Below are positions 1 to 64,000 of a stretch of DNA of 64,000 bases, one piece after another. Numbering within the stretch: position 1 is the first letter of the stretch; every line of letters begins with the position of its first letter. Under the pieces are notes generated by a model, which was not told where the DNA came from, ran no database searches, and worked only from the letters and a program-made list of their open reading frames with translations. Source of the DNA: Mobilicoccus massiliensis. GTDB lineage: Bacteria; Actinomycetota; Actinomycetes; Actinomycetales; Dermatophilaceae. The position numbers were made by a program, and so were the translations under genes. The DNA lies in assembly GCF_000826525.2 (NCBI RefSeq), contig NZ_LN651331.1:218323-282322 (forward strand), written 5' to 3'.

Positions 1-86
1 ATCTGAGGGGGCGGATCTGAGGAGGAAGGGGTGAGGGGTAGGTGAGGATCTCGGGTGTGAAGCCGTGAGCCGGTGTGGTGGAGGGC

Positions 87-2030
87 TCAGGGGGTGACCG
101 GCGCGACCGGCCGGGCCGTGGACTTGAGCGCGACGACGACGAGCGCCATGACGACCGTGCCGACGAGGACGGCGAGGAGGAACATCAGCGGATTGCCGAT
201 GAGCGGCACGACCCAGATGCCACCGTGTGGTGCGCGGAGCGTCGAGCCGAACGCCATGACGAGCGCGCCGGTGACGCCGGAGCCGACGAGGGAGCCGGCG
301 ATGACGCGGATCGGGTCGGCGGCGGCGAAGGGGATCGCCCCTTCGGAGATGAACGAGGCGCCGAGCAGCCAGGCCGCGCGGCCGTTCTCGCGTTCGGGAA
401 CGGTGAACAGCTTGGGCCGGACCGTCGTGGCCAGGGCCATGGCGAGCGGGGCGACCATGCCGGCGGCCATGACGCAGGCCATGATGCGCATCGGCATCTC
501 GCCGCTGGAGGCCAGACCGGCGGTGGCGAAGACGTACGCGGTCTTGTTGACGGGCCCGCCGAGGTCGAAGCCCATCATCAGGCCGAGGATGAGCCCGAGC
601 AGCATGGCGTTGGCGCCGGACATGCCGTTGAGGCCGTTCGTCATCGCCGTCATGAGCGCCGCGATGGGCCGGCCCAGCAGGAGGATCATCACTGCGCCGG
701 TGACCAGCGTCGAGAGCAGCGGCACGACGACGACGGGCATGACACCGCGAACGCCCTTGTGCACCTTCCAGCCGGAGATCCAGCGGGCCACGAACCCGGC
801 GATGAAGCCGGAGGCGATGCCGCCGAGGAACCCGGCGCCGATGGTCGAGGCGATCATGCCGCCGACGATGCCGGGCACGAGGCCGGGGCGGTCGGCGATG
901 CCGTAGGCGATGTAACCCGAGAGGATCGGCACGAGGAACCCGAACGCGACGCCGCCGATGAGGAACAGCAGGGCCGCCCACTGCATGCCGCTGGTGGGGT
1001 CGAAGTTCGCGACGATGTTGACCGCGCCGTCGGTGTCGACGAGGGCGTAGTTCTTCGTCACGTCGATCGCGCCGGTCTCGCCACCGAAGAACTGGGCGAG
1101 CATGAACCCGAGCGCGATGAGGATTCCGCCCGCTGCGACGAACGGGATCATGTACGACACGCCGGTCATGAGCCACTGGCGGATCTTCGTGCCGACGCCG
1201 GCACCCGAGGGGCCTCCGGAACGGGAGCCTGTCGTCCCGGCCGATGTGGCCGAGGTCGCCGCGGTCGCTGCGGTGGCACCGGCAGCAGGGCGCTGACCCG
1301 TCGAGTGCGGGGTGGCACCGGCCGCGGTGCGGGCGGCTCGCGCCTCGCGGGCCTTCTCGGCCGCCTCGGCGACGAGTTCGGCTGCGCCGCCGATGGCCTT
1401 CTTGACCTCGACGTCGACGGTGGGCTTGCCGGCGAAGCGTTCCTTGTCCTTGACCTCGAGGCCGTGGGCGAAGATCACCGCGTCGGCGGCGTCGATCGTC
1501 GCCTGGTCGAGCGGCTCGGAGCCGGCCGAGCCCTGGGTCTCGACGACCATCTCGTACCCGGCGTCCTCGGCCGCCTGCTCGAGCGCCTCGGCCGCCATGT
1601 ACGTGTGGGCGATGCCGGTGGGGCACGAGGTGACCCCGACGAGCCGGAGCGGGACGGAGGCGTCCTCGGTCGTCGACGGGGAGGCGCCCGCCGCGGCGGT
1701 GGCGTCGGTGTTTCGCGCCCGCTCCTCCTCGGCCAGGCGCACGGCCTCGGCGACGAGCCCGGGGGCACCGCCGATCGCCTTCTTGACCTCGACGTCGACG
1801 GTGGGCTTGCCGGCGAAGCGTTCCTTGTCCCTGACCTCGAGACCGTGGGCGAAGATCACCGCGTCGGCGGCGTCGATCGTCGCCTGGTCCAGGGGCGTCG
1901 AACCCGCCGAGCCCTGGGTCTCCACGACGATCTCGTGGCCGGCCTCCTCGGCCGCCTGCTCGAGCGCCTCCGCCGCCATGTACGTGTGGGCGATGCCGGT
2001 GGGGCAGGAGGTCACTCCGACGAGTCTCAT
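87..2030 (-). CDS. fruA: PTS fructose transporter subunit EIIBBC
   Basis: Membrane permease of the fructose phosphotransferase system: it imports fructose and releases fructose 1-phosphate inside the cell. Two EIIB domains come first (about residues 1-100 and 129-222), each with the phospho-accepting cysteine in the motif VGVTSCPTGIAHTYMA (Cys9 and Cys136). An Ala/Thr/Gly-rich linker follows, then the EIIC membrane domain from about residue 283 (GVSYMIPFVAAGG) to the end. E. coli FruA is also B'-B-C, but there B' lacks the cysteine; here both copies keep it and are nearly identical. The ATG overlaps the EIIA stop (ATGA), so the two are translationally coupled. It is the last gene of the fru operon in the window. 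647 residues. Assignment is firm; fructose specificity rests on family and on fruK next door. Confidence 0.95.
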   Translation of the reverse strand: MRLVGVTSCPTGIAHTYMAAEALEQAAEEAGHEIVVETQGSAGSTPLDQATIDAADAVIFAHGLEVRDKERFAGKPTVDVEVKKAIGGAPGLVAEAVRLAEEERARNTDATAAAGASPSTTEDASVPLRLVGVTSCPTGIAHTYMAAEALEQAAEDAGYEMVVETQGSAGSEPLDQATIDAADAVIFAHGLEVKDKERFAGKPTVDVEVKKAIGGAAELVAEAAEKAREARAARTAAGATPHSTGQRPAAGATAATAATSATSAGTTGSRSGGPSGAGVGTKIRQWLMTGVSYMIPFVAAGGILIALGFMLAQFFGGETGAIDVTKNYALVDTDGAVNIVANFDPTSGMQWAALLFLIGGVAFGFLVPILSGYIAYGIADRPGLVPGIVGGMIASTIGAGFLGGIASGFIAGFVARWISGWKVHKGVRGVMPVVVVPLLSTLVTGAVMILLLGRPIAALMTAMTNGLNGMSGANAMLLGLILGLMMGFDLGGPVNKTAYVFATAGLASSGEMPMRIMACVMAAGMVAPLAMALATTVRPKLFTVPERENGRAAWLLGASFISEGAIPFAAADPIRVIAGSLVGSGVTGALVMAFGSTLRAPHGGIWVVPLIGNPLMFLLAVLVGTVVMALVVVALKSTARPVAPVTP

Positions 2031-2482
2031 GCGTTCACGACCTCCCGATCGACGACGTCGACGACGGTCTCCGGGTCGGTGGCGGTGCGCAGGGCGTCCT
2101 TGAACTCGCTGCGCATGAGTTTGCGGGCGAGCTTGGCGAGGATCGCGAGGTGGTCCTCGCCACCGCCCTCGGGCGCGGCGATGAGGAAGATCAGGTGCGC
2201 CGGGCCGTCCTCGGCACCCCAGTCGATGCCGTTCTCGGAGCGACCGAAGGCCAGGGAGGGAACGGAGACGTGCGCGCTGCGGCAGTGCGGGATGCCGATG
2301 CCGCCGGGCAGGCCGGTGGCCATCTGCGCCTCGCGCGCGGCGACGTCGGTGAGGAACCCGTCGAGGTCGGTGACGCGCCCGGTCGTGACGAGGGTCTCGG
2401 CGAGACGGCGCGTGGCCTTCTGCCGGTCGTCGGTCTCGAGGCCGAGGATGACCTGTTCCGCGGAGATGAGGGGGTTGTTCAC
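2027..2482 (-). CDS. PTS fructose EIIA component
   Basis: Cytoplasmic phosphoryl carrier that takes phosphate from HPr and passes it to the EIIB domains of the adjacent permease. About 151 residues, the size of a stand-alone EIIA-Fru/mannitol-type domain. The active-site histidine is seen in GGIGIPHCRSAH (His66 from the chosen start). I chose the GTG at 2480-2482 because AAGGAG lies six bases upstream; the open frame continues further upstream but through low-quality Arg/Pro/Ser-rich sequence. The stop overlaps the fruA start by four bases. In many bacteria EIIA is fused to an HPr-like domain (FruB); here it is separate and no HPr gene is in the window. Confidence 0.92.
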   Translation of the reverse strand: MNNPLISAEQVILGLETDDRQKATRRLAETLVTTGRVTDLDGFLTDVAAREAQMATGLPGGIGIPHCRSAHVSVPSLAFGRSENGIDWGAEDGPAHLIFLIAAPEGGGEDHLAILAKLARKLMRSEFKDALRTATDPETVVDVVDREVVNA

Positions 2483-2502
2483 GAGATGCTCCTTCGATTC
2501 GG

Positions 2503-2548
2503 TCGGTGAGCGGATCAGTCGGTGATCGGTGAGCGGATCAGTCGGTGA
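2503..2548. repeat. 23-bp perfect tandem duplication at the fruK end
   Basis: Two identical 23-bp copies (2503-2525 and 2526-2548) lie head to tail. The fruK stop codon (2538-2540) is in the right-hand copy; the left-hand copy is in the fruK-EIIA spacer and holds a second, unused TGA. It looks like a recent slippage duplication that lengthened the spacer without harming either gene. Confidence 0.85.
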
Positions 2549-3491
2549 GCAGGACGCTCCGAGCGGGGTCCTGGTCGAGCCTGACACGGACGGCGGCCAC
2601 GTGGGGGACCGAGGGGACCTCCGTTCCGGGGAGGGCGACGGCGGCCGCGCCGAACGCCACGGCCTGGGCGAGCGCGTCGGTCGACCCGGCACCCCGGTCC
2701 AGGGCGAGGAGGTGACCGGCGAGGGTGCAGTCGCCCGCACCGACGGTCGAGACCGGCCGTTCGACCTGCGCGGAGGCGTGGACGACCTCCTCGGCGGTGA
2801 CGAGCAGTGCGCCGTCGCGTCCCAGGGAGACCAGGACCTCGCCGATGCCGCCGGCGATGAGATCCCGGGCGGCGTCGACGACCTCGCCGATCGTGCCGAG
2901 GTCGGCGCCGACGAGTTCGCCGAGTTCGACGCGGTTGGGCTTGATGAGGTCGGGGCCCGCGGGGACCGCGGCGGACAGTGGGGCGCCGGAGGTGTCGATC
3001 GCCGCCCGGCAGCCGCTCTCGTGGGCGAGCCTCACGAGGTCGGCGTAGAAGTCGCCGGCGACCCCGCCGGGCAGGCTGCCGCAGCCGACGATCCACGCAC
3101 CGGGGGCGGTGCGCACGGCATCGCGCACCGCATCGAGGAAGGCGACGACCTCGTCGGCGGCGAGCAGCGGGCCGGGTTCGTTGACCTTGGTCGTCGCACC
3201 ACCGGGCTCGACGATCGCCACGTTCGCGCGGATCGACTCGGCGATGGGGACGGTGAGCACCGGCACGCCGGTGGCCTGCAGCAGCTCGGTCATCATGCGG
3301 CCGTGCGCGCCCCCGACGGGCAGCACCGCGAGAGTGGCCCCGCCGTGCACGTCGATGGCACGCGAGACGTTGATGCCCTTGCCGCCGGGGTCGACACGGG
3401 TCGTCCTCGCGCGGTTGACCTCTCCGTGACGCAGGGCGTCGACGCCGATCGTGCGGTCGACGCTCGGGTTGGGGGTGACGGTGACGATCAT
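2538..3491 (-). CDS. fruK: 1-phosphofructokinase
   Basis: PfkB-family kinase that converts fructose 1-phosphate, the PTS product, to fructose 1,6-bisphosphate with ATP. 317 residues, normal for FruK. Visible signatures are the N-terminal VTPNPSVDRT, the substrate motif DPGGKGINVS (about 34-43) and the C-terminal anion-hole/catalytic motif VGAGDCTLAGH with the base Asp. The ATG at 3489-3491 overlaps the stop of the regulator gene (ATGA), so the longer upstream frame is not used. It lies between regulator and EIIA in a compact operon. A tagatose-6-phosphate kinase is the usual alternative, but the PTS fructose neighbours favour FruK. Confidence 0.93.
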   Translation of the reverse strand: MIVTVTPNPSVDRTIGVDALRHGEVNRARTTRVDPGGKGINVSRAIDVHGGATLAVLPVGGAHGRMMTELLQATGVPVLTVPIAESIRANVAIVEPGGATTKVNEPGPLLAADEVVAFLDAVRDAVRTAPGAWIVGCGSLPGGVAGDFYADLVRLAHESGCRAAIDTSGAPLSAAVPAGPDLIKPNRVELGELVGADLGTIGEVVDAARDLIAGGIGEVLVSLGRDGALLVTAEEVVHASAQVERPVSTVGAGDCTLAGHLLALDRGAGSTDALAQAVAFGAAAVALPGTEVPSVPHVAAVRVRLDQDPARSVLLTD

Positions 3492-4249
3492 GCGAGGAGG
3501 ACCTCCGGTCCGCGGTTGGCGAGCTCGGTCACCGTCTCGGTGTCGAGGCCGGAGTCGGTGACGATGGTGTCGATCGATCCCAGCTCGCAGAAGCGGTGGA
3601 AGTGGTTGGTGCCGATCTTCGAGTGGTCGCACACGACGACGACCCGGGTGGTGGCGGCGATCATCGCGCGCTTGGTCATGGCCTCGGACTCCTCCGGGGT
3701 CGTCAGGCCGCGGGCCACCGTGAGCCCGTTGGTCCCGATGAACGCGACGTCGATGTGCACGTCGGCGAGCGCGTCGACGGCCCAGGGGCCCACGGCCGCG
3801 AGTGTGCGGGGGCGGACCCGCCCGCCGAGCAGGTGCAGGTCGATGTCGGTGCGCCGGGCGAGGATGCCCGCGATGGTGATCGAGTCGGTGACGACGGTGA
3901 GCTCACGGCCCTGGGGGAGCAGCTCGGCGACGGCGGCGGTCGTGGTCCCGGCGTCGAGGAGGACGACGCCGTGCTCGGGCACGAGGTCGACGGCGAGGCG
4001 GGCGATGCGCTCCTTCTCGGCCTGATGGTGCTGGGCGCGGGTCTCGAGCGTGGGTTCGAACCCGAGGCGCTCGATGGCGATGGCGCCGCCGTGCACCCGG
4101 CGGACGAGGCCGTGCCGTTCGAGCACCGTGAGGTCGCGGCGGATCGTCTCGGGTGTGACCGCGAGGGAGTCGGCGAGGTCGGCCACCTCGACCCGGGTCG
4201 TGCGCCGCGCGAGGTCGACGATGAACGTGTGTCGCTCGTGCTGGTGCAT
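3488..4249 (-). CDS. fruR: DeoR-family regulator of the fructose operon
   Basis: Transcription regulator, 253 residues, typical of the DeoR/GlpR family. The N-terminal DeoR helix-turn-helix is at about 5-58 (TPETIRRDLTVLERHGLVRRVHGGA). It is followed by the ribose-isomerase-like sugar-phosphate sensor domain with LLDAGTTTAAVAELL and VVVVCDHSKIGTNHF. The ATG at 4249 is preceded by GAGGAGCG at good spacing. It is the first gene of the fru operon, so the protein probably also controls itself. A 7-bp inverted repeat (4302-4326) upstream is a candidate operator. The ligand is inferred, not seen; fructose 1-phosphate is the usual effector for such an arrangement. Confidence 0.88.
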   Translation of the reverse strand: MHQHERHTFIVDLARRTTRVEVADLADSLAVTPETIRRDLTVLERHGLVRRVHGGAIAIERLGFEPTLETRAQHHQAEKERIARLAVDLVPEHGVVLLDAGTTTAAVAELLPQGRELTVVTDSITIAGILARRTDIDLHLLGGRVRPRTLAAVGPWAVDALADVHIDVAFIGTNGLTVARGLTTPEESEAMTKRAMIAATTRVVVVCDHSKIGTNHFHRFCELGSIDTIVTDSGLDTETVTELANRGPEVLLA

Positions 4250-4301
4250 CGATGCGCTCCTCGTGTCCGGATGGTGTGCCCGACGATAGTGGGGGTGCGC
4301 C

Positions 4302-4326
4302 CGTTTGCCCAGAGTTTTCGCAAACG
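4302..4326. promoter_or_regulatory. Inverted repeat, candidate FruR operator
   Basis: CGTTTGC (4302-4308) and its exact complement GCAAACG (4320-4326) are separated by 11 bases in the 177-bp gap between fruR and the divergent pat gene. TTTGC/GCAAA half-sites at this spacing resemble operators of DeoR-type sugar regulators. It lies 53-77 bp before the fruR start. No binding evidence is available from sequence alone. Confidence 0.5.
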
Positions 4327-4426
4327 AATCTGTCCGTAACAACATCTTCGGGCGGCAGTGCGTCGGGCGTGTCCGATCCCGGCTCGTCGCAGGCCCCGGA
4401 GCGGTGCTGCGTGGAATGATCGTGTC

Positions 4427-7153
4427 ATGGCCGACGACGCCCCCCGACCCGCCGAGACCGACGCCGAGGGCGCAGCCGCACCCGCCCCGTCGCCCCAGGA
4501 GCGTCCCGAGTCCTACCCCGCCGAATGGGAGGCCGACGTCGTCCTGCGCGACGGCACCGTGGCCAACGTGCGGCCCATCGTGCCCGCCGACGCGGCCGGC
4601 ATCCGCGCCTTCCACGCCGGCCAGTCCGAGGAATCGATCTACCTGCGGTTCTTCGCGCCGATCAAGGAGCTCTCGGACCGTGACGTCCACCGCTTCACCC
4701 ACGTCGACTACGACGCCCGGGCCGCGATCGTCACGACGATCAAGGACACGATCATCGGCATCGGCCGCTACGACCGCCTCGACGACCCGAGCGTCGCGGA
4801 GGTGGCCTTCAACATCTCCGACCACCACCAGGGCAAGGGCGTCGGCTCGGTCCTGCTCGAGCACCTCGCGGCCATCGCCCAGGAGCGCGGGATCCGCCGC
4901 TTCGTCGCCGACGTGCTGCCGCAGAACCGCAAGATGATGAACGTCTTCATCGATGCGGGCTACGAGGTCAAGCACCACTTCGACGACGGCGTCATCGCCG
5001 TGGAGTTCCCCATCGACCCCACCGACAAGAGCCTCGCGGTGCAGCTCGCCCGCGAGCATCGCGCGGAGGCACAGAGCATGGCCGGGGTCCTCGCGCCGAG
5101 ATCGGTCGCCGTCGTCGGCGCCAGTCGCCGGCCCGATGCCATCGGCTCGCTCGTGCTCGACAACATCCTCGACGCCGGGTTCGCCGGCGAGGTGTACCTC
5201 GTCAACTCCGAGACCACCTCGGTACGTGGCCTGCCGGCGCATTCCAGGGTGACCGACATCGACGGGCCGGTCGACATGGCCGTCATCGCGGTGCCGGCCG
5301 ATCGCGTGCTCGACGTCGTCGACGACTGCGCCGAGGCCGGGGTCAAGGTGCTCGTCGTCGTCTCCTCGGGGTTCGCCGAGGCCGGGCGCCAGGGGGAGGA
5401 ACGGCAGGCCGAGCTGCTGCGCCGGGCGCGGGAGAACGGTATGCGGGTCTTCGGACCCCGTTCCTTCGGCGTCGTCAACAACGACCCGGACGTGCGCCTG
5501 GTGGCCACCATCACGCGGCACGTCCCGCCGCGAGGCTCCCTCGGTCTGTGCAGTCAGAGCGGCGGCATCGGTGTGGGTCTGCTCGCCTCGGTCACCCGCC
5601 GCAGGCTCGGTGTCTCGGTGTTCGCCTCCACGGGAAACCGCGTCGACGTGTCGACCAACGACCTCATGCAGTACTTCATCGACGACGACCACACCGCCTC
5701 GGTGGGGTTGTTCCTCGAGTCCATCGGCAACCCGCGCAAGTTCTCGCGCATCGCCCGCCAGCTCGCCAAACGCAAGCCCGTCATCGCCGTGAAGACCGGC
5801 AGCATCGGCACGGTGCCGCCGGGCCACCGCGCCCGCGCCTCCCGCGTGGGGGAGAAGGCGATCGCCTCGCTGCTCGACCAGGCGGGGGTCATCCGCGCCG
5901 CGAGCATCCACGAACTCGTCGACATCGCCGAACTCGTCAGCCACCAGCCGCTGCCGGCCGGGCCGCGGATCGCGATCGTCGGCAACGCCCTCGGCCTCGC
6001 GCAGGTGGTCGCCGACGCGGCCGTGCGGGCCGGTCTCAAGGTGACCCACGGGCCGGTCACCCTTCCGACGGTGAGCACCGCCACCCAGCTCGCCGACGCC
6101 GCCGAGAAGGCGTTCACCGACCCCGAGGTCGACAGCGTCGTCGTGTGTGTGACGGCACCGATGAAGTCGAGCGACGAGGAGGTGGCCAGCGCGATCGCGC
6201 ACACGGCGTGGCCCTACGGCAAGCCGTGCATCGCGACGTTCTTCGGCATGCGCGACGTCACCGAGATCATGCACCGGGCCGGGCGCCCGCGTTCCAGCGG
6301 CGGCCGCTACATCGTCCCGGCCTACAAGACGCCACTCGACGGCGTGGCCGCGTTGGGCCGGGTGACGGAGTACGCCCGGTGGCGCGACAGCGAACGCGGC
6401 ACGGTCATCCGCCCCGACGGGCTCAACAAGACCGCGGCCCGGCACATCGTCGACCGCGTGCTCGAGGAGTCCCCGCAGGGACGCGCCCTCGACGCCGACG
6501 AGGCCACGACGTTGCTCGCCGCCTACGGGCTCGACGTGTGGCCGATGATCCCGGTCGCCGGCACCGAGGAGGCCGTCGACGCCGCCCGCCGCTTCGAGGG
6601 CCACGTGGTCATCCGCTCGATGCTGCCGGCCGTGAGGTCGATCCCCGGCGGCATCCGCGGCGGGCTCAACGACGACGCCGCCGTCGCCGCGGCGTACGAG
6701 GCGCTCGCCCAGCAGTTCGCCTACGCCGGTGACCCGATGCTCGTCGTGCAACGGATGGCACCGGTGGGAGTCGCCACCGTCGTCCGGTCGGTGGAGGATC
6801 CGCTGTTCGGGCCGGTCGTCTCCTTCGGGGTCTCCGGTCCCGTCTCCGAACTGCTGGACGACGTCTCACACCGCATCCCGCCGCTGACCGACGTCGACGC
6901 CAAGGGCATGCTCACCGACATCCGGTCGGCACCCATCCTGCAGGGATACCGCGGCGCCCAGCCGGCCGATCTGTCCGCGCTCGCCGACGTGCTCGTGCGC
7001 GTCTCGGCCCTCGCCGACGACGTCCCCGAGGTCGCCCAGCTCGAGCTCAACCCCGTCAACGCCCACCCGGGCGGGGCCGACGTGCTCGGCGCCGAGATCG
7101 TGCTCGCACCCGCCGGGATGCGCACCGACGCCGGACGGCGGGCCCTCACATGA
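4427..7153 (+). CDS. pat: Type-II protein acetyltransferase Pat (GNAT + acyl-CoA synthetase-like)
   Basis: About 908 residues: an N-terminal GNAT domain (about 30-180; the acetyl-CoA loop is near HHQGKGVGSVLLEHL) followed by an ADP-forming acetyl-CoA synthetase-like region. That region has a CoA-binding fold (SVAVVGASRRPDAIG), a ligase-like domain (LCSQSGGIGVG) and a C-terminal ATP-grasp part. The GNAT-first order is that of the actinobacterial Pat enzymes (S. lividans PatA), which acetylate lysines, including on acyl-CoA synthetases. The SHTG motif that carries the phosphohistidine in active synthetases reads SRVG here, with Arg473 in place of His, so ligase activity is probably lost and the domain is likely regulatory. 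The ATG at 4427 is chosen because upstream sequence is Arg/Pro-rich. It is transcribed away from fruR. Confidence 0.88.
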   Translation: MADDAPRPAETDAEGAAAPAPSPQERPESYPAEWEADVVLRDGTVANVRPIVPADAAGIRAFHAGQSEESIYLRFFAPIKELSDRDVHRFTHVDYDARAAIVTTIKDTIIGIGRYDRLDDPSVAEVAFNISDHHQGKGVGSVLLEHLAAIAQERGIRRFVADVLPQNRKMMNVFIDAGYEVKHHFDDGVIAVEFPIDPTDKSLAVQLAREHRAEAQSMAGVLAPRSVAVVGASRRPDAIGSLVLDNILDAGFAGEVYLVNSETTSVRGLPAHSRVTDIDGPVDMAVIAVPADRVLDVVDDCAEAGVKVLVVVSSGFAEAGRQGEERQAELLRRARENGMRVFGPRSFGVVNNDPDVRLVATITRHVPPRGSLGLCSQSGGIGVGLLASVTRRRLGVSVFASTGNRVDVSTNDLMQYFIDDDHTASVGLFLESIGNPRKFSRIARQLAKRKPVIAVKTGSIGTVPPGHRARASRVGEKAIASLLDQAGVIRAASIHELVDIAELVSHQPLPAGPRIAIVGNALGLAQVVADAAVRAGLKVTHGPVTLPTVSTATQLADAAEKAFTDPEVDSVVVCVTAPMKSSDEEVASAIAHTAWPYGKPCIATFFGMRDVTEIMHRAGRPRSSGGRYIVPAYKTPLDGVAALGRVTEYARWRDSERGTVIRPDGLNKTAARHIVDRVLEESPQGRALDADEATTLLAAYGLDVWPMIPVAGTEEAVDAARRFEGHVVIRSMLPAVRSIPGGIRGGLNDDAAVAAAYEALAQQFAYAGDPMLVVQRMAPVGVATVVRSVEDPLFGPVVSFGVSGPVSELLDDVSHRIPPLTDVDAKGMLTDIRSAPILQGYRGAQPADLSALADVLVRVSALADDVPEVAQLELNPVNAHPGGADVLGAEIVLAPAGMRTDAGRRALT

Positions 7154-7185
7154 ACCGGCGCAGGCCGTCAGGGGACACTGGGGGA

Positions 7186-7779
7186 ATGAGTTTCTCGTCA
7201 CGATCGCCCGCGCAGGGTGCGCTGCCGCCCGAGGTGGGCCGCGACATCGAACGCGCCGGGTACTACCCCGCCCTCGTCCAGGACGTGGTCCGGACGGCGC
7301 TCGCCGGCGACGAGGTGGTCTCCCACCTCGTCCACCAGGAGACGACGTTCGACCACGACTCCGTCCGACGCCACGTCACGGTGCTCGTGCTCACACGCAC
7401 CAGGCTCGTCGTCGCCCACGCCGACGACCACGTCGAGGAGGGGGCGCCCGTGGGGACGGCGACCGCGACCACCGAGAGCGTGCCGCTGTCGGGCGTGCGC
7501 GGTGTCATGCTCACCCACGTCGTCGCCGATCCGGCCTCCTACCGGCCCGGCGTACTCGGGCACGAGATCACCGTGACGATCGGGTGGGGCTCGGTGAGCC
7601 GGGTCGACCTGCTGCCCGCCACCTGCGGGGATCCGGGCTGCGACGCCGACCACGGCTACGAAGGCACCCTCACGGCCGACGACATCAGCCTGCGCGTCAG
7701 CGCCGTCGCCGACGGTGAGGCCGCGCTCTCGCAGGCCGTCGCGTTCGCCTCCGCCCTGCAGTCGGCCACGGCGCGCTGA
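7186..7779 (+). CDS. DUF5998 family protein
   Basis: Conserved actinobacterial protein of about 197 residues and unknown function. The recognisable core is the N-terminal LPPEVGRDIERAGYYPALV followed by a beta-rich body (HVTVLVLTRTRLVVAHADD) and a CGDPGCDADHGYEG segment near the C-terminus. No membrane segment or signal peptide. The frame is also open from an ATG at 7150 that overlaps the pat stop (ATGA). I prefer 7186 because family members begin shortly before the LPxEV segment, but the upstream start is possible and would imply coupling to pat. The next gene starts three bases after its stop, so the two probably share a transcript. Confidence 0.8.
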   Translation: MSFSSRSPAQGALPPEVGRDIERAGYYPALVQDVVRTALAGDEVVSHLVHQETTFDHDSVRRHVTVLVLTRTRLVVAHADDHVEEGAPVGTATATTESVPLSGVRGVMLTHVVADPASYRPGVLGHEITVTIGWGSVSRVDLLPATCGDPGCDADHGYEGTLTADDISLRVSAVADGEAALSQAVAFASALQSATAR

Positions 7780-7781
7780 TC

Positions 7782-8921
7782 GTGACCGTTCCCGCCGACC
7801 TGCTGTCTCCGTTCCCCGCCTACGACGGCGGCGGACTCGCCGACGTGCTGCCGTCGGTGTGTGACGCGCTGGGAGTCCCCGATGTCGTCGGACGCCTGCC
7901 GGTCCCCGAATGCCGCCGAGCCGTCGTCGTGCTCGTCGACGGTCTCGGCGATGCGCTGCTGCGACGGCGCAGTGGACACGCGCCGTTCCTGCGCTCACTG
8001 CTGCCGGGCGGCCGCACGCTGCTCTCGGGATTCCCGTCGACGACGGCGACGAGCATGGGCACGTTCGGCACCGGGTTGCCGCCGGGCGCGCACGGCATGC
8101 TCGGCTACACGGTGTTCGTCCCGGGTGCCGACAAGCTGTTCAACGAGCTGAGCTGGGAGGACGGGCCCGACCCCTACCTGTGGCAGCCGCGGCCCACGCT
8201 CTTCCTCGAGGCCGAGCGGGCCGGGGTGGCCGTCACCCGCGTCGGGCCCGGGTACTTCGACGGGTCAGGCCTGACGAACGCGGCCCTGCGCGGGGGTGGG
8301 TTCGTCGCAGCGAGCTCTCTCGCCGATCGCGTCGACGCCTCCCTCGCGGCGCTGCGTCAGGATCCGCGGGCGCTGGTCTACCTGTACTGGGGCGACGTCG
8401 ACAAGATCGGTCACGTCCGGGGACCCGAGAGCTGGCAGTGGGGGGCCGAGCTCGAGTCGGTCGACGGCGAGCTGCGCCGCCTCGCCGCGCTCGTCCCCGA
8501 CGACACGGCCATCGTGGTCACGGCCGACCACGGCATGGTCACGAGCCCCCTCGACAAGCGCATCGACCTCGCGACCGACGCCGAGCTCGCGGCGGGGGTC
8601 CGCCACGCCGGAGGAGAACCGCGCGCGCTGCAACTCTTCTGCGAACCGGGCGCGACGGACGACGTCCTCGCCACGTGGACCGCGCGGCTCGAGGACCGAG
8701 CCTGGGTCGTCCCCGGCTCACGTGCGGAGGAGTTGTTCGGCACCGTCGAGGACGACATGCGCGACCGGCTGCCCGACGTCGTCGCCGTCATGCGCGGAGA
8801 CGAGGCGATCGTCGACTCGCGCACCCAGCGCCAGGAGGTGCGCAGCCTGCTCGGCCTGCACGGATCACTCACCGCCGACGAGCTGACGATCCCCTTCCTC
8901 GTCGTCCCTCCGCGCCGCTGA
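7782..8921 (+). CDS. Alkaline phosphatase-superfamily phosphodiesterase/nucleotide pyrophosphatase
   Basis: 379-residue member of the type I phosphodiesterase/nucleotide pyrophosphatase family. Metal-site motifs are visible: the N-terminal VVLVDGLGDALL with the first Asp, the nucleophile segment GFPSTTATSMGTFGTG (a Thr in STTATS is the likely nucleophile), HGMLGYTVF, WGDVDKIGH and VVTADHGM (Asp-His metal ligands). There is no clear signal peptide or membrane segment, so it is probably cytoplasmic. The GTG at 7782 follows the DUF5998 stop by two bases, so coupling is likely. The substrate cannot be read from sequence; actinobacterial relatives are annotated only as alkaline phosphatase family proteins. 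Confidence 0.85.
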   Translation: MTVPADLLSPFPAYDGGGLADVLPSVCDALGVPDVVGRLPVPECRRAVVVLVDGLGDALLRRRSGHAPFLRSLLPGGRTLLSGFPSTTATSMGTFGTGLPPGAHGMLGYTVFVPGADKLFNELSWEDGPDPYLWQPRPTLFLEAERAGVAVTRVGPGYFDGSGLTNAALRGGGFVAASSLADRVDASLAALRQDPRALVYLYWGDVDKIGHVRGPESWQWGAELESVDGELRRLAALVPDDTAIVVTADHGMVTSPLDKRIDLATDAELAAGVRHAGGEPRALQLFCEPGATDDVLATWTARLEDRAWVVPGSRAEELFGTVEDDMRDRLPDVVAVMRGDEAIVDSRTQRQEVRSLLGLHGSLTADELTIPFLVVPPRR

Positions 8922-9011
8922 GTTCTGCGATCCGCGCGGCGCGTTCACCTCGATCGTTGACGAGGTCGCCGGCGCGCTGCGTCACTCCGCGCTGCGTCGC
9001 TCCTCGCTGAG

Positions 9012-11195
9012 TCACTCCTCGCCGGGCTTGGCCCCGAACATGATGTCGTCCCAGGCCGGAACGCTCGCGCGCCCGCGTCGCCGCGCGGAGGACTGCTTGC
9101 GCGGGGGAGCCGGCTTCGGGGTCGTGTCGGGACGCGGCTGCGGGGAGGTGCCGTCGCTCGGCGGCGTCTCGGAACGGGGCTGGTTCGTCGGAGGCTGGGT
9201 GGATCTCGGCTTGGTGGATCGAGGCTGAGTGGATCGAGGCCGAGCGTCGGGCCGGGACGGCGAACGCGGGGCGGGTGCCTCGGCCGGGCGCGGTTCCTCC
9301 GGCATCGCGGCCCGGTCGGCGGGCTGCGGCGAGGCGGTGGTCTCCGTCGCCGGCGCGCTCGCGGGGCTCTGCGCCGCGGGCCGTGCTGCCGACTTCTTCG
9401 TGCGTCGCCGGGTGCGCTTGGCAGCGGTCGGAGCGTCGGCCTGAGTGCCGGTCGGAGCATCGGTCGACCGCGCCGCGGAGGCGGCGGCGCGCGCCGACGG
9501 GGAGGTCTCGGCCTGCGCGTCGGTCGCGGGCTCGGTCGCCCGTGGCGTCGCCGACTCCGTCGGTTCCACCGCCGCAGGGGGCTCGGTCGGGGCGGCCGAC
9601 GTCGACGTGCCCGGCTTGGCGGGCGCGGAAGCGGCCGGAGCGGCGGGAGTGGTGACAGCCGCGTCGTCCTCGTCGAAGGGCAGGTGCGGCTCCTCGTGAG
9701 TCGGAGTCGTCGGCGCCTCGGGGTCGGCGGGGAAGGGGTCGTCGGCCTGCCGACCGTCGCGGGCTCCCGCAGCCAGGGCCTCGGCGAGTCCCGGATCCCG
9801 GCGCTGATTTTCGTCCGTTCGTGCGAGGGAGGCCGGGCGGGCGTCGTCACCGACGCCCTCGGCCGTGAACGCCGGCCCGTCGCGGCGCGGCGTCGTGGCA
9901 GAGCCCGGGGCGGTGTCGGGGGCGGGGGTGCCTGCCTCGCCATCGACAGGCGTGACCTGCTTCTCGCTCCTCACCTGTGCGTCGGCGGCCGCTACCCGCT
10001 CGTCGCTGGGCGCCGTCGGTGCGTCGGACGGAGTCGCCCGTCCGTCGGCGACGGGCTCGTCGGCAGCAGGGGAATCCGGGTCGGTCGGGAAGCGACCGCC
10101 CGCGGGCTTCTCTACCTGTCGGCCGGCCGGGGCCCCGAGGGCCTCCTCCAGACCGGGGTCGCGCACCTCACCCTCGTCCACCGACTCCTGAGCCACCGCG
10201 CGCTCGGTGCCGACGGCGTCGACGGAGTCAGCTGAGTCAGCGACTCTCTCGGTGCTCTCGGTGACCTCGCTGCTCGCGGTGCTCTCGGCCTCGACGTTCT
10301 CGGCCTCGCCGACCTCGATCTCGACCCGTGCCGCTCCGGCGCGACCCGTCAGCGCACCCTCGGCCTCGGCCGGGTCGGCGGTCTCCTCGGTGAGCATCGG
10401 GTCCTCGTGGGTGACCGTGGCGGGCGAGGCCGTCGCGCGGCGAACACCGCGGCGACGGCTGCGGGCGCGGGAGGTCGAGCGCAACGTCGCCATGAGGTCG
10501 GAGCCCTCGTCGACGTGCGGCCGCTCGAGGGCGCGGTGCCCGGCGGGCTCGTACGACTCGTAGCCTTCGTGTCCCTCGTACCTGCCGGTCACCGGGTCGT
10601 GGTCGGGGCCCGGGTCGAGCAGATCGGGGTCGTCGTCGGAGAGTCGAGCCGCCTCGCGGTCGAGGGGGGCGAGCGACATCGACGATTTGACGAAGCTCCA
10701 CGAGGCGCGGCGACGGTGTTCGCCCTCGGTGAAGTCGAGTTCGAGGACCCAGCGGCCGTCGGCGTCGCGCCAGGAGTCCCAGTCGACGTCGTCGATCGAG
10801 ACCCCGCGGTCGGAGAGTCGCCGGGTGACGCGATCGAGCAGGGTGGGCGATCCGCTGGCCGGCCCGCGCGGACGCAGACGCGCGGCGGTCGCGATGCGGG
10901 CGACGTGCTCGCGTTCGGCGAGGATCGGGCCCTCGTAGCGGTGGACCTTCTCCACGCTCCACCCGGCGCGCTCTGCGGCCTCCTCCGCGTCGGCGCCGCC
11001 GCGGATGAGTGCCTGGACCTCCACCGGGCTCATCGGAGTGCCCGCGACGTGACCGGGGAGCACCTGGCGGCCGGTGTCCCGCCGCAGGGCCGAACGCAGC
11101 GCCGCGTCGATCGGCAGCACGTAGTCGGAGTCACCACCGGTGAGGATGAGGTGGGTTCCGTCCTCCGTGACGCCGGCGAGGCGCAGTGCGTGCAT
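9012..11195 (-). CDS. sepH: SepH-like cell division protein (DUF3071)
   Basis: Actinobacterial cell-division protein; in Streptomyces SepH binds FtsZ and promotes filament assembly. The conserved N-terminal domain (about 1-175) starts MHALRLAGVTEDGTHLIL and includes the helix-turn-helix-like stretch MSPVEVQALIRGGADAEEAA. The short C-terminal signature RASVPAWDDIMFGA is also present. Between them lies a Glu/Ala/Pro/Thr-rich, probably disordered linker of about 500 residues, including RSTQP/RSTKP-type tandem repeats. Total length is 727, roughly twice a typical SepH. The ATG at 11195 has GGGAGAG upstream. Monocistronic and divergent from hemH. Identity is secure from the two ends; the role of the long linker is unknown. 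Confidence 0.9.
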   Translation of the reverse strand: MHALRLAGVTEDGTHLILTGGDSDYVLPIDAALRSALRRDTGRQVLPGHVAGTPMSPVEVQALIRGGADAEEAAERAGWSVEKVHRYEGPILAEREHVARIATAARLRPRGPASGSPTLLDRVTRRLSDRGVSIDDVDWDSWRDADGRWVLELDFTEGEHRRRASWSFVKSSMSLAPLDREAARLSDDDPDLLDPGPDHDPVTGRYEGHEGYESYEPAGHRALERPHVDEGSDLMATLRSTSRARSRRRGVRRATASPATVTHEDPMLTEETADPAEAEGALTGRAGAARVEIEVGEAENVEAESTASSEVTESTERVADSADSVDAVGTERAVAQESVDEGEVRDPGLEEALGAPAGRQVEKPAGGRFPTDPDSPAADEPVADGRATPSDAPTAPSDERVAAADAQVRSEKQVTPVDGEAGTPAPDTAPGSATTPRRDGPAFTAEGVGDDARPASLARTDENQRRDPGLAEALAAGARDGRQADDPFPADPEAPTTPTHEEPHLPFDEDDAAVTTPAAPAASAPAKPGTSTSAAPTEPPAAVEPTESATPRATEPATDAQAETSPSARAAASAARSTDAPTGTQADAPTAAKRTRRRTKKSAARPAAQSPASAPATETTASPQPADRAAMPEEPRPAEAPAPRSPSRPDARPRSTQPRSTKPRSTQPPTNQPRSETPPSDGTSPQPRPDTTPKPAPPRKQSSARRRGRASVPAWDDIMFGAKPGEE

Positions 11196-11391
11196 CGAGT
11201 CTCTCCCATCGCGTGGACCGGCTCGGCGGGCGAACCCCGAGCGAGAGGGGGTGTGCGCGACCGGTCGACAGACGTGGCCACGATAGCGTGAGCACGAGCG
11301 TCGGCACCCCGGACGTGCCGTGACGGTTGCCGATCACGTGTCCGGGCGATGTCGAGACGTCCCAACCCGTTCCCGCAGTTCGAGGAGGATC

Positions 11392-12492
11392 GTGAGCACG
11401 CTCGCGCCCTACGACGCCGTGATGGTCCTGTCCTTCGGAGGCCCCGAGAGCCCGGAGGACGTCATGCCCTTCCTGCGGCACGTCACCGGTGGGCGGGGGA
11501 TCCCCGATTCCCGCCTCGCCGAGGTCGCCCATCACTACGACATGCGCGGTGGCGTGAGCCCGATCAACGACGAGAACCGCCGGCTCATCGCCGCCCTGAA
11601 GAACGAACTGGCGGCCCGCGGAGAGTCGGTGCCCGTCCTCTGGGGCAACCGCCACGCCGCGCCGTTCACCGTCGACGCTCTCCGCGAGGCGGGCGCGCGT
11701 CGCATCGTCGTCGTGGTGACCAGCGCGTATCCGTCGTACTCCGGGTGCCGTCAGTACCGCGAGGACCTCGCGGAGGCCGTGGGGGAGATCGCGGCCGAGG
11801 CCGACCCGCAGTCCGGTGTGGGCTCCGGCCTGCGCATCGACAAGGTGCGGCCGTACTCCGATCACCCGGGGTTCGTCGAGGCCGCCGCCGACCGCACGGT
11901 GGCGACGCTGCGGGCGTTCCTCGCCGAGCACGGTCCGAGCCGCCCGCACCTCGCGTTCGTCACCCACTCCATCCCGGTGGAGATGGAACGCACCTCCGGC
12001 CCGCACGGCGGGGCCTATCTCCACCGCCACGCCGAGGTGGTCGAGCAGGTCATGGCACGCGTCCGCGAGATCGCTCCGATCGAGCACAGCCTCGTGTACT
12101 GCTCGCGCTCGGGCCCACCGCGGCAGCCGTGGCTCGAGCCCGACATCGGCGACCACCTGCGCGCGCTGTCGGCGGACGGCGTCGACGGCGTCGTCGTCAG
12201 CCCGATCGGGTTCGTCGCCGACCACATGGAGGTCGTCCACGACCTCGACACCGAGGCCGCCGGCATCGCCGCCGAACTCGGCCTCGCGTTCACGCGTGTC
12301 CCCACGGTGCAGGACGATCCGCGCTTCGTGCGGGGGCTCGTCGACCTCCTCGAGGAGCGGGCTCGTGAGGCCCGCGGCGAGGTCGTCACGCCCGTGAGCG
12401 TGTCGGAGGAGCCGTTGCCGTCGGTGTGCGCACCCGGCTGTTGTCCCAACCTGCGGGGCGAGCGCCCCGCGCTCTGCGAGGAGTCCCGATGA
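11392..12492 (+). CDS. hemH: Coproporphyrin ferrochelatase
   Basis: Inserts Fe2+ into coproporphyrin III (Gram-positive haem route; CpfC). 366 residues from a GTG preceded by GAGGAGG. Ferrochelatase motifs: LSFGGPESPEDVMPFL near the start, WGNRHAAPFTVDAL, TSAYPSYSGCRQY and VTHSIPVEME. The C-terminus ends with Cys346, Cys350, Cys351 and Cys362 (CAPGCC, then C eleven residues later), the pattern of the [2Fe-2S]-containing actinobacterial enzymes. The last four bases overlap the start of the phosphatase gene (ATGA). HemE and HemQ elsewhere in the window agree with the coproporphyrin route. Confidence 0.93.
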   Translation: MSTLAPYDAVMVLSFGGPESPEDVMPFLRHVTGGRGIPDSRLAEVAHHYDMRGGVSPINDENRRLIAALKNELAARGESVPVLWGNRHAAPFTVDALREAGARRIVVVVTSAYPSYSGCRQYREDLAEAVGEIAAEADPQSGVGSGLRIDKVRPYSDHPGFVEAAADRTVATLRAFLAEHGPSRPHLAFVTHSIPVEMERTSGPHGGAYLHRHAEVVEQVMARVREIAPIEHSLVYCSRSGPPRQPWLEPDIGDHLRALSADGVDGVVVSPIGFVADHMEVVHDLDTEAAGIAAELGLAFTRVPTVQDDPRFVRGLVDLLEERAREARGEVVTPVSVSEEPLPSVCAPGCCPNLRGERPALCEESR

Positions 12493-13391
12493 CCGAGAAC
12501 CCCACGCCGCTCGTTCCCGACGACGCCGAGCTCGCACGGCTGGAGGCCCTCGCGGTCGACGTCGCCGCGGAGGCCGCCCGGTTCGTCGTCGACCGCCGGG
12601 CCGTCGAGCTCGAAGTGACGACGAAGTCCTCCGACGTCGACATCGTCACGGTCATGGACTCCCGCAGCCAGGAGCTCATCGCCCGCCGCTTGCGCGAGGC
12701 CCGGCCCCAGGACGCGTTCTTCGGTGAGGAGGACGCCGCCGCACCGGAGGCCCCCTCGGACTCCGGGCCCGGGGAGGGGCGTCTGACCTGGGTCGTCGAC
12801 CCCATCGACGGCACCGTCAACTACCTCTACGGCTACCCCCAGTACGCCGTGTCGGTGGCCCTCGTCGAGGGCGACCCCACCGTGCCGGGGCGATGGCGTC
12901 CGATCGTCGGGGCGGTCGCCGACGCGGTCGCCGGGGTCGTCCACCACGCCCGCCTCGGGGGCGGCGCACACACCCGAAGGGCCGACGGCACCGAGACCGG
13001 ACTCGCGGTGAGCGAGGCCACCGATCTCGCGACCAGCCTGGTCGCCACCGGCTTCGGCTACGACGCGGCCAAGCGCCGGCGTCAGGCGCTCGCGCTCGCC
13101 GAGATCGTCTCCCACATCCGTGACATCCGACGCGGCGGCTCGGCCGCCCTCGACCTCTGCCACGTCGCGGCGGGGCGCGTGGACGGCTACTACGAGATGG
13201 GGATCAACCCCTGGGACATGGCCGCCGGTTGGCTCGTCGTCACCGAGGCCGGCGGCACGCTGACCGGCGCGCAGGGAGAACCGCCGTCGACCGACTGCGT
13301 CATCGCCGCCGGGCCTGGCGTGTACGCAGAACTCGCTGCTCTGGTCGACGGCGTCGTCGACATCGTCCGCGAGGGCACCCCCCGGGCGTGA
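12489..13391 (+). CDS. Inositol monophosphatase-family phosphatase
   Basis: Mg2+-dependent phosphatase of the inositol monophosphatase/SuhB superfamily, 300 residues. Metal and substrate motifs in order: GEED (79-82), VVDPIDGTVNYLYGYPQYAVS (DPIDGT at 104-109) and the C-terminal GGSAALDLCHVAAGRVDGYYE...NPWDMAAG with the last metal Asp. Translation probably couples to the ferrochelatase through an ATGA overlap. Substrate is uncertain: inositol 1-phosphate, histidinol phosphate and fructose 1,6-bisphosphate phosphatases of this fold are hard to tell apart, and the haem neighbour gives no clue. Confidence 0.87.
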   Translation: MTENPTPLVPDDAELARLEALAVDVAAEAARFVVDRRAVELEVTTKSSDVDIVTVMDSRSQELIARRLREARPQDAFFGEEDAAAPEAPSDSGPGEGRLTWVVDPIDGTVNYLYGYPQYAVSVALVEGDPTVPGRWRPIVGAVADAVAGVVHHARLGGGAHTRRADGTETGLAVSEATDLATSLVATGFGYDAAKRRRQALALAEIVSHIRDIRRGGSAALDLCHVAAGRVDGYYEMGINPWDMAAGWLVVTEAGGTLTGAQGEPPSTDCVIAAGPGVYAELAALVDGVVDIVREGTPRA

Positions 13392-13470
13392 GGTCGGCCG
13401 GGACCAAGGTCCCGGTCGAGAACGCGTGCCGATGCGGTGGCAACACCGAGGCGAACGAAGAGGCGAACGC

Positions 13471-13507
13471 ACGGGCGGGCACCCGGATGATCCGGATGCC
13501 CGCCCGT
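13471..13507. terminator. Large hairpin, bidirectional terminator candidate
   Basis: An 11-bp perfect outer stem (13471-13481 with 13497-13507) encloses a second complementary stretch (CCGGAT/ATCCGG). It sits between the convergent phosphatase gene and the 63-residue reading frame. A smaller hairpin (CCGGGACC/GGTCCCGG, 13398-13415) lies just before it. No U-tract is seen on either strand, as is common in actinobacterial terminators. Confidence 0.6.
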
Positions 13508-13562
13508 GATGGAGCGATCGTGACCGACCCTCGGGCCGCGCGGCGGCGGCCGCCTCTCGAGG

Positions 13563-13754
13563 TCAGGCCACCTGCGGCACGAAGGGACGCAGCTGGGGAA
13601 CGTCGAGGTCGTGGTCGTGGGCCGTGCGGGCCAACGATTCCAGTTCACCGGTGTGAACGTGGACGAGGTGCTGCTCGTCGTTCTCCTCGGCACGCTGCAA
13701 CGATGCCAGCGCCTCGGTCGCCCGGTGAACGATCTGTGTCTGAAGCTCGGTCAT
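13563..13754 (-). CDS. Small conserved-looking hypothetical protein (63 aa)
   Basis: A 63-residue reading frame with a near-perfect Shine-Dalgarno (AGGAGGTG four bases before the ATG at 13754), the strongest ribosome site in this part of the window. The protein starts MTELQTQIVHRATEALASL and is a helical, acidic, His-rich polypeptide (DEQHLVHVHTGELESLARTAHDHDLD). No membrane segment, signal peptide or cysteine. It stands alone, convergent with the phosphatase gene behind a strong hairpin. Function not recognised. The frame extends further upstream but that part is Arg/Pro-rich and has no start context, so the short form is the gene. Confidence 0.7.
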   Translation of the reverse strand: MTELQTQIVHRATEALASLQRAEENDEQHLVHVHTGELESLARTAHDHDLDVPQLRPFVPQVA

Positions 13755-14150
13755 GACCCACCTCCTGCGGGAGTTCTCGGCTGGTCCGCCGGCGGCGCCG
13801 GGGACGTGACGGACGGTCGTCCACGATGAGCGTAAACGCTTCTCGGCGTCGTCGAGAATCGCGAGGTGTCCTGTGGATGACGACTCGGTGACATCTCGCG
13901 CGAGAGCGTAACGCCGTGCCCGGGGCCGCCCGCCCGCCTCCTGGTCACTCGTCCAGGTGCGCGGGTACCACAGGTGTTCGGGCCCGGGCCACCGAGCCAC
14001 GAGAAACTCGTCGGGGCGGTGGGTGTGCTCCGGAGCCGCCGATGGTGCAGAATCCCCGGCGTCGGAATCGTTGCGCGTGTCCGTGCGTTGGTCCGATACG
14101 GCCCTCGAGCAGGGCCGGCGAAGCAGACACCTTGAGGAGAGACGAGCCGG
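13755..14150. other. 396-bp non-coding gap with divergent promoters
   Basis: No convincing gene on either strand. It must hold the promoters for the 63-residue gene (leftwards) and for the DUF4193-dut-DUF3710 cluster (rightwards). The last 20 bases carry the GAGGAGA ribosome site of the DUF4193 gene. I see no clear riboswitch or strong palindrome. Confidence 0.6.
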
Positions 14151-14453
14151 ATGGCCACTGACTACGACGCCCCACGCAAGACCGACGACGACGAGCTCGG
14201 TGAGGACTCCATCGAGGAGCTGAAGTCGCGGCGTGTAGACAAGTCGGCCTCCAGCGTCGACGTCGACGAGGCCGAGCAGGCCGAGAGCTTCGAACTGCCG
14301 GGCGCCGACCTGTCCGGCGAGGAGTACTCCGTGCGCGTCGTGCCCAAGCAGGCCGACGAGTTCACGTGCTCGCGTTGCTTCCTCGTGCACCACCGCAGCC
14401 AGTTGGCCAAGGAGGTCAACGGCCTGCCGGTCTGCAAGGAATGCGCGAGCTGA
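14151..14453 (+). CDS. DUF4193 zinc-ribbon-like protein
   Basis: 100-residue actinobacterial protein of unknown function. The N-terminal two thirds is acidic ([18 protein letters not shown]). The C-terminus holds two CxxC pairs (Cys73/Cys76 and Cys95/Cys98: [13 protein letters not shown]...VCKECAS), which should bind one zinc ion. The ATG is preceded by GAGGAGA at good spacing. DUF4193 genes are commonly found immediately before dut in actinobacteria, as here (seven-base gap), so a shared transcript is likely. A role in transcription or stress has been suggested for the family, but nothing in the sequence decides it. Confidence 0.9.
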
Positions 14454-14460
14454 CCCGCCG

Positions 14461-15000
14461 ATGACGCGAGCCGAGCCACCGACGAGCCGACGCGACGACG
14501 AGCCGCTGCAGGTGCGCCTGCGGCGGCTCGCGGCGGATCTGCCGATGCCCCGCCGGGCCCATCCGGGTGACGCCGCGGTCGACCTGCACGCGGCGCAGGA
14601 CGCGACGATCCCACCCGGACGCCGTGTGCTGGTACCGACCGGCATCGCCCTCGAGATTCCCGAGGGGTGGGTGGGGCTCGTGCATCCGCGCTCCGGACTC
14701 GCCGCGCGGCACGGCATCACGGTGCTCAACGCACCCGGCACGATCGACGCGGGTTATCGAGGCGAGATCAAGGTCGACCTCGTCAACCTCGATCCCGACG
14801 AGACCTTCGACGTCCGCCGCGGCGACCGCATCGCCCAACTGCTGTTCGCCCGGGTGCCGCGAGTGGAGTTCGTCGAGGCCGATGTGCTTTCCGACACCCC
14901 CAGGGGTGACACTGGACACGGCGACAGTGGTGGATTCGGCCCGACGACGGGCCGTTCCGCCGTCGAGGGCCCACCGGCCCGCACACGACGCGAGGAGTAG
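14461..15000 (+). CDS. dut: dUTP diphosphatase
   Basis: Trimeric dUTPase, hydrolysing dUTP to dUMP and pyrophosphate, which keeps uracil out of DNA and feeds dTMP synthesis. 179 residues. All five family motifs are visible: [12 protein letters not shown] (1), [16 protein letters not shown] (2), [13 protein letters not shown] (3), [10 protein letters not shown] (4) and the C-terminal [11 protein letters not shown] (5, the P-loop-like lid). There are about 20 extra N-terminal residues and a short tail after motif 5. It sits between DUF4193 and DUF3710 with gaps of only 2-7 bases, so one operon is likely. Confidence 0.95.
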
Positions 15001-15002
15001 AC

Positions 15003-15770
15003 ATGGCCTGGTTCCGCCGCGGCAAGGGCGCGAAGTCGTCACAGGACGACGCCCAGCAGGACGCGCCCACAGCCGAGTCCACCGCACCCGGCGCCGGTGC
15101 AGACTCCGGGGCTGGCGCCACCCCGGCCGACACGACCGACGCGTCGGGTGACGGCACACTCGAGTCGCGCCCCGCGCCCGAGCACAGCCCCCGAGATGCG
15201 CGTGACGTGACCTCCGACGAGGGCTACCTGCGCCTGGGCGCGATCTGGTTGCCGGCGGTCGAGGGCATGATGCTGACCTTCGAGATGGATCAGAGCCAGA
15301 GTCTCGTCACCGCGGTCCAGGTCGTGCGCGGTGACTCGGCCTTGCAGTTGCAGGCCTTCGCCGCCCCCCGCTCGGCGGGTATCTGGGACGAGATCCGCGA
15401 CGAGATCGCCGAGGGGCTGCGCGCCCAGGGATCGTCGGCCACCGAGGAGACGGGCGAGTTCGGCACCGAGCTCGTCGTCGAGACCGGCAGCGGCGTCATG
15501 CGCTTCGTCGGCGTCGACGGCCCGCGCTGGTTCCTCCGCGGTGTCCTCAGCGGCCGGGCCGCGGTCGATCCCGCCGCCGCCGCGCCGCTGCGCGAGCTCT
15601 TCACCCACCTCGTCGTCGACCGCGGGGACGAGCCGATGGGTCCGCGCGAGCTGCTGCCGCTGACGTTGCCGAACGACGACTCGGCCTCCGAAACCGATGG
15701 CGACCCGGGGCGCAGCGCCTCCGACCTCGATCCCTTCACGCGTGGCCCGGAGATCACCGAGATCCGCTGA
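15003..15770 (+). CDS. DUF3710 family protein
   Basis: 255-residue conserved actinobacterial protein, function unknown. It begins with the basic MAWFRRGKGAK typical of the family, then an Ala/Ser/Asp-rich variable stretch, then the conserved alpha/beta core (GYLRLGAIWLPAVEGMMLTFE; LQAFAAPRSAGIWDEIRDEI; VDGPRWFLRGVLSG). No membrane segment. It starts two bases after the dut stop, the usual neighbourhood of this family, and is followed by an OB-fold gene. Confidence 0.9.
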   Translation: MAWFRRGKGAKSSQDDAQQDAPTAESTAPGAGADSGAGATPADTTDASGDGTLESRPAPEHSPRDARDVTSDEGYLRLGAIWLPAVEGMMLTFEMDQSQSLVTAVQVVRGDSALQLQAFAAPRSAGIWDEIRDEIAEGLRAQGSSATEETGEFGTELVVETGSGVMRFVGVDGPRWFLRGVLSGRAAVDPAAAAPLRELFTHLVVDRGDEPMGPRELLPLTLPNDDSASETDGDPGRSASDLDPFTRGPEITEIR

Positions 15771-15802
15771 CCGCTCGTTCGCCGCCCGGAGGGGGAGCCG
15801 AG

Positions 15803-16162
15803 ATGGAGTTCGTCGACCGGTTGCGTCACTGGTCCAGCCCCGGCAGCGACGACGCGCAGGAGTTGGAGCAGCGCCGTCACGCGCTCGGCGCGACCTCCAT
15901 CGCGCAGGCTCCCGACCGGGAGTCGGTCGACGTCGGCGGGGTCGTGCGCTCGCTCACCCACCCGCCGGCGTCGGTCGGTCCCCTCGAACTCGTCGTCTCG
16001 CTCTACGACGGCACGGGCGCGCTCGACGTCGTGTGGCTCGGCCGCCGCGCGATCCCGGGGATCCGTCCCGGCGTCCATCTGCGCGTGCAGGGCCGCATCA
16101 CGTACCGCGCGGGGGTGCGCACGATGTTCAACCCGCGGTACGAGCTCCTTCCCACCGACTGA
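15803..16162 (+). CDS. OB-fold nucleic-acid-binding domain protein
   Basis: 119-residue protein with a single OB-fold. The beta-strand pattern is visible in VDVGGVVRSLTHPP, LELVVSLYDGTGALDVVWLGRR and GVHLRVQGRITYRAGVRTMFN, the arrangement found in RecG-like or anticodon-binding OB domains. The ATG follows GGAGGGGGA. It is the last gene of the DUF4193-dut-DUF3710 cluster, as in many actinobacteria, where DUF3159 and TrkA genes often come next; here no DUF3159 gene is seen and the TrkA genes are on the opposite strand. The nucleic-acid target is unknown. Confidence 0.85.
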   Translation: MEFVDRLRHWSSPGSDDAQELEQRRHALGATSIAQAPDRESVDVGGVVRSLTHPPASVGPLELVVSLYDGTGALDVVWLGRRAIPGIRPGVHLRVQGRITYRAGVRTMFNPRYELLPTD

Positions 16163-16243
16163 GGCGACCGAGACGACTGCGGCGGCGGGCACCGTCGCGC
16201 GCGTCTCGGCTTGCGACCGGACGACGATCCTCTCGCCGTCGGC

Positions 16244-16933
16244 TCACTCCTCGTCGTCGTCCTTCGGCTCGGGCGCGTGGGGGTTGAGCAGGCGTTCGAG
16301 CTCGTGTTCCCGGTCGGTGGCGGTGACGAGGATGAGTTCGTCGCCCACCTCGAGCACGTCGTCGGTGCTGGGAGCGATGGCCCGCTGTTGGCGCACGAGA
16401 CACGTGAGCACGGTGTCGGCGGGCCACGGCACGTCGCCCGCCCGGTAGGTCGCCCACGGGCTGCCCTCGGGGAGGGTGAGTTCGACCAGTACCGCCTGCG
16501 ACTGCTGGAACTCGAAGATCCGCACGAGATCGCCGACGCTCACGGCCTCCTCGATGAGGGCGGTCATGAGACGCGGGGTCGAGACCGCGACGTCGACCCC
16601 CCAGGCGGAGTCGAACATCCACTCGTTCTTGGGGTTGTTGACGCGGGCAACCGTGCGGGGCACCCCGAACTCGGTCTTGGCGAGGAGCGACACGACGAGG
16701 TTGGCCTTGTCGTCGCCGGTGGCGGCCACGACGACGTCGCAGTTCTCCAGCCCCGCCTCCTCGAGGGAGGTGAGCTCACAGGCGTCGGCGAGCAGCCAGG
16801 AGGCATCCGGCACCCGGGAGGACTGCACGTCGGCGGCGTCGCTGTCGATGAGCAGCACCTCGTGACCGCTCGCGATGAGCTCGCGGGCAATGGACCGGCC
16901 GACGCTGCCGGCTCCGGCGATGACGACGCGCAT
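16244..16933 (-). CDS. TrkA-family (RCK) potassium regulatory protein, copy 2
   Basis: 229-residue cytoplasmic NAD(H)/nucleotide-binding subunit of a potassium uptake system. N-terminal Rossmann domain: MRVVIAGAGSVGRSIARELIASGHEVLLID with the GxGxxG loop and acidic residue after strand 2. A C-terminal RCK-C domain follows from about residue 140 (LPEGSPWATYRAGDVPWP...IAPSTDDVLEVGDELILVTA). It ends in an acidic tail. AAAGGA lies ahead of the ATG at 16933. It follows the other TrkA gene by 32 bases on the same strand. No TrkH/KtrB channel gene is in the window; the KimA-like permease is the only transporter nearby. Confidence 0.9.
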   Translation of the reverse strand: MRVVIAGAGSVGRSIARELIASGHEVLLIDSDAADVQSSRVPDASWLLADACELTSLEEAGLENCDVVVAATGDDKANLVVSLLAKTEFGVPRTVARVNNPKNEWMFDSAWGVDVAVSTPRLMTALIEEAVSVGDLVRIFEFQQSQAVLVELTLPEGSPWATYRAGDVPWPADTVLTCLVRQQRAIAPSTDDVLEVGDELILVTATDREHELERLLNPHAPEPKDDDEE

Positions 16934-16965
16934 GGGTGTCCTTTCGAGTCGGGCGGTTCGGGCCG

Positions 16966-17631
16966 TCAGTCGCGCTCGGCCGGGGGCTCGAGCAGGACGT
17001 TCTCGACGGCGTGCAGGGCCTCGGACTCGCAGATGACGTGGAGCACGTCGAGCTCCTGGAAGACGGTGTCCGGCCCGGGGATGTGGCCCTGGTCGAGCCG
17101 GGTGTAATAGGCGATGCGCGCCCCGCTGCGCTGCTCCATCTCGGCCATGCGGTGACCGATCCACTGGGCGTGCGCGGGCACCTCGGCGAGCACGACGCGC
17201 CCGGTGGGGTCGGTGTACTGGGGGACGGCGCCGATGGGCAGCAGCCGGCGCATGATGCGATCGGAGGTCCATCGCACGGTGCCGACGGTGGGGATACCGA
17301 GACGCTGGAAGACCTCGGCGCGGCCTGGGTCGTAGATGCGGGCGACGACGTTGTCGACGCCGTAGGTCTCGCGGGCGACGCGCGCGGCGAGGATGTTCGA
17401 GTTGTCGCCGCTGCTCACCGCCGCGAAGGCGTACGCGTTCTCGATGCCGGAGCGCACGAGGGTGTCGCGGTCGAATCCGACGCCGGTGACGCGTCGGCCC
17501 TGGAAGTCGGGGCCGAGGCGGCGGAAGGCGTCCTTGTCGCGGTCGATGACCGCGACGTCGTGGCCGCGGGCCTCGAGGCTGCCGGCGAGGGCGGCCCCCA
17601 CGCGGCCGCAGCCCATGATGACGAAGTGCAC
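16966..17631 (-). CDS. TrkA-family (RCK) potassium regulatory protein, copy 1
   Basis: 221-residue RCK protein. Rossmann start MHFVIMGCGRVGAALAGSLEARGHDVAVIDRD, conserved GVGFDRDTLVRSGIENAYAFAAVSSGDNSN and RIYDPGRAEVF segments, then an RCK-C domain (GRVVLAEVPAHAQWIGHRM). The start is GTG at 17631. There is no Shine-Dalgarno, but TAGCGT lies exactly six bases upstream, suggesting a leaderless transcript. It is divergent from the KimA-like permease with a 70-bp shared promoter region. Two non-identical TrkA paralogues in a row are common in actinobacteria and probably form a heteromeric ring. Confidence 0.9.
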   Translation of the reverse strand: MHFVIMGCGRVGAALAGSLEARGHDVAVIDRDKDAFRRLGPDFQGRRVTGVGFDRDTLVRSGIENAYAFAAVSSGDNSNILAARVARETYGVDNVVARIYDPGRAEVFQRLGIPTVGTVRWTSDRIMRRLLPIGAVPQYTDPTGRVVLAEVPAHAQWIGHRMAEMEQRSGARIAYYTRLDQGHIPGPDTVFQELDVLHVICESEALHAVENVLLEPPAERD

Positions 17632-17637
17632 GAGGCC

Positions 17638-17694
17638 ACGCTACGACGACTGCGGCTCACCGGTGCACGCGGATGCGCCCGTCGGGCCTACATT
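17638..17694. promoter_or_regulatory. Back-to-back leaderless promoters (trkA / KimA-like)
   Basis: On the minus strand TAGCGT (17638-17643) ends six bases before the trkA GTG. On the plus strand TACATT (17689-17694) ends seven bases before the permease GTG. Both fit the actinobacterial -10 pattern TANNNT at leaderless distance, and neither gene has a ribosome site. Clear -35 elements are not seen. Confidence 0.6.
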
Positions 17695-17701
17695 GTTGCC
17701 C

Positions 17702-19726
17702 GTGTCAGATCTGACCCGCGCCCTCAAGCGCCTCGTCGTCGGCCGCGCCATGCGCAGCGACCGCCTGGGGGAGACGCTCCTACCGAAGCGGATCGCGCTC
17801 CCGGTCTTCGCGAGCGACGCGTTGTCGTCGGTCGCCTACGCTCCCGACGAGATCTTCCTGACGCTCGCCCTGGCCGGCGGGGCGTTCGCCGCGATGCACT
17901 CCTGGCAGATCGGCCTGGGCGTCGTGTTCGTCATGGTCGTCGTCGTGGCCTCCTACCGGCAGAACGTCCACGCCTATCCGTCGGGCGGCGGCGATTACGA
18001 GGTCGCGACGGTCAACCTCGGTCCCAAGGCGGGGGTGACGGTCGCGAGTGCGCTGCTCGTCGACTACGTCCTCACCGTGGCGGTGTCGGTGAGCTCGGGC
18101 GTGCAGAACGCGGCCGCGGCGATGCCGTTCCTGCGGGGGCACGAGGTGTGGGTGGCGCTCGCACTCGTCGCGCTGCTCACCGCGATGAACCTGCGCGGGG
18201 TGCGCGAGTCGGGTTCCGCGTTCGCGGTGCCCACCTACGCGTTCATGATCGGCATCATCGGCATGGCCCTGTGGGGCAACGTGCGTGCGGCGATGGGCAC
18301 CCTGCCCGAGGCACCGAGCGCCCACTTCGAGCTGCGCCCCGAGCCCGGTTACGAGATGCTCACCGGCATCGCGTTCGTGTTCCTGCTGCTGCGGGCCTTC
18401 TCCTCGGGGTGCGCGGCCCTCACCGGCGTCGAGGCCATCAGCAACGGCGTGCCGGCGTTCGAACGTCCCAAGAGCCGCAACGCCGCGACGACGCTGGTGA
18501 TGATGGGGACGATCTCGGTCGTCATGCTCCTGTCGATCATCGCGCTCGCACGGCGCACCGGCGTGCAGTTCGCCGAGGACCCGGCCACGCAGCTCTTCGA
18601 GAACGGCCGGCCGGTGGGCGCGGACTACGTGCAGGAGACGATCATCGGGCAACTCGCCCACACCGTGTTCGACAACTTCCCCCTGGGCGTCGTCGTCATC
18701 GCGGTGTGCACGGGCGTCATCCTCATCCTCGCGGCCAACACGGCGTTCAACGGGTTCCCGGTGCTCGCGTCGGTGCTGGCCAAGGACGGGTTCCTGCCCC
18801 GCCAGCTCTCCCAGCGGGGAGACCGGCTCGCGTTCAGCAACGGCATCCTCATCCTCGCCGGGTCGGCGATGCTGCTGATCTTCCTGTACGACGCCGAGGT
18901 CACCAAGCTCATCCAGCTCTACATCGTCGGGGTGTTCGTCTCGTTCACCCTGAGCCAGATCGGCATGGTGCGGCACTGGAACCGGTACCTCGACGACGTC
19001 GTCGACCCGCGTGAGCGCGGTCGGGTGTACCGCTCGCGGGTCATCAACCTGGTGGGTGCCGCGATGTCGGGCACCGTGCTGCTCGTCGTGCTCGCGACCA
19101 AGTTCGTGCGCGGCGCCGGCTTCGCGATCGCGGCGATGGTCGTGTTGTTCTTCATCATGCTCGCGATCGACAAGCACTATCGGCGGGTGTCGGAGGAGCT
19201 GGAGCTCTCCGCGGACCGGGGCCAGGAGCGAGCGCTGCCCTCGCACGTGCACGCCGTCGTGCTCGTGAGCAAGATCCACAAGCCGACGATGCGGGCCCTC
19301 GCCTACGCGCGGGCCTGCCGCCCGTCGGTGCTGGAGGCGCTCACGGTCGCCGTCGAGCCCGATCGCACCGACGACCTCATCGCGGAATGGGACGATCTCG
19401 ACATCCCCGTGCCGCTCAAGGTCCTCGACTCGCCGTACCGCGAGATCACGCGGCCGGTCGTGGACTACGTCAAGTCGATCCGCCGCTCGAGCCCCCGGGA
19501 CGTCGTCACCGTCTACGTCCCCGAGTACGTCGTCGGGCACTGGTGGGAGCAGGTGCTGCACAACCAGAGCGCCTTGCGGCTCAAGGCGGCCCTGCTGTTC
19601 ACTCCCGGGGTGATGGTGGTCAGCGTCCCGTGGCAGTTGCGGTCCTCCGAGGGGGCCGAGGAGTGGTTCACCGGCGGTCGGTCCTCGACCTCGTCGGTCC
19701 GCGGGCCGGGACGGGGGCGGCGATGA
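17702..19726 (+). CDS. APC-superfamily permease, KimA/YdaO-like potassium importer
   Basis: 674-residue membrane protein. About twelve hydrophobic helices occupy residues 30-480, and a soluble C-terminal region follows from about 490. It resembles the KimA (YdaO) branch of the APC superfamily rather than classic amino-acid permeases: compare LPVFASDALSSVAYAPDEI, SYRQNVHAYPSGGGDYEV and LLVDYVLTVAVSVSSGVQNA with the corresponding KimA segments. KimA is a proton-coupled, c-di-AMP-inhibited potassium importer. Divergent TrkA genes strengthen the potassium reading. The GTG at 17702 appears leaderless. The end overlaps the methyltransferase start (ATGA). An amino-acid substrate cannot be excluded from sequence. 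Confidence 0.8.
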   Translation: MSDLTRALKRLVVGRAMRSDRLGETLLPKRIALPVFASDALSSVAYAPDEIFLTLALAGGAFAAMHSWQIGLGVVFVMVVVVASYRQNVHAYPSGGGDYEVATVNLGPKAGVTVASALLVDYVLTVAVSVSSGVQNAAAAMPFLRGHEVWVALALVALLTAMNLRGVRESGSAFAVPTYAFMIGIIGMALWGNVRAAMGTLPEAPSAHFELRPEPGYEMLTGIAFVFLLLRAFSSGCAALTGVEAISNGVPAFERPKSRNAATTLVMMGTISVVMLLSIIALARRTGVQFAEDPATQLFENGRPVGADYVQETIIGQLAHTVFDNFPLGVVVIAVCTGVILILAANTAFNGFPVLASVLAKDGFLPRQLSQRGDRLAFSNGILILAGSAMLLIFLYDAEVTKLIQLYIVGVFVSFTLSQIGMVRHWNRYLDDVVDPRERGRVYRSRVINLVGAAMSGTVLLVVLATKFVRGAGFAIAAMVVLFFIMLAIDKHYRRVSEELELSADRGQERALPSHVHAVVLVSKIHKPTMRALAYARACRPSVLEALTVAVEPDRTDDLIAEWDDLDIPVPLKVLDSPYREITRPVVDYVKSIRRSSPRDVVTVYVPEYVVGHWWEQVLHNQSALRLKAALLFTPGVMVVSVPWQLRSSEGAEEWFTGGRSSTSSVRGPGRGRR

Positions 19727-21018
19727 GCGCAGCGAGGGAGCCCAGGGGCGGTTCGGAATCGCGACGCGGCCGCCCGAAGGAGTCGCTCGTCGGCGCCGAG
19801 TCGGAGGTCGACCTCACCGACATCGCGCACGGGGGCCACGCCGTGGGCCGGGTCGAGGGCCAGGTCGTGTTCGTGCGCCACGGCCTGCCGGGTGAGCGGG
19901 TGCGGATCGTCGTCACCAAGGGCCGCGAGGGCGACCGGTTCGTCTTCGCCGACGCCGTGGAGGTGCTGCGGGCCTCCGAGCACCGGGTCGAGCCGCGGTG
20001 CCCGGTCTCGGGACCGGGAGGGTGCGGGGGTTGCGACTTCCAGCACGTCGCCCTGCCGTACCAGCGCGAGCTCAAGGCGCACGTCGTCGAGACGCAGCTC
20101 GCCCGCCTCGCCGGTCTCGATCGGCGGGTCGAGGTGCGGCCCGTCCCCGGCGACGAGGACGGCCTGAGGTGGCGCACGCGAGTCGAGTTCGCCGTGGACG
20201 AACAGGGCCGGGCCGGGCTGAGGCCCCAGCGCAGCCACGACGTCATCCCTCTCGCCGACTGCCCCATCGCCACGCCGGGGGTCGTCGGCACGGGCGTGCT
20301 CGCCGAGGAGTGGCCGGGCATGCGTGCGGTCGACGTCATCGCACCGTCGGTGGGGGAGGCCGTGCTCGTGCCGATCCCCACCGACGACGAGATCGAGGTG
20401 GAGGTCGACGGCGTACCGGCGGCCGAGCAGTTCGTCGTCGAACGCGTCGAGGGTGAGCGCTGGGCCGGCGAGTTCGAGGTCCACGCCCGCGGCTTCTGGC
20501 AGGTGCACCCGGGAGCGGCCGCGACCTTCGTCGACCACGTGCTCGACCTGCTCGCGCCGCGCCCGGGGGAGCGTGCGCTCGACCTCTACGCGGGTGTCGG
20601 CCTGTTCGCGCGGGCGATCGCCGACGCGGTCGGGCCCGAGGGCGCGGTGCTCGCGGTCGAGGGCGACGAACGGGCGTGCACCTCGCTCGCCGCCGACGCG
20701 GCCGACCTCGAACAGCTCGAGGTCCGACACGACGCGGTCGGCACCGCGCTCGCCCCGCTCGTCGAGGGCGGTGACGAGGTCGACCTCGTCGTCCTCGACC
20801 CACCCCGGGTCGGAGCCGGGGCGGAGGTCGTCACCGACCTCTGCGCGATGGGCCCGCGCGCGATCGCGTACGTCGCCTGCGACCCCGCCGCCCTCGCCCG
20901 CGACCTCGCGACGGCGGCCGAGCACGGGTACGTCGCCACCGACATCACCGGCTTCGACGCGTTCCCCATGACCCATCACGTCGAGACCATCGCCCTGCTC
21001 GAGCCCGCACGACGCTGA
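19723..21018 (+). CDS. TRAM-domain class I SAM RNA (uracil-5-) methyltransferase
   Basis: 431-residue TrmA/RlmD-type enzyme that makes 5-methyluridine in tRNA or 23S rRNA. An N-terminal TRAM OB-domain (about 28-85) is followed by a [4Fe-4S] site from Cys93, Cys101, Cys104 and Cys180 (CPVSGPGGCGGCDF; LADCPIA). The C-terminal Rossmann methyltransferase has LDLYAGVGLFA (SAM loop), LDPPRVGAG and the catalytic region YVACDPAALARD. The ATG overlaps the permease stop by four bases. Whether it modifies tRNA or rRNA cannot be read from sequence; many actinobacteria carry this single homologue next to the same permease. Confidence 0.9.
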   Translation: MSAAREPRGGSESRRGRPKESLVGAESEVDLTDIAHGGHAVGRVEGQVVFVRHGLPGERVRIVVTKGREGDRFVFADAVEVLRASEHRVEPRCPVSGPGGCGGCDFQHVALPYQRELKAHVVETQLARLAGLDRRVEVRPVPGDEDGLRWRTRVEFAVDEQGRAGLRPQRSHDVIPLADCPIATPGVVGTGVLAEEWPGMRAVDVIAPSVGEAVLVPIPTDDEIEVEVDGVPAAEQFVVERVEGERWAGEFEVHARGFWQVHPGAAATFVDHVLDLLAPRPGERALDLYAGVGLFARAIADAVGPEGAVLAVEGDERACTSLAADAADLEQLEVRHDAVGTALAPLVEGGDEVDLVVLDPPRVGAGAEVVTDLCAMGPRAIAYVACDPAALARDLATAAEHGYVATDITGFDAFPMTHHVETIALLEPARR

Positions 21019-21178
21019 ACGGCGCTGAACGGCGCGCCTGGTGTGCGGTCCGTTCGCGGGCCACGGCCGGCCGCCGCAACCCGACGGCGAGTTCGGCGGC
21101 GAACGGCAGGGAACTGCGAGAGGATCGGACGTGTGCCGCACGCGGTCGCGCACGCCCGTGTGGTTGAATAGAGGCAGT

Positions 21179-21228
21179 TGTCTCGATGTCGAGAGACTTC
21201 GCGCTCCGGCGCCGCTCTCGACGAGACA
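21179..21228 (+). promoter_or_regulatory. Long interrupted inverted repeat upstream of acnA
   Basis: Left arm TGTCTCG-atg-TCGAGAG (21179-21195) pairs with right arm CTCTCGACGAGACA (21215-21228): 14 pairs with a three-base bulge and a 19-base GC-rich loop. It ends 43 bases before the acnA GTG. It could be a structured leader or, because each half is itself nearly palindromic, a pair of operator sites. Confidence 0.5.
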
Positions 21229-21271
21229 CCTGTCACGCATTGCGCGTAGGACTCAACGCGAAGGAGCACAG

Positions 21272-24085
<2,814 letters not shown>

Positions 24086-24107
24086 CGCACTGACGCGACG
24101 CACCGAC

Positions 24108-24143
24108 GCGGCCCCGGGACTCCTCACGGAGTCCCGGGGCCGC
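24108..24143. terminator. 16-bp perfect hairpin, bidirectional terminator
   Basis: 24108-24123 is exactly complementary to 24128-24143 around the loop TCAC. It lies between the convergent acnA and siderophore ABC operon and should end transcription from both sides. Confidence 0.85.
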
Positions 24144-24172
24144 TTGCTCACCCGCCGGGCCCGGCACGGCTC

Positions 24173-24955
24173 TCAGGCGACGACCGACAGGGGCACACCG
24201 GTGTGGTGCATCGCGACGAGTTGACCGTCGATCTCGTGCACGTCGATGTGCAGCCCGAAGACGTCGGCCAGGGTCGCCGAGGTCATGATCTCGGCAGGGC
24301 CCCCGTCGGCGACGATGCGCCCGTCGCGCAGGGCGATGATCCGGTCGGAGTACGCCGCGGCGACGTTGATGTCGTGGACGACCATGACGACGGTCTTGCC
24401 GAGTTCGTCCGCTGCGCGCCGCACCAGCCGCATCATGTTGGCGGCGTGCGCCAGATCGAGATTGTTCAGCGGCTCGTCGAGCAGCAGGTAGTCGGTGTCC
24501 TGGGCGATCGTCATCGCGACGAAGGCGCGCTGACGTTGACCACCGGACAACTGGTCGAGGAACCGATCGCGGAAGGGCACGAGGTCGAGGAACTCCAGCG
24601 CACGCTGGACGTGCTCGCGGTCCTGCAGGGTGGCGCGGCCGCCGGTGTGGGGGAAGCGTCCGAACGTGACGAGCTCCTCGACGCGCAGGCGGGCCGTGAG
24701 GTGGTTCTCCTGCCGCAGGATCGCGAGGGTGCGGGCCAGTTCCCGGCGGGAGGCGTTGGCGACGTCCAGCCCGCCGACCTCGATGCGGCCCGAGGTGGGC
24801 TGCAACAGGCGACCGATGATCGTCAGCAGCGTCGACTTGCCTGCGCCGTTCGAACCGACGAGCGAGGTGACACCGCCGGCGCGGATCTCGCCCGAGACGG
24901 GGCCGAGAACGGTGAGGTCGCCGTAGGTCTTGGTGACGTCGTCGAAGCGGATCAC
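24173..24955 (-). CDS. Siderophore ABC transporter ATP-binding protein
   Basis: 260-residue ATPase of the FepC/YclP type that powers ferric-siderophore import. Walker A GSNGAGKST (34-42), Q-loop AILRQENH, signature LSGGQRQRAFVAMTIAQ, Walker B YLLLDEPLNNLD and switch VVHDIN are all intact. The GTG at 24955 (MIRFDDVTKTYG) has AAGGAG upstream and overlaps the permease stop by four bases. It is the last gene of a four-gene operon (binding protein, two permeases, ATPase). Regulation by iron is inferred from the IdeR-like boxes ahead of the operon. Confidence 0.93.
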   Translation of the reverse strand: MIRFDDVTKTYGDLTVLGPVSGEIRAGGVTSLVGSNGAGKSTLLTIIGRLLQPTSGRIEVGGLDVANASRRELARTLAILRQENHLTARLRVEELVTFGRFPHTGGRATLQDREHVQRALEFLDLVPFRDRFLDQLSGGQRQRAFVAMTIAQDTDYLLLDEPLNNLDLAHAANMMRLVRRAADELGKTVVMVVHDINVAAAYSDRIIALRDGRIVADGGPAEIMTSATLADVFGLHIDVHEIDGQLVAMHHTGVPLSVVA

Positions 24956-25968
24956 AGGCTTCTCCTTCGAAGCAGGAGGTACAGGAAGCAGATGCCGCCG
25001 ACGAACTCGATGATCGTCGTGAGGAACCCGGCGGCGTAGAACACGTGCTGGAGCAGGAATTGGCCGCCGGCGAGGGCGATCACGCCCAGGGCGGTGGCCA
25101 TCGGTACGACGGCGGCGTGGCGGTAGGTGCCGGTCAGCTGGTAGGCCAGGGTGGCGATGACGAAGCCGAAGAACGTGAGCGGTCCGACGAGTGCCGTCGA
25201 GAACGAGACGAGGACCGCGATGAGGACGAGAGCCGCGGTCATCTCTCGCCGATGGTCGATCCCGATGCCGAGGGCGGCGTCCCGTCCGAGGAGCAACGCG
25301 TCGAGGATGTGACGCCGGCGCCAGGCGACGACCCCGGCGACGAGGCAGACGGCGAAGGCGAGCGGCAGGTAGCTCGCGTCGACGTCGGTGATGCGGCCGA
25401 ACAGCTCCACGGACAGCAGGTCGTAGTCGGTCGGGTGGAGAAGGCGTTCGAGGAACGTCGAAGCACTGCGAAACGCCATGCCGATGACGACGCCGACCAG
25501 CAGCAGCACGTGCATGCTGCCGAACGTCCCCGAGAACAGCCACCGGTAGAGGAGCACCGCGAAGAGCACCATCACCGCCGTCTGCGCGAGCAGCATGGGG
25601 ATGCCCTCGAGTTCGGTGAGGACGAGACCGCCGAACAGGGTGACGAGCACCGTCTGCAACAGCACGAACAGGCTGTCGAACCCCATGATCGACGGGGTCA
25701 GGATGCGGTTGTCGGTCACCGTGTGGAACAGCACCGTCGCCAGCGCCTGCGTGAACGCCGCGACGAGGATCGCGCCGGCCGTGGGAAAGCGCAGCGAGAA
25801 GGCGAACTCCACCGGTCCGACGACGAAGGCGAACAGGTAGGCCGACAGGGCGGCCACGGCGAGGGACCACGCGATGAGGATCCGCAGCCACGGGCGGGCT
25901 GCGCGGTCGCGGCGGTCCAGGGGAGCGCGCACCAGCGGCCTGGTGGCGGTCGTCTCAGGCGCTGACAC
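24952..25968 (-). CDS. Siderophore ABC transporter permease (FecCD family)
   Basis: 338-residue integral membrane subunit with about eight to ten hydrophobic helices and the BtuC/FecCD segments TDNRILTPSIMGFDSLFVL and SFSTALVGPLTFFGFVIATLA, the latter near the coupling helix to the ATPase. It starts at a GTG (25968) and overlaps the upstream permease gene by 14 bases and the ATPase gene by four. It resembles the YclO/FatC partner of petrobactin or enterobactin-class importers. It is expected to pair with the other permease as a heterodimer. Confidence 0.9.
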   Translation of the reverse strand: MSAPETTATRPLVRAPLDRRDRAARPWLRILIAWSLAVAALSAYLFAFVVGPVEFAFSLRFPTAGAILVAAFTQALATVLFHTVTDNRILTPSIMGFDSLFVLLQTVLVTLFGGLVLTELEGIPMLLAQTAVMVLFAVLLYRWLFSGTFGSMHVLLLVGVVIGMAFRSASTFLERLLHPTDYDLLSVELFGRITDVDASYLPLAFAVCLVAGVVAWRRRHILDALLLGRDAALGIGIDHRREMTAALVLIAVLVSFSTALVGPLTFFGFVIATLAYQLTGTYRHAAVVPMATALGVIALAGGQFLLQHVFYAAGFLTTIIEFVGGICFLYLLLRRRSL

Positions 25969-26989
25969 GAGAGCGGCTCCTCACGACGATGGCGACGAAG
26001 ACGACGGCGCCGACGACCCCGAGGATCACCGACGCCGGGATCTCCATCGGGGCGACGATCGTGCGGCCCACGAGGTCGCAGATCAGCAGGAGGACGGTGC
26101 CGGTGAGGGCAACCCAGGGCAGGTTCCGACGCAGGTCGTCACCGAGGAGCATCGACACGAGGTTGGGGACGACGAGCCCGAGGAAGGGGATGAAGCCCAC
26201 GACGACCGACGTGATGCCGGTGGCGAGGGCCACCAGGGCGGTGCCGAGGAGGACGACCGCGTGGTAGTTCACGCCCAGGTTGGTCGAGGTCTCCTCACCG
26301 AGACCGGCGACGGTGAACCGGTCGGCCGCGATCCACGCGGCGAGGGTGATGGCGGCCACGGCCCAGAGGGGCTCGTAGAAGCCCTCGACGATGGAGCTGA
26401 AGCCACCCGATCGCCACGCCGACATCGACTGGAGCAGGTCGAACCGCCCGGCGAGGAACGTCGAGATCGCCCCTACGACGGCGCCGAGCATGATGCCCGC
26501 GAGCGGGACGACGATGGAGTTGCGAACGGCGATGCGCCGCAGGATCGCGAGGAAGACCATCGTGCCGACGAACGCGCAGATGCTCGCGAGGACCATCCGT
26601 GCCATCACCGGCGCGGCCGGCCAGAGGATGAGGGTGAGCAGGATCCCGAGACCGGCCCAGTCGCTGGTGCCGGCGGTCGTGGGTTCGACGAACCGGTTCT
26701 GCGTGATCATCTGCATGATGACGCCCGAGACACTCATGGCGGTCGCCGCGAAGATGAGGGCGAGGGTGCGGGGGATGCGTGAGATGAGGAACATCCGCGC
26801 CTGATCCTGGTCGTGCAGCAACTCGGTGACGCGGATGTCGTAACCGCCGACGAACAGGGACGCGAGGGTGAGCACGACGGCCGCGACGCACAGCGCGGCG
26901 AGCAGCAATGGGACGTGCGCCCGCCGGGGACGGCCGAGAGCGGCCGGGGACGAATCCGGCCGCTCTCGGATGGTGGTGCCGGTGGTCAT
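25955..26989 (-). CDS. Siderophore ABC transporter permease (FecCD family)
   Basis: 344-residue permease and partner of the preceding entry. Conserved FecCD segments: RIPRTLALIFAATAMSVSGVIMQ, NRFVEPTTAGTSDWAGLG, VVPLAGIMLGAVVGAIS and VVVGFIPFLGLVVPNLV. Roughly nine hydrophobic helices. The ATG at 26989 shares one base with the stop of the binding-protein gene, so the operon is tightly coupled. It resembles YclN/FatD. The RVTELLHDQDQ segment after the first helix is the usual periplasmic loop of this branch. Confidence 0.9.
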   Translation of the reverse strand: MTTGTTIRERPDSSPAALGRPRRAHVPLLLAALCVAAVVLTLASLFVGGYDIRVTELLHDQDQARMFLISRIPRTLALIFAATAMSVSGVIMQMITQNRFVEPTTAGTSDWAGLGILLTLILWPAAPVMARMVLASICAFVGTMVFLAILRRIAVRNSIVVPLAGIMLGAVVGAISTFLAGRFDLLQSMSAWRSGGFSSIVEGFYEPLWAVAAITLAAWIAADRFTVAGLGEETSTNLGVNYHAVVLLGTALVALATGITSVVVGFIPFLGLVVPNLVSMLLGDDLRRNLPWVALTGTVLLLICDLVGRTIVAPMEIPASVILGVVGAVVFVAIVVRSRSRVSA

Positions 26990-27993
26990 CAGGAGGTGGC
27001 GCCCGCGGATACCCCGAGGGCGTCGGCGATCTTGGTGTAGGCGTCGGTGTAGGCCTGGATGCCCTCGGTGACGTAGAAGTTGTCGGCGAGGTAGACGATC
27101 GCGTCGTTCTTCATGAACGTCGTGTCGCTCCAGGCCTTCTGGGCGGCCACGGTCTGGCTCGCCGGGGTGGCGGTGTCACGGGTGGAGGAGACGGCCGCGT
27201 CGCGATCCATGACGATCATGAGGTCGGGGTTCTTCTGTGCGACGGTCTCGGGCGCGAGGCCGGAGTCCTGGTGGACCGACTCGTTGTTCGCCGCGGTGCC
27301 GAAGACGTCGGTGACCTTCAACGGCTGCAGGAGCACGCCGATGCGGCCGGCGCCGTTGTCGATCTTGCCGCCGTTGTGGTTGGCCAGGAACGCGGTCTGT
27401 CCGTTGCTCTTCTCGGCTGCGGCGGCGACGGCCGCGTCGAGGTCGGCCACGAGCTTGTTCGCCTCGGCCTGCTTGCCGAAGATCTCGCCGAGGGTGCGGG
27501 TCTGCTTCTTCAGGGCGTCGACGTAGCCGGCCTTCTCGGTGCTGGGGGCCAGGTCGATCACCGGCGCGACCTTCTGCAGGTTCGCCGTGACCTTCTGGAA
27601 CCGCTTGCCGCCGACGATGAGGTCCGGCTGCGCCTGGGCGACGACCTCCAGCTTTGGCTCGCGGTGGGTGCCGACGTCGAGGATGTCGCCGTCGTCCGCC
27701 CACTCCTTGAGGTTCTCGGGCAGGAGCTGCTTGGGGGCGGCGACGGGGGTGATGCCGAAGGCCTTGAGGGTCTCGAACGAGGAGTTGTCGAGGGCGACGA
27801 CGCGCTGGGGGTCGGTGGGGACCTCGACCTTGCCGTTGTTCGCCTCGACCGTGATCGTGGCGGGGCGGGCCGACGGCGACTGGGCGGCGCGGGCGGCCTG
27901 CTCCGTCCCGCCCCCACCTGAAGCGGCCGAACCACAGCCGGCGAGAGTGAGGGCGAGGGCCGTGGAGAGCACGGCAGGGGCGACGCGACGCAT
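26989..27993 (-). CDS. Siderophore-binding lipoprotein
   Basis: 334-residue extracellular binding protein. It has a lipoprotein signal peptide with lipobox LAGC (Cys20 after LSTALALTLAG), a Gly/Ser/Ala linker, then a type III periplasmic-binding fold. The motifs DPQRVVALDNSSFETLKAFGI and GKRFQKVTANLQKVAPVIDLAP are typical of the FatB/CeuE/YclQ branch that binds catecholate or petrobactin-type siderophores. It is first in the operon and has GGAGTCC ahead of the ATG. Two overlapping DtxR/IdeR-like boxes lie 22-55 bp upstream. The exact siderophore is unknown. Confidence 0.92.
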   Translation of the reverse strand: MRRVAPAVLSTALALTLAGCGSAASGGGGTEQAARAAQSPSARPATITVEANNGKVEVPTDPQRVVALDNSSFETLKAFGITPVAAPKQLLPENLKEWADDGDILDVGTHREPKLEVVAQAQPDLIVGGKRFQKVTANLQKVAPVIDLAPSTEKAGYVDALKKQTRTLGEIFGKQAEANKLVADLDAAVAAAAEKSNGQTAFLANHNGGKIDNGAGRIGVLLQPLKVTDVFGTAANNESVHQDSGLAPETVAQKNPDLMIVMDRDAAVSSTRDTATPASQTVAAQKAWSDTTFMKNDAIVYLADNFYVTEGIQAYTDAYTKIADALGVSAGATS

Positions 27994-28014
27994 CGAGGAC
28001 TCCTATCAGGGAAA

Positions 28015-28048
28015 TTAGGGGTGCCTTACTGAGGCAACGCTAACCTAG
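28015..28048 (-). promoter_or_regulatory. Two overlapping IdeR/DtxR-type iron boxes
   Basis: 28030-28048 (TGAGGCAACGCTAACCTAG) matches the 19-bp DtxR/IdeR consensus at 15 positions. An overlapping weaker copy, 28015-28033 (starts TTAGG, centre GCCTTAC), matches at 13. They lie just before the siderophore operon, where an iron-loaded repressor would block transcription. Match counts were made by hand against the published consensus. Confidence 0.75.
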
Positions 28049-28253
28049 CAGGGTTTTCGACGGGAATGTCGGAAGGTGTCGCCGCGCTCCTTGCGCTTCG
28101 TTTGCCACACTCCGCCGCGGCTCGAGTGCGGCGGAGGCGGGCGTGTTCTCACGTGGGCAGGGCCGCTCAGACCTGATCGTCCGGGTTCGTGCCGCGCGTC
28201 CGAGTCCTTCGCGAGGGGGTCGGCTCTGCCGTCTGCCCTCGTGTGTCCGTCGG

Positions 28254-28287
28254 TACCTTGTGCGGCAAGGTAACCGCGAGTACCTTG
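28254..28287 (+). promoter_or_regulatory. PadR-type operator overlapping a leaderless promoter
   Basis: TACCTTG (28254-28260) and CAAGGTA (28266-28272) form a perfect 19-bp palindrome. A third TACCTTG half-site starts at 28281. The last one, read as TACCTT, is a -10 element seven bases before the padR ATG; TTGTGC (28258-28263) sits exactly 17 bp ahead as a weak -35. The palindrome covers the -35 and part of the spacer, the layout expected for autorepression. Confidence 0.65.
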
Positions 28288-28293
28288 TGAGGC

Positions 28294-28647
28294 ATGACAG
28301 CGAGGGGCGATGCCGCGATGACGCAGTTGCGGCGGGGTGTGCTCGAGCATGCCGTGCTCGCCCTGTTGGAACACGAGGAGCGGTACGGCTACGACCTCGT
28401 CTCGGAGCTGTCGGAGGCCGGCCTGGTCGCGAGCGAGGGCACAGTGTACCCGCTGCTCAGCCGGCTGCGCAAGGACGACCTCGTCGTCACGGTGTGGCGA
28501 GAGTCCGATTCGGGGCCACCACGGCGCTACTACCGGATCTCCTCGACGGGCGCGGCCGCCCTCGCCGAGTTCCGCACGGCCTGGGCGCAGTTCAGCGCCT
28601 CGGTCGACTCCGTTCTCCACACGTCCTCCGGAAAGGAACGGTCATGA
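28294..28647 (+). CDS. PadR-family transcriptional regulator
   Basis: 117-residue winged-helix repressor of the PadR family. Core: RRGVLEHAVLALLEHEERYGYDLVSEL followed by GTVYPLLSRLRKDDLV, the recognition helix and wing. It is short, as in PadR subfamily 2, with one C-terminal dimer helix. Its start (ATG 28294) is probably leaderless; an internal ATG at 28318 is the alternative. Palindromic TACCTTG sites in the promoter point to autoregulation. The stop overlaps the start of a HAAS-domain membrane protein (ATGA), the classic PadR partner arrangement. Confidence 0.92.
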   Translation: MTARGDAAMTQLRRGVLEHAVLALLEHEERYGYDLVSELSEAGLVASEGTVYPLLSRLRKDDLVVTVWRESDSGPPRRYYRISSTGAAALAEFRTAWAQFSASVDSVLHTSSGKERS

Positions 28648-29369
28648 CCGCGACCGCCCACCGCCTGACCGTCGCCTACCTCGACCGGTTGCAGACCGCC
28701 GCGCGCGTCCTGCCGGTCGACGCCGCGGCCGATCTCCTTGCCGACATCGGCGAGCATCTCGACGTGGCCCTGGCCGACGTCGACCCCGAGTCGCCGGGGG
28801 CCGAGGCGCGGGTGCGAGACGTGCTGGATCGGTTGGGCGAGCCGGCCGATCTCGTGGCCGACGCGATGCCGGAGAGTGCCGGAGTCGTGCCTGGGGGTGC
28901 CACCGGGGCCGACCTCGGCCGCGGCCGAGAAACGTCACTGGGAGCGGCGATCGCGGCCGTCGCCTTGCTCCTGGCCGCCGGGCTGGTTGCCGTGATGTGG
29001 CCCGCAGCGCTGGTCGCGTGGGTCGTCGGCCTCGTCCTCTTCGTCCGGTCGTCGCTCTGGCGGACGATCGAGAAGGCTCTCGGGGGTGCGGTGCTCGCCT
29101 CGGCCTTTCCCCTCGGTCTGCTGCTCTGGAACGCGGCCGGCCTGGCCTTCGTGGAGGGCGGCGCCACCGGTGACGACTGTGTCGTCGGAAGCGCGCAGCC
29201 ATGCGCACCGTCGGTCTCGCCCCCGGCTTCCGAGCTCTGGTTCGGGGCCGTCGTCCTGGTCGTCCCTGTCGTCCTGCAACTCGTCACGGCCGGGATTCTC
29301 GTCGCCCGGGCCCGCCGCCGGGCTCGGGCGCAGGTCGCGTCGTCACGGCGGTCCCGCCCGCGGCGGTGA
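28644..29369 (+). CDS. HAAS/DUF1700-type membrane protein, PadR partner
   Basis: 241 residues. The N-terminal 80 or so form the HAAS signalling-type helical domain (LTVAYLDRLQTAARVLPVDAAADLLADIGEHLDVAL...VRDVLDRLGEPADLVADA). After that come four to five hydrophobic helices (about 105-225) and a basic C-terminus. Two cysteines in a loop (DDCVVGSAQPCAP) may form a disulphide outside the membrane. Such proteins are usually encoded directly after a PadR regulator and are thought to transmit an envelope signal; the signal is unknown. Coupled to padR by an ATGA overlap. Confidence 0.8.
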   Translation: MTATAHRLTVAYLDRLQTAARVLPVDAAADLLADIGEHLDVALADVDPESPGAEARVRDVLDRLGEPADLVADAMPESAGVVPGGATGADLGRGRETSLGAAIAAVALLLAAGLVAVMWPAALVAWVVGLVLFVRSSLWRTIEKALGGAVLASAFPLGLLLWNAAGLAFVEGGATGDDCVVGSAQPCAPSVSPPASELWFGAVVLVVPVVLQLVTAGILVARARRRARAQVASSRRSRPRR

Positions 29370-29392
29370 GGCCGCTCGCGTGCTGAGCAGCG

Positions 29393-29830
29393 TCAGGCGT
29401 CCTCGTCGGGGACGTGGCCGGCAGCGGCGGGGTCCTCGCGGAGCGCGGCGCGCAGGCGAGCCGCGGCGTCGTCCATCATCGCGGGGTCGGGATCCTGTTG
29501 GGCCTTGCCGAAGTCGAAGTCAGCGGGGGAGTCGGCCGGCCACACGTGCACGTGGAGGTGGTTCACCTCGAAACCCTGGATCGCGACGACCGTGCGGGCA
29601 CACGCGAAGGTGGCGAGCTGCGCGCGGCCGATCGTCTGGGCGACGGTGGCGAGGTGGGCGAAGAGGTCGGGCTCGGCATCGGTCCACGCGTCGACCTCCG
29701 CGCGGGGTACGACGAGCGTGTGACCGGGCGTGATCGGGCCGGCGGAGAGGAACGCGACGCAGCGGTCGTCGGACCACACGAACCGGCCCGGGATCTCGCC
29801 GTCGATGATGCGGGTGAAGATCGTCGTCAT
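29393..29830 (-). CDS. HIT-family nucleotide hydrolase
   Basis: 145-residue histidine-triad protein. It has FTRIIDGEIPGRFVWSDDRCVAFL at the N-terminus and the catalytic triad VNHLHVHVWP (H-x-H-x-H). Members hydrolyse nucleotide phosphoramidates or dinucleoside polyphosphates; the substrate is not set by sequence. The protein is slightly longer than minimal HINT enzymes because of an acidic C-terminal tail. No Shine-Dalgarno; TAGGGT (29837-29842) is exactly six bases before the ATG, so a leaderless mRNA is likely. Confidence 0.9.
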   Translation of the reverse strand: MTTIFTRIIDGEIPGRFVWSDDRCVAFLSAGPITPGHTLVVPRAEVDAWTDAEPDLFAHLATVAQTIGRAQLATFACARTVVAIQGFEVNHLHVHVWPADSPADFDFGKAQQDPDPAMMDDAAARLRAALREDPAAAGHVPDEDA

Positions 29831-29968
29831 GACGCCACCCTAGGAGAGACACGCCTGCGGCGTCTCGCCCTGCGCACGCCGTTCGAGATGCCGTGCCGTG
29901 GGCGATTTCACGGGCCCGGGAGCGACGAGGTCGAAGGGTTGTCGGTGGCTTCGGTGAGGGTGGGGCGT

Positions 29969-30340
29969 ATGAACGACGCAGCGGTGCCGCCCGGCTGGCC
30001 TCCCGAGGTTCCGCCGCCCTCTGCCGGCGGCTGGGAGCAGACCGCGGTGGCGTGGCTGCTCGATCAGTGCCCGGCCGACCACCGCGGCCAACCCGTGTGG
30101 CGGCGCCACCCCGTCGCGCTCGCCTGGGTGGCCACCCACCACGTCGAGGCGCAGGTCGAGGCCATGCGCACGTGCTATCGCACGGCACGGGTCGGCCTCG
30201 CTGATCATCTCGAGCCCGAGGCCATGCCCGAGGTGCTCGCCGCGCTCGAGGCCGAGGGGCTGCGACTGCGCGCGGTCTCGCGCGCCGTCTCGCTCGTCGC
30301 CGACGCCCTCCGGGGCAAGACCTACGTGCCGCGGCTGTGA
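29969..30340 (+). CDS. Hypothetical protein (123 aa), conserved-looking
   Basis: Soluble, helical 123-residue protein without signal peptide or known motif. It opens with a Pro-rich stretch (PPGWPPEVPPPSAGG) then a compact domain with WLLDQCPADHRGQPVWRRHP, VATHHVEAQVEAMRTCYRTAR and LEAEGLRLRAVSRAVSLVADALRGKTY. Codon use fits the neighbours. I recognise it only as a type of small protein found in actinobacteria and cannot assign a role. No ribosome site is obvious; the ATG at 29969 is chosen because the upstream frame loses coding character. It is convergent with ppc. Confidence 0.65.
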   Translation: MNDAAVPPGWPPEVPPPSAGGWEQTAVAWLLDQCPADHRGQPVWRRHPVALAWVATHHVEAQVEAMRTCYRTARVGLADHLEPEAMPEVLAALEAEGLRLRAVSRAVSLVADALRGKTYVPRL

Positions 30341-30389
30341 TCGACGGCGGTGATCGGCGATGCGAGCGAGACGAGCGAGGAGGCGCGGG

Positions 30390-33158
30390 TCAGCCGGTGT
30401 TCTGCAGCCCGGCAGCGGCACCGTTGACGGTGAGCAGCAGCGCATGGGTCCACGCCGCCCGGTCGGGGCGCGCGTCCGCGCGTGGATCGGTCGGCAGGCG
30501 CAGCACGCGCAGCGCCTGGTGCTGCATGTGGCTCAACGCGTCGATGTACGGCGCGCGCAGGCTCACGGCCGTCTGCAGGTGCGGCTTGTGCTCGAGCAGT
30601 TCCTTCTGGTCGAGCACCTCGAGCACGAGCCGGCGGGCGAGGTCGTACTCGGTGAGGATCTGGTAGGCGAGATCCGGTCGCTCGCCCAGCGCGAGGAATC
30701 GCTCGGCCAGCGCACGGTCGGCCTTGGCGAGGCTCATCTCGGCCACGTCGATCATCGACGCGAACAGCGGCCACTGCGCGTACGCCCGGCGCAACAGGTC
30801 GACGTCGCCGACCGCGGCCAACCCGCTGCCCAGGCCGTACCAACCCGGCAGGTTGACCCGCGTCTGGGCCCACGAGAACACCCACGGGATCGCACGCAGA
30901 TCGTCCAGGCTGCGCCCGCTCTCCTTGCCGCTGCGCCTCGACGGCCGCGAGCCGAGCCGCAACTCTCCGATCTCATCGAGGGGGCTCACCGCGGCGATGA
31001 GATCGGCGAACCCCTCCTGGGTGACGAGGGCGCGGTAGCACCCGCGGCTCTGCGCGTCGATCGTCGCCGCGAGGTCCCGATAACGGGCGTCGGCCTCCTC
31101 GCGTTCGCGGGCGATGTCGGGTGCGTCGGCGAGCAGCACCGCCGAGGTGAGGCGCTCGAGGTGTCGTTGGCCGATCATCACGTCGCCGTAGCGGGCGAAG
31201 ATGACCTCCCCCTGCTCGGTGACCTTGAAGCGACCGTCGACCGAGCCGCTCGGCTGGGCGAGGATCGCGCGGTGCAGAGGCCCGCCGCCGCGGCCGAGCG
31301 AGCCGCCGCGACCGTGGAACAACGTGAGCTCCACGTCGTTCTCGCGGGCCCAGGCGACGAGTTCGCGTTCGGCCCGGTCGAGGGTGAGGGTCGCGCTCGC
31401 CGGTCCGACGTCCTTGGCCGAGTCGGAGTACCCGACCATCACCTCGACGCGGCGACCGCGCGCGTCCCAGATCTGCTGCGTGCCCCGCAACGTCGCGAGG
31501 TCGGCGAGGATCCTGGGCGCGTTCTGCAGGTCCTCACCGGTCTCGAAGAGCGGGATGACGTCGAGCGTGAGCGGGCGTTCGCCCACGGCGAGGCGGGCGA
31601 GGGCTCGCACGGTGGCGACGTCGGCGGCATGGCGCGTGAAACTGATGATGTACCGCCCGCAGCTGCGCTCGCCCCACCGCCGCTGCAGCCACGCGATGAC
31701 GCGGATCGTGTCGAGCACCTCGCGGCCCTGATCGGTCGTCGGCTGCACGTGCCGTGGCCAGCCCTCGCGGGCGAGTCGGTCGAGGAACTCGGCGTCGGTC
31801 AGCGCGGCCTGCGGATCGGCGACGTGCTCGGTGCCGAGCTGTTCCAGCAGGTCGAGCAGCACGGCCTCGTGCACGTGACTGTGCTGGCGCACCTCGAGTT
31901 CGGCGAGGTGGAACCCGAAGGTCTCGACGAGCCAGATGAGGGTCTGCAGTTCGCCGCGCGCCGTGCGGTGATCCCCGGCCGCGTCGAGGCTGCGCTGCAC
32001 GAGGCGCAGATCCTCCAGCATCTCCTCGGGGCCGGCGTAGGTGAGACCGACCTGCTCGTTGAGCGTCGCCTCCACCCGGGCCGCCACGACGAGCAGCTTC
32101 TGGCGGTGGGGTTCACCGGGGGAGTTCTTGACGATCTCGGTGAACGCGGCAGACATGGCCACCGCGTCGGCCTCGAGCGAGGCGAGCAGTTCGTCGGAGG
32201 GGGGAGTGGTGACGACGTCCATCGTCAACGTGCGGGCCACTCGGTCGGCGTGCGCGGCGAGCAGGGTGAGCGCCTCCCGGGCCTGGGTGGCGAGCGTCTC
32301 GCGGGTCACGGCGGCGGTGACGTAGGGGTTGCCGTCGCGGTCACCGCCCACCCACGTGCCGAACCGCACGAAGGCCGGCACCGGCTCGGCGTCGCGGCCC
32401 GACTCGCCGGGCAGCGCGGTCTCGACCGTGCGGTAGAGGCGTGGCACCGCCCGAAAGAGCGTCTGGTCGAACACCGAGAGCATGGTCTTGACCTCGTCAC
32501 GGGGCTCGGGCCGGTCTCGGCGCAGGGTCGAGGTGCGCTGGAGGATCCCGATGTCCTCGAGCAGCCGCCGCCGGGCGTGCGCGCGCTCACTCGCCCCGTT
32601 GTGCGAGTCGTCGTAGCGGTCGAGCTGGGCGGCGATGCGCACGAGAGCGGAGGTCACCGCCCGGCGGCGTGCCTCGGTGGGATGCGCCGTGAGCACGGGG
32701 TGGATGCGCAGCTCCTGCAGCCGCGCGTCGAGCGAGGTCCCCCCACGGGCGAGTTCGGCGATGGCCGGGGCCACTCCACCGGACTCGATCCCACCGGTGA
32801 ACTCCCCGTCCTCGGCGCGCAGGGAGCGCACCCGCTGCCGTTCGTCGGCGAGGTTGGTGAGGTGCAGGTGGACGGTGACGGCACGGGCCACCTCGGCGGT
32901 GGTGGCCGCATCGAGTGTCGCGACGATGGCGTCGGCCGCAGAACCGACCCGCCCGTTGTCGCTCTCACGGCACGCGTCCACCAACGCGCGAACCGTGCGC
33001 ACCAGTGACGCGCCGCCGGCCTCGTCGAGTACCTGCTCGTGCAGCTCGGTGAGCAGGTCGAGGTCACGGCGTAGTGCCGCCGAGTGCTGGGCCTCGTGCT
33101 GTTCGGGGTCCGGTGTCGTGGGGTGCGCGGATGCCTGAGCAGGGGCGTTGACGACCAT
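30390..33158 (-). CDS. ppc: Phosphoenolpyruvate carboxylase
   Basis: Anaplerotic enzyme that carboxylates PEP with bicarbonate to oxaloacetate. 922 residues, a normal bacterial length. Signatures: VLTAHPTEARRR with the catalytic His, GGDRDGNPYVTAAVTRETL, MVGYSDSAKDVGPAS, the second His/Arg motif FHGRGGSLGRGGGP and the C-terminal QNTG allosteric tail. The ATG at 33158 has no Shine-Dalgarno but TACACT (33165-33170) lies six bases upstream, indicating a leaderless transcript; the longer frame upstream is Arg-rich and non-coding. Divergent from dxs. Confidence 0.97.
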   Translation of the reverse strand: MVVNAPAQASAHPTTPDPEQHEAQHSAALRRDLDLLTELHEQVLDEAGGASLVRTVRALVDACRESDNGRVGSAADAIVATLDAATTAEVARAVTVHLHLTNLADERQRVRSLRAEDGEFTGGIESGGVAPAIAELARGGTSLDARLQELRIHPVLTAHPTEARRRAVTSALVRIAAQLDRYDDSHNGASERAHARRRLLEDIGILQRTSTLRRDRPEPRDEVKTMLSVFDQTLFRAVPRLYRTVETALPGESGRDAEPVPAFVRFGTWVGGDRDGNPYVTAAVTRETLATQAREALTLLAAHADRVARTLTMDVVTTPPSDELLASLEADAVAMSAAFTEIVKNSPGEPHRQKLLVVAARVEATLNEQVGLTYAGPEEMLEDLRLVQRSLDAAGDHRTARGELQTLIWLVETFGFHLAELEVRQHSHVHEAVLLDLLEQLGTEHVADPQAALTDAEFLDRLAREGWPRHVQPTTDQGREVLDTIRVIAWLQRRWGERSCGRYIISFTRHAADVATVRALARLAVGERPLTLDVIPLFETGEDLQNAPRILADLATLRGTQQIWDARGRRVEVMVGYSDSAKDVGPASATLTLDRAERELVAWARENDVELTLFHGRGGSLGRGGGPLHRAILAQPSGSVDGRFKVTEQGEVIFARYGDVMIGQRHLERLTSAVLLADAPDIAREREEADARYRDLAATIDAQSRGCYRALVTQEGFADLIAAVSPLDEIGELRLGSRPSRRSGKESGRSLDDLRAIPWVFSWAQTRVNLPGWYGLGSGLAAVGDVDLLRRAYAQWPLFASMIDVAEMSLAKADRALAERFLALGERPDLAYQILTEYDLARRLVLEVLDQKELLEHKPHLQTAVSLRAPYIDALSHMQHQALRVLRLPTDPRADARPDRAAWTHALLLTVNGAAAGLQNTG

Positions 33159-33343
33159 GGCGGCAGTGTAGGAACGAGGTTCCACCGGCCTTCGAGGTCG
33201 TCTGCGGGATGGACACCGACACGGGGATCGGCGCGGACGACGGCCACGTCGTCGCGCTCGGCATCCACGCAGTCCCCGCACATGTCGTTCCAGGCCCGAC
33301 GACGTATCGTCGCCTGGTGGACCCGTCATGAAAGGACCGTCCG

Positions 33344-35308
33344 TTGAGCCTGCTCGCCTCCGTCACGACCCCCGCAGATCTCGATTCGCTGTCTCCGGCA
33401 CAGCTCACCGAGCTCGCCGCCGAGATCCGCGCGTTCCTCGTGGAGTCCGTGTCTCGCACCGGCGGCCACCTGGGCCCCAACCTCGGTGTCGTCGAGCTGA
33501 CGATGGCGGTCCACCTGGCGTTCGAGTCCCCGCACGATTCGATCGTGTTCGACACCGGCCACATCTCCTACGTGCACAAGCTGCTCACGGGGCGGCAGGA
33601 CTTCGACCGGCTTCGCTCCGCGGGCGGGCTCTCCGGCTACCCGAGCCGGGGGGAGTCCGAGCACGACATCGTCGAGAACTCCCACGCCTCCACGAGCCTG
33701 GCCTGGGCCGAGGGCATCGCCAAGGGTCGCCGGCTCGCGGGCGAGACCGGCACGCACACCGTGGCGGTCATCGGCGACGGCGCGCTCACCGGAGGCATGG
33801 CCTGGGAGGCGCTCAACGACATCGCGGCCGACAAGGACCTGCCGCTCGTCATCGTCGTCAACGACAACGAACGCTCCTACGCGCCCACGACGGGTGGCCT
33901 TGCCGAGCATCTCGCCGTGCTGCGTGCGACCCGTAGCTACGAGCAGATGATGTCGTGGGGCCGGCGCACGATCACGAGCACCCCGGTGGTGGGGCAGCGC
34001 GCGTTCGAGGCCCTCCACGGCATGAAGAAGGGCCTCAAGGACATCATCGCGCCGCAGGTGCTCTTCGAGGATCTCGGCCTCAAGTACCTCGGTCCCATCG
34101 ACGGTCACGACGTGCACGCGCTCACCACGGCGCTGCGGCGCGCGCGCGACTTCGGCGGCCCGGTCATCGTCCACGCCATCACCCAGAAGGGTCGCGGGTA
34201 CGAGCACGCCCGCAACAACGACGACGACCAGTTCCACGCGGTCGGCGTCATCAACCCCGAGACGGGACTGCCGCTGGAGATCGCCGGTCGGAGCTGGACC
34301 GAGAACTTCTCCGACACGCTCTGCGAGCTCGCCGAGGAACGGGCGGACATCGTCGCGGTCACCGCCGCGATGCTCATCCCCGTCGGTCTGCGGGGCTTCG
34401 CCGACGCGCACCCGCAGCGGGTCTTCGACGTCGGCATCGCCGAGCAGCACGCGACGGTCATGGCTGCGGGGCTCTCCTACGCCGGGATGCACCCGGTGGT
34501 CGCGATCTATTCGACGTTCCTCAACCGGGCCTTCGACCAGATGCTCATGGACTGCGCCCTGCACCGCCAGGGCGTCACGTTCGTCCTCGACCGCGCGGGG
34601 GTGACCGGCAGCGACGGGGCCTCGCACAACGGCATGTGGGATTTCGCGCTCACCTCGATCGTCCCCGGCATCCGCGTGGCCGCGCCGCGCGACGGCGAAC
34701 AGGTGTCGTTGCTGCTGCGTGAGGCCGTCGCCGTCGAGGACGGCCCGACCGTCCTCCGCTTTCCCAAGGGCTCCGAGCCCGAGACCATCCCGGCGGTCGC
34801 GCGCCTCGGTGACCTCGACGTCATCGCCCGGTACCCGGCCCCCGCGGGCCAGGCGGGGGAGGTGCAGGAGGCGAGCGACGCCTCGGTGCCGCAGATCACC
34901 GACCTGCCGGACCTCGACCCGTCCGAACAGGTCGACGTCCTGCTCGTCGGGGTCGGGGCCATGGCCCAGGTCGCCGTCGACGCGGCGGCCGTCATCGCCG
35001 AGACCGGAGCCCGCGTGCAGGTCGTCGACCCCCGCTGGGTGCTGCCGGTCTCCGACGACCTCGTCGCGGCCGCGCGTACGGCGCACTACGTCGGGGTGAT
35101 CGAGGACCACGTCGCCGCCAACGGCATCGCCGCCGCGCTCGACGCCGCGCTCGCCGAGACGGGCGAGCCGGTCGCGGTCCACCGCTTCGGCCTGCCCAAG
35201 CGGTTCCTCGACCACGGCAGCCGCAGCGAGATCCTCGCCGAGGCGGGCCTCACCGCTCCGGCCGTCGCGGAGGCCGTCGTCGCGGCCCTGCGCCCCGCCG
35301 TCGTCTGA
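33344..35308 (+). CDS. dxs: 1-deoxy-D-xylulose-5-phosphate synthase
   Basis: First enzyme of the MEP isoprenoid pathway, condensing pyruvate and glyceraldehyde 3-phosphate; thiamine-diphosphate-dependent. 654 residues. Visible: [20 protein letters not shown], the TPP/Mg site [25 protein letters not shown] with the catalytic Glu, and the pyrimidine-domain [18 protein letters not shown]. The start is taken as TTG 33344 with AAAGGA upstream; an ATG at 33328 is out of frame. It converges on the HTH-MurA-like gene across a long hairpin. No other MEP genes are in the window. Confidence 0.95.
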
Positions 35309-35317
35309 GCCCAGAAC

Positions 35318-35402
35318 GCCGAGACAGCCGCGGATTCCGAGCCCATGTCCGCGTTCCTGACAAGGGAACGCGAGCGAGGCCGGAATCCGCGGCTGTCTCG
35401 GC
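35318..35402. terminator. Nested long hairpin between dxs and the MurA-like gene
   Basis: A 22-bp perfect outer stem (35318-35339 with 35381-35402) encloses an independent 7-bp hairpin GCGTTCC/GGAACGC (35351-35357 with 35365-35371). It lies between two convergent genes, so a bidirectional terminator is the simplest role, but it is longer and more elaborate than the other terminators here and could be a small repeat element. Confidence 0.65.
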
Positions 35403-35415
35403 GCGGGATCAGGGA

Positions 35416-36945
35416 TCAGATGTCGCGGAAGGTCTCCACCGTCGCGCCGAGGTCGTTGAGACGCTGCGCGAGGTCCTCGTAACCGCGGTTGATGACGTAG
35501 ACGTTGCGCAGCACCGAGGTGCCGGGGGCGGCGAGCATCGCGATGAGCACGACGACACCCGGGCGCAGAGCGGGCGGGCAGATGACCTCGGCCGCGCGCC
35601 ACCGGGTGGGGCCGTCGATGAGCACCCGGTGCGGGTCGAGCAGCTGCACCTTAGCGCCGACCTTCGTCAGCTCCGTGAGGTAGATGGCGCGGTTCTCGTA
35701 CACCCAGTCGTGGATCATCGTGCGGCCCTCCGCGCAGGCGGCGATGAGCGCGAAGAACGGCAGGTTGTCGATGTTGAGCCCGGGGAACGGCATCGGGTGG
35801 ATCTTGTCGATCGGCGCCTTGAGCGGCCCGGGGTGGGTCGTGAGGTCGACGAGACGGGTCTCGCCGTTGGCCGAGCAATACTCGTCGCTGAGCTCGTACT
35901 TCATGCCCATCTCGGTGAGCAGCGCGAGCTCGATCTCGAGGAACTCGATGGGCACCCGGCGAATGGTGATCTCGGACTCGGTGACGACGGCCGCCGCGAG
36001 CAGGCTCATCGCCTCGATCGGGTCCTCGCTGGGGTGGTACTCGACGTCGACGTCGATCTCGCTGCAACCCCGCACGGTGAGCGTGGTCGTGCCGATCCCG
36101 TCGATCTGGACTCCGAGCTTCTGCAGGTAGAAGCACAGGTCCTGAACCATGTAGTTGGGGCTCGCGTTGCGGATGACCGTCTCGCCCGCGTACCGCGCCG
36201 CGGCCATGAGCGCGTTCTCGGTGACGGTGTCGCCGCGCTCGGTGAGCACGATCGCCCGGGTCGGGGCGATGCCCTCGTGGACGGTGGCGTGGTAGGCGCC
36301 GTGCGTGGCCTCGACGTCGAGCCCGAAGTGGCGCAGGGCGGTCATGTGCGGCTCGATCGTGCGCGACCCCAGGTCACAGCCACCGGCGTACGGCAGCGAG
36401 AACGAGTCGAACTCGTGCAGCAGCGGGCCGAAGAACATGATGATCGTGCGCGTGCGCCTGGCCGCGGCCTCGTCGAGGGCCGCGAGGTCGAGGCGTGCCG
36501 GCGGGACGATCTCGAGGTCGCTGCTGTCGGGCAGCCAACGGGTCTTCACGCCGATGCTCGAGAGAACCTCGAGGATGCGGTTGACCTCCTCGATGCGTGC
36601 GATGTTGCGCAGCGTCGTGCGGCCCTTGTTGAGCAGCGAGGCGCACAGCAGAGCGACGGCGGCGTTCTTGCTCGTCTTGACGTCGATCGACCCGTGCAGC
36701 TTGGTGCCGCCCTCGATGCGCAGGTGCTGCGGGCCCGAGGTGCCCAGCGAGACGAACTGGGAATCGAGGTTCTCACCGATCCGCGAGAGCATCTCCAGGC
36801 TGAGATTCTGCTTGCCCTGCTCGATGCGCACGACCGCGCTCTGCGACGTGCCGAGCAGATCGGCAAGTTCGTTCTGCGTCATGCCCTGGTGCCTCCGAGC
36901 TTCTCGAATGAGCGTGCCGATGCGGGCCAGGTAGTCCTCTTTCAT
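35416..36945 (-). CDS. HTH-domain fusion to MurA-like enolpyruvyl transferase
   Basis: 509 residues. Residues about 6-65 form a Cro/XRE helix-turn-helix (LIREARRHQGMTQNELADLLGTSQSAVVRIEQG). The rest is an EPSP-synthase-fold UDP-N-acetylglucosamine 1-carboxyvinyltransferase. Lys93 (TSKNAAV) and the PEP/fosfomycin-site Cys190 (GGCDLGSRT) with Arg195 match the catalytic loop of MurA, although the loop differs from the usual GGCxIGxRPVD. Such fusions occur in actinobacteria beside a separate MurA, so it may be a second, regulated or moonlighting enzyme. A 12-bp palindrome lies 15 bases upstream. Likely leaderless (TATCAT seven bases before the ATG). Confidence 0.85.
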   Translation of the reverse strand: MKEDYLARIGTLIREARRHQGMTQNELADLLGTSQSAVVRIEQGKQNLSLEMLSRIGENLDSQFVSLGTSGPQHLRIEGGTKLHGSIDVKTSKNAAVALLCASLLNKGRTTLRNIARIEEVNRILEVLSSIGVKTRWLPDSSDLEIVPPARLDLAALDEAAARRTRTIIMFFGPLLHEFDSFSLPYAGGCDLGSRTIEPHMTALRHFGLDVEATHGAYHATVHEGIAPTRAIVLTERGDTVTENALMAAARYAGETVIRNASPNYMVQDLCFYLQKLGVQIDGIGTTTLTVRGCSEIDVDVEYHPSEDPIEAMSLLAAAVVTESEITIRRVPIEFLEIELALLTEMGMKYELSDEYCSANGETRLVDLTTHPGPLKAPIDKIHPMPFPGLNIDNLPFFALIAACAEGRTMIHDWVYENRAIYLTELTKVGAKVQLLDPHRVLIDGPTRWRAAEVICPPALRPGVVVLIAMLAAPGTSVLRNVYVINRGYEDLAQRLNDLGATVETFRDI

Positions 36946-36952
36946 GAGCTCG

Positions 36953-36976
36953 ATGATAACTCACATGTGAGATAAC
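36953..36976 (-). promoter_or_regulatory. Palindromic operator in the promoter of the HTH-MurA gene
   Basis: CTCACATGTGAG (36960-36971) is a perfect 12-bp palindrome flanked by GATAAC on both sides (36955-36960 and 36971-36976). The -10 candidate TATCAT (minus strand, 36953-36958) touches it and ends seven bases before the ATG, so the palindrome falls in the -10/-35 spacer. The gene's own HTH domain is the obvious candidate ligand. Confidence 0.65.
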
Positions 36977-37067
36977 GCGCACATCGGGCGATCCGTGATC
37001 GCGCCTTCGCAATTGGACGCTCGTCCCAGTGTGCCATGTTCCCCTTGCCACGCCGCGCCCGGCACGC

Positions 37068-37105
37068 CGACGACGGGCCGCAACCGATCTCACGACCCGT
37101 CGTCG
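37068..37105. terminator. Hairpin downstream of fadB
   Basis: CGACGACGGG (37068-37077) pairs with CCCGTCGTCG (37096-37105) across an 18-base loop, 22 bases after the fadB stop. Probable terminator of the fadAB operon. Confidence 0.55.
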
Positions 37106-37126
37106 AGCGTCTCACCGAAGGTGCGG

Positions 37127-39244
37127 TCAGAGCGGCAGACTCGCCGCTCCCGGGGGGAGGAATCGGGCGCCCGTGACCTTCTCGGCGATGCCGGTTCGGT
37201 CGAGCAGGGGAGTGAGGCCGCCGTTCCAGAACTGGAAGCCCGCCCCGGTGATCATGCCGAGGTCGAGATCCATCGGAGCCTGGACCACGCCCTCGTCGAG
37301 CATGAGCCGGGCCTCCTCGGCGAGGCCCGAGAGCACCCGTTCACGCACCTGCTCGGGGGTGAGGGGCGTGCCGCGAAGCGACGACTCCTCGTACAGCGCT
37401 CTGATCTCGGGGTCGACGACCTGTTCGCCGTCCGCCTCGACGTAGAAGGCGGGCTTCTTCATCTCCACGATCCGCCGGAAGGTGTCGGAGACGGAGTACC
37501 GCTCCGGGAACGCCGCGGCGAGGGTCTCGTTGTTGTGCAACGCGATCGCCGGGCCGACCAGCCCCATGAGCTGGAACGGTGGCATCGGCGCGATGCCGGC
37601 GAATCCGGCGTCGGCGACCTCGATGGGTGTGCCCTCGTCGACGATGCGGGCCATGTCGCTCATGAAACGCCCGAGCAGGCGGTTGACGATGAAGCTCGGG
37701 CTGTCCTGGACGAGGATCGTCGTCTTCTTCAGCTTCTTGCCCACCGCGAAGGCCGTCGCGAGCGTGGCGTCGTCGGTCTTCTCGCCCGAGATGATCTCGA
37801 GGAGGGGCATGATCGCGACGGGGTTGAAGAAGTGGAAGCCGACGACACGCTCCGGGTGCTGCAGGTCGGCCGCCATCTCGGTGATCGACAGCGAGGAGGT
37901 GTTGGTCGCGAGCACGCACTCCTCACCGACCACGGCCTCGACCTCGGCCCACACCTGCTTCTTGACCGACATCTCCTCGAAGACCGCCTCGACGACGAAC
38001 TGGGCGTCGGCGAACCCGTCCTTGCTCGTCGAGCCCGTGATGAGGGCCTTGAAACGGTTGGCCTTGTCCGCGTTCAGGCGTCCCTTGGCGAGGAGCTTGT
38101 CGATCTCGGCGTGGACGTGCCCCACGCCGGCATCGACTCGCTGCTGGTCGATGTCGGTCATGACGACCGGCACCTGCAGGCGCCGGACGAACAGCAGGGC
38201 GAGCTGGCTCGCCATGAGACCCGCACCGACGATGCCGACCTTGCTCACCGGGCGGGCGAGGGATTTGTCGGGTGCCCCGGCCGGCCTCTTGGCGCGGCGC
38301 TGCACGAGGTCGAAGGCGTAGAGGCCGGCGCGGGACTCCTCACCCATGAGCAGGTCGACCAGGGCGTCGGCCTCGCCGGCGAGGCCCTCGGCCTTCGTGG
38401 TCGTCCGCGCCGTCGAGATGAGGTCGAGCGCACGGTAGGGGGCGGGGGAGTATCCGCCGGTGCGGGCGTCGGCCACGGCACGACCCTTGGCGACGGCGGC
38501 CTCCCACGTCGCCTCGTCGCGGTCGACCTCGGCACGCTGCACCGTCGTGGCGCCCGTGATGACGCCCTCCGCCCAACGCAGCGAGCTCGCGAGGAAGTCG
38601 GCGGGCTCGAACAGTTCGTCGAAGAGGCCGAGCGCGTGCGCCTTCGCGCCGTCGATCATGCGGTTCTGCGCGAGCGGGTTCTCGATGATCATCGTCACGG
38701 CCTTCTCGGCTCCCACGAGGTTGGGCGTCAGCCACGTGCCACCCCAGCCGGGCAGGATGCCGAGGAAGCACTCGGGGAACGCGATCATACCGACGTCGGA
38801 GGAGATCGTGCGGTAGTCGCAGTTCAGCGCGATCTCGAGGCCGCCACCGAGGGCGACCCCGTTGACGAACGCGAAGCTCGGCACCCCCAGCTCGGTGAAC
38901 TTGGAGAACACGCGGTGCCCGAGCTCGGCGATGGCGCGAGCCTGCCCCGGCTGCTGCACCGCCCCGATGCCGGAGAGGTCGGCGCCGGCGGCGAAGATGA
39001 ACGGCTTGCCGGTGATGCCGACGCCCACGATCTCCCCGGCCTTCGCGCGCTCGGCCAGGGCATCGAGGGCCTCGCCGAGGGCCGTCACGGTCTGCGGGCC
39101 GAGCGTCGTCGGCTTGGTGTGGTCGAGGCCGTTGTCCAGCGTGATGAGGGCGAAGGTGCCCCCGCCGCCGGGCAGCTCGACGTCGCGCACGAGCGAGGAG
39201 GCGACGACCTCGTCGGGAAAGATGGCGGCGAAGTCGATGCTCAT
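37127..39244 (-). CDS. fadB: Fatty-acid oxidation multifunctional protein (enoyl-CoA hydratase / 3-hydroxyacyl-CoA dehydrogenase)
   Basis: 705-residue beta-oxidation enzyme. The N-terminal crotonase domain has FAAGADLSGIG (oxyanion loop) and NGVALGGGLEIAL. The C-terminal NAD-dependent 3-hydroxyacyl-CoA dehydrogenase starts at KVGIVGAGLMASQLALL and includes TNTSSLSITEMA and the His-containing GFHFFNPVAIMPLLEI. It hydrates enoyl-CoA and oxidises the product for the thiolase encoded just upstream. The start at 39244 overlaps the fadA stop (ATGA). The two domains and order match the FadB/FadJ alpha subunit, so a complex with FadA is expected. Confidence 0.95.
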   Translation of the reverse strand: MSIDFAAIFPDEVVASSLVRDVELPGGGGTFALITLDNGLDHTKPTTLGPQTVTALGEALDALAERAKAGEIVGVGITGKPFIFAAGADLSGIGAVQQPGQARAIAELGHRVFSKFTELGVPSFAFVNGVALGGGLEIALNCDYRTISSDVGMIAFPECFLGILPGWGGTWLTPNLVGAEKAVTMIIENPLAQNRMIDGAKAHALGLFDELFEPADFLASSLRWAEGVITGATTVQRAEVDRDEATWEAAVAKGRAVADARTGGYSPAPYRALDLISTARTTTKAEGLAGEADALVDLLMGEESRAGLYAFDLVQRRAKRPAGAPDKSLARPVSKVGIVGAGLMASQLALLFVRRLQVPVVMTDIDQQRVDAGVGHVHAEIDKLLAKGRLNADKANRFKALITGSTSKDGFADAQFVVEAVFEEMSVKKQVWAEVEAVVGEECVLATNTSSLSITEMAADLQHPERVVGFHFFNPVAIMPLLEIISGEKTDDATLATAFAVGKKLKKTTILVQDSPSFIVNRLLGRFMSDMARIVDEGTPIEVADAGFAGIAPMPPFQLMGLVGPAIALHNNETLAAAFPERYSVSDTFRRIVEMKKPAFYVEADGEQVVDPEIRALYEESSLRGTPLTPEQVRERVLSGLAEEARLMLDEGVVQAPMDLDLGMITGAGFQFWNGGLTPLLDRTGIAEKVTGARFLPPGAASLPL

Positions 39245-40467
39245 CGCTGGGCCTCGCTGTTCGTGTCGGTGCTGTTCGTGTCGGTGTGGTGCGGGTTCTC
39301 CCAGATGACGGCGACGCCCATGCCGATGCCGATGCACATCGTCGTCATGCCGTAGCGCACCTCCGGGTGCTCCTCGAACTGACGGGCCAGGTTGGTGCAC
39401 AACCTGATTCCCGAGCTCGCGAGCGGGTGGCCGACCGCGATGGCGCCCCCGTAGGGGTTGACCTTCTCGGAGTCGTCCGGGATGCCGAAGTGGTCGAGGA
39501 ACGCGAGGACCTGCACGGCGAAGGCCTCGTTGATCTCGAAGAGGCCGATGTCGTCGATGGCGAGGCCTGCCTGGGCGAGGGCCTTCTCGGCGGCCGGGAC
39601 GGGCCCGTAGCCCATGACCTCGGGCTCGCAGCCGACGAACGCCCAGGTGACCAGGCGCATCTTGATCGGCAGTCCGAGCTCCCTGGCGGCCTCCTCGGAC
39701 GCGATGATCGCCGCGGTCGCGCCGTCGTTGAGGCCGGCGGAGTTGCCCGCGGTCACGCGGCCGTGCGGCCGGAAGGGGGTGCGCAGTTCGGCGAGCGCCT
39801 CCATCGTCACCCCGGCGCGCGGGGGCTCGTCCTTCGTGGCGAGACCCCAGCCCAGCTCGTCGGTGCGGATGGCCACGGGCACGAGGTCGGGCTGGATCTT
39901 GCCGGCCTCGTAGGCAGCCGCCGTCCTGTCCTGGCTCGTCTTGGCGTAGGCGTCGCTGCGCTCGCGGGTGAGCTGCGGAAAGCGGTCGTGGAGGTTCTCG
40001 GCGGTGTTGCCCATCGAGAGCGCCTCGGGGTCGACGAGCTTCTCACTGAGCAGCCGGGGGTTGGGGTCGATGCCCTCGCCCATGGGGTGGCGGCCCATGT
40101 GCTCGACGCCGGCCGCGATCGCGACGTCGATGGCGCCGAAGGAGATCGCTCCGGCCGTCGTCGTCAGCGCGGTCATCGCACCGGCGCACATGCGGTCGAT
40201 CGAGTAGCCGGGCGTCTGCTGCGGCAGGCCCGAGAGGATCACGGCCAGGCGGCCGAGAGTGAGTCCCTGGTCACCGATCTGGGTGGTGGCCGCGACGGCG
40301 ACCTCACCGACACGCTCGGGCGGGAGGTTCGGGTTGCGGCGCAGCAGTTCGCGGATGCAGGCGACGACGAGGTCGTCTGCTCGGGTCTGGGCGTACATGC
40401 CCTTGTCTCCCGCCTTGCCGAACGGCGTTCGCACACCGTCGACGAAGACGACCTCTGTTCGTGACAC
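39241..40467 (-). CDS. fadA: Acetyl-CoA C-acyltransferase (3-ketoacyl-CoA thiolase)
   Basis: 408-residue thiolase that cleaves 3-ketoacyl-CoA with CoA. Nucleophile Cys94 is in SIDRMCAGAMTAL; the usual context is CSSG or CGSG, so CAGAM is a mild variant. The rest is standard: INEAFAVQ, NPYGGAIAVGHPLASSG with the catalytic His, and CIGIGMG with the acid/base Cys. The GTG at 40467 has AGGAGAA upstream. It is the first gene of the fadAB operon. A palindrome 65-76 bp upstream may be the operator of a fatty-acid regulator. The C-terminus carries a TDTNS tandem duplication. Confidence 0.95.
   Translation of the reverse strand: MSRTEVVFVDGVRTPFGKAGDKGMYAQTRADDLVVACIRELLRRNPNLPPERVGEVAVAATTQIGDQGLTLGRLAVILSGLPQQTPGYSIDRMCAGAMTALTTTAGAISFGAIDVAIAAGVEHMGRHPMGEGIDPNPRLLSEKLVDPEALSMGNTAENLHDRFPQLTRERSDAYAKTSQDRTAAAYEAGKIQPDLVPVAIRTDELGWGLATKDEPPRAGVTMEALAELRTPFRPHGRVTAGNSAGLNDGATAAIIASEEAARELGLPIKMRLVTWAFVGCEPEVMGYGPVPAAEKALAQAGLAIDDIGLFEINEAFAVQVLAFLDHFGIPDDSEKVNPYGGAIAVGHPLASSGIRLCTNLARQFEEHPEVRYGMTTMCIGIGMGVAVIWENPHHTDTNSTDTNSEAQR
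39256..39285. repeat. 15-bp tandem duplication in the fadA 3' end
   Basis: Two identical 15-bp units (39256-39270, 39271-39285) encode TDTNS twice in the thiolase tail, a few residues before the stop. In-frame slippage; probably neutral. Confidence 0.85.
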
Positions 40468-40531
40468 GAAGGTTCTCCTGTCGGCTCGAAGGCGAGCGTC
40501 ATCGCACGCCGGAGTCATGTCCCCCAGATAT

Positions 40532-40543
40532 TACTGACCAGTA
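40532..40543 (-). promoter_or_regulatory. Palindrome upstream of fadA, candidate TetR-family operator
   Basis: TACTGACCAGTA: TACTG and CAGTA are exact complements across two bases. It lies 65-76 bp before the fadA start. TACTG/CAGTA half-sites of this kind are typical of TetR-family regulators of fatty-acid degradation in actinobacteria. No such regulator gene is in the window. Confidence 0.5.
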
Positions 40544-40654
40544 CCCCACTTGTCGTGAGCCGGGAGACGAGACGTGGAACACGCGCTCGATCCTGCCGGA
40601 CACGTCGTCGCGCCGCCAGGGCCGCGCCCGGTCGCGCGTGAGGGGGCTACGGTC

Positions 40655-42115
40655 TCAGACCGGCCGAGCGGTGGCGAAGGCGTGCGCGAGCACGGGCGCG
40701 GCGATGTCGGCCTGCCACGGGCGGGCGCCGAGTTCGCGCAGCTCGTCGTGGACGGAACTCTCATCGAGGTGCTGCGGTGGGGTCCACACGACGCGGCGCA
40801 GGGTGTCGGGGGAGAGCAGGTTCTCCAGGGGTAGCCGGTGCTGCTCGGCGAACGCGCCCAGCGCCTCGCGGGCCATGGCGAGCCGGGCCGCGGCGAGCGG
40901 GTCGCGGTCGGCCCACGACTTGGGCGGCGGCGGCCCCTGGTTGGGCAGCGACGTGGCCGGCAGGCGTGACTCCGGCAGGTCGAGAGCTCGTCGAACGGCC
41001 TCGACCCACACCTCGGGGTGGCGACGCACGACGCGGTGGGTCGTGGCCTCGTGCGCGGCGCGCACGTCGGTGGGCGCGGCCGTGGCGAGTGCGACGAGCA
41101 CGGCGTCGGGGACGACGCGGCCGGGGGAGATGTCGCGGGCGCGGGCCAGGTCGTCGCGGGCGTACCAGAGCTCGCGCACGATCGCGGCCATGCGTGGTGT
41201 GCGCAGCCGGCGCAGGCCGGAGACGCGACGCCACGGGTCGACCCGAACGGGGTGGCCCGTGAACGAGGTCAGGGCGTCGAACTCCTGGCGCGCCCATTCG
41301 GCCTTGCCCTGCTGCTCCAGATCGGCGGCCATGGCGTCTCGCACGTCGGCCAACAGCTCGACGTCGAGCGCGGCATAGCGCAGCCAGTCCTCGGGCAGGG
41401 GGCGCGTGGACCAGTCGACGGCCGAATGTTCCTTGGCCAGCGAGACACCGAGGTAGTGCTCGACGACCGCGGCGAGACCGACCCGGGGCAGGCCGGCGAG
41501 CCGGGCGCCGAGCTCGGTGTCGAACAGTGCACTCGGCGTCAGGCCCACCTCACGCAGGCACCCGAGATCCTGGGTGGCGGCGTGGAGGATCCACTCCACG
41601 CCGGCGACCGCCTCGTCGATGGGGCCGAGGTCGGGGCAGGCGACCGGGTCGATGAGCCACGTGCCGGCCCCCTCGCGACGCACCTGAACGAGGTACGCGC
41701 GCTGCCCGTACCGGTAACCGGAGGCGCGTTCGGCGTCGACGGCGAACGGCCCGGTGCCCGAGCGCAAGGCGGCGGCGGCCTCGAGCAGCCCGGTCTCCTC
41801 GGTGACGACGTCGGGCAGGCCATCCGCGGGCTGGGTGAGGACGACGGGGGCCGGCGCTTCGACCTCGATGTCGTCACCGGTCGGGACGCTGGGAGCGGTT
41901 GGAGCGGTCGGAGCGTTCGGGACACTCAGGACGCTCGGGGCATCTGGAGCGCTCGGGCTGTCCGGAGCGCTCGGAGCACTTGTGGCCTCGGCGGCCTCCG
42001 GCGCGGCCTGCTCGGGCGCTCGGTGCGGCGTGGCGGGCTCGTGCTCGCGGGACGCCGGCCGCTCGGGCTGCGCGGGCAGCTCGGGGACGGCGAAGGGATC
42101 GGTGAGGTAGGTCAT
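40655..42115 (-). CDS. rnd: Ribonuclease D-like 3'-5' exonuclease
   Basis: 486 residues. After a Pro/Ala/Ser-rich N-terminal 90 residues comes a DEDD exonuclease domain: FAVDAERASGYRYG (motif I), ILHAATQDLGCL (II) and RYAALDVELLADV (III, with the Y-x3-D form). It is followed by an HRDC domain (about 285-360) and a second helical region. RNase D trims tRNA and other RNA 3' ends. The N-terminus contains a degenerate APS/APD/APT triplet repeat (DNA about 41878-41990). Twelve bases separate it from the DUF3000 gene upstream on the same strand. Confidence 0.92.
   Translation of the reverse strand: MTYLTDPFAVPELPAQPERPASREHEPATPHRAPEQAAPEAAEATSAPSAPDSPSAPDAPSVLSVPNAPTAPTAPSVPTGDDIEVEAPAPVVLTQPADGLPDVVTEETGLLEAAAALRSGTGPFAVDAERASGYRYGQRAYLVQVRREGAGTWLIDPVACPDLGPIDEAVAGVEWILHAATQDLGCLREVGLTPSALFDTELGARLAGLPRVGLAAVVEHYLGVSLAKEHSAVDWSTRPLPEDWLRYAALDVELLADVRDAMAADLEQQGKAEWARQEFDALTSFTGHPVRVDPWRRVSGLRRLRTPRMAAIVRELWYARDDLARARDISPGRVVPDAVLVALATAAPTDVRAAHEATTHRVVRRHPEVWVEAVRRALDLPESRLPATSLPNQGPPPPKSWADRDPLAAARLAMAREALGAFAEQHRLPLENLLSPDTLRRVVWTPPQHLDESSVHDELRELGARPWQADIAAPVLAHAFATARPV
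41878..41990. repeat. Degenerate 9-bp coding repeat in rnd
   Basis: About a dozen imperfect 9-bp units (variants of GGAGCGCTC on the plus strand) encode SAPSAPDSPSAPDAPSV-like residues in the RNase D N-terminal linker. It is a likely hot spot for length variation between strains. Confidence 0.7.
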
Positions 42116-42127
42116 TCGGCGGTTCTC

Positions 42128-42709
42128 TCAGCGCAACCGGCCGCTGAGCGAGGTGACGCCCTGCGGGACCGGGGGAACGCCCGCGATGGTGGCGAGGACG
42201 TCGGTCCAGATGGTCAGATGGTCGGCGAGGTCGTCGCCGTCGGGAGTCCAGGATGCACGCAGTTCCATCTCGACGGAGGACTCTCGGTCGGCGAGGGCCC
42301 CGAAGCTCTCGGAGACGACCCGCGTGACCGTGCCGCCCAGCGCGCGGTGGGCGATGCCGCCGGTGTGCAGGGCATCGGTGAGCCAGGACCAGCCCACCTC
42401 GCCGAGCAGGGGGTCGCTCGCCAGTTCGGCTTCGAGCTGGGCTCGGGCGAGGGTGACGATGCGCCAGGTGCCCTCCCACGCGTCGGGGGCGTCGTCGTCG
42501 TGCAGGACGATGAGCCGGCCCGTGGCGAGCGGCTCCTCCTCCGAATCGAGGACGACCTCGGCCGAGAGCGCCGCCGAGTGCAGGGCGATGCGCTGGGGTG
42601 CCGGGATCTCGGCGAGCCGGATCTCGGGACGCAACGTGAGGGCGCGCAGCGCGTCGATCGCCTCGGCGAAATCCGAGGCGGCGCTGGGTGTCGCGCGGCG
42701 AATCGTCAC
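42128..42709 (-). CDS. DUF3000 family protein
   Basis: 193-residue conserved actinobacterial protein of unknown function. The family core is visible: FAEAIDALRALTLRPEIRLAEIPAPQRIALHSAAL, GRLIVLHDDDAPDAWEGTWRIVTL and GWSWLTDAL. No membrane segments. The GTG at 42709 is chosen because TACTGT (42717-42722) lies exactly seven bases upstream with no ribosome site, suggesting leaderless initiation; a GTG three codons upstream is possible. Together with rnd downstream and divergent hemE, this is a common actinobacterial gene order. Confidence 0.9.
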   Translation of the reverse strand: MTIRRATPSAASDFAEAIDALRALTLRPEIRLAEIPAPQRIALHSAALSAEVVLDSEEEPLATGRLIVLHDDDAPDAWEGTWRIVTLARAQLEAELASDPLLGEVGWSWLTDALHTGGIAHRALGGTVTRVVSESFGALADRESSVEMELRASWTPDGDDLADHLTIWTDVLATIAGVPPVPQGVTSLSGRLR

Positions 42710-42778
42710 ATCGCGCACAGTACGGCGCGGCACCGACAGCCATGGGTCTCCCACGCCGACCCGTGCGAAGATCGGCCC

Positions 42779-43849
42779 GTGACGACGCCTGCGACCACTC
42801 CCGCCACGCCCACTCCCGGCCCCGCCGACAGCCTCCTCGTACGGGCGGCCCGAGGCGAGCGGCTCGACCGTCCGCCGGTGTGGTTCATGCGTCAGGCGGG
42901 GCGTTCGCTGCCGGAGTACCGCGAGGTGCGTGAGGGCACGACGATGCTCGAGTCGTGCCGTCGCCCCGACCTCGTCACCGAGATCACCCTGCAGCCCGTG
43001 CGCCGCCACGGCGTCGACGCGGCGATCTTCTTCAGCGACATCGTCGTTCCCCTGCAGGCCGTCGGCGTCGATCTCGACATCGTTGCCGGAGTGGGCCCGG
43101 TCGTCGAGGAGCCGTTCCGCAGTCGCGCCGACCTCGCCCGCCTGCCCGAGCTCACCCCCGACCTCGTGCCCGACATCACCGAGTCGGTGCGACTGCTCGT
43201 GGCCGAACTCGGCGCCACCCCGCTCATCGGGTTCTCCGGCGCCCCGTTCACGCTCGCCAGCTACCTCGTCGAGGGCGGCCCGAGCCGCAACCATGAGCAC
43301 ACCAAGGCGCTCATGCACGGAGACCCGCAGCTGTGGCACGACCTGTGCGCCCGGCTCGCGCAGATCGCGGGCGCGTACCTCACGGTGCAGATCGACGCGG
43401 GGGCGAGCGCGATCCAGCTCTTCGACTCGTGGGTCGGCTACCTCTCCCGCGCCGACTACGAGAGATACGTGCGACCGCACTCGGCCCGCGCGCTCGAGGC
43501 CGTCGCCGGCCGGGTCCCGCGGATCCACTTCGGCGTCGGCACCGGTGAGCTGCTCGGATCGATGGCCGAGGCAGGAACCGAGTGCATCGGGGTCGACTAC
43601 CGCGTCGACCTCCTCGACGCGCTCGAACGCACGGGCGGCCGGTACGCGGTGCAGGGCAACCTCGACCCGGCACTGCTCTTCGCGCCGTGGGAGGTCGTGG
43701 AACGCGAGGTCCGCCGCATCGTCGATGAAGGCCGCCAGGCGCCGGGCCACGTCTTCAACCTCGGCCACGGGGTTCTGCCCACCACCGACCCGACCATGCT
43801 CACGCGCGTCGTCGAACTCGTCCACTCCCTCGGCGACGACAGCGCCTAG
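42779..43849 (+). CDS. hemE: Uroporphyrinogen decarboxylase
   Basis: Decarboxylates uroporphyrinogen III to coproporphyrinogen III, the branch-point substrate of the coproporphyrin haem route. 356 residues. Signatures: PVWFMRQAGRSLPEYREVR with the substrate-binding Arg pair, DAAIFFSDIVVPLQAVG with the catalytic Asp, GFSGAPFTLASYLVEGG and FNLGHGVLPTTDP. The GTG at 42779 lacks a ribosome site. The stop codon overlaps that of the convergent YczE-like gene (shared CTAG), so there is no room for a terminator between them. Confidence 0.96.
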   Translation: MTTPATTPATPTPGPADSLLVRAARGERLDRPPVWFMRQAGRSLPEYREVREGTTMLESCRRPDLVTEITLQPVRRHGVDAAIFFSDIVVPLQAVGVDLDIVAGVGPVVEEPFRSRADLARLPELTPDLVPDITESVRLLVAELGATPLIGFSGAPFTLASYLVEGGPSRNHEHTKALMHGDPQLWHDLCARLAQIAGAYLTVQIDAGASAIQLFDSWVGYLSRADYERYVRPHSARALEAVAGRVPRIHFGVGTGELLGSMAEAGTECIGVDYRVDLLDALERTGGRYAVQGNLDPALLFAPWEVVEREVRRIVDEGRQAPGHVFNLGHGVLPTTDPTMLTRVVELVHSLGDDSA

Positions 43850-44523
43850 TCCAGACGCACCGTGCAGAGCGGGAGGAAGAACTGCACGAGCGGGCCGATG
43901 GCCAGCGCGTAGATCACCGTGCCCACCCCTACGGTGCCGCCGAGCAGCCAGCCGATCACGAGAACCCCGATCTCGATGCCCGTACGCACGATACGCAGGC
44001 TGGTCCCCGTGCGGCGGTGCAGACCGGTCATCAGTCCGTCACGCGGGCCCGGGCCGAGCTGACTGCCGATGTACAGGGCGCTCGCGAGGCCGTTGAGCAC
44101 GATGCCGCCGAGCATCAGCCCCATGCGGGCAGGCAGACCATGCGGTTCCACGAGCACGGCCAGGGTCACGTCGGTCGCGGCACCGATCCAGACGGAGTTC
44201 GCGATCGTGCCGAGCCCAGGCATCTGCCGCAGAGGGATCCACAGCAGCAGTACGACGAAGCTCGAGGCGATGACGACCATGCCGAACGACCACGGCACGT
44301 GGAGCGCCACACCGAAATGGAACACATCCCACGGGTTGAGCCCGAGCACACCACGAATCATCATCGCCATCGACACACCGAACAACGACAGACCCACGAA
44401 GAGCTGAACCAACCGGAGCGGCAACCGACCGGCACGCAGCTGCTCCACCGGACCGATCTGCAGAAGCTGCGGACGATCACCGGCCCTGGCCCACCGCCCG
44501 GCGGGGATACGACGACGCGACAT
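43846..44523 (-). CDS. YczE/YitT-type membrane protein
   Basis: About 225 residues with five hydrophobic helices, beginning LRLVQLFVGLSLFGVSMAMMI. The conserved GLNPWDVFHFGVALH and GPGPRDGLMTGLHRRTG segments define the YczE/YyaS/YitT family, whose transport or regulatory function is unknown; B. subtilis YczE is linked to surfactin production. The start is uncertain: ATG 44523 or, four codons earlier, ATG 44535; neither has a ribosome site. Its stop TAG overlaps the hemE stop on the other strand. Confidence 0.82.
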   Translation of the reverse strand: MSRRRIPAGRWARAGDRPQLLQIGPVEQLRAGRLPLRLVQLFVGLSLFGVSMAMMIRGVLGLNPWDVFHFGVALHVPWSFGMVVIASSFVVLLLWIPLRQMPGLGTIANSVWIGAATDVTLAVLVEPHGLPARMGLMLGGIVLNGLASALYIGSQLGPGPRDGLMTGLHRRTGTSLRIVRTGIEIGVLVIGWLLGGTVGVGTVIYALAIGPLVQFFLPLCTVRLD

Positions 44524-44735
44524 GGACGACAGCATGACGCAGCTCGCACTTCGCGCGTCGGCGGCGTTCACTGACGCCGCGGGCTCCTGTGTCCGGGGCC
44601 GGCCTCCTCGGATGCTCGTGGCCCGCTGATCGGGAAGTGGTTGCGGCGTGTGAGGGGTTCTCGCCCCGATCGCCCTCGTCGACGTCGCGACCTGCGGATT
44701 CACGCTCCCGGTTCTCCTGCTGTCATTCTGACGTC

Positions 44736-46106
44736 ATGACCGCGGACGCCGCCTACCTCGTCGTCGGCATCGGCCTCGTCCTCGCGGTCGTGCTGCCGGC
44801 TCTCCTGCAACGCTGGGCCTTCTCGGCCCCCATGGCGCTGCTCGCCACCGGCTTCGTCGTCGGCCTGCTGCCGCCCTTCGAGACCACACGTGTCTCGCCA
44901 CTGGAACACCCCACCATCACCGAACACGCCGCCGAACTCTGCGTCATCGTCGCGCTCATGGGCGTCGGACTCTCACTCGACCGGCCGTTGGAACGCACCC
45001 TCTCCTCGTGGCGTGCCTGGCGCTCGACATGGCGGCTGCTGGCCATCGCCATGCCGCTCTGCATCCTCGGTGTCGCAGTGCTCGGGTGGTGGGTCATGGC
45101 GCTCTCACCCGCCGCGGCCCTGCTGCTCGGAGCCGCGCTCGCCCCGACCGACCCGGTCCTTGCCGTGGACGTCCAGGTCGAAGGGCCGACGACCGATGAG
45201 CGCGAACACATTGACGAACAGGACGAGGTGCGTTTCGCTCTCACCTCCGAGGGCGGCCTCAACGACGCGCTCGCGTTCCCGTTCGTATACGCCGCGATCT
45301 TCCTCGCCGAGAAGGGCCCGCTGCAGGAGTGGTGGTGGCGGTGGATCGGCTGGGAGCTCATCGGCAAGGCCCTCATCGGAGCGGCGGTCGGGTACATCGG
45401 TGGGATGCTGCTCGGACGCGTCGCGTTCCGCAGCCGCGCCTCCGTACTCCGGTTCGCCGAGCAGGGCGAGCCGCTCCTCGCTCTCGCGGGCACGCTGGCC
45501 GTCTACGGGCTCACCGAACTCGTGGGCGGCTGGGGATTCCTCGCCGTGTTCGTCGCGGCGCTACGACTGCGCGCCGAGGAACGTCGCAGCGACTACCACG
45601 GCGTCATGCACGAGATGGTCGAACGTCTCGAGCTTCTGCTCACCCTCCTGCTGCTGTTGGCCCTCGGCATCGCGCTCGGCGACGGCCTGCTCGGTCACCT
45701 CACGTGGCAGGGGATCGTGGTGGGCGCCGCCCTCGTGCTCGTCGTGCGCCCGGTCACGGCGTGGCTCGCCCTCGGGCGGCAGGCCGACGTCGACCAGGCC
45801 GGAGACGGCAACCTCGGCCCGCGCGAACGGCTCGTCACCGCGTTCTTCGGGGTGCGTGGCATCGGGTCGATCTACTACGTCGCCTACGCCCTCGGCCACG
45901 CCCACTTCCCCGAGGCCGAGGTGCTGTGGTCGACGGTCGGGTTCACGATCGTGCTGTCGGTCGTCCTCCACGGCGTGGCCGCGACCCCGGCCATGCGATG
46001 GCTCGACGCCGTCCGCGACAACTCACCCGGCGGCTCGTCCGGCTCCCGCGAGGGCGCCGGTGGGGCTCGTGGTGGGGCCGGGGGCGATGCACGCGGGAAC
46101 GTGTGA
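44736..46106 (+). CDS. CPA1-family sodium/proton antiporter
   Basis: 456-residue membrane protein with 11-13 hydrophobic helices. Key motifs: [19 protein letters not shown], the ion-site [15 protein letters not shown] (the Asp pair region of NhaP/CPA1 exchangers), [16 protein letters not shown] and [19 protein letters not shown]. It should exchange internal sodium or potassium for protons. The C-terminal 40 residues are Gly/Ser/Ala-rich and probably disordered. ATG 44736 is chosen at the first hydrophobic segment; CATTCT lies six bases before it. The gene ends 11 bases before hemQ, so co-transcription is likely though functionally unexplained. Confidence 0.9.
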
Positions 46107-46117
46107 AGAATGGCCCC

Positions 46118-46864
46118 ATGACGACTCCCGACACGCCCACCACCGGCCCCTCCGAGACCGCGATGAGCAACGCCGCGCGGTTGCGCGCTCTCAACGAGAC
46201 GATCCGGTACGCGATGTGGTCGGTGTTCCGGGTGACGACCCCGCTGCCCGAGCAGGAGTCCGAGCGCGACCGCATCGCGGCCGACCTCGAGGGCTTCCTC
46301 GAGGCCCTCGGTGCCGAGGGAGTCACCCCGCGGGGTCTGTACGACGTCGCCGGGTTCCGTGCCGACGCCGAGGTCATGGTGTGGTGGCACGCCGAGGAGG
46401 TCGAGGCGCTGCAGGCGGCGTACAAGACGTTTCGTCGCACGACCCTCGGCCGCCACCTCTCACCCGTGTGGTCCCAGATCGCGCTGCACCGGCAGGCGGA
46501 GTTCAACAGGGGGCACGTGCCGGCGTTCATGAAAGAGGAGCGCGTGCGCGACTACGTCTGCGTCTACCCCTTCGTGCGCAGCTACGACTGGTACGTCATC
46601 CCCGAGGACGAGCGCCGCGAGATGCTCGCCGAGCACGGCCGCATGGCTCGTCCGTACGCCGAGGTGCGCGCCAACACGATCCCGAGCTTCGCTCTCGGCG
46701 ACTACGAGTGGATCCTCGCCTTCGAGTCCGACGACCTGCCCCAGATGGTCGACATGATGCGTGAGCTGCGCCGATCCCGTGCTCGGCTGCACGTGCGGGA
46801 GGAGACGCCGTTCTACACCGGGCCGCGCGTCGACGCCTCGACCCTGGTGCACGGGCTGCCCTGA
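46118..46864 (+). CDS. hemQ: Coproheme decarboxylase (HemQ/ChdC)
   Basis: Last enzyme of the coproporphyrin-dependent haem route: with peroxide it decarboxylates coprohaem to haem b. 248 residues, chlorite-dismutase fold. Actinobacterial signatures: YAMWSVFRV, the catalytic tyrosine region [13 protein letters not shown] (Tyr150 or Tyr156), proximal His173 in [10 protein letters not shown], and [16 protein letters not shown] at the C-terminus. The start is ATG 46118; an internal ATG (Met16) is possible. It matches the ferrochelatase and HemE elsewhere in the window. Confidence 0.94.
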
Positions 46865-46928
46865 GCCGGGTCGCGCCCGAGTCCGGGCCGCGCCGGCAAC
46901 CGATGACGCCGAGAGCTCGGTTCGCCGA

Positions 46929-47348
46929 TCAGTCCTCGGTGAGGCGCATGGAGATCGAGTTGATGCAGTAGCGCTGGTCGGTGGGGGTGTCGTAGCCCTC
47001 GCCCTCGAAGACGTGCCCGAGGTGGGAGCCGCAGTTCGCGCACCGCACCTCGACGCGCTTCATGCCGAGGGTGTTGTCCTCGACGTACTCGACGCGGTCC
47101 TCGGCCAGAGGGGCGTAGAAGCTCGGCCACCCGCAGTGGCTGCCGAACTTCGTGTCGCTGCGGAACAGTTCGGCGCCGCACGCGCGGCAGGAGTAGACGC
47201 CCTTCGTGGTGGTGTTCGTGTACTCCCCGATGTGGGGGCGTTCGGTACCGGCCTGACGAAGCACGGCGTACTCGGCCGGGGTGAGCAGTTCACGCCATTC
47301 GGCGTCGGTGCGCTGGACGGGGTAGGACGGGGCGGTGTTCTCGGTCAT
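46929..47348 (-). CDS. msrB: Peptide-methionine (R)-S-oxide reductase
   Basis: Reduces the R form of methionine sulphoxide in proteins. 139 residues. Zinc cysteines Cys54/Cys57 (YSCRAC) and Cys103/Cys106 (VRCANC), GSHCGWPSFY substrate segment and catalytic Cys128 in RYCINSISM are all present. The ATG at 47348 is used; the 20 upstream codons in the same frame lack conservation. It stands alone, divergent from the Prim-PolC gene and convergent with hemQ. Confidence 0.95.
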   Translation of the reverse strand: MTENTAPSYPVQRTDAEWRELLTPAEYAVLRQAGTERPHIGEYTNTTTKGVYSCRACGAELFRSDTKFGSHCGWPSFYAPLAEDRVEYVEDNTLGMKRVEVRCANCGSHLGHVFEGEGYDTPTDQRYCINSISMRLTED

Positions 47349-47425
47349 GCCGGTTTCAACACCGGGCGGGCCCGATCGGTTCCCGCGCGCGCCACGGATC
47401 GGGGTCACTCTCGTAGGCTCGGCCC

Positions 47426-48538
47426 ATGACCGAGGAGATCCTCACCCTGCCCGGCCCGGACGGCCAGGAGCGGCGCGTGCGGTTGAGCAACCCGCGAAAG
47501 CCCGTCTGGCCGGCCGGCGAGGACTCCGGTGAGATCACCAAGCGCGACCTCGCCGACTACGTCGTCGCCGTGGAGGACGGACTCCTCCGTGCCCTCCGCG
47601 ACCGGCCCGTCACGCTGCAGCGCTTTCGCGGGGGAGTGAACGGCGAGGAGTTCTACTCCAAGAACCCGCCCAAGGGCACGCCGGACTGGGTGCGCACGGT
47701 GGAGTGCACGTACCCGAGCCGTCGGCGACACCCCCAGCTCGTCGTCGACGAGATCGCGACCGCCGTGTGGGCCGTGCAGATGAGCACCGTGACGTTCCAC
47801 CCGTGGCCGGTGCGGGCCGACGACACCGACCGCGTCGACGAGTTGCGGATCGACCTCGACCCGCAGCCGGGAACGGGGTTCGCGGAGGCTCGCGAGGCCG
47901 CGTTCGCGCTGCGAGAGCTCATGCTCGAGCTGGGCCTCACACCCTGGGTCAAGACGAGCGGCAACCGTGGTCTGCACGTGTACTCGAGGGTGAGGCGGAC
48001 CCACGAGTTCCTCGACGTGCGGCACGCGGCCATCGGCATCGCGCGTGAGCTCGAGCGCAGACTGCCCGCGCTCGTCACCGCGGCGTGGTGGCGCGAGGAG
48101 CGGGGCGAGCGGATCTTCGTCGACTTCAACCAGATGAACCGTGACCGCACGATCGCCTCGGCCTACAGCCCACGTCCGCTGCCCGGAGCGCCGGTCTCGA
48201 TGCCGGTCTCGTGGGACGAGCTCGCCGACGTCACGCCCGGGGAGTTCACCGTCCGCACGGTGCCCGCGATCGTCGCCGAACGCGGTGACGCGTGGTCGGG
48301 CATCGACGACGAGGTGGGCGACCTCGGCCCTGCCCTCGGGCTGTGGGAGGCCGACGTCGAACGCGGGTTGCCCGAGCTGAACTTCCCGCCGGACTATCCC
48401 AAGATGCCGGGCGAGCCGCCACGGGTGCAGCCGAGCAAGAAGAACGCGGCCAACTGGGCCGACGACGGGGTGACGCCGGCGGAGGCACCGGGCCGCGCGA
48501 AGTCCCGCACTCGAGTTCAGCCTCGCGATCCCGCCTGA
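47426..48538 (+). CDS. LigD-type polymerase-domain protein (Prim-PolC)
   Basis: 370-residue stand-alone archaeo-eukaryotic primase-like polymerase of the LigD-PolDom family. Catalytic features: RIDLDPQPG (two metal Asp residues), TSGNRGLHVY (conserved His) and FVDFNQMNRDRTIASAYSPR (third Asp and basic site). In mycobacteria the homologue next to LigC (Prim-PolC) fills short gaps with ribonucleotides during excision repair. Its 3' end overlaps that of ligC by 22 bp on the opposite strand, the same tail-to-tail pairing. TAGGCT six bases ahead of the ATG and no ribosome site suggest a leaderless mRNA. Confidence 0.9.
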   Translation: MTEEILTLPGPDGQERRVRLSNPRKPVWPAGEDSGEITKRDLADYVVAVEDGLLRALRDRPVTLQRFRGGVNGEEFYSKNPPKGTPDWVRTVECTYPSRRRHPQLVVDEIATAVWAVQMSTVTFHPWPVRADDTDRVDELRIDLDPQPGTGFAEAREAAFALRELMLELGLTPWVKTSGNRGLHVYSRVRRTHEFLDVRHAAIGIARELERRLPALVTAAWWREERGERIFVDFNQMNRDRTIASAYSPRPLPGAPVSMPVSWDELADVTPGEFTVRTVPAIVAERGDAWSGIDDEVGDLGPALGLWEADVERGLPELNFPPDYPKMPGEPPRVQPSKKNAANWADDGVTPAEAPGRAKSRTRVQPRDPA

Positions 48539-49596
48539 TCGTCGAGGACGGCGGCGAGATCGTAGGCGGGCGCGACCTCGATCTGGCTGAGCAGACAGGA
48601 TTCGGGCTCACGGTCGGGTCGCCACCGCAGGAAGGTCACGGTGTGCCGGAACCGGTGGCCCTCGAGCTGGTCGAACGCCACCTCGACGACCTTCTCGGGG
48701 CGCAACGGCACGTAGCTGACGTCCTTGCTGCCGGAGAAGCGGGACCGGTCGGTCTCGGCGTGGGCGATCTGGCCGTCGGCGTCGCGCACGACGCAGGGCT
48801 CGAGCTTGTCGACGAGTTCGAGGCGTCGCTTCGCCGTGAACGCGGCGATTCCGCCGACGTTGAACAGCTGACCGTCGTCCGTGTAGAGCCCCAACAGCAG
48901 CGACCCCACCCCGGAACCCGACTTGTGCACCCGGTAGCCGGTGACGACGGCCTCGGCCGTGCGCTTGTGCTTGACCTTGAGCATCGTGCGCTTGCCGGGG
49001 GTGTAGAGCCCGTCGAGCGGCTTGGCGACGACCCCGTCGAGACCGGCGCCCTCGAAGCGGGTGAACCAGTCGCGCGCCTCGTCGGGATCGCGCGTCGCCC
49101 GCGTGAGGTGCAGCGGGGAATCCGGAGTGCGTCCGGAGAACAGCGCCTCCAACCGGGCGCGACGAGTGGCGAACTCCACGTCGAGCAACGACTCCCGCCC
49201 GACGGCGACGAGATCGAACGCGATGATCTCCGCAGGGGTCTCCGCCGCGAGCCTCGCGATCCGCGACTCGGCAGGGTGGATGCGCTGCGACAACGCGTCC
49301 CAGTCGAGCCGCTCGGCGCCGGGCCGTCCTGCACGCACGACGATCTCGGCGTCGACGACGGCCTTGTCGGGCAGGAGGTCGAGCAGCGGATCCCGCAGCT
49401 CCGGAAAGTACCGCGTGAGCGGCTTCGAGCCCCGACTCGCCAGCTCGAGCTCGTCGCCGTCGCGGAGCACGAGGCACCGGAACCCGTCCCACTTCGGCTC
49501 GTACGCCAGACCCCCCGCCACGGAGTCGGGGTCGGGCACGGCACCGACCGACTTGGCGAGCATCGGCGACAGCGGAAGGGGCACGGGCAGATCCAT
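48517..49596 (-). CDS. ligC: ATP-dependent DNA ligase (LigC type)
   Basis: 359-residue ligase, the length of mycobacterial LigC. The nucleotidyl-transfer lysine is Lys35 in EPKWDGFR (33-40). Further motifs are VVDAEIVV, IIAFDLVAV, DGVVAKPLDGLY and TMLKVKHKR (motif V), then an OB-fold (GLYTDDGQLFNVGGIAAF). It seals nicks with ATP and is expected to work with the convergent Prim-PolC. The ATG at 49596 has CAGAAT six bases upstream and no ribosome site. The window shows no Ku gene, so classical end joining cannot be claimed. Confidence 0.93.
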   Translation of the reverse strand: MDLPVPLPLSPMLAKSVGAVPDPDSVAGGLAYEPKWDGFRCLVLRDGDELELASRGSKPLTRYFPELRDPLLDLLPDKAVVDAEIVVRAGRPGAERLDWDALSQRIHPAESRIARLAAETPAEIIAFDLVAVGRESLLDVEFATRRARLEALFSGRTPDSPLHLTRATRDPDEARDWFTRFEGAGLDGVVAKPLDGLYTPGKRTMLKVKHKRTAEAVVTGYRVHKSGSGVGSLLLGLYTDDGQLFNVGGIAAFTAKRRLELVDKLEPCVVRDADGQIAHAETDRSRFSGSKDVSYVPLRPEKVVEVAFDQLEGHRFRHTVTFLRWRPDREPESCLLSQIEVAPAYDLAAVLDDQAGSRG

Positions 49597-49735
49597 GCCG
49601 ACATTCTGGGGTCGACCGCTCGCCTGCCGCACCCGCCGCGCCGCACCGGCCCAGGGCCGAGCCTCCGCCCGAACGCACCGGCCCCGGACATGCGCCTACA
49701 CCTCTCGCACAGGCCCCTCGCGCTCGAACAGGCGT

Positions 49736-50185
49736 CCACACCCCTGGCGCGAGCCCCTTGCGCTCGAACAGGCGGTTTGGTCGGGTGATACCGCCTGTCT
49801 GGGTGGGATCGGCGCTCGGACAGGCGTTTCCGTCGGACGCCCCCGCCCGCTCGAGCCGGGGAAGAGCGCTCGGACAGGCGTTTCCGTCGGACGCCCCCGC
49901 CCGCTCGAGCGGGGGAAGAGCGCTCGGACAGGCGTTTTCGTCGGGTGAAACCGCCTGTTTGAGCGGGGGTGGAGCTCGGACGGGCGGTTCGGGTTCGTGA
50001 CGCCCGGTGGAACCGCCTGTTTGAACGGGGGTGGGGCTCGGACGGGCGCCCACACCCCTGGCGCGAGCCCCTTGCGCTCGAACAGGCGGTTTGGTCGGGT
50101 GAATCCGCCTGTCTGGGTGGGATCGGCGCTCGGACAGGCGTTTCCGTCGGACGCCCCCGCCCGCTCGAGCGGGGGAAGAGCGCTC
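49736..50185. repeat. Palindromic repeat array, left part
   Basis: Mosaic of related units. Complete hairpins with ACAGGCG/CGCCTGT-type arms lie at 49768-49798, 49928-49958, 49980-50020 (longer spacer) and 50082-50112. Three 54-bp units starting ACAGGCGTTTCCGTCGGACG begin at 49820, 49874 and 50134; the third is cut by the insertion sequence. A 136-bp segment (49736-49871) is duplicated almost exactly at 50050-50185. Reading frames cross it in all phases without a conserved protein, so I treat it as non-coding. I do not recognise the repeat family. Confidence 0.85.
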
Positions 50186-50390
50186 CCAGTGGAAGGCTTG
50201 GGGGTGTTCCGGTGGGTTCGCTCCTGTTGCGCTCTGCCCTCGTGGCTAATGTCCGTAGTGCGGCTCGCCGGGACACCACGGCCCGACCGGCGTGGCTTGA
50301 GAGGAGCGTGATCGGCGCATCCTGACTGGGATATGCCCACCGGCCGGACCGTGAACCCCACCCGATTCACGGCCAGGAAGGGCACTTCCC
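50186..50390 (+). ncRNA. Candidate bridge RNA region of the IS110 element
   Basis: 205-bp non-coding left end. Recently characterised IS110 elements express a structured bridge (seek) RNA from this position whose loops base-pair with target and donor DNA. Seen here: short stems including CCGTGAA/TTCACGG, and CCTGT (50223-50227) next to GCGCTC (50229-50234), which match parts of the insertion site (ACAGG complement and GCGCTC). The matches are short, and the order of the two guides does not clearly fit the known layout, so this is tentative. Confidence 0.4.
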
Positions 50391-51434
50391 ATGATCACGT
50401 TCGGTGTCGATGCACACAAGCGCTCTCACACGATCGTTGCCGTCGATGAGCTGGGCCGCAAGATCGCGACCCGCACCATCGGGACCACCACCAGCGAGCA
50501 TCTGCAGGCCCTCGCTTGGGCCGTGCAGGTCACCCCGGCCGGGCACGATCGCCGTTGGGCCATCGAGGACTGCCGGCACATGACCCGGCGACTGGAAGCA
50601 GACCTGCTCGCCGCCGGGGAGGACCTGGTGCGTGTCCCACCCAAGCTCATGGCCCACGTGCGCGACAGCGCCCGCAGCTACGGCAAGTCCGACCCCATTG
50701 ATGCCTTGGCCGTGGCCCGCGCGGCACTACGCGAACCTGACCTGCCGGTGGCCCGCCTGGACGGCGCAGAGCGTGATATCCGCCTGCTGGTGGACCACCG
50801 CGAAGCCCTCATCCGCGAACGAACCGCCCTTGTCAACAGGCTGCGCTGGCACCTGCACGAGCTCGACCCCGGCACCGAGATCACCGCCCGCGGGTTCCGC
50901 CAACTCAAGGCCTACACCCTGGTCGAGCGCCAGCTCGCCGACAAAACCGGAATCGTCGCCCGCCTGGCCCGCGACCTCAACGCCCGAGCCCGCGACCTCA
51001 CCCACACGATCAGGGAGTTGGAGAAAGAACTCCAGCAACTCACCCTCGAGCACGCACCCGCCCTGCTGGCCATCCCCGGCTGCGCCGCGTTGACCGCGGC
51101 CAAGATCGTCGGTGAAACCGCAGGCATCGACCGCTTCACCACCAGCGACGCCTTCGCCAGCTACAACGGCACCGCCCCACTGCCCGTCTGGTCCTCCAAC
51201 ACCCCACGTCACCGACTCTCACGAACGGGCAACCGACAACTCAACGCCGCGATCCACCGAATCGCCCTCACCCAAGCCCGCCACCACCAACCCGCCAAAG
51301 ACCTCATCAAACGCCGCGTCGAAAGCGGCAAATCCGGCCGAGAAGCCCTCCGCGTCCTCAAACGCCACATCTCCCGCACCGTCTACCAAGCCCTGCGCAC
51401 CGACCAACAAACCCAGCTCACCCTCGCCGCTTGA
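50391..51434 (+). CDS. IS110-family transposase (DEDD, intact)
   Basis: 347-residue recombinase. The N-terminal RuvC-like DEDD domain carries Asp7 (FGVDAHK), Glu59/Asp60 (AIEDC), Asp101 and Asp104 (KSDPIDA). A central coiled region (about 190-222) leads to the C-terminal Tnp domain with PGCAALTAAKIVGE and SYNGTAPLPVWSSNTPR, where Ser268 or Ser269 is the likely catalytic serine, then the NRQLNAAIHRIAL segment. The frame is complete. The 3' third uses many A-ending codons (AAA, CAA, CCA) unlike neighbouring genes, a sign of foreign origin. It lacks a strong ribosome site beyond GGAAGGGC. Confidence 0.95.
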   Translation: MITFGVDAHKRSHTIVAVDELGRKIATRTIGTTTSEHLQALAWAVQVTPAGHDRRWAIEDCRHMTRRLEADLLAAGEDLVRVPPKLMAHVRDSARSYGKSDPIDALAVARAALREPDLPVARLDGAERDIRLLVDHREALIRERTALVNRLRWHLHELDPGTEITARGFRQLKAYTLVERQLADKTGIVARLARDLNARARDLTHTIRELEKELQQLTLEHAPALLAIPGCAALTAAKIVGETAGIDRFTTSDAFASYNGTAPLPVWSSNTPRHRLSRTGNRQLNAAIHRIALTQARHHQPAKDLIKRRVESGKSGREALRVLKRHISRTVYQALRTDQQTQLTLAA

Positions 51435-51446
51435 CAGAGGAGCTAG

Positions 51447-51948
51447 GGACAGGCGTTTTCGTCGGGTGAAACCGCCTGTTTGAGCGAGGGTGGGGCACGG
51501 GTCGGGTGGAGGCGCGGGGCCGGGGCGTGGGGCTCCGGTCGGGCACACGGCTCACGCGGTGTTCGATACCCGAGCGCCTGTCCGAGCCGGGGGAGAGCGC
51601 TGAGACAGGCGTTTTCGTCGGATGGAACCGCCTGTTTGGGCGGGGTCGAGGCTCGGACAGGCGGTTCGGGTTCGGGACGCCCGGTGGAACCGCCTGTTTG
51701 AGCGGGGGTGGGGCACGGGTCGGGTGGAGGCGCGGGGCCGGGGCGTGGGGTCTCCGGTCGGACACACGGCTCCCGCGGTGTCCGACACCCGAGCGCCTGA
51801 CCGAGCCGGGGGAGAGCGCTGAGACAGGCGTTTTCGTCGGGTGGAACCGCCTGTTTGGGCGCGGGTGGAGCTCGGACAGGCGGTTCGGGTCCGGGGATGC
51901 CCGGTGGAACCGCCTGTTTGAGCGGGGATGCCCGGTGGAACCGCCTGT
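51447..51948. repeat. Palindromic repeat array, right part
   Basis: Continuation of the same array beyond the insertion sequence. Hairpins: 51449-51479, 51605-51635, 51657-51697, 51824-51854 and 51876-51917, plus a lone right half ending at 51948. A segment of about 173 bp (51470-51642) is duplicated at 51688-51861 with a handful of differences and one 1-bp insertion. The connecting sequence between hairpins is different from that of the left part. After 51948 only the short upstream region of the next gene remains. Confidence 0.85.
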
Positions 51949-52043
51949 TCGAGCGGGGGTGGAGTACGGATCGGGTGGCGGTGGGCCGCGCCGGGAGAAC
52001 CGGACACCCCGGCGTTCGCGGACGCGGATGTCACCATGGGGAG

Positions 52044-53240
52044 ATGAAGTCGGACAGGATCCCCTGGCGCACGGTGGCGAAGGTGGCGGGGGTGACGTCG
52101 GGGGCTCTTCTCGCGACGTCGGTGATCGCCTCGTTCGGCGTCGCGTGGTACTTCGCCCGCGTCCTGCTCACGCCGGAGCGTGAGAAGCCCGACAACACCA
52201 CGCTGCTCGAGGTGGACGACGACACCGTCACGCTGCGACTCGACGCCGAGACCGCCGTGCGCGGGCAGTACGGCATGTGGCTCGACGGCGGCCGCACCCA
52301 CGTGCGCATCGGCGACATCGTCGAGATCGACCACACGCGGCGCACGGTCGTCCGCGAGCTCGTCGCCGTCGACATCGGGACCCCGGCTCCCGGCCCGGGA
52401 CGTTGGACGAGCCACATCTACGTCGGCAGCCCGGCGAAGTCACTCGGCATCTCCTCCCGGGACGTCGTCATCGACGGCGAACTCGGCCCCCTGCCGGCCT
52501 GGGTCGTCGACGCGGACGACGACGGCCCGGGGAGGCGCTGGGCGGTGCTCGTCCACGGTCGCGGGGCCATGCGCGAGGAGTGTCTACGGGCCGTGCCGGT
52601 GCTGCACGAGCTCGGCCTCACCTGTCTCGTCCCGTCGTATCGCAACGACTCCCTCGCCCCGGACAGCCCCGACGGGCTCATCGCGCTCGGACTCACCGAG
52701 TGGCGTGACGTCGAGGCGAGCATCCGCTACTGCATCGAGGAGGGCGCCTCGGAGGTGCTGCTCGTCGGCTGGTCGATGGGCGGCGCGATCGTGTTGCAGA
52801 CCCTCGCCCACTCCGAGTTCGCCGACCGCATCCCGGGGCTCGTCCTCGACGGGCCGGTCATCGACTGGGTGGAGGTCATCGAGCACCAGGCACGGCTGCG
52901 GCGTCTGCCGCGGCTGCTCGGAGATCTCGTGCGTGCCCTGCTCGGCGACCGGTGGGCCTCCCGGTTGCTCGTGGGCGCCGAGCAGCCGCTCGACCTCGCG
53001 ACGACCCGCTGGCAGGTGCGCGCCGACGAGCTCGACCGCCCGATCCTGCTCATCCATTCCCGCGACGACGACGTCGTTCCCGTCGGAGCCTCGGTCGCAC
53101 TCGCCGAGTTGCGTCCCGACGTCGTCACCTTCGAGGCGTGGGACGATGCCCGGCATGTCAAGGAGTGGAACGTCGACCCGGACCGGTGGAACCGCGTGGT
53201 CACCGAGTTCGTCTCGGGCCTGCCGCGCCGGCCGGTCTGA
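52044..53240 (+). CDS. Membrane-anchored alpha/beta hydrolase
   Basis: 398 residues. One N-terminal membrane helix (about 12-42, GVTSGALLATSVIASFGVAWYF) leads to a beta-rich linker and then an alpha/beta hydrolase domain from about residue 165. Nucleophile Ser244 is in VGWSMGGA; the acid is in HSRDDDVVP and the His in ARHVKEWN. WAVLVHGRGAMREE supplies the oxyanion region. Likely an envelope-facing or inner-leaflet esterase or acyltransferase; the substrate is unknown. The ATG at 52044 is preceded by GGGGAG very close by. It is followed 38 bases later by the PPK2 gene. Confidence 0.85.
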   Translation: MKSDRIPWRTVAKVAGVTSGALLATSVIASFGVAWYFARVLLTPEREKPDNTTLLEVDDDTVTLRLDAETAVRGQYGMWLDGGRTHVRIGDIVEIDHTRRTVVRELVAVDIGTPAPGPGRWTSHIYVGSPAKSLGISSRDVVIDGELGPLPAWVVDADDDGPGRRWAVLVHGRGAMREECLRAVPVLHELGLTCLVPSYRNDSLAPDSPDGLIALGLTEWRDVEASIRYCIEEGASEVLLVGWSMGGAIVLQTLAHSEFADRIPGLVLDGPVIDWVEVIEHQARLRRLPRLLGDLVRALLGDRWASRLLVGAEQPLDLATTRWQVRADELDRPILLIHSRDDDVVPVGASVALAELRPDVVTFEAWDDARHVKEWNVDPDRWNRVVTEFVSGLPRRPV

Positions 53241-53278
53241 GTCGGCGCCCGTTCCGCCGTCTCACCCGAAGGAGAAGC

Positions 53279-54403
53279 ATGGCCGAGAAGACCGGCAGGA
53301 AGAGTGCGCAGTCCGCATCGAAGACCGGTGACGGACCGGTCGGGACGGGCACTGAGCCTCTCGACGAGAAGGATCGGAAGAAGGCGCGCAAGAAGGCTGA
53401 GAAGGCCCAACGCAAGGCGGCCGAGGCAGCAGAAGCGGCCGTCCGAGCGAACCTCGAGGCCGAGGCGGCTGTCGAGACGGCGGCAGCGAAGGCGAGCAAG
53501 GCCGCCCGGGCGGCGGCCGCGGCACCTGGCGTGGCGATCGACCCCGAGCTCGTGCCCACCGTCGTCTCGCCCGGCGAGTTCGCGACGGCACTGCGTGTGG
53601 GGCCGGGCTTCCGGCTCGCCGACGTCGACACCTCCTCGACCCCCGCGTTCACCGGCGACAAGGCCCAGGCCGAGCTCGTCATGCGCGCGTACGAGCCCGA
53701 GATCGCCGACCTGCAGGAGCGCCTCTACGCCGCCTCCCGAGACGGCGACGGCGCCTCGGTGCTGCTCGTCGTGCAGGGCATGGACACCTCCGGCAAGGGC
53801 GGCATCATGCGACACGTCGTCGGCCTGCTCGACCCGCAGGGCACGTCGATCCACGCCTTCAAGAAGCCGACGGCCGAGGAGCGGCGCCACCCGTTCCTCT
53901 GGCGCATCCGCAAGGCCCTGCCCGAACCCGGCATCATCGGCGTCTTCGACCGCTCGCACTACGAGGACGTGCTCGTCGCCCGCGTCGACGACCTCGTCCC
54001 CGCCTCCACCTGGCGACGCCGCTACGGCCAGATCCGCACGTTCGAGGAGTCGCTCGTCGACTCCGGCACGACCCTCGTCAAGGTCATGCTCGACATCGGC
54101 CACGCCGAGCAGAAGGCACGCCTGGCCGCACGTCTCGAACGCCCCGACAAGTACTGGAAGTTCAACCCGGGGGACATCGACGTGCGCCACAAGTGGGACG
54201 CCTACGCCGAGGCCTACGAGGAGGCCCTGGTCAAGACCTCCACCGACGAGGCCCCGTGGTACGTCGTCCCCGCCGACCACAAGTGGTACGCCCGCCTGGC
54301 CGTGCAGCAGCTGCTGCTCGGAGCGCTGCGGCGCATCGACCCCCAGTGGCCGCCGGCCGACTTCGACGTCGAGGAGCAGAAGGCCCGGCTGGCCGACAGC
54401 TGA
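53279..54403 (+). CDS. ppk2: Polyphosphate kinase 2 family protein
   Basis: 374 residues. The catalytic P-loop kinase part (about 130-370) has Walker A GMDTSGKGG (167-175), the lid-proximal FDRSHYED (222-229) and RRRYGQIRTFEESL, all typical of PPK2 enzymes that phosphorylate nucleotides with polyphosphate. The sequence resembles the class that phosphorylates AMP or ADP; the exact class is uncertain. The first 85 or so residues are an Ala/Lys/Glu-rich, coiled-coil-like extension (EKAQRKAAEAAEAAVRANL) not needed for catalysis. GAAGGAG lies ahead of the ATG. A strong hairpin follows the gene. Confidence 0.92.
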   Translation: MAEKTGRKSAQSASKTGDGPVGTGTEPLDEKDRKKARKKAEKAQRKAAEAAEAAVRANLEAEAAVETAAAKASKAARAAAAAPGVAIDPELVPTVVSPGEFATALRVGPGFRLADVDTSSTPAFTGDKAQAELVMRAYEPEIADLQERLYAASRDGDGASVLLVVQGMDTSGKGGIMRHVVGLLDPQGTSIHAFKKPTAEERRHPFLWRIRKALPEPGIIGVFDRSHYEDVLVARVDDLVPASTWRRRYGQIRTFEESLVDSGTTLVKVMLDIGHAEQKARLAARLERPDKYWKFNPGDIDVRHKWDAYAEAYEEALVKTSTDEAPWYVVPADHKWYARLAVQQLLLGALRRIDPQWPPADFDVEEQKARLADS

Positions 54404-54433
54404 GTGCCTCCGGTCGAGGGCCGGCGACGGACG

Positions 54434-54464
54434 AAGGGCGCCCCGCACGTTGCGGGGCGCCCTT
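54434..54464. terminator. 14-bp perfect hairpin terminator
   Basis: 54434-54447 pairs exactly with 54451-54464 around the loop CGT, between the convergent ppk2 and glgX genes. A T-poor, GC-rich bidirectional terminator. Confidence 0.85.
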
Positions 54465-54491
54465 CGCGATTCGCGTGAGTGTGACGGCGGC

Positions 54492-56876
<2,385 letters not shown>

Positions 56877-57319
56877 AGGTGCTTCTTGCTCTCCGTGGTG
56901 GTCGTTCGTGCCTGAGGAGCCGCTCGGCACGAGGCGTGGCGGTCGGCAACCGTGGTCGAGGCGCATGAGCACCCCATCCCCGCGCGGCGGTTGCCGCCCG
57001 GGGACTGAAGAACGGTAGCGCGTTCGCGGCGATCCGCCCTACCGCGCGCCCAGGGCCGACCCGTCGTGTTCCACCGGTGTTCGGGTCGCGGTCCAATCGA
57101 GTCGCGTCGGCAACCCCCGCGAGAACACTCCCGGCGCGCGTCGCCCCCGTCACGGGCGCCGGCCCGAGCTCGATGTCTCCCCGCCACGTCCGCGACACCC
57201 CGACGACACCCGGGGGCGGCCTCGGTTGGACTCCGGCCGCCGGAATCGGTTACTGTCGTCCAGCACCGCAAGAGTGGGGATCGGCCGAACGGCAGGTCAC
57301 CGACCTGGCGGAATCGCAT
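56877..57319. other. 443-bp non-coding gap with a tRNA promoter
   Basis: No gene is supported. The left part is the upstream region of glgX; the right part holds a promoter candidate for the tRNA cluster, TTGGAC (57226-57231) and TACTGT (57251-57256). That is 19 bp apart, slightly long, which leaves about 60 bases of leader before tRNA-Gly. Confidence 0.45.
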
Positions 57320-57392
57320 GCGGACGTGGCTCAGTTGGTAGAGCATCACCTTGCCAAGGTGAGGGTCGCGGGTTCGAGTCCCGTCGTCCGCT
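57320..57392 (+). tRNA. tRNA-Gly (GCC)
   Basis: 73-nt cloverleaf: acceptor GCGGACG/CGTCCGC, D-arm with GGCTCAGTTGGTAGAGC, anticodon stem TCACC/GGTGA around TTGCCAA (anticodon GCC), T-loop GGTTCGAGTCC and discriminator T. CCA is not encoded. First of three tRNA genes in a row. Confidence 0.97.
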
Positions 57393-57435
57393 CGGAGGAT
57401 CGCCTCCCTCGAGAAGGCAGTCATTCAGCCTCCGT

Positions 57436-57506
57436 GGTGGAGTGGCCGAGAGGCGAGGCAACGGCCTGCAAAGCCGTGTACACGGGTTCAAATCCCGTCT
57501 CCACCT
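57436..57506 (+). tRNA. tRNA-Cys (GCA)
   Basis: 71-nt cloverleaf: acceptor GGTGGAG/CTCCACC, anticodon stem ACGGC/GCCGT around CTGCAAA (anticodon GCA), T-loop GGTTCAAATCC and discriminator T. CCA not encoded. 43 bases after tRNA-Gly. Confidence 0.97.
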
Positions 57507-57532
57507 CTCAGAAGCACCTCAGGCGCTTCTTC

Positions 57533-57607
57533 GGGCGATTGGCGCAGCGGTAGCGCGCTTCCTTGACACGGAAGAGGTCACTGGTTCAAACCCAGTATCG
57601 CCCACCA
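57533..57607 (+). tRNA. tRNA-Val (GAC)
   Basis: Cloverleaf with acceptor GGGCGAT/ATCGCCC, anticodon stem CTTCC/GGAAG around TTGACAC (anticodon GAC), T-loop GGTTCAAACCC, discriminator A and an encoded CCA (57605-57607). It is the only one of the three with an encoded CCA. Gly-Cys-Val is a frequent actinobacterial cluster. Confidence 0.96.
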
Positions 57608-57610
57608 CGC

Positions 57611-57647
57611 AAAAGACCCCCCTGTTCGTACCGAGCAGGGGTCTTTT
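57611..57647 (+). terminator. Rho-independent terminator of the tRNA cluster
   Basis: AAAAGACCCC (57611-57620) pairs with GGGGTCTTTT (57638-57647), with CTG/CAG extending the stem past one bulged C. The TTTT end makes it the one classical terminator in the window. Confidence 0.88.
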
Positions 57648-57752
57648 CGTGCGCCCGCGTGGCCGCGCAGCCTCGTGGCCGGGTCGACTTTGCGCATCAG
57701 CTTACGCCAGGGCCCTTCCCGCCGACAGGAGGGGGGCCCTGCGGCCGCACCA

Positions 57753-57807
57753 CCACCTTCTGCTTGACCTCTGCATCACCACCTTCTGCATCACCGCCAC
57801 CTTCTGC
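57753..57807. repeat. Three copies of CCACCTTCTGC
   Basis: Exact 11-bp copies at 57753-57763, 57779-57789 and 57797-57807, within a C/T-rich stretch directly upstream of the 71-residue reading frame. Spacing is 26 and 18 bases. Function unknown. Confidence 0.7.
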
Positions 57808-57843
57808 TTCACCACAACATCGCACCCAGGAGTTGATACCCCC

Positions 57844-58059
57844 ATGAGCGTCATGGCCCCGGTCGGAACGCGCCTGTACAGCGTTCTGCTCACCTCGCAC
57901 GACGACCGGCCGGGCACGTGGCTGACCGTTGCGGCCGACGACGTGGTCGAGGCGATGCGTCGGGCGCGAGAACGCTCCTGGTGGGGTGGGGACGCTCCCG
58001 AGTGGGCCGAGACGAGCCGGGTGTCGGCGGTGGAGTGTCTCGGACTCGCCTGGCACTGA
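57844..58059 (+). CDS. Small hypothetical protein (71 aa)
   Basis: A 71-residue reading frame beginning MSVMAPVGTRLYSVLLTSHD, with a central TWLTVAADDVVEAMRRARERSWW helix and a SAVECLGLAWH end. Compact alpha/beta-looking, soluble, no known motif. AGGAG lies 12 bases before the ATG, rather far; the second ATG (Met4) would place it 21 bases away. Codon positions show the expected high GC at third bases. It stands alone between the tRNA terminator and the PGPGW-protein gene. Function not recognised. Confidence 0.55.
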   Translation: MSVMAPVGTRLYSVLLTSHDDRPGTWLTVAADDVVEAMRRARERSWWGGDAPEWAETSRVSAVECLGLAWH

Positions 58060-58191
58060 ACGCAGGGCCCTTCGGGCTCACCCGCGTGGCCCCGGACGTA
58101 CACGTTCCGATCGCGACGACGGGAACCTCATCGGTCATGATGTCGTTCATCATGGACGTGGCGACGGCCACGACACGATCTGGGGGGTGAC

Positions 58192-58698
58192 ATGACCGCG
58201 ACCGATTCCGGATGCGCCGGCAGCGAATGCCCGACCGCGCCCGAGCGGGAGCGCGTCGACCCCGGTCGTCGTGGCGGGGCCCACGCTCACGGGCTCAAGC
58301 GTCCGCGGGACTGGGAGTGGCGCAGACGGATCCGCTCCAACCCGCAGTCGCGGCGCATCTACCGCACGATCATCGCGACGCTGGGGCTCGTCATCGTCCT
58401 GGTCGGCCTCGTCGCGGTGCCGTTGCCCGGGCCGGGTTGGCTCATCGTCTTCATCGGCGTGAGCATCTGGGCCTCGGAGTTCCACTGGGCGCGCAGGCTG
58501 CACGAGTACGGCGTGGGCAAGGTGCGCGAATGGGACGCCTGGGTGCGCCGCAGGTCGTTCGCGGTGCGGGCCGGTCTCGCGGTGTTGACGTGCGTCTTCG
58601 TCAACGCGTTCCTCTGGGGCATGCTCAAGCTCACGGGCGTCCCGGGCTGGGTCCCGGACCAGGTCACGGAGTGGATGCACACCTACCTCGCCCTGTAG
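58192..58698 (+). CDS. TIGR02611-type small membrane protein (PGPGW motif)
   Basis: 168 residues. A hydrophilic, basic N-terminus of about 60 residues is followed by a first hydrophobic segment (TIIATLGLVIVLVGLVAVPL) running into the signature PLPGPGWLIVFIG, an amphipathic region (HWARRLHEYGVGKVREW) and a second hydrophobic segment (about 130-150). It matches the actinobacterial TIGR02611 family of unknown function. GGGGGG lies a few bases before the ATG. The final gene before tRNA-Val. Confidence 0.87.
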   Translation: MTATDSGCAGSECPTAPERERVDPGRRGGAHAHGLKRPRDWEWRRRIRSNPQSRRIYRTIIATLGLVIVLVGLVAVPLPGPGWLIVFIGVSIWASEFHWARRLHEYGVGKVREWDAWVRRRSFAVRAGLAVLTCVFVNAFLWGMLKLTGVPGWVPDQVTEWMHTYLAL

Positions 58699-58767
58699 AC
58701 CGCCCGTGCGGCGCAGCCGAGTTGGAGCCCGCCGCGAAGCACGGGTATGGTTGCCTCTCGGTTCCCC

Positions 58768-58841
58768 GGACGTATAGCTCAGTTGGTTAGAGCGTTCGCT
58801 TCACACGCGAGAGGCCGCAGGTTCGAGTCCTGCTACGTCCA
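58768..58841 (+). tRNA. tRNA-Val (CAC)
   Basis: 74-nt cloverleaf: acceptor GGACGTA/TACGTCC, D-arm TAGCTCAGTTGGTTAGAGC, anticodon stem TTCGC/GCGAG (one T-G pair) around TTCACAC (anticodon CAC), T-loop GGTTCGAGTCC and discriminator A. CCA not encoded. A hairpin follows at once. Confidence 0.95.
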
Positions 58842-58850
58842 CCCCACATT

Positions 58851-58880
58851 CGACGCGCTCCGCACCTGCGGGGCGCGTCG
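58851..58880 (+). terminator. Hairpin after tRNA-Val (CAC)
   Basis: CGACGCGC (58851-58858) pairs with GCGCGTCG (58873-58880), with a further CGC/GCG pairing inside. Likely terminator of the tRNA transcript. Confidence 0.7.
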
Positions 58881-59016
58881 TCGTTTCCCCGGCCTTCCCA
58901 GGCGCCCGCGATGTCGGTCACGCAGCTCCCGACGCTCGACGCAGCGCGAGAGATCCCCGCCTCAAGGGTGGTGAGGCCTGGTTGTCGAGGTTGCCCGGCG
59001 CCCTGAGGCGTGTCGG

Positions 59017-59850
59017 TCAGGGCCGGACGAACGCGGCAACGTCGACGCTGAGGGTGACGTCGGTCGTCGACTCGGACGCGGCCAGATGCTCCAGGGCTGC
59101 GGCGGCCACATGGTGTGCCGCCGGGCCCATCCGTGCGAGCGATGCCGCGGTGGCCCCGTCCACGCTCAAGGTCTCGCGCACGCAGCGGGCCGGTCCCTGA
59201 GCGAAGCCGGCGAAGGTCGCGGCGAGCCGCTCGGCCTTGCGCGGGTCGACCTGTGGCATGCCGAGCGCGGCGACGAGTTCCCCGAGGTGCTCGGGCCTGG
59301 GCGTGACCAGGACGACCGCGCCGCCGGGGGCGAGGACGCGCGCGAACTCCTCGGCGTTGCGGGGTGCGAACACGTCGAGCACGAGGGCGATGGCACCGGC
59401 GCGTACCGGCAGGCCCGCCCACACGTCCCCCACGAGCGAGGCGAGGCGTGGGTGTGCGCGCGCCGCGCGTCGGGCGGCGTACGCCGAGAGGTCGAGGGCC
59501 ACGCCTGCACGATTGGGCAGCGTCTCCAGCACCGCGGCGGTGTAGTACCCGGTGCCGGCCCCCACGTCGAGGACGCCACCGGCGGGCAGGTCGAGAGCGT
59601 GGACGACTCTCGTCAGCGCGTCGGCCAAGGGGGAGTACAGCCCCGAGTCGAGCAACGCGTTCCGGGCGGCGACCATCGCGGCGTCGTCGGCCGCGGCGCC
59701 GGGGGGCCGGCTCAGGAGGTTGACGTAGCCCTGCTTCGCGACATCGAAACTGTGGCCGGTCGCGCAGCGCAGGGTCCGGTCTGCGACGGTGACGTCGGCG
59801 GCGCATCGGGGACACCGCAGGAGCGGGGCGGCGTCGAGGAGCGCGGACAT
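59017..59850 (-). CDS. rlmA: RlmA-like 23S rRNA (guanine-N1) methyltransferase
   Basis: 277 residues. A zinc finger (Cys13, Cys16, Cys29, His33: LRCPRCAADV...LRCATGHSFD) and the adjacent DVAKQGYVNLL are hallmarks of RlmA, which methylates G745 or G748 of 23S rRNA. A Rossmann SAM domain follows (GGVLDVGAGTGYYTAAVLE, with the acidic ALDLS). The G748-type relatives (TlrB) give tylosin resistance in producers, but nothing here points to resistance. ATG 59850 with TACCCT (59857-59862) six bases upstream and no ribosome site: leaderless. Divergent from the MOSC gene. Confidence 0.9.
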   Translation of the reverse strand: MSALLDAAPLLRCPRCAADVTVADRTLRCATGHSFDVAKQGYVNLLSRPPGAAADDAAMVAARNALLDSGLYSPLADALTRVVHALDLPAGGVLDVGAGTGYYTAAVLETLPNRAGVALDLSAYAARRAARAHPRLASLVGDVWAGLPVRAGAIALVLDVFAPRNAEEFARVLAPGGAVVLVTPRPEHLGELVAALGMPQVDPRKAERLAATFAGFAQGPARCVRETLSVDGATAASLARMGPAAHHVAAAALEHLAASESTTDVTLSVDVAAFVRP

Positions 59851-59952
59851 GCGCTCAGGGTACGGGCGGCCGTTCGAGGCTCCCGCGTCGGTGACGAGGT
59901 CGGTCGCTCGACTCGCTACCGCAGGGCGGGGCCGGTTTGGCAGAGTACGTCC

Positions 59953-60306
59953 ATGGATCTCCTGCGACCGGTCATCGGCGGCACCGTGCTCTCCCTCGCC
60001 GTGTACCCCGAGAAGGACGCCCCGGGGCGTTCGCTTGCCGAGGCCAGGGTCGATGTCGAGGGGCTCGACGGCGATCGACGCAAGAAGCGGCCGGTCCACG
60101 TCGTCGGCCGCGAGAACGACCCCGACGTGACGAGGGCGAACATCTTCCTCGACGTCTCGGACGAGGATCTGCAGCAGCTCGTCGGCGAGGAGTTGCACGT
60201 CGGCCGCGTGTTGCTGCGGGTCACCGAGCTGCCCAAGAACTGTCCCGGCGTGTACGCCGACGTGCTGCGCACGGGCACGGTGAGCGTGGGCGACCACATC
60301 GGCTGA
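59953..60306 (+). CDS. Small MOSC-domain protein
   Basis: 117-residue protein with the MOSC beta-barrel core: [63 protein letters not shown] and the conserved cysteine in [17 protein letters not shown] domains move sulphur or bind molybdenum cofactor; small stand-alone versions in actinobacteria are of unknown role. The ATG at 59953 has CAGAGT exactly six bases ahead, so it may also be leaderless. The upstream frame is the antisense of rlmA and is not coding. Confidence 0.85.
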
Positions 60307-60382
60307 GCCCTCCGACGCAACACACGCGCTCGCATCGCCCGACACCCGGAAAACCCCGGTGAGGCGACACGGGTGGGGCGAT

Positions 60383-60411
60383 TACCCTGGAAAGGCGGCC
60401 CGCTTCGGGCC
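60383..60411 (+). promoter_or_regulatory. thrS promoter -10 and leader hairpin
   Basis: TACCCT (60383-60388) is a likely -10, giving a leader of about 66 nt. GGCCCG/CGGGCC (60397-60402 with 60406-60411) forms a small hairpin near its 5' end. There is no T-box consensus. Confidence 0.45.
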
Positions 60412-60460
60412 CGCGACGCCGCGTGCGTGGCGAATCCACCCTTTCGACAGGAGTACTGAC

Positions 60461-62518
60461 GTGTCAGCCGAGATCACCGTGTCCGTCGCCGGGAGCGAGC
60501 GATCGGTGCCGGCGGGCACGACGGCCGCCGACCTGTTCGAGGACGACAAGCGCATCGTCGTGGCCCGCGTCGGCGGCGAGCTCAAGGACCTCAGCTACGA
60601 GCTCGCCCAGGGCGACACGGTCGAGGGCGTCGACATCGCCGAGCCCGACGGTCTCGACGTGCTCCGTCACTCGTGCACCCACGTCATGGCCCAGGCCGTG
60701 CAACAGCTGTGGCCCGAGGCCAAGCTCGGCATCGGCCCGTACATCCGCGACGGGTTCTACTACGACTTCGACGTGCCCGAGGCGTTCACCCCCGAGGACC
60801 TCAAGAAGCTCGAGAAGACGATGCAGCGCATCGTCAACGAGGGTCAGCGCTTCGAACGCCGGGTCGTCTCGGCCGACGAGGCGCTCGCCGAGCTCAAGGA
60901 CGAGCCGTACAAGTGCGAGCTCATCGGCCTCGCCCACGGTCCGGGCAGCGGGGCGAGCGAGGACGCCCTCGACCAGCGCGCCGAGGGGGCCTCGGTCGAG
61001 GTCGGCGGCGGCGAGATCACGATCTACGACAACGTGCGCCGCGACGGCTCCGTGGCCTGGGGCGACCTGTGCCGGGGGCCGCACATCCCCACCACGAAGC
61101 TCATCGCCAACGGCTTCAAGGTCATGCGCAGTGCCGCCGCGTACTGGCGTGGCAACCAGGACAACGCGCAGCTGCAGCGCGTCTACGGCACCGCGTGGGC
61201 GAGCAAGGACGACCTCAAGGCCTACCTCACGCGCCTGGAGGAGGCCGAGAAGCGGGACCACCGCAAGCTCGGCACCGAACTCGACCTGTACTCCTTCCCC
61301 GACGAGCTCGGGTCGGGCCTGCCGGTGTTCCACCCCAACGGCGGCATCATCAAGCGCGAGATGGAGGACTACGTCCGCGCACGGCACATCGAGGAGGGGT
61401 TCCAGTACGTCGGCACCCCGCACATCAGCAAGGACGGGCTGTTCCACACCTCGGGCCACCTGCCGTACTACGCCGAGACGATGTTCCCGCCGCTGCACGT
61501 CGACGCCGAGTACGACGAGGACGGGGAGGTGCTCAAGCCGGGTCAGGACTACCGCCTCAAGGCGATGAACTGCCCGATGCACAACCTCATCTTCCGCTCG
61601 CGCGGACGCTCCTACCGAGAGCTGCCGATGCGGCTGTTCGAGTTCGGCAGCGTGTACCGGTACGAGAAGTCCGGCGTCATCCACGGCCTGACCCGTCTTC
61701 GGGGGTTCACGCAGGACGACAGCCACTCCTACGTCATGCCCGAGCAGGCCGATGACGAGATCAAGCACCTGCTGGGCTTCGTGCTCTCGCTGCTGCGCGA
61801 CTTCGGCCTCGACGACTTCTACCTCGAGCTCTCGACGCGCGATCCCGACAGCTCGAAGTTCATCGGCTCCGACGAGGACTGGGAGATGGCGACCCGCATC
61901 CTCGAGGAGGCGTGCACCTCGACCGGGCTCGAGCTCGTGCCGGACCCGGGTGGTGCCGCCTACTACGGTCCGAAGGTCTCGGTGCAGGCGCGCGACGCGA
62001 TCGGGCGCACGTGGCAGATGAGCACGATCCAGTACGACTTCAACCAGCCCGAGCGGTTCGAGCTCGAGTACCAGGCGCCCGACGGCTCCCGGCAGCGGCC
62101 GGTGATGATCCACGCGGCGAAGTTCGGCTCGATCGAGCGGTTCATGGGCGTGCTCGTCGAGCACTACGCCGGGGCGTTCCCGGTGTGGCTCTCGCCGGTG
62201 CAGGTGACGGCCGTGCCCGTCGCCGAGGAGTACAACGAGTACCTCTTCGACGTCGCCGACCGGCTCAAGGCCGCGGGCGTGCGCGTCGAGGTCGACATCT
62301 CCGACGACCGGTTCCCCAAGAAGATCCGCAACGCGAGCAAGTCCAAGGTGCCGTACGTGCTCATCGCCGGTGAGGACGATCGGGCCGCCGGGGCGGTCTC
62401 GTTCCGCTACCGCGACGGCAGCCAGCGCAACGGCGTCCCGATCGAGGAGGCCGTCTCCGAGATCGTCGCGGCGATCGAGTCCAAGGCGCAGGTGACGACG
62501 GCACCAGCCGAGGCCTGA
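60461..62518 (+). CDS. thrS: Threonine--tRNA ligase
   Basis: 685-residue class II synthetase charging tRNA-Thr. Order: TGS domain (1-65), editing domain ([23 protein letters not shown] and the zinc-like [10 protein letters not shown]), the catalytic core with [13 protein letters not shown] (zinc Cys), [28 protein letters not shown] (motif 2) and [22 protein letters not shown] (motif 3), then the anticodon-binding domain (about 585-675). GTG 60461 is chosen because ACAGGAG lies seven bases upstream. A strong hairpin follows. Confidence 0.97.
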
Positions 62519-62586
62519 GGGTCGCCGTCTCGGCGAAGGCGGGCCTGAGTGGGGGCTCGCCGAACGGCCCCCCCGCCTGCGAACGA

Positions 62587-62619
62587 AGAACGGGGCCCGC
62601 CTGGTGCGGGCCCCGTTCT
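62587..62619. terminator. 14-bp perfect hairpin terminator
   Basis: 62587-62600 is exactly complementary to 62606-62619 around CTGGT, between the convergent thrS and alkaline phosphatase genes. Confidence 0.85.
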
Positions 62620-62655
62620 CCGTGGGGTCGCCGATGCGACCCCGACGTCCTGTGG

Positions 62656-64000
62656 TCAGTGCTTGCGGTAGGCGTTCATGCCGTCGCGAACGGTGAAGAA
62701 GAGGTCCGTCTGGTCGATGAGGCCGGCGACCTGCGCGGCGCCGGGGCCGTAGGCGGCGACGGGGATCTGAGCGCCGGTGTGCTGCTGGCTGCCCCCGAGC
62801 GGGGCTGTGCCGTAGGTGACGATCATGTCCGCGCCGTCGTGGGTCTGCAGGCGCGCGTCGAGACCGGGGGTGGCGCCGTCGACGATCTGGCTCGTGTGGG
62901 CGTGGTCGGCGGTGACGATGACGAGCGTGTTGCCGTCCTTCTTGGCGAAGTCGAGGGCGGCGGCGACGGCGTCGTCGATCTGAGCGGTCTCACCGATCTG
63001 ACCGCAGGCGTCCGCCGCGTGGTCCTTCTTGTCGATCGAGGCCGACTCGACCTGGAGGAGGAAGCCCTTCTTCTGGCCCGCCCGGCTCTTGGAGAGCACA
63101 TCGATCGCCTTGCCGGTCATGTCGCCCAGCGTCGGGACCTTCTCGAAGTCCTTGTTGGCCTGGCACTGCACGGCAGCCTTCTCGGCACCGCCCTTGCTGG
63201 CGACGAGGGAGGCGAACTTGACCGGCATGTTGCCCTCGGAGAACAGGCCGAGAACCGGGTGGCGCTGGTCGGCCGAGCCGATCTTGGCGAGGTCCTCCTT
63301 CTTGGTGAGGTAGGTGAAGCCGCGCTTGCGGGCCTGGTCGGCGAGCGTCATGTCCTTGTACGGGCCCGCCTTGGCCTTCTGCGAGAAGGTCTTGGAGCCG
63401 CCACCGAAGGTGAGGTCGGGACGGGTCTCGAGGAGCTGCTCGGAGATCGAGCCCTTGCCGCCGTTCTCGAGAGCGGCCTCGGGGCAGGAGGCCGACGTCT
63501 CGTTCGGCCCGTAGCACTTGCGCAGCGAGATGTTCGCGACCTGCACGGCAGGCGTGGCGTCCTGGATCTCGGAGGTCGTGACGTTGCCGGTGGCGCGGCC
63601 GGAGCGCTTGGCGAGCTGGAGCATCGTCGGGCGGGCGGTGCCGTGGCGGTCGACCGAGACGGCGTTGTCGTACGTCTTCACGCCGGTGGCCCACGCGCTG
63701 CCGGTCGCGGCGGAGTCGGGCGTGTAGTCCGGCTTGCCGGTCTTGCGGTCCACGCTGTAGTGGGTCATCTGGCCCGTGATGGGCAGGGCGTCGAGGCCGC
63801 GCAGCTGGCCGCCGGCGCCGACGAGGTAGTTGCGTCCGATGGTGATCTCGGAGGCGCCCATGCCGTCACCGATGATGAGGATGACGTTCGTCGCGCCGGC
63901 CGGCTTGAGGGCCGAGGCGATGGTGGCGCGCTGGTCGCCGTCCACGCGACGGGCGCCGCCGTACGTGTCGACCGCGCCTGCGGCAGCGCGGTCGAGGGTG
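62656..64000 (-). CDS. phoA: Alkaline phosphatase (PhoA type), 5' end outside the window
   Basis: The last 448 residues or so of an E. coli-type alkaline phosphatase, a secreted metalloenzyme that releases phosphate from monoesters. IIGDGMG (metal Asp), TPDSAATGSAWATGVKT with the nucleophile Ser, VESASIDKKDHAADACGQIGE (metal Glu/Asp/His), VIVTADHAHTSQIV (metal Asp-His) and the HTGAQIPVAAYGPGA His are all present. The frame stays open to the window edge, so the signal peptide and true start lie beyond 64000. Expression under phosphate limitation is expected from the family but not shown here. Confidence 0.94.
   Translation of the reverse strand, partial: TLDRAAAGAVDTYGGARRVDGDQRATIASALKPAGATNVILIIGDGMGASEITIGRNYLVGAGGQLRGLDALPITGQMTHYSVDRKTGKPDYTPDSAATGSAWATGVKTYDNAVSVDRHGTARPTMLQLAKRSGRATGNVTTSEIQDATPAVQVANISLRKCYGPNETSASCPEAALENGGKGSISEQLLETRPDLTFGGGSKTFSQKAKAGPYKDMTLADQARKRGFTYLTKKEDLAKIGSADQRHPVLGLFSEGNMPVKFASLVASKGGAEKAAVQCQANKDFEKVPTLGDMTGKAIDVLSKSRAGQKKGFLLQVESASIDKKDHAADACGQIGETAQIDDAVAAALDFAKKDGNTLVIVTADHAHTSQIVDGATPGLDARLQTHDGADMIVTYGTAPLGGSQQHTGAQIPVAAYGPGAAQVAGLIDQTDLFFTVRDGMNAYRKH

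Follow-up and report, generated by a model that had tools for sequence, protein, structure and literature searches.

In the 64,000-nucleotide stretch of Mobilicoccus massiliensis DNA analysed here (the window), one gene very probably encodes an active MurA (UDP-GlcNAc enolpyruvyl transferase) that is the sole copy in the genome and represses its own transcription. The gene occupies 35416-36945 on the reverse strand as a single-gene unit with an ATG start, and its 509-residue product, here called HTH-MurA, combines two domains in one open reading frame. An XRE/Cro-type helix-turn-helix (HTH) domain at residues 13-61 (36763-36909, reverse strand) matches Pfam HTH_3 with an E-value of 1.9e-13 and a score of 50.7 bits against a curated cut-off of 23. 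A MurA domain at residues 75-505 (35431-36723, reverse strand) was recognized by profile, homology and Foldseek, with the Pfam EPSP_synthase/MurA match at residues 78-496 (E 6e-45). Together the two matches confirm the fusion of a DNA-binding domain to a MurA-like enzyme that had been described in an earlier note on this DNA. The best solved relatives of HTH-MurA are MurA enzymes, and the NCBIfam MurA subfamily model NF006873 scored it at 333 against a cut-off of 297. An AF2 model built from 54 orthologues (pLDDT 87.9) has HTH helices at residues 2-19, 24-31, 35-42 and 50-60, and its top Foldseek matches are MurA crystal structures (target TM-score about 0.9). The closest relatives of the HTH domain are the XRE/HipB-type antitoxin repressors (TIGR03070 couple_hipB; HipB, C.BclI), which regulate themselves through a palindrome as we propose for HTH-MurA. 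Unlike these repressors, HTH-MurA has its HTH fused to an essential enzyme, and no toxin gene adjoins it.

The gene lies tail-to-tail with dxs, which ends at 35308, and its neighbourhood includes ppc, a fadB/fadA pair and an RNase D-like gene. The phosphoenolpyruvate carboxylase gene (30390-33329, reverse strand), whose product consumes the MurA co-substrate PEP, is 2-5 kb from the HTH-MurA gene; this closeness is probably a coincidence.

Upstream of the ATG is an 18-bp putative operator, TATCTCACATGTGAGTTA (36957-36974, reverse strand), which is conserved in orthologues as TATCTCAnATnTGAGATA. The core of this dyad is the perfect 12-bp palindrome CTCACATGTGAG at 36960-36971, which the earlier note had located in the promoter spacer. 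The GATAAC direct repeats that it had described around the palindrome are present at 36955-36960 and 36971-36976, but they are mostly the outer arms of the 18-bp dyad, and separate direct-repeat sites were ruled out. The same note had regarded absence of the palindrome from relatives carrying the fusion as evidence against self-regulation; a weight matrix instead found TATCTCAnATnTGAGATA no more than 70 nt from the start codon in 131 of 138 distinct orthologue upstream regions. Only three further matches occurred in 826 kb of the same loci, each of them an additional site farther upstream of the HTH-MurA gene. In Dermatophilaceae, Streptomycetaceae, Nocardioidaceae, Dermabacteraceae and others, 10-11 nt separate the operator from the start codon. 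Across the 60 bp upstream of 41 genes whose proteins are less than 88% identical, the only positions conserved outside the dyad were the base adjacent to it and the last T of a TAnnnT hexamer. Pattern scans of the M. massiliensis genome, allowing up to three mismatches, found the operator to be unique, with one three-mismatch match judged to be noise; the suggestion that the palindrome might also mark other cell-wall genes failed at this threshold, as none of them had a match. Likewise, no operator was found upstream of the canonical MurA genes in 11 genomes. Three Streptomyces loci (L065, L071 and L072) have a second operator copy, AATCTCATATCCGAGATA, about 128 nt upstream of the HTH-MurA start, which could allow looping.

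The operator overlaps a predicted -10 element, TATCAT (36953-36958, reverse strand), located 7 nt before the ATG. Among 52 distinct sites, 50 have such a TAnnnT hexamer, whose first two bases are the final TA of the dyad, and in 47 of the 52 there are 6-7 nt between it and the start codon; no conserved -35 element was found in the orthologue promoters. With the usual spacing of bacterial promoters, a -10 element at this position would put the start of transcription at the ATG, and the HTH-MurA transcript is probably leaderless. Since the operator covers the -10 element and the spacer, its position is suited to repression, and it is this position that points to repression rather than activation. 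We propose that the N-terminal XRE-type HTH binds the 18-bp palindrome, presumably as a dimer, and that the bound protein would block RNA polymerase at a leaderless promoter in which the operator runs from the spacer into the beginning of the -10 element and transcription would begin at the ATG. When the MurA level falls the promoter would be freed, and when the level rises the promoter would be closed, thus forming a negative feedback.

This feedback may also depend on a ligand. Binding of UDP-GlcNAc and/or PEP in the MurA domain could make the HTH bind the operator more or less tightly, so that HTH-MurA would be a BirA-like trigger enzyme that senses the supply of precursors, a proposal that we make tentatively. 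MurA closes its two lobes on UDP-GlcNAc, the HTH is joined to the MurA domain by a short linker (residues 65-69) with low confidence in the AF2 model, and the fusion of HTH and enzyme has been kept in every orthologue examined. On the other hand, no sequence feature coupling the two domains was found in HTH-MurA, and plain feedback on the protein level works without any ligand. In E. coli, the biotin ligase BirA responds to its product biotinoyl-AMP by repressing the biotin operon; its fold is unrelated to that of HTH-MurA. Unlike BirA, HTH-MurA has a single predicted target, its own gene, and is not known to be under ligand control. It is conceivable, though doubtful at present, that a whole family of actinobacterial MurAs, often the only MurA of the cell, are UDP-GlcNAc/PEP-responsive repressors of their own transcription, and that fosfomycin-type inhibitors would alter this response.

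Returning to feedback by the protein level, the question of whether this HTH reads this operator can be addressed by comparing the two across the orthologues. The recognition helix QSAVVRIE (residues 35-42; 36820-36843, reverse strand) contains two residues, 36 and 39, that co-vary with operator bases. A symmetric AAC...GTT operator was present in all 9 rows with Gly-36 or with Thr or Gly at position 39, compared with 1 of the 59 other rows (Fisher test, 2e-10, a value that ignores relatedness and refers to residues picked after inspection). On a tree built from the MurA domain alone this pairing needs 5-6 changes; the well-supported independent pairs agreed in 3 of 3 cases with none against, a number too small to be significant (sign test, p 0.25). 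In the Aeromicrobium locus L120, both half-sites have changed symmetrically (TATCGCA...TGCGATA) along with Ser-34 to Thr and Ala-37 to Val. Furthermore, the operator was missing in 4 of 4 rows in which the recognition helix has been rewritten, namely Arsenicicoccus and two relatives (L068, L126 and L189) and genome G022 (L022), all of which retain the -10 element and the MurA domain. There were also counter-examples: a small clade (L023 and L052, weakly L047) has an intact HTH with a degraded left half-site, and L192 has an operator variant without the expected residue change. From the co-variation and the loss of the operator where the helix is rewritten, we infer that the HTH of HTH-MurA binds the operator in its own promoter. 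The self-regulation put forward in the earlier note is thus strongly supported, by operator conservation across families, uniqueness in the genome, co-variation with the helix, and joint loss.

The same comparison bears on the idea that another XRE regulator reads a genuine operator and that the HTH of HTH-MurA is a structural or oligomerisation remnant. Similar palindromes do occur at unrelated XRE genes without the fusion, such as the twin sites at an XRE-cupin gene in L186. However, in loci with the fusion the site is found only at the HTH-MurA gene, it is unique in the M. massiliensis genome, its bases follow residues 36 and 39, and it is gone where the helix is rewritten, and we consider a different reader improbable. 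Among the fusion-less genomes G024, G049, G144 and G215, none of the operator-like matches adjoins a MurA; the match in L186 is at the XRE-cupin gene and the rest are near unrelated genes. In L186 (positions 1501-2160; genome G215), two near-identical TATCTCATATATGAGA-type palindromes lie just upstream of the gene for the XRE-cupin regulator. It appears that a similar operator is used by other XRE regulators.

The MurA domain carries the residues expected of an enzyme. Lys-93, Asn-94, Cys-190, Arg-195, Asp-393 and Arg-461 are invariant in 108 distinct aligned orthologues, Arg-166, His-200 and Arg-419 are likewise invariant in a 54-row set, and Arg-487 belongs to the same list of invariant or nearly invariant residues. 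Lys-93, Cys-190 and Arg-195, which the earlier note had reported as kept, are thus all present and invariant. These catalytic residues fall in the alignment columns of the active-site motifs of canonical MurA (e.g. 1UAE, 5U4H; TIGR01072), with which HTH-MurA shares its fold and 25-34% identity; canonical MurA has neither HTH nor operator and differs in its phosphate-loop and Cys-loop sequences. In HTH-MurA, KTSKN replaces GAKN, the Cys loop has GGCDLG, the UDP/phosphate loop has TERGDTVTEN, unlike canonical MurA, and PGLNIDNLP surrounds the catalytic Asp. In the tree, HTH-MurA forms a single clade separate from canonical MurA with 100/100 support. Its active site is of the Cys type (Cys-190 codon at 36376-36378, reverse strand, in the GGCDLGSR loop), and this Cys is always kept in HTH-MurA, in contrast to the Asp found in several canonical actinobacterial MurAs. 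In mycobacteria the Cys-to-Asp change in MurA is linked to fosfomycin resistance. Among the canonical MurAs that accompany HTH-MurA (L197, L199-L202, L206 and L208), several have Asp where the catalytic Cys would be (GGDAIGSR).

The genomic context points in the same direction. In the M. massiliensis assembly (3.84 Mb, rated 100% complete), the PF00275 profile had two matches, HTH-MurA and AroA, the latter recognized by reading L002 and by the aroA model, and a tblastn search with the whole HTH-MurA as query found no further MurA. The second MurA assumed in the earlier note is therefore absent from this genome, and its picture of a MurA-derived regulator standing beside the real MurA is wrong here. 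Because MurB is present, M. massiliensis is expected to make peptidoglycan, and with no other MurA in the genome, HTH-MurA must supply this step. In its own family, all 24 sampled genomes have the fusion, and 19 of them have no other MurA. When the class was sampled (296 genomes, together with the 80 best named loci), the fusion was found in 97 of the 296 genomes, with 65-77% identity to other genera, and it was the only MurA in about 35 of these 97, single-contig genomes included. Streptomyces-like families in this sample carry both HTH-MurA and a canonical MurA. Two genomes of one genus in the same family as Mobilicoccus (G073 and G301) lack HTH-MurA and have two canonical MurAs instead, which suggests that HTH-MurA was replaced there. 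In three assemblies HTH-MurA looks split by a frameshift (L024 and L189, in G003 and G097, and genome G291), which may reflect a sequencing error or a pseudogene; no other MurA was found in G003 and G097.

An inactive or altered MurA domain, which would make HTH-MurA a sensor only or an enzyme for another sugar nucleotide, is very unlikely. HTH-MurA misses the cut-off of the NCBIfam equivalog model TIGR01072 (314 against 392.7 bits), its loops GGCDLG, TERGDTVTEN and PGLNIDNLP are specific to the family, and Streptomyces has a second, canonical MurA. These features are outweighed in our judgement by the invariant catalytic residues and by the status of HTH-MurA as sole MurA, along with MurB, in its own genome and many relatives, and an active enzyme is the best explanation of the sequence. 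The window contains 46 perfect 12-bp palindromes, so that a palindrome of this length is not significant by itself and its weight comes from conservation; a chance origin has next to no probability and is already refuted by the fixed distance of the site in those 131 upstream regions, with nothing comparable nearby. We strongly favour HTH-MurA being both an active enzyme and a regulator of transcription.

The Streptomyces MurA2 (SCO5998, sven5810, vnz_28735) is an orthologue of HTH-MurA, about 74% identical to it along the whole protein, HTH included; sven5810 and vnz_28735 are taken to be this orthologue by gene name. As with HTH-MurA, the operator closely precedes the ATG (e.g. L109, S. violaceoruber), and unlike M. 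massiliensis, Streptomyces also has a canonical MurA. Published studies name SCO5998 as one of two UDP-GlcNAc transferases (PMC12161575), list its promoter as SigB-dependent (PMC8346170), and report S. venezuelae murA2 as a target of BldM-WhiI, with its promoter footprinted (PMC4125116). In another study, overexpression of murA2 did not reproduce the phenotype of whiI overexpression (PMC11005364). Enzymes that repress transcription are already known, with BirA and PutA as examples (PMC6978683). Neither the passages cited here nor searches of open-access literature yielded a description of the MurA2 HTH or of a self-operator.

Most likely, many actinobacteria have a MurA, often in a single copy, that limits its own production. 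MurA is known to be controlled chiefly after translation, by CwlM in mycobacteria and by ClpCP and ReoM in Firmicutes. In much of the Actinomycetes, including Streptomyces, this essential enzyme appears to be the transcription factor of its own gene. A single protein and its 18-bp site would suffice to test such feedback at the entry to cell-wall synthesis directly, and the operator could be used to report the occupancy or inhibition of MurA. If the sensing of precursors is true, the first committed enzyme of peptidoglycan synthesis would read UDP-GlcNAc/PEP and directly set its own transcription.
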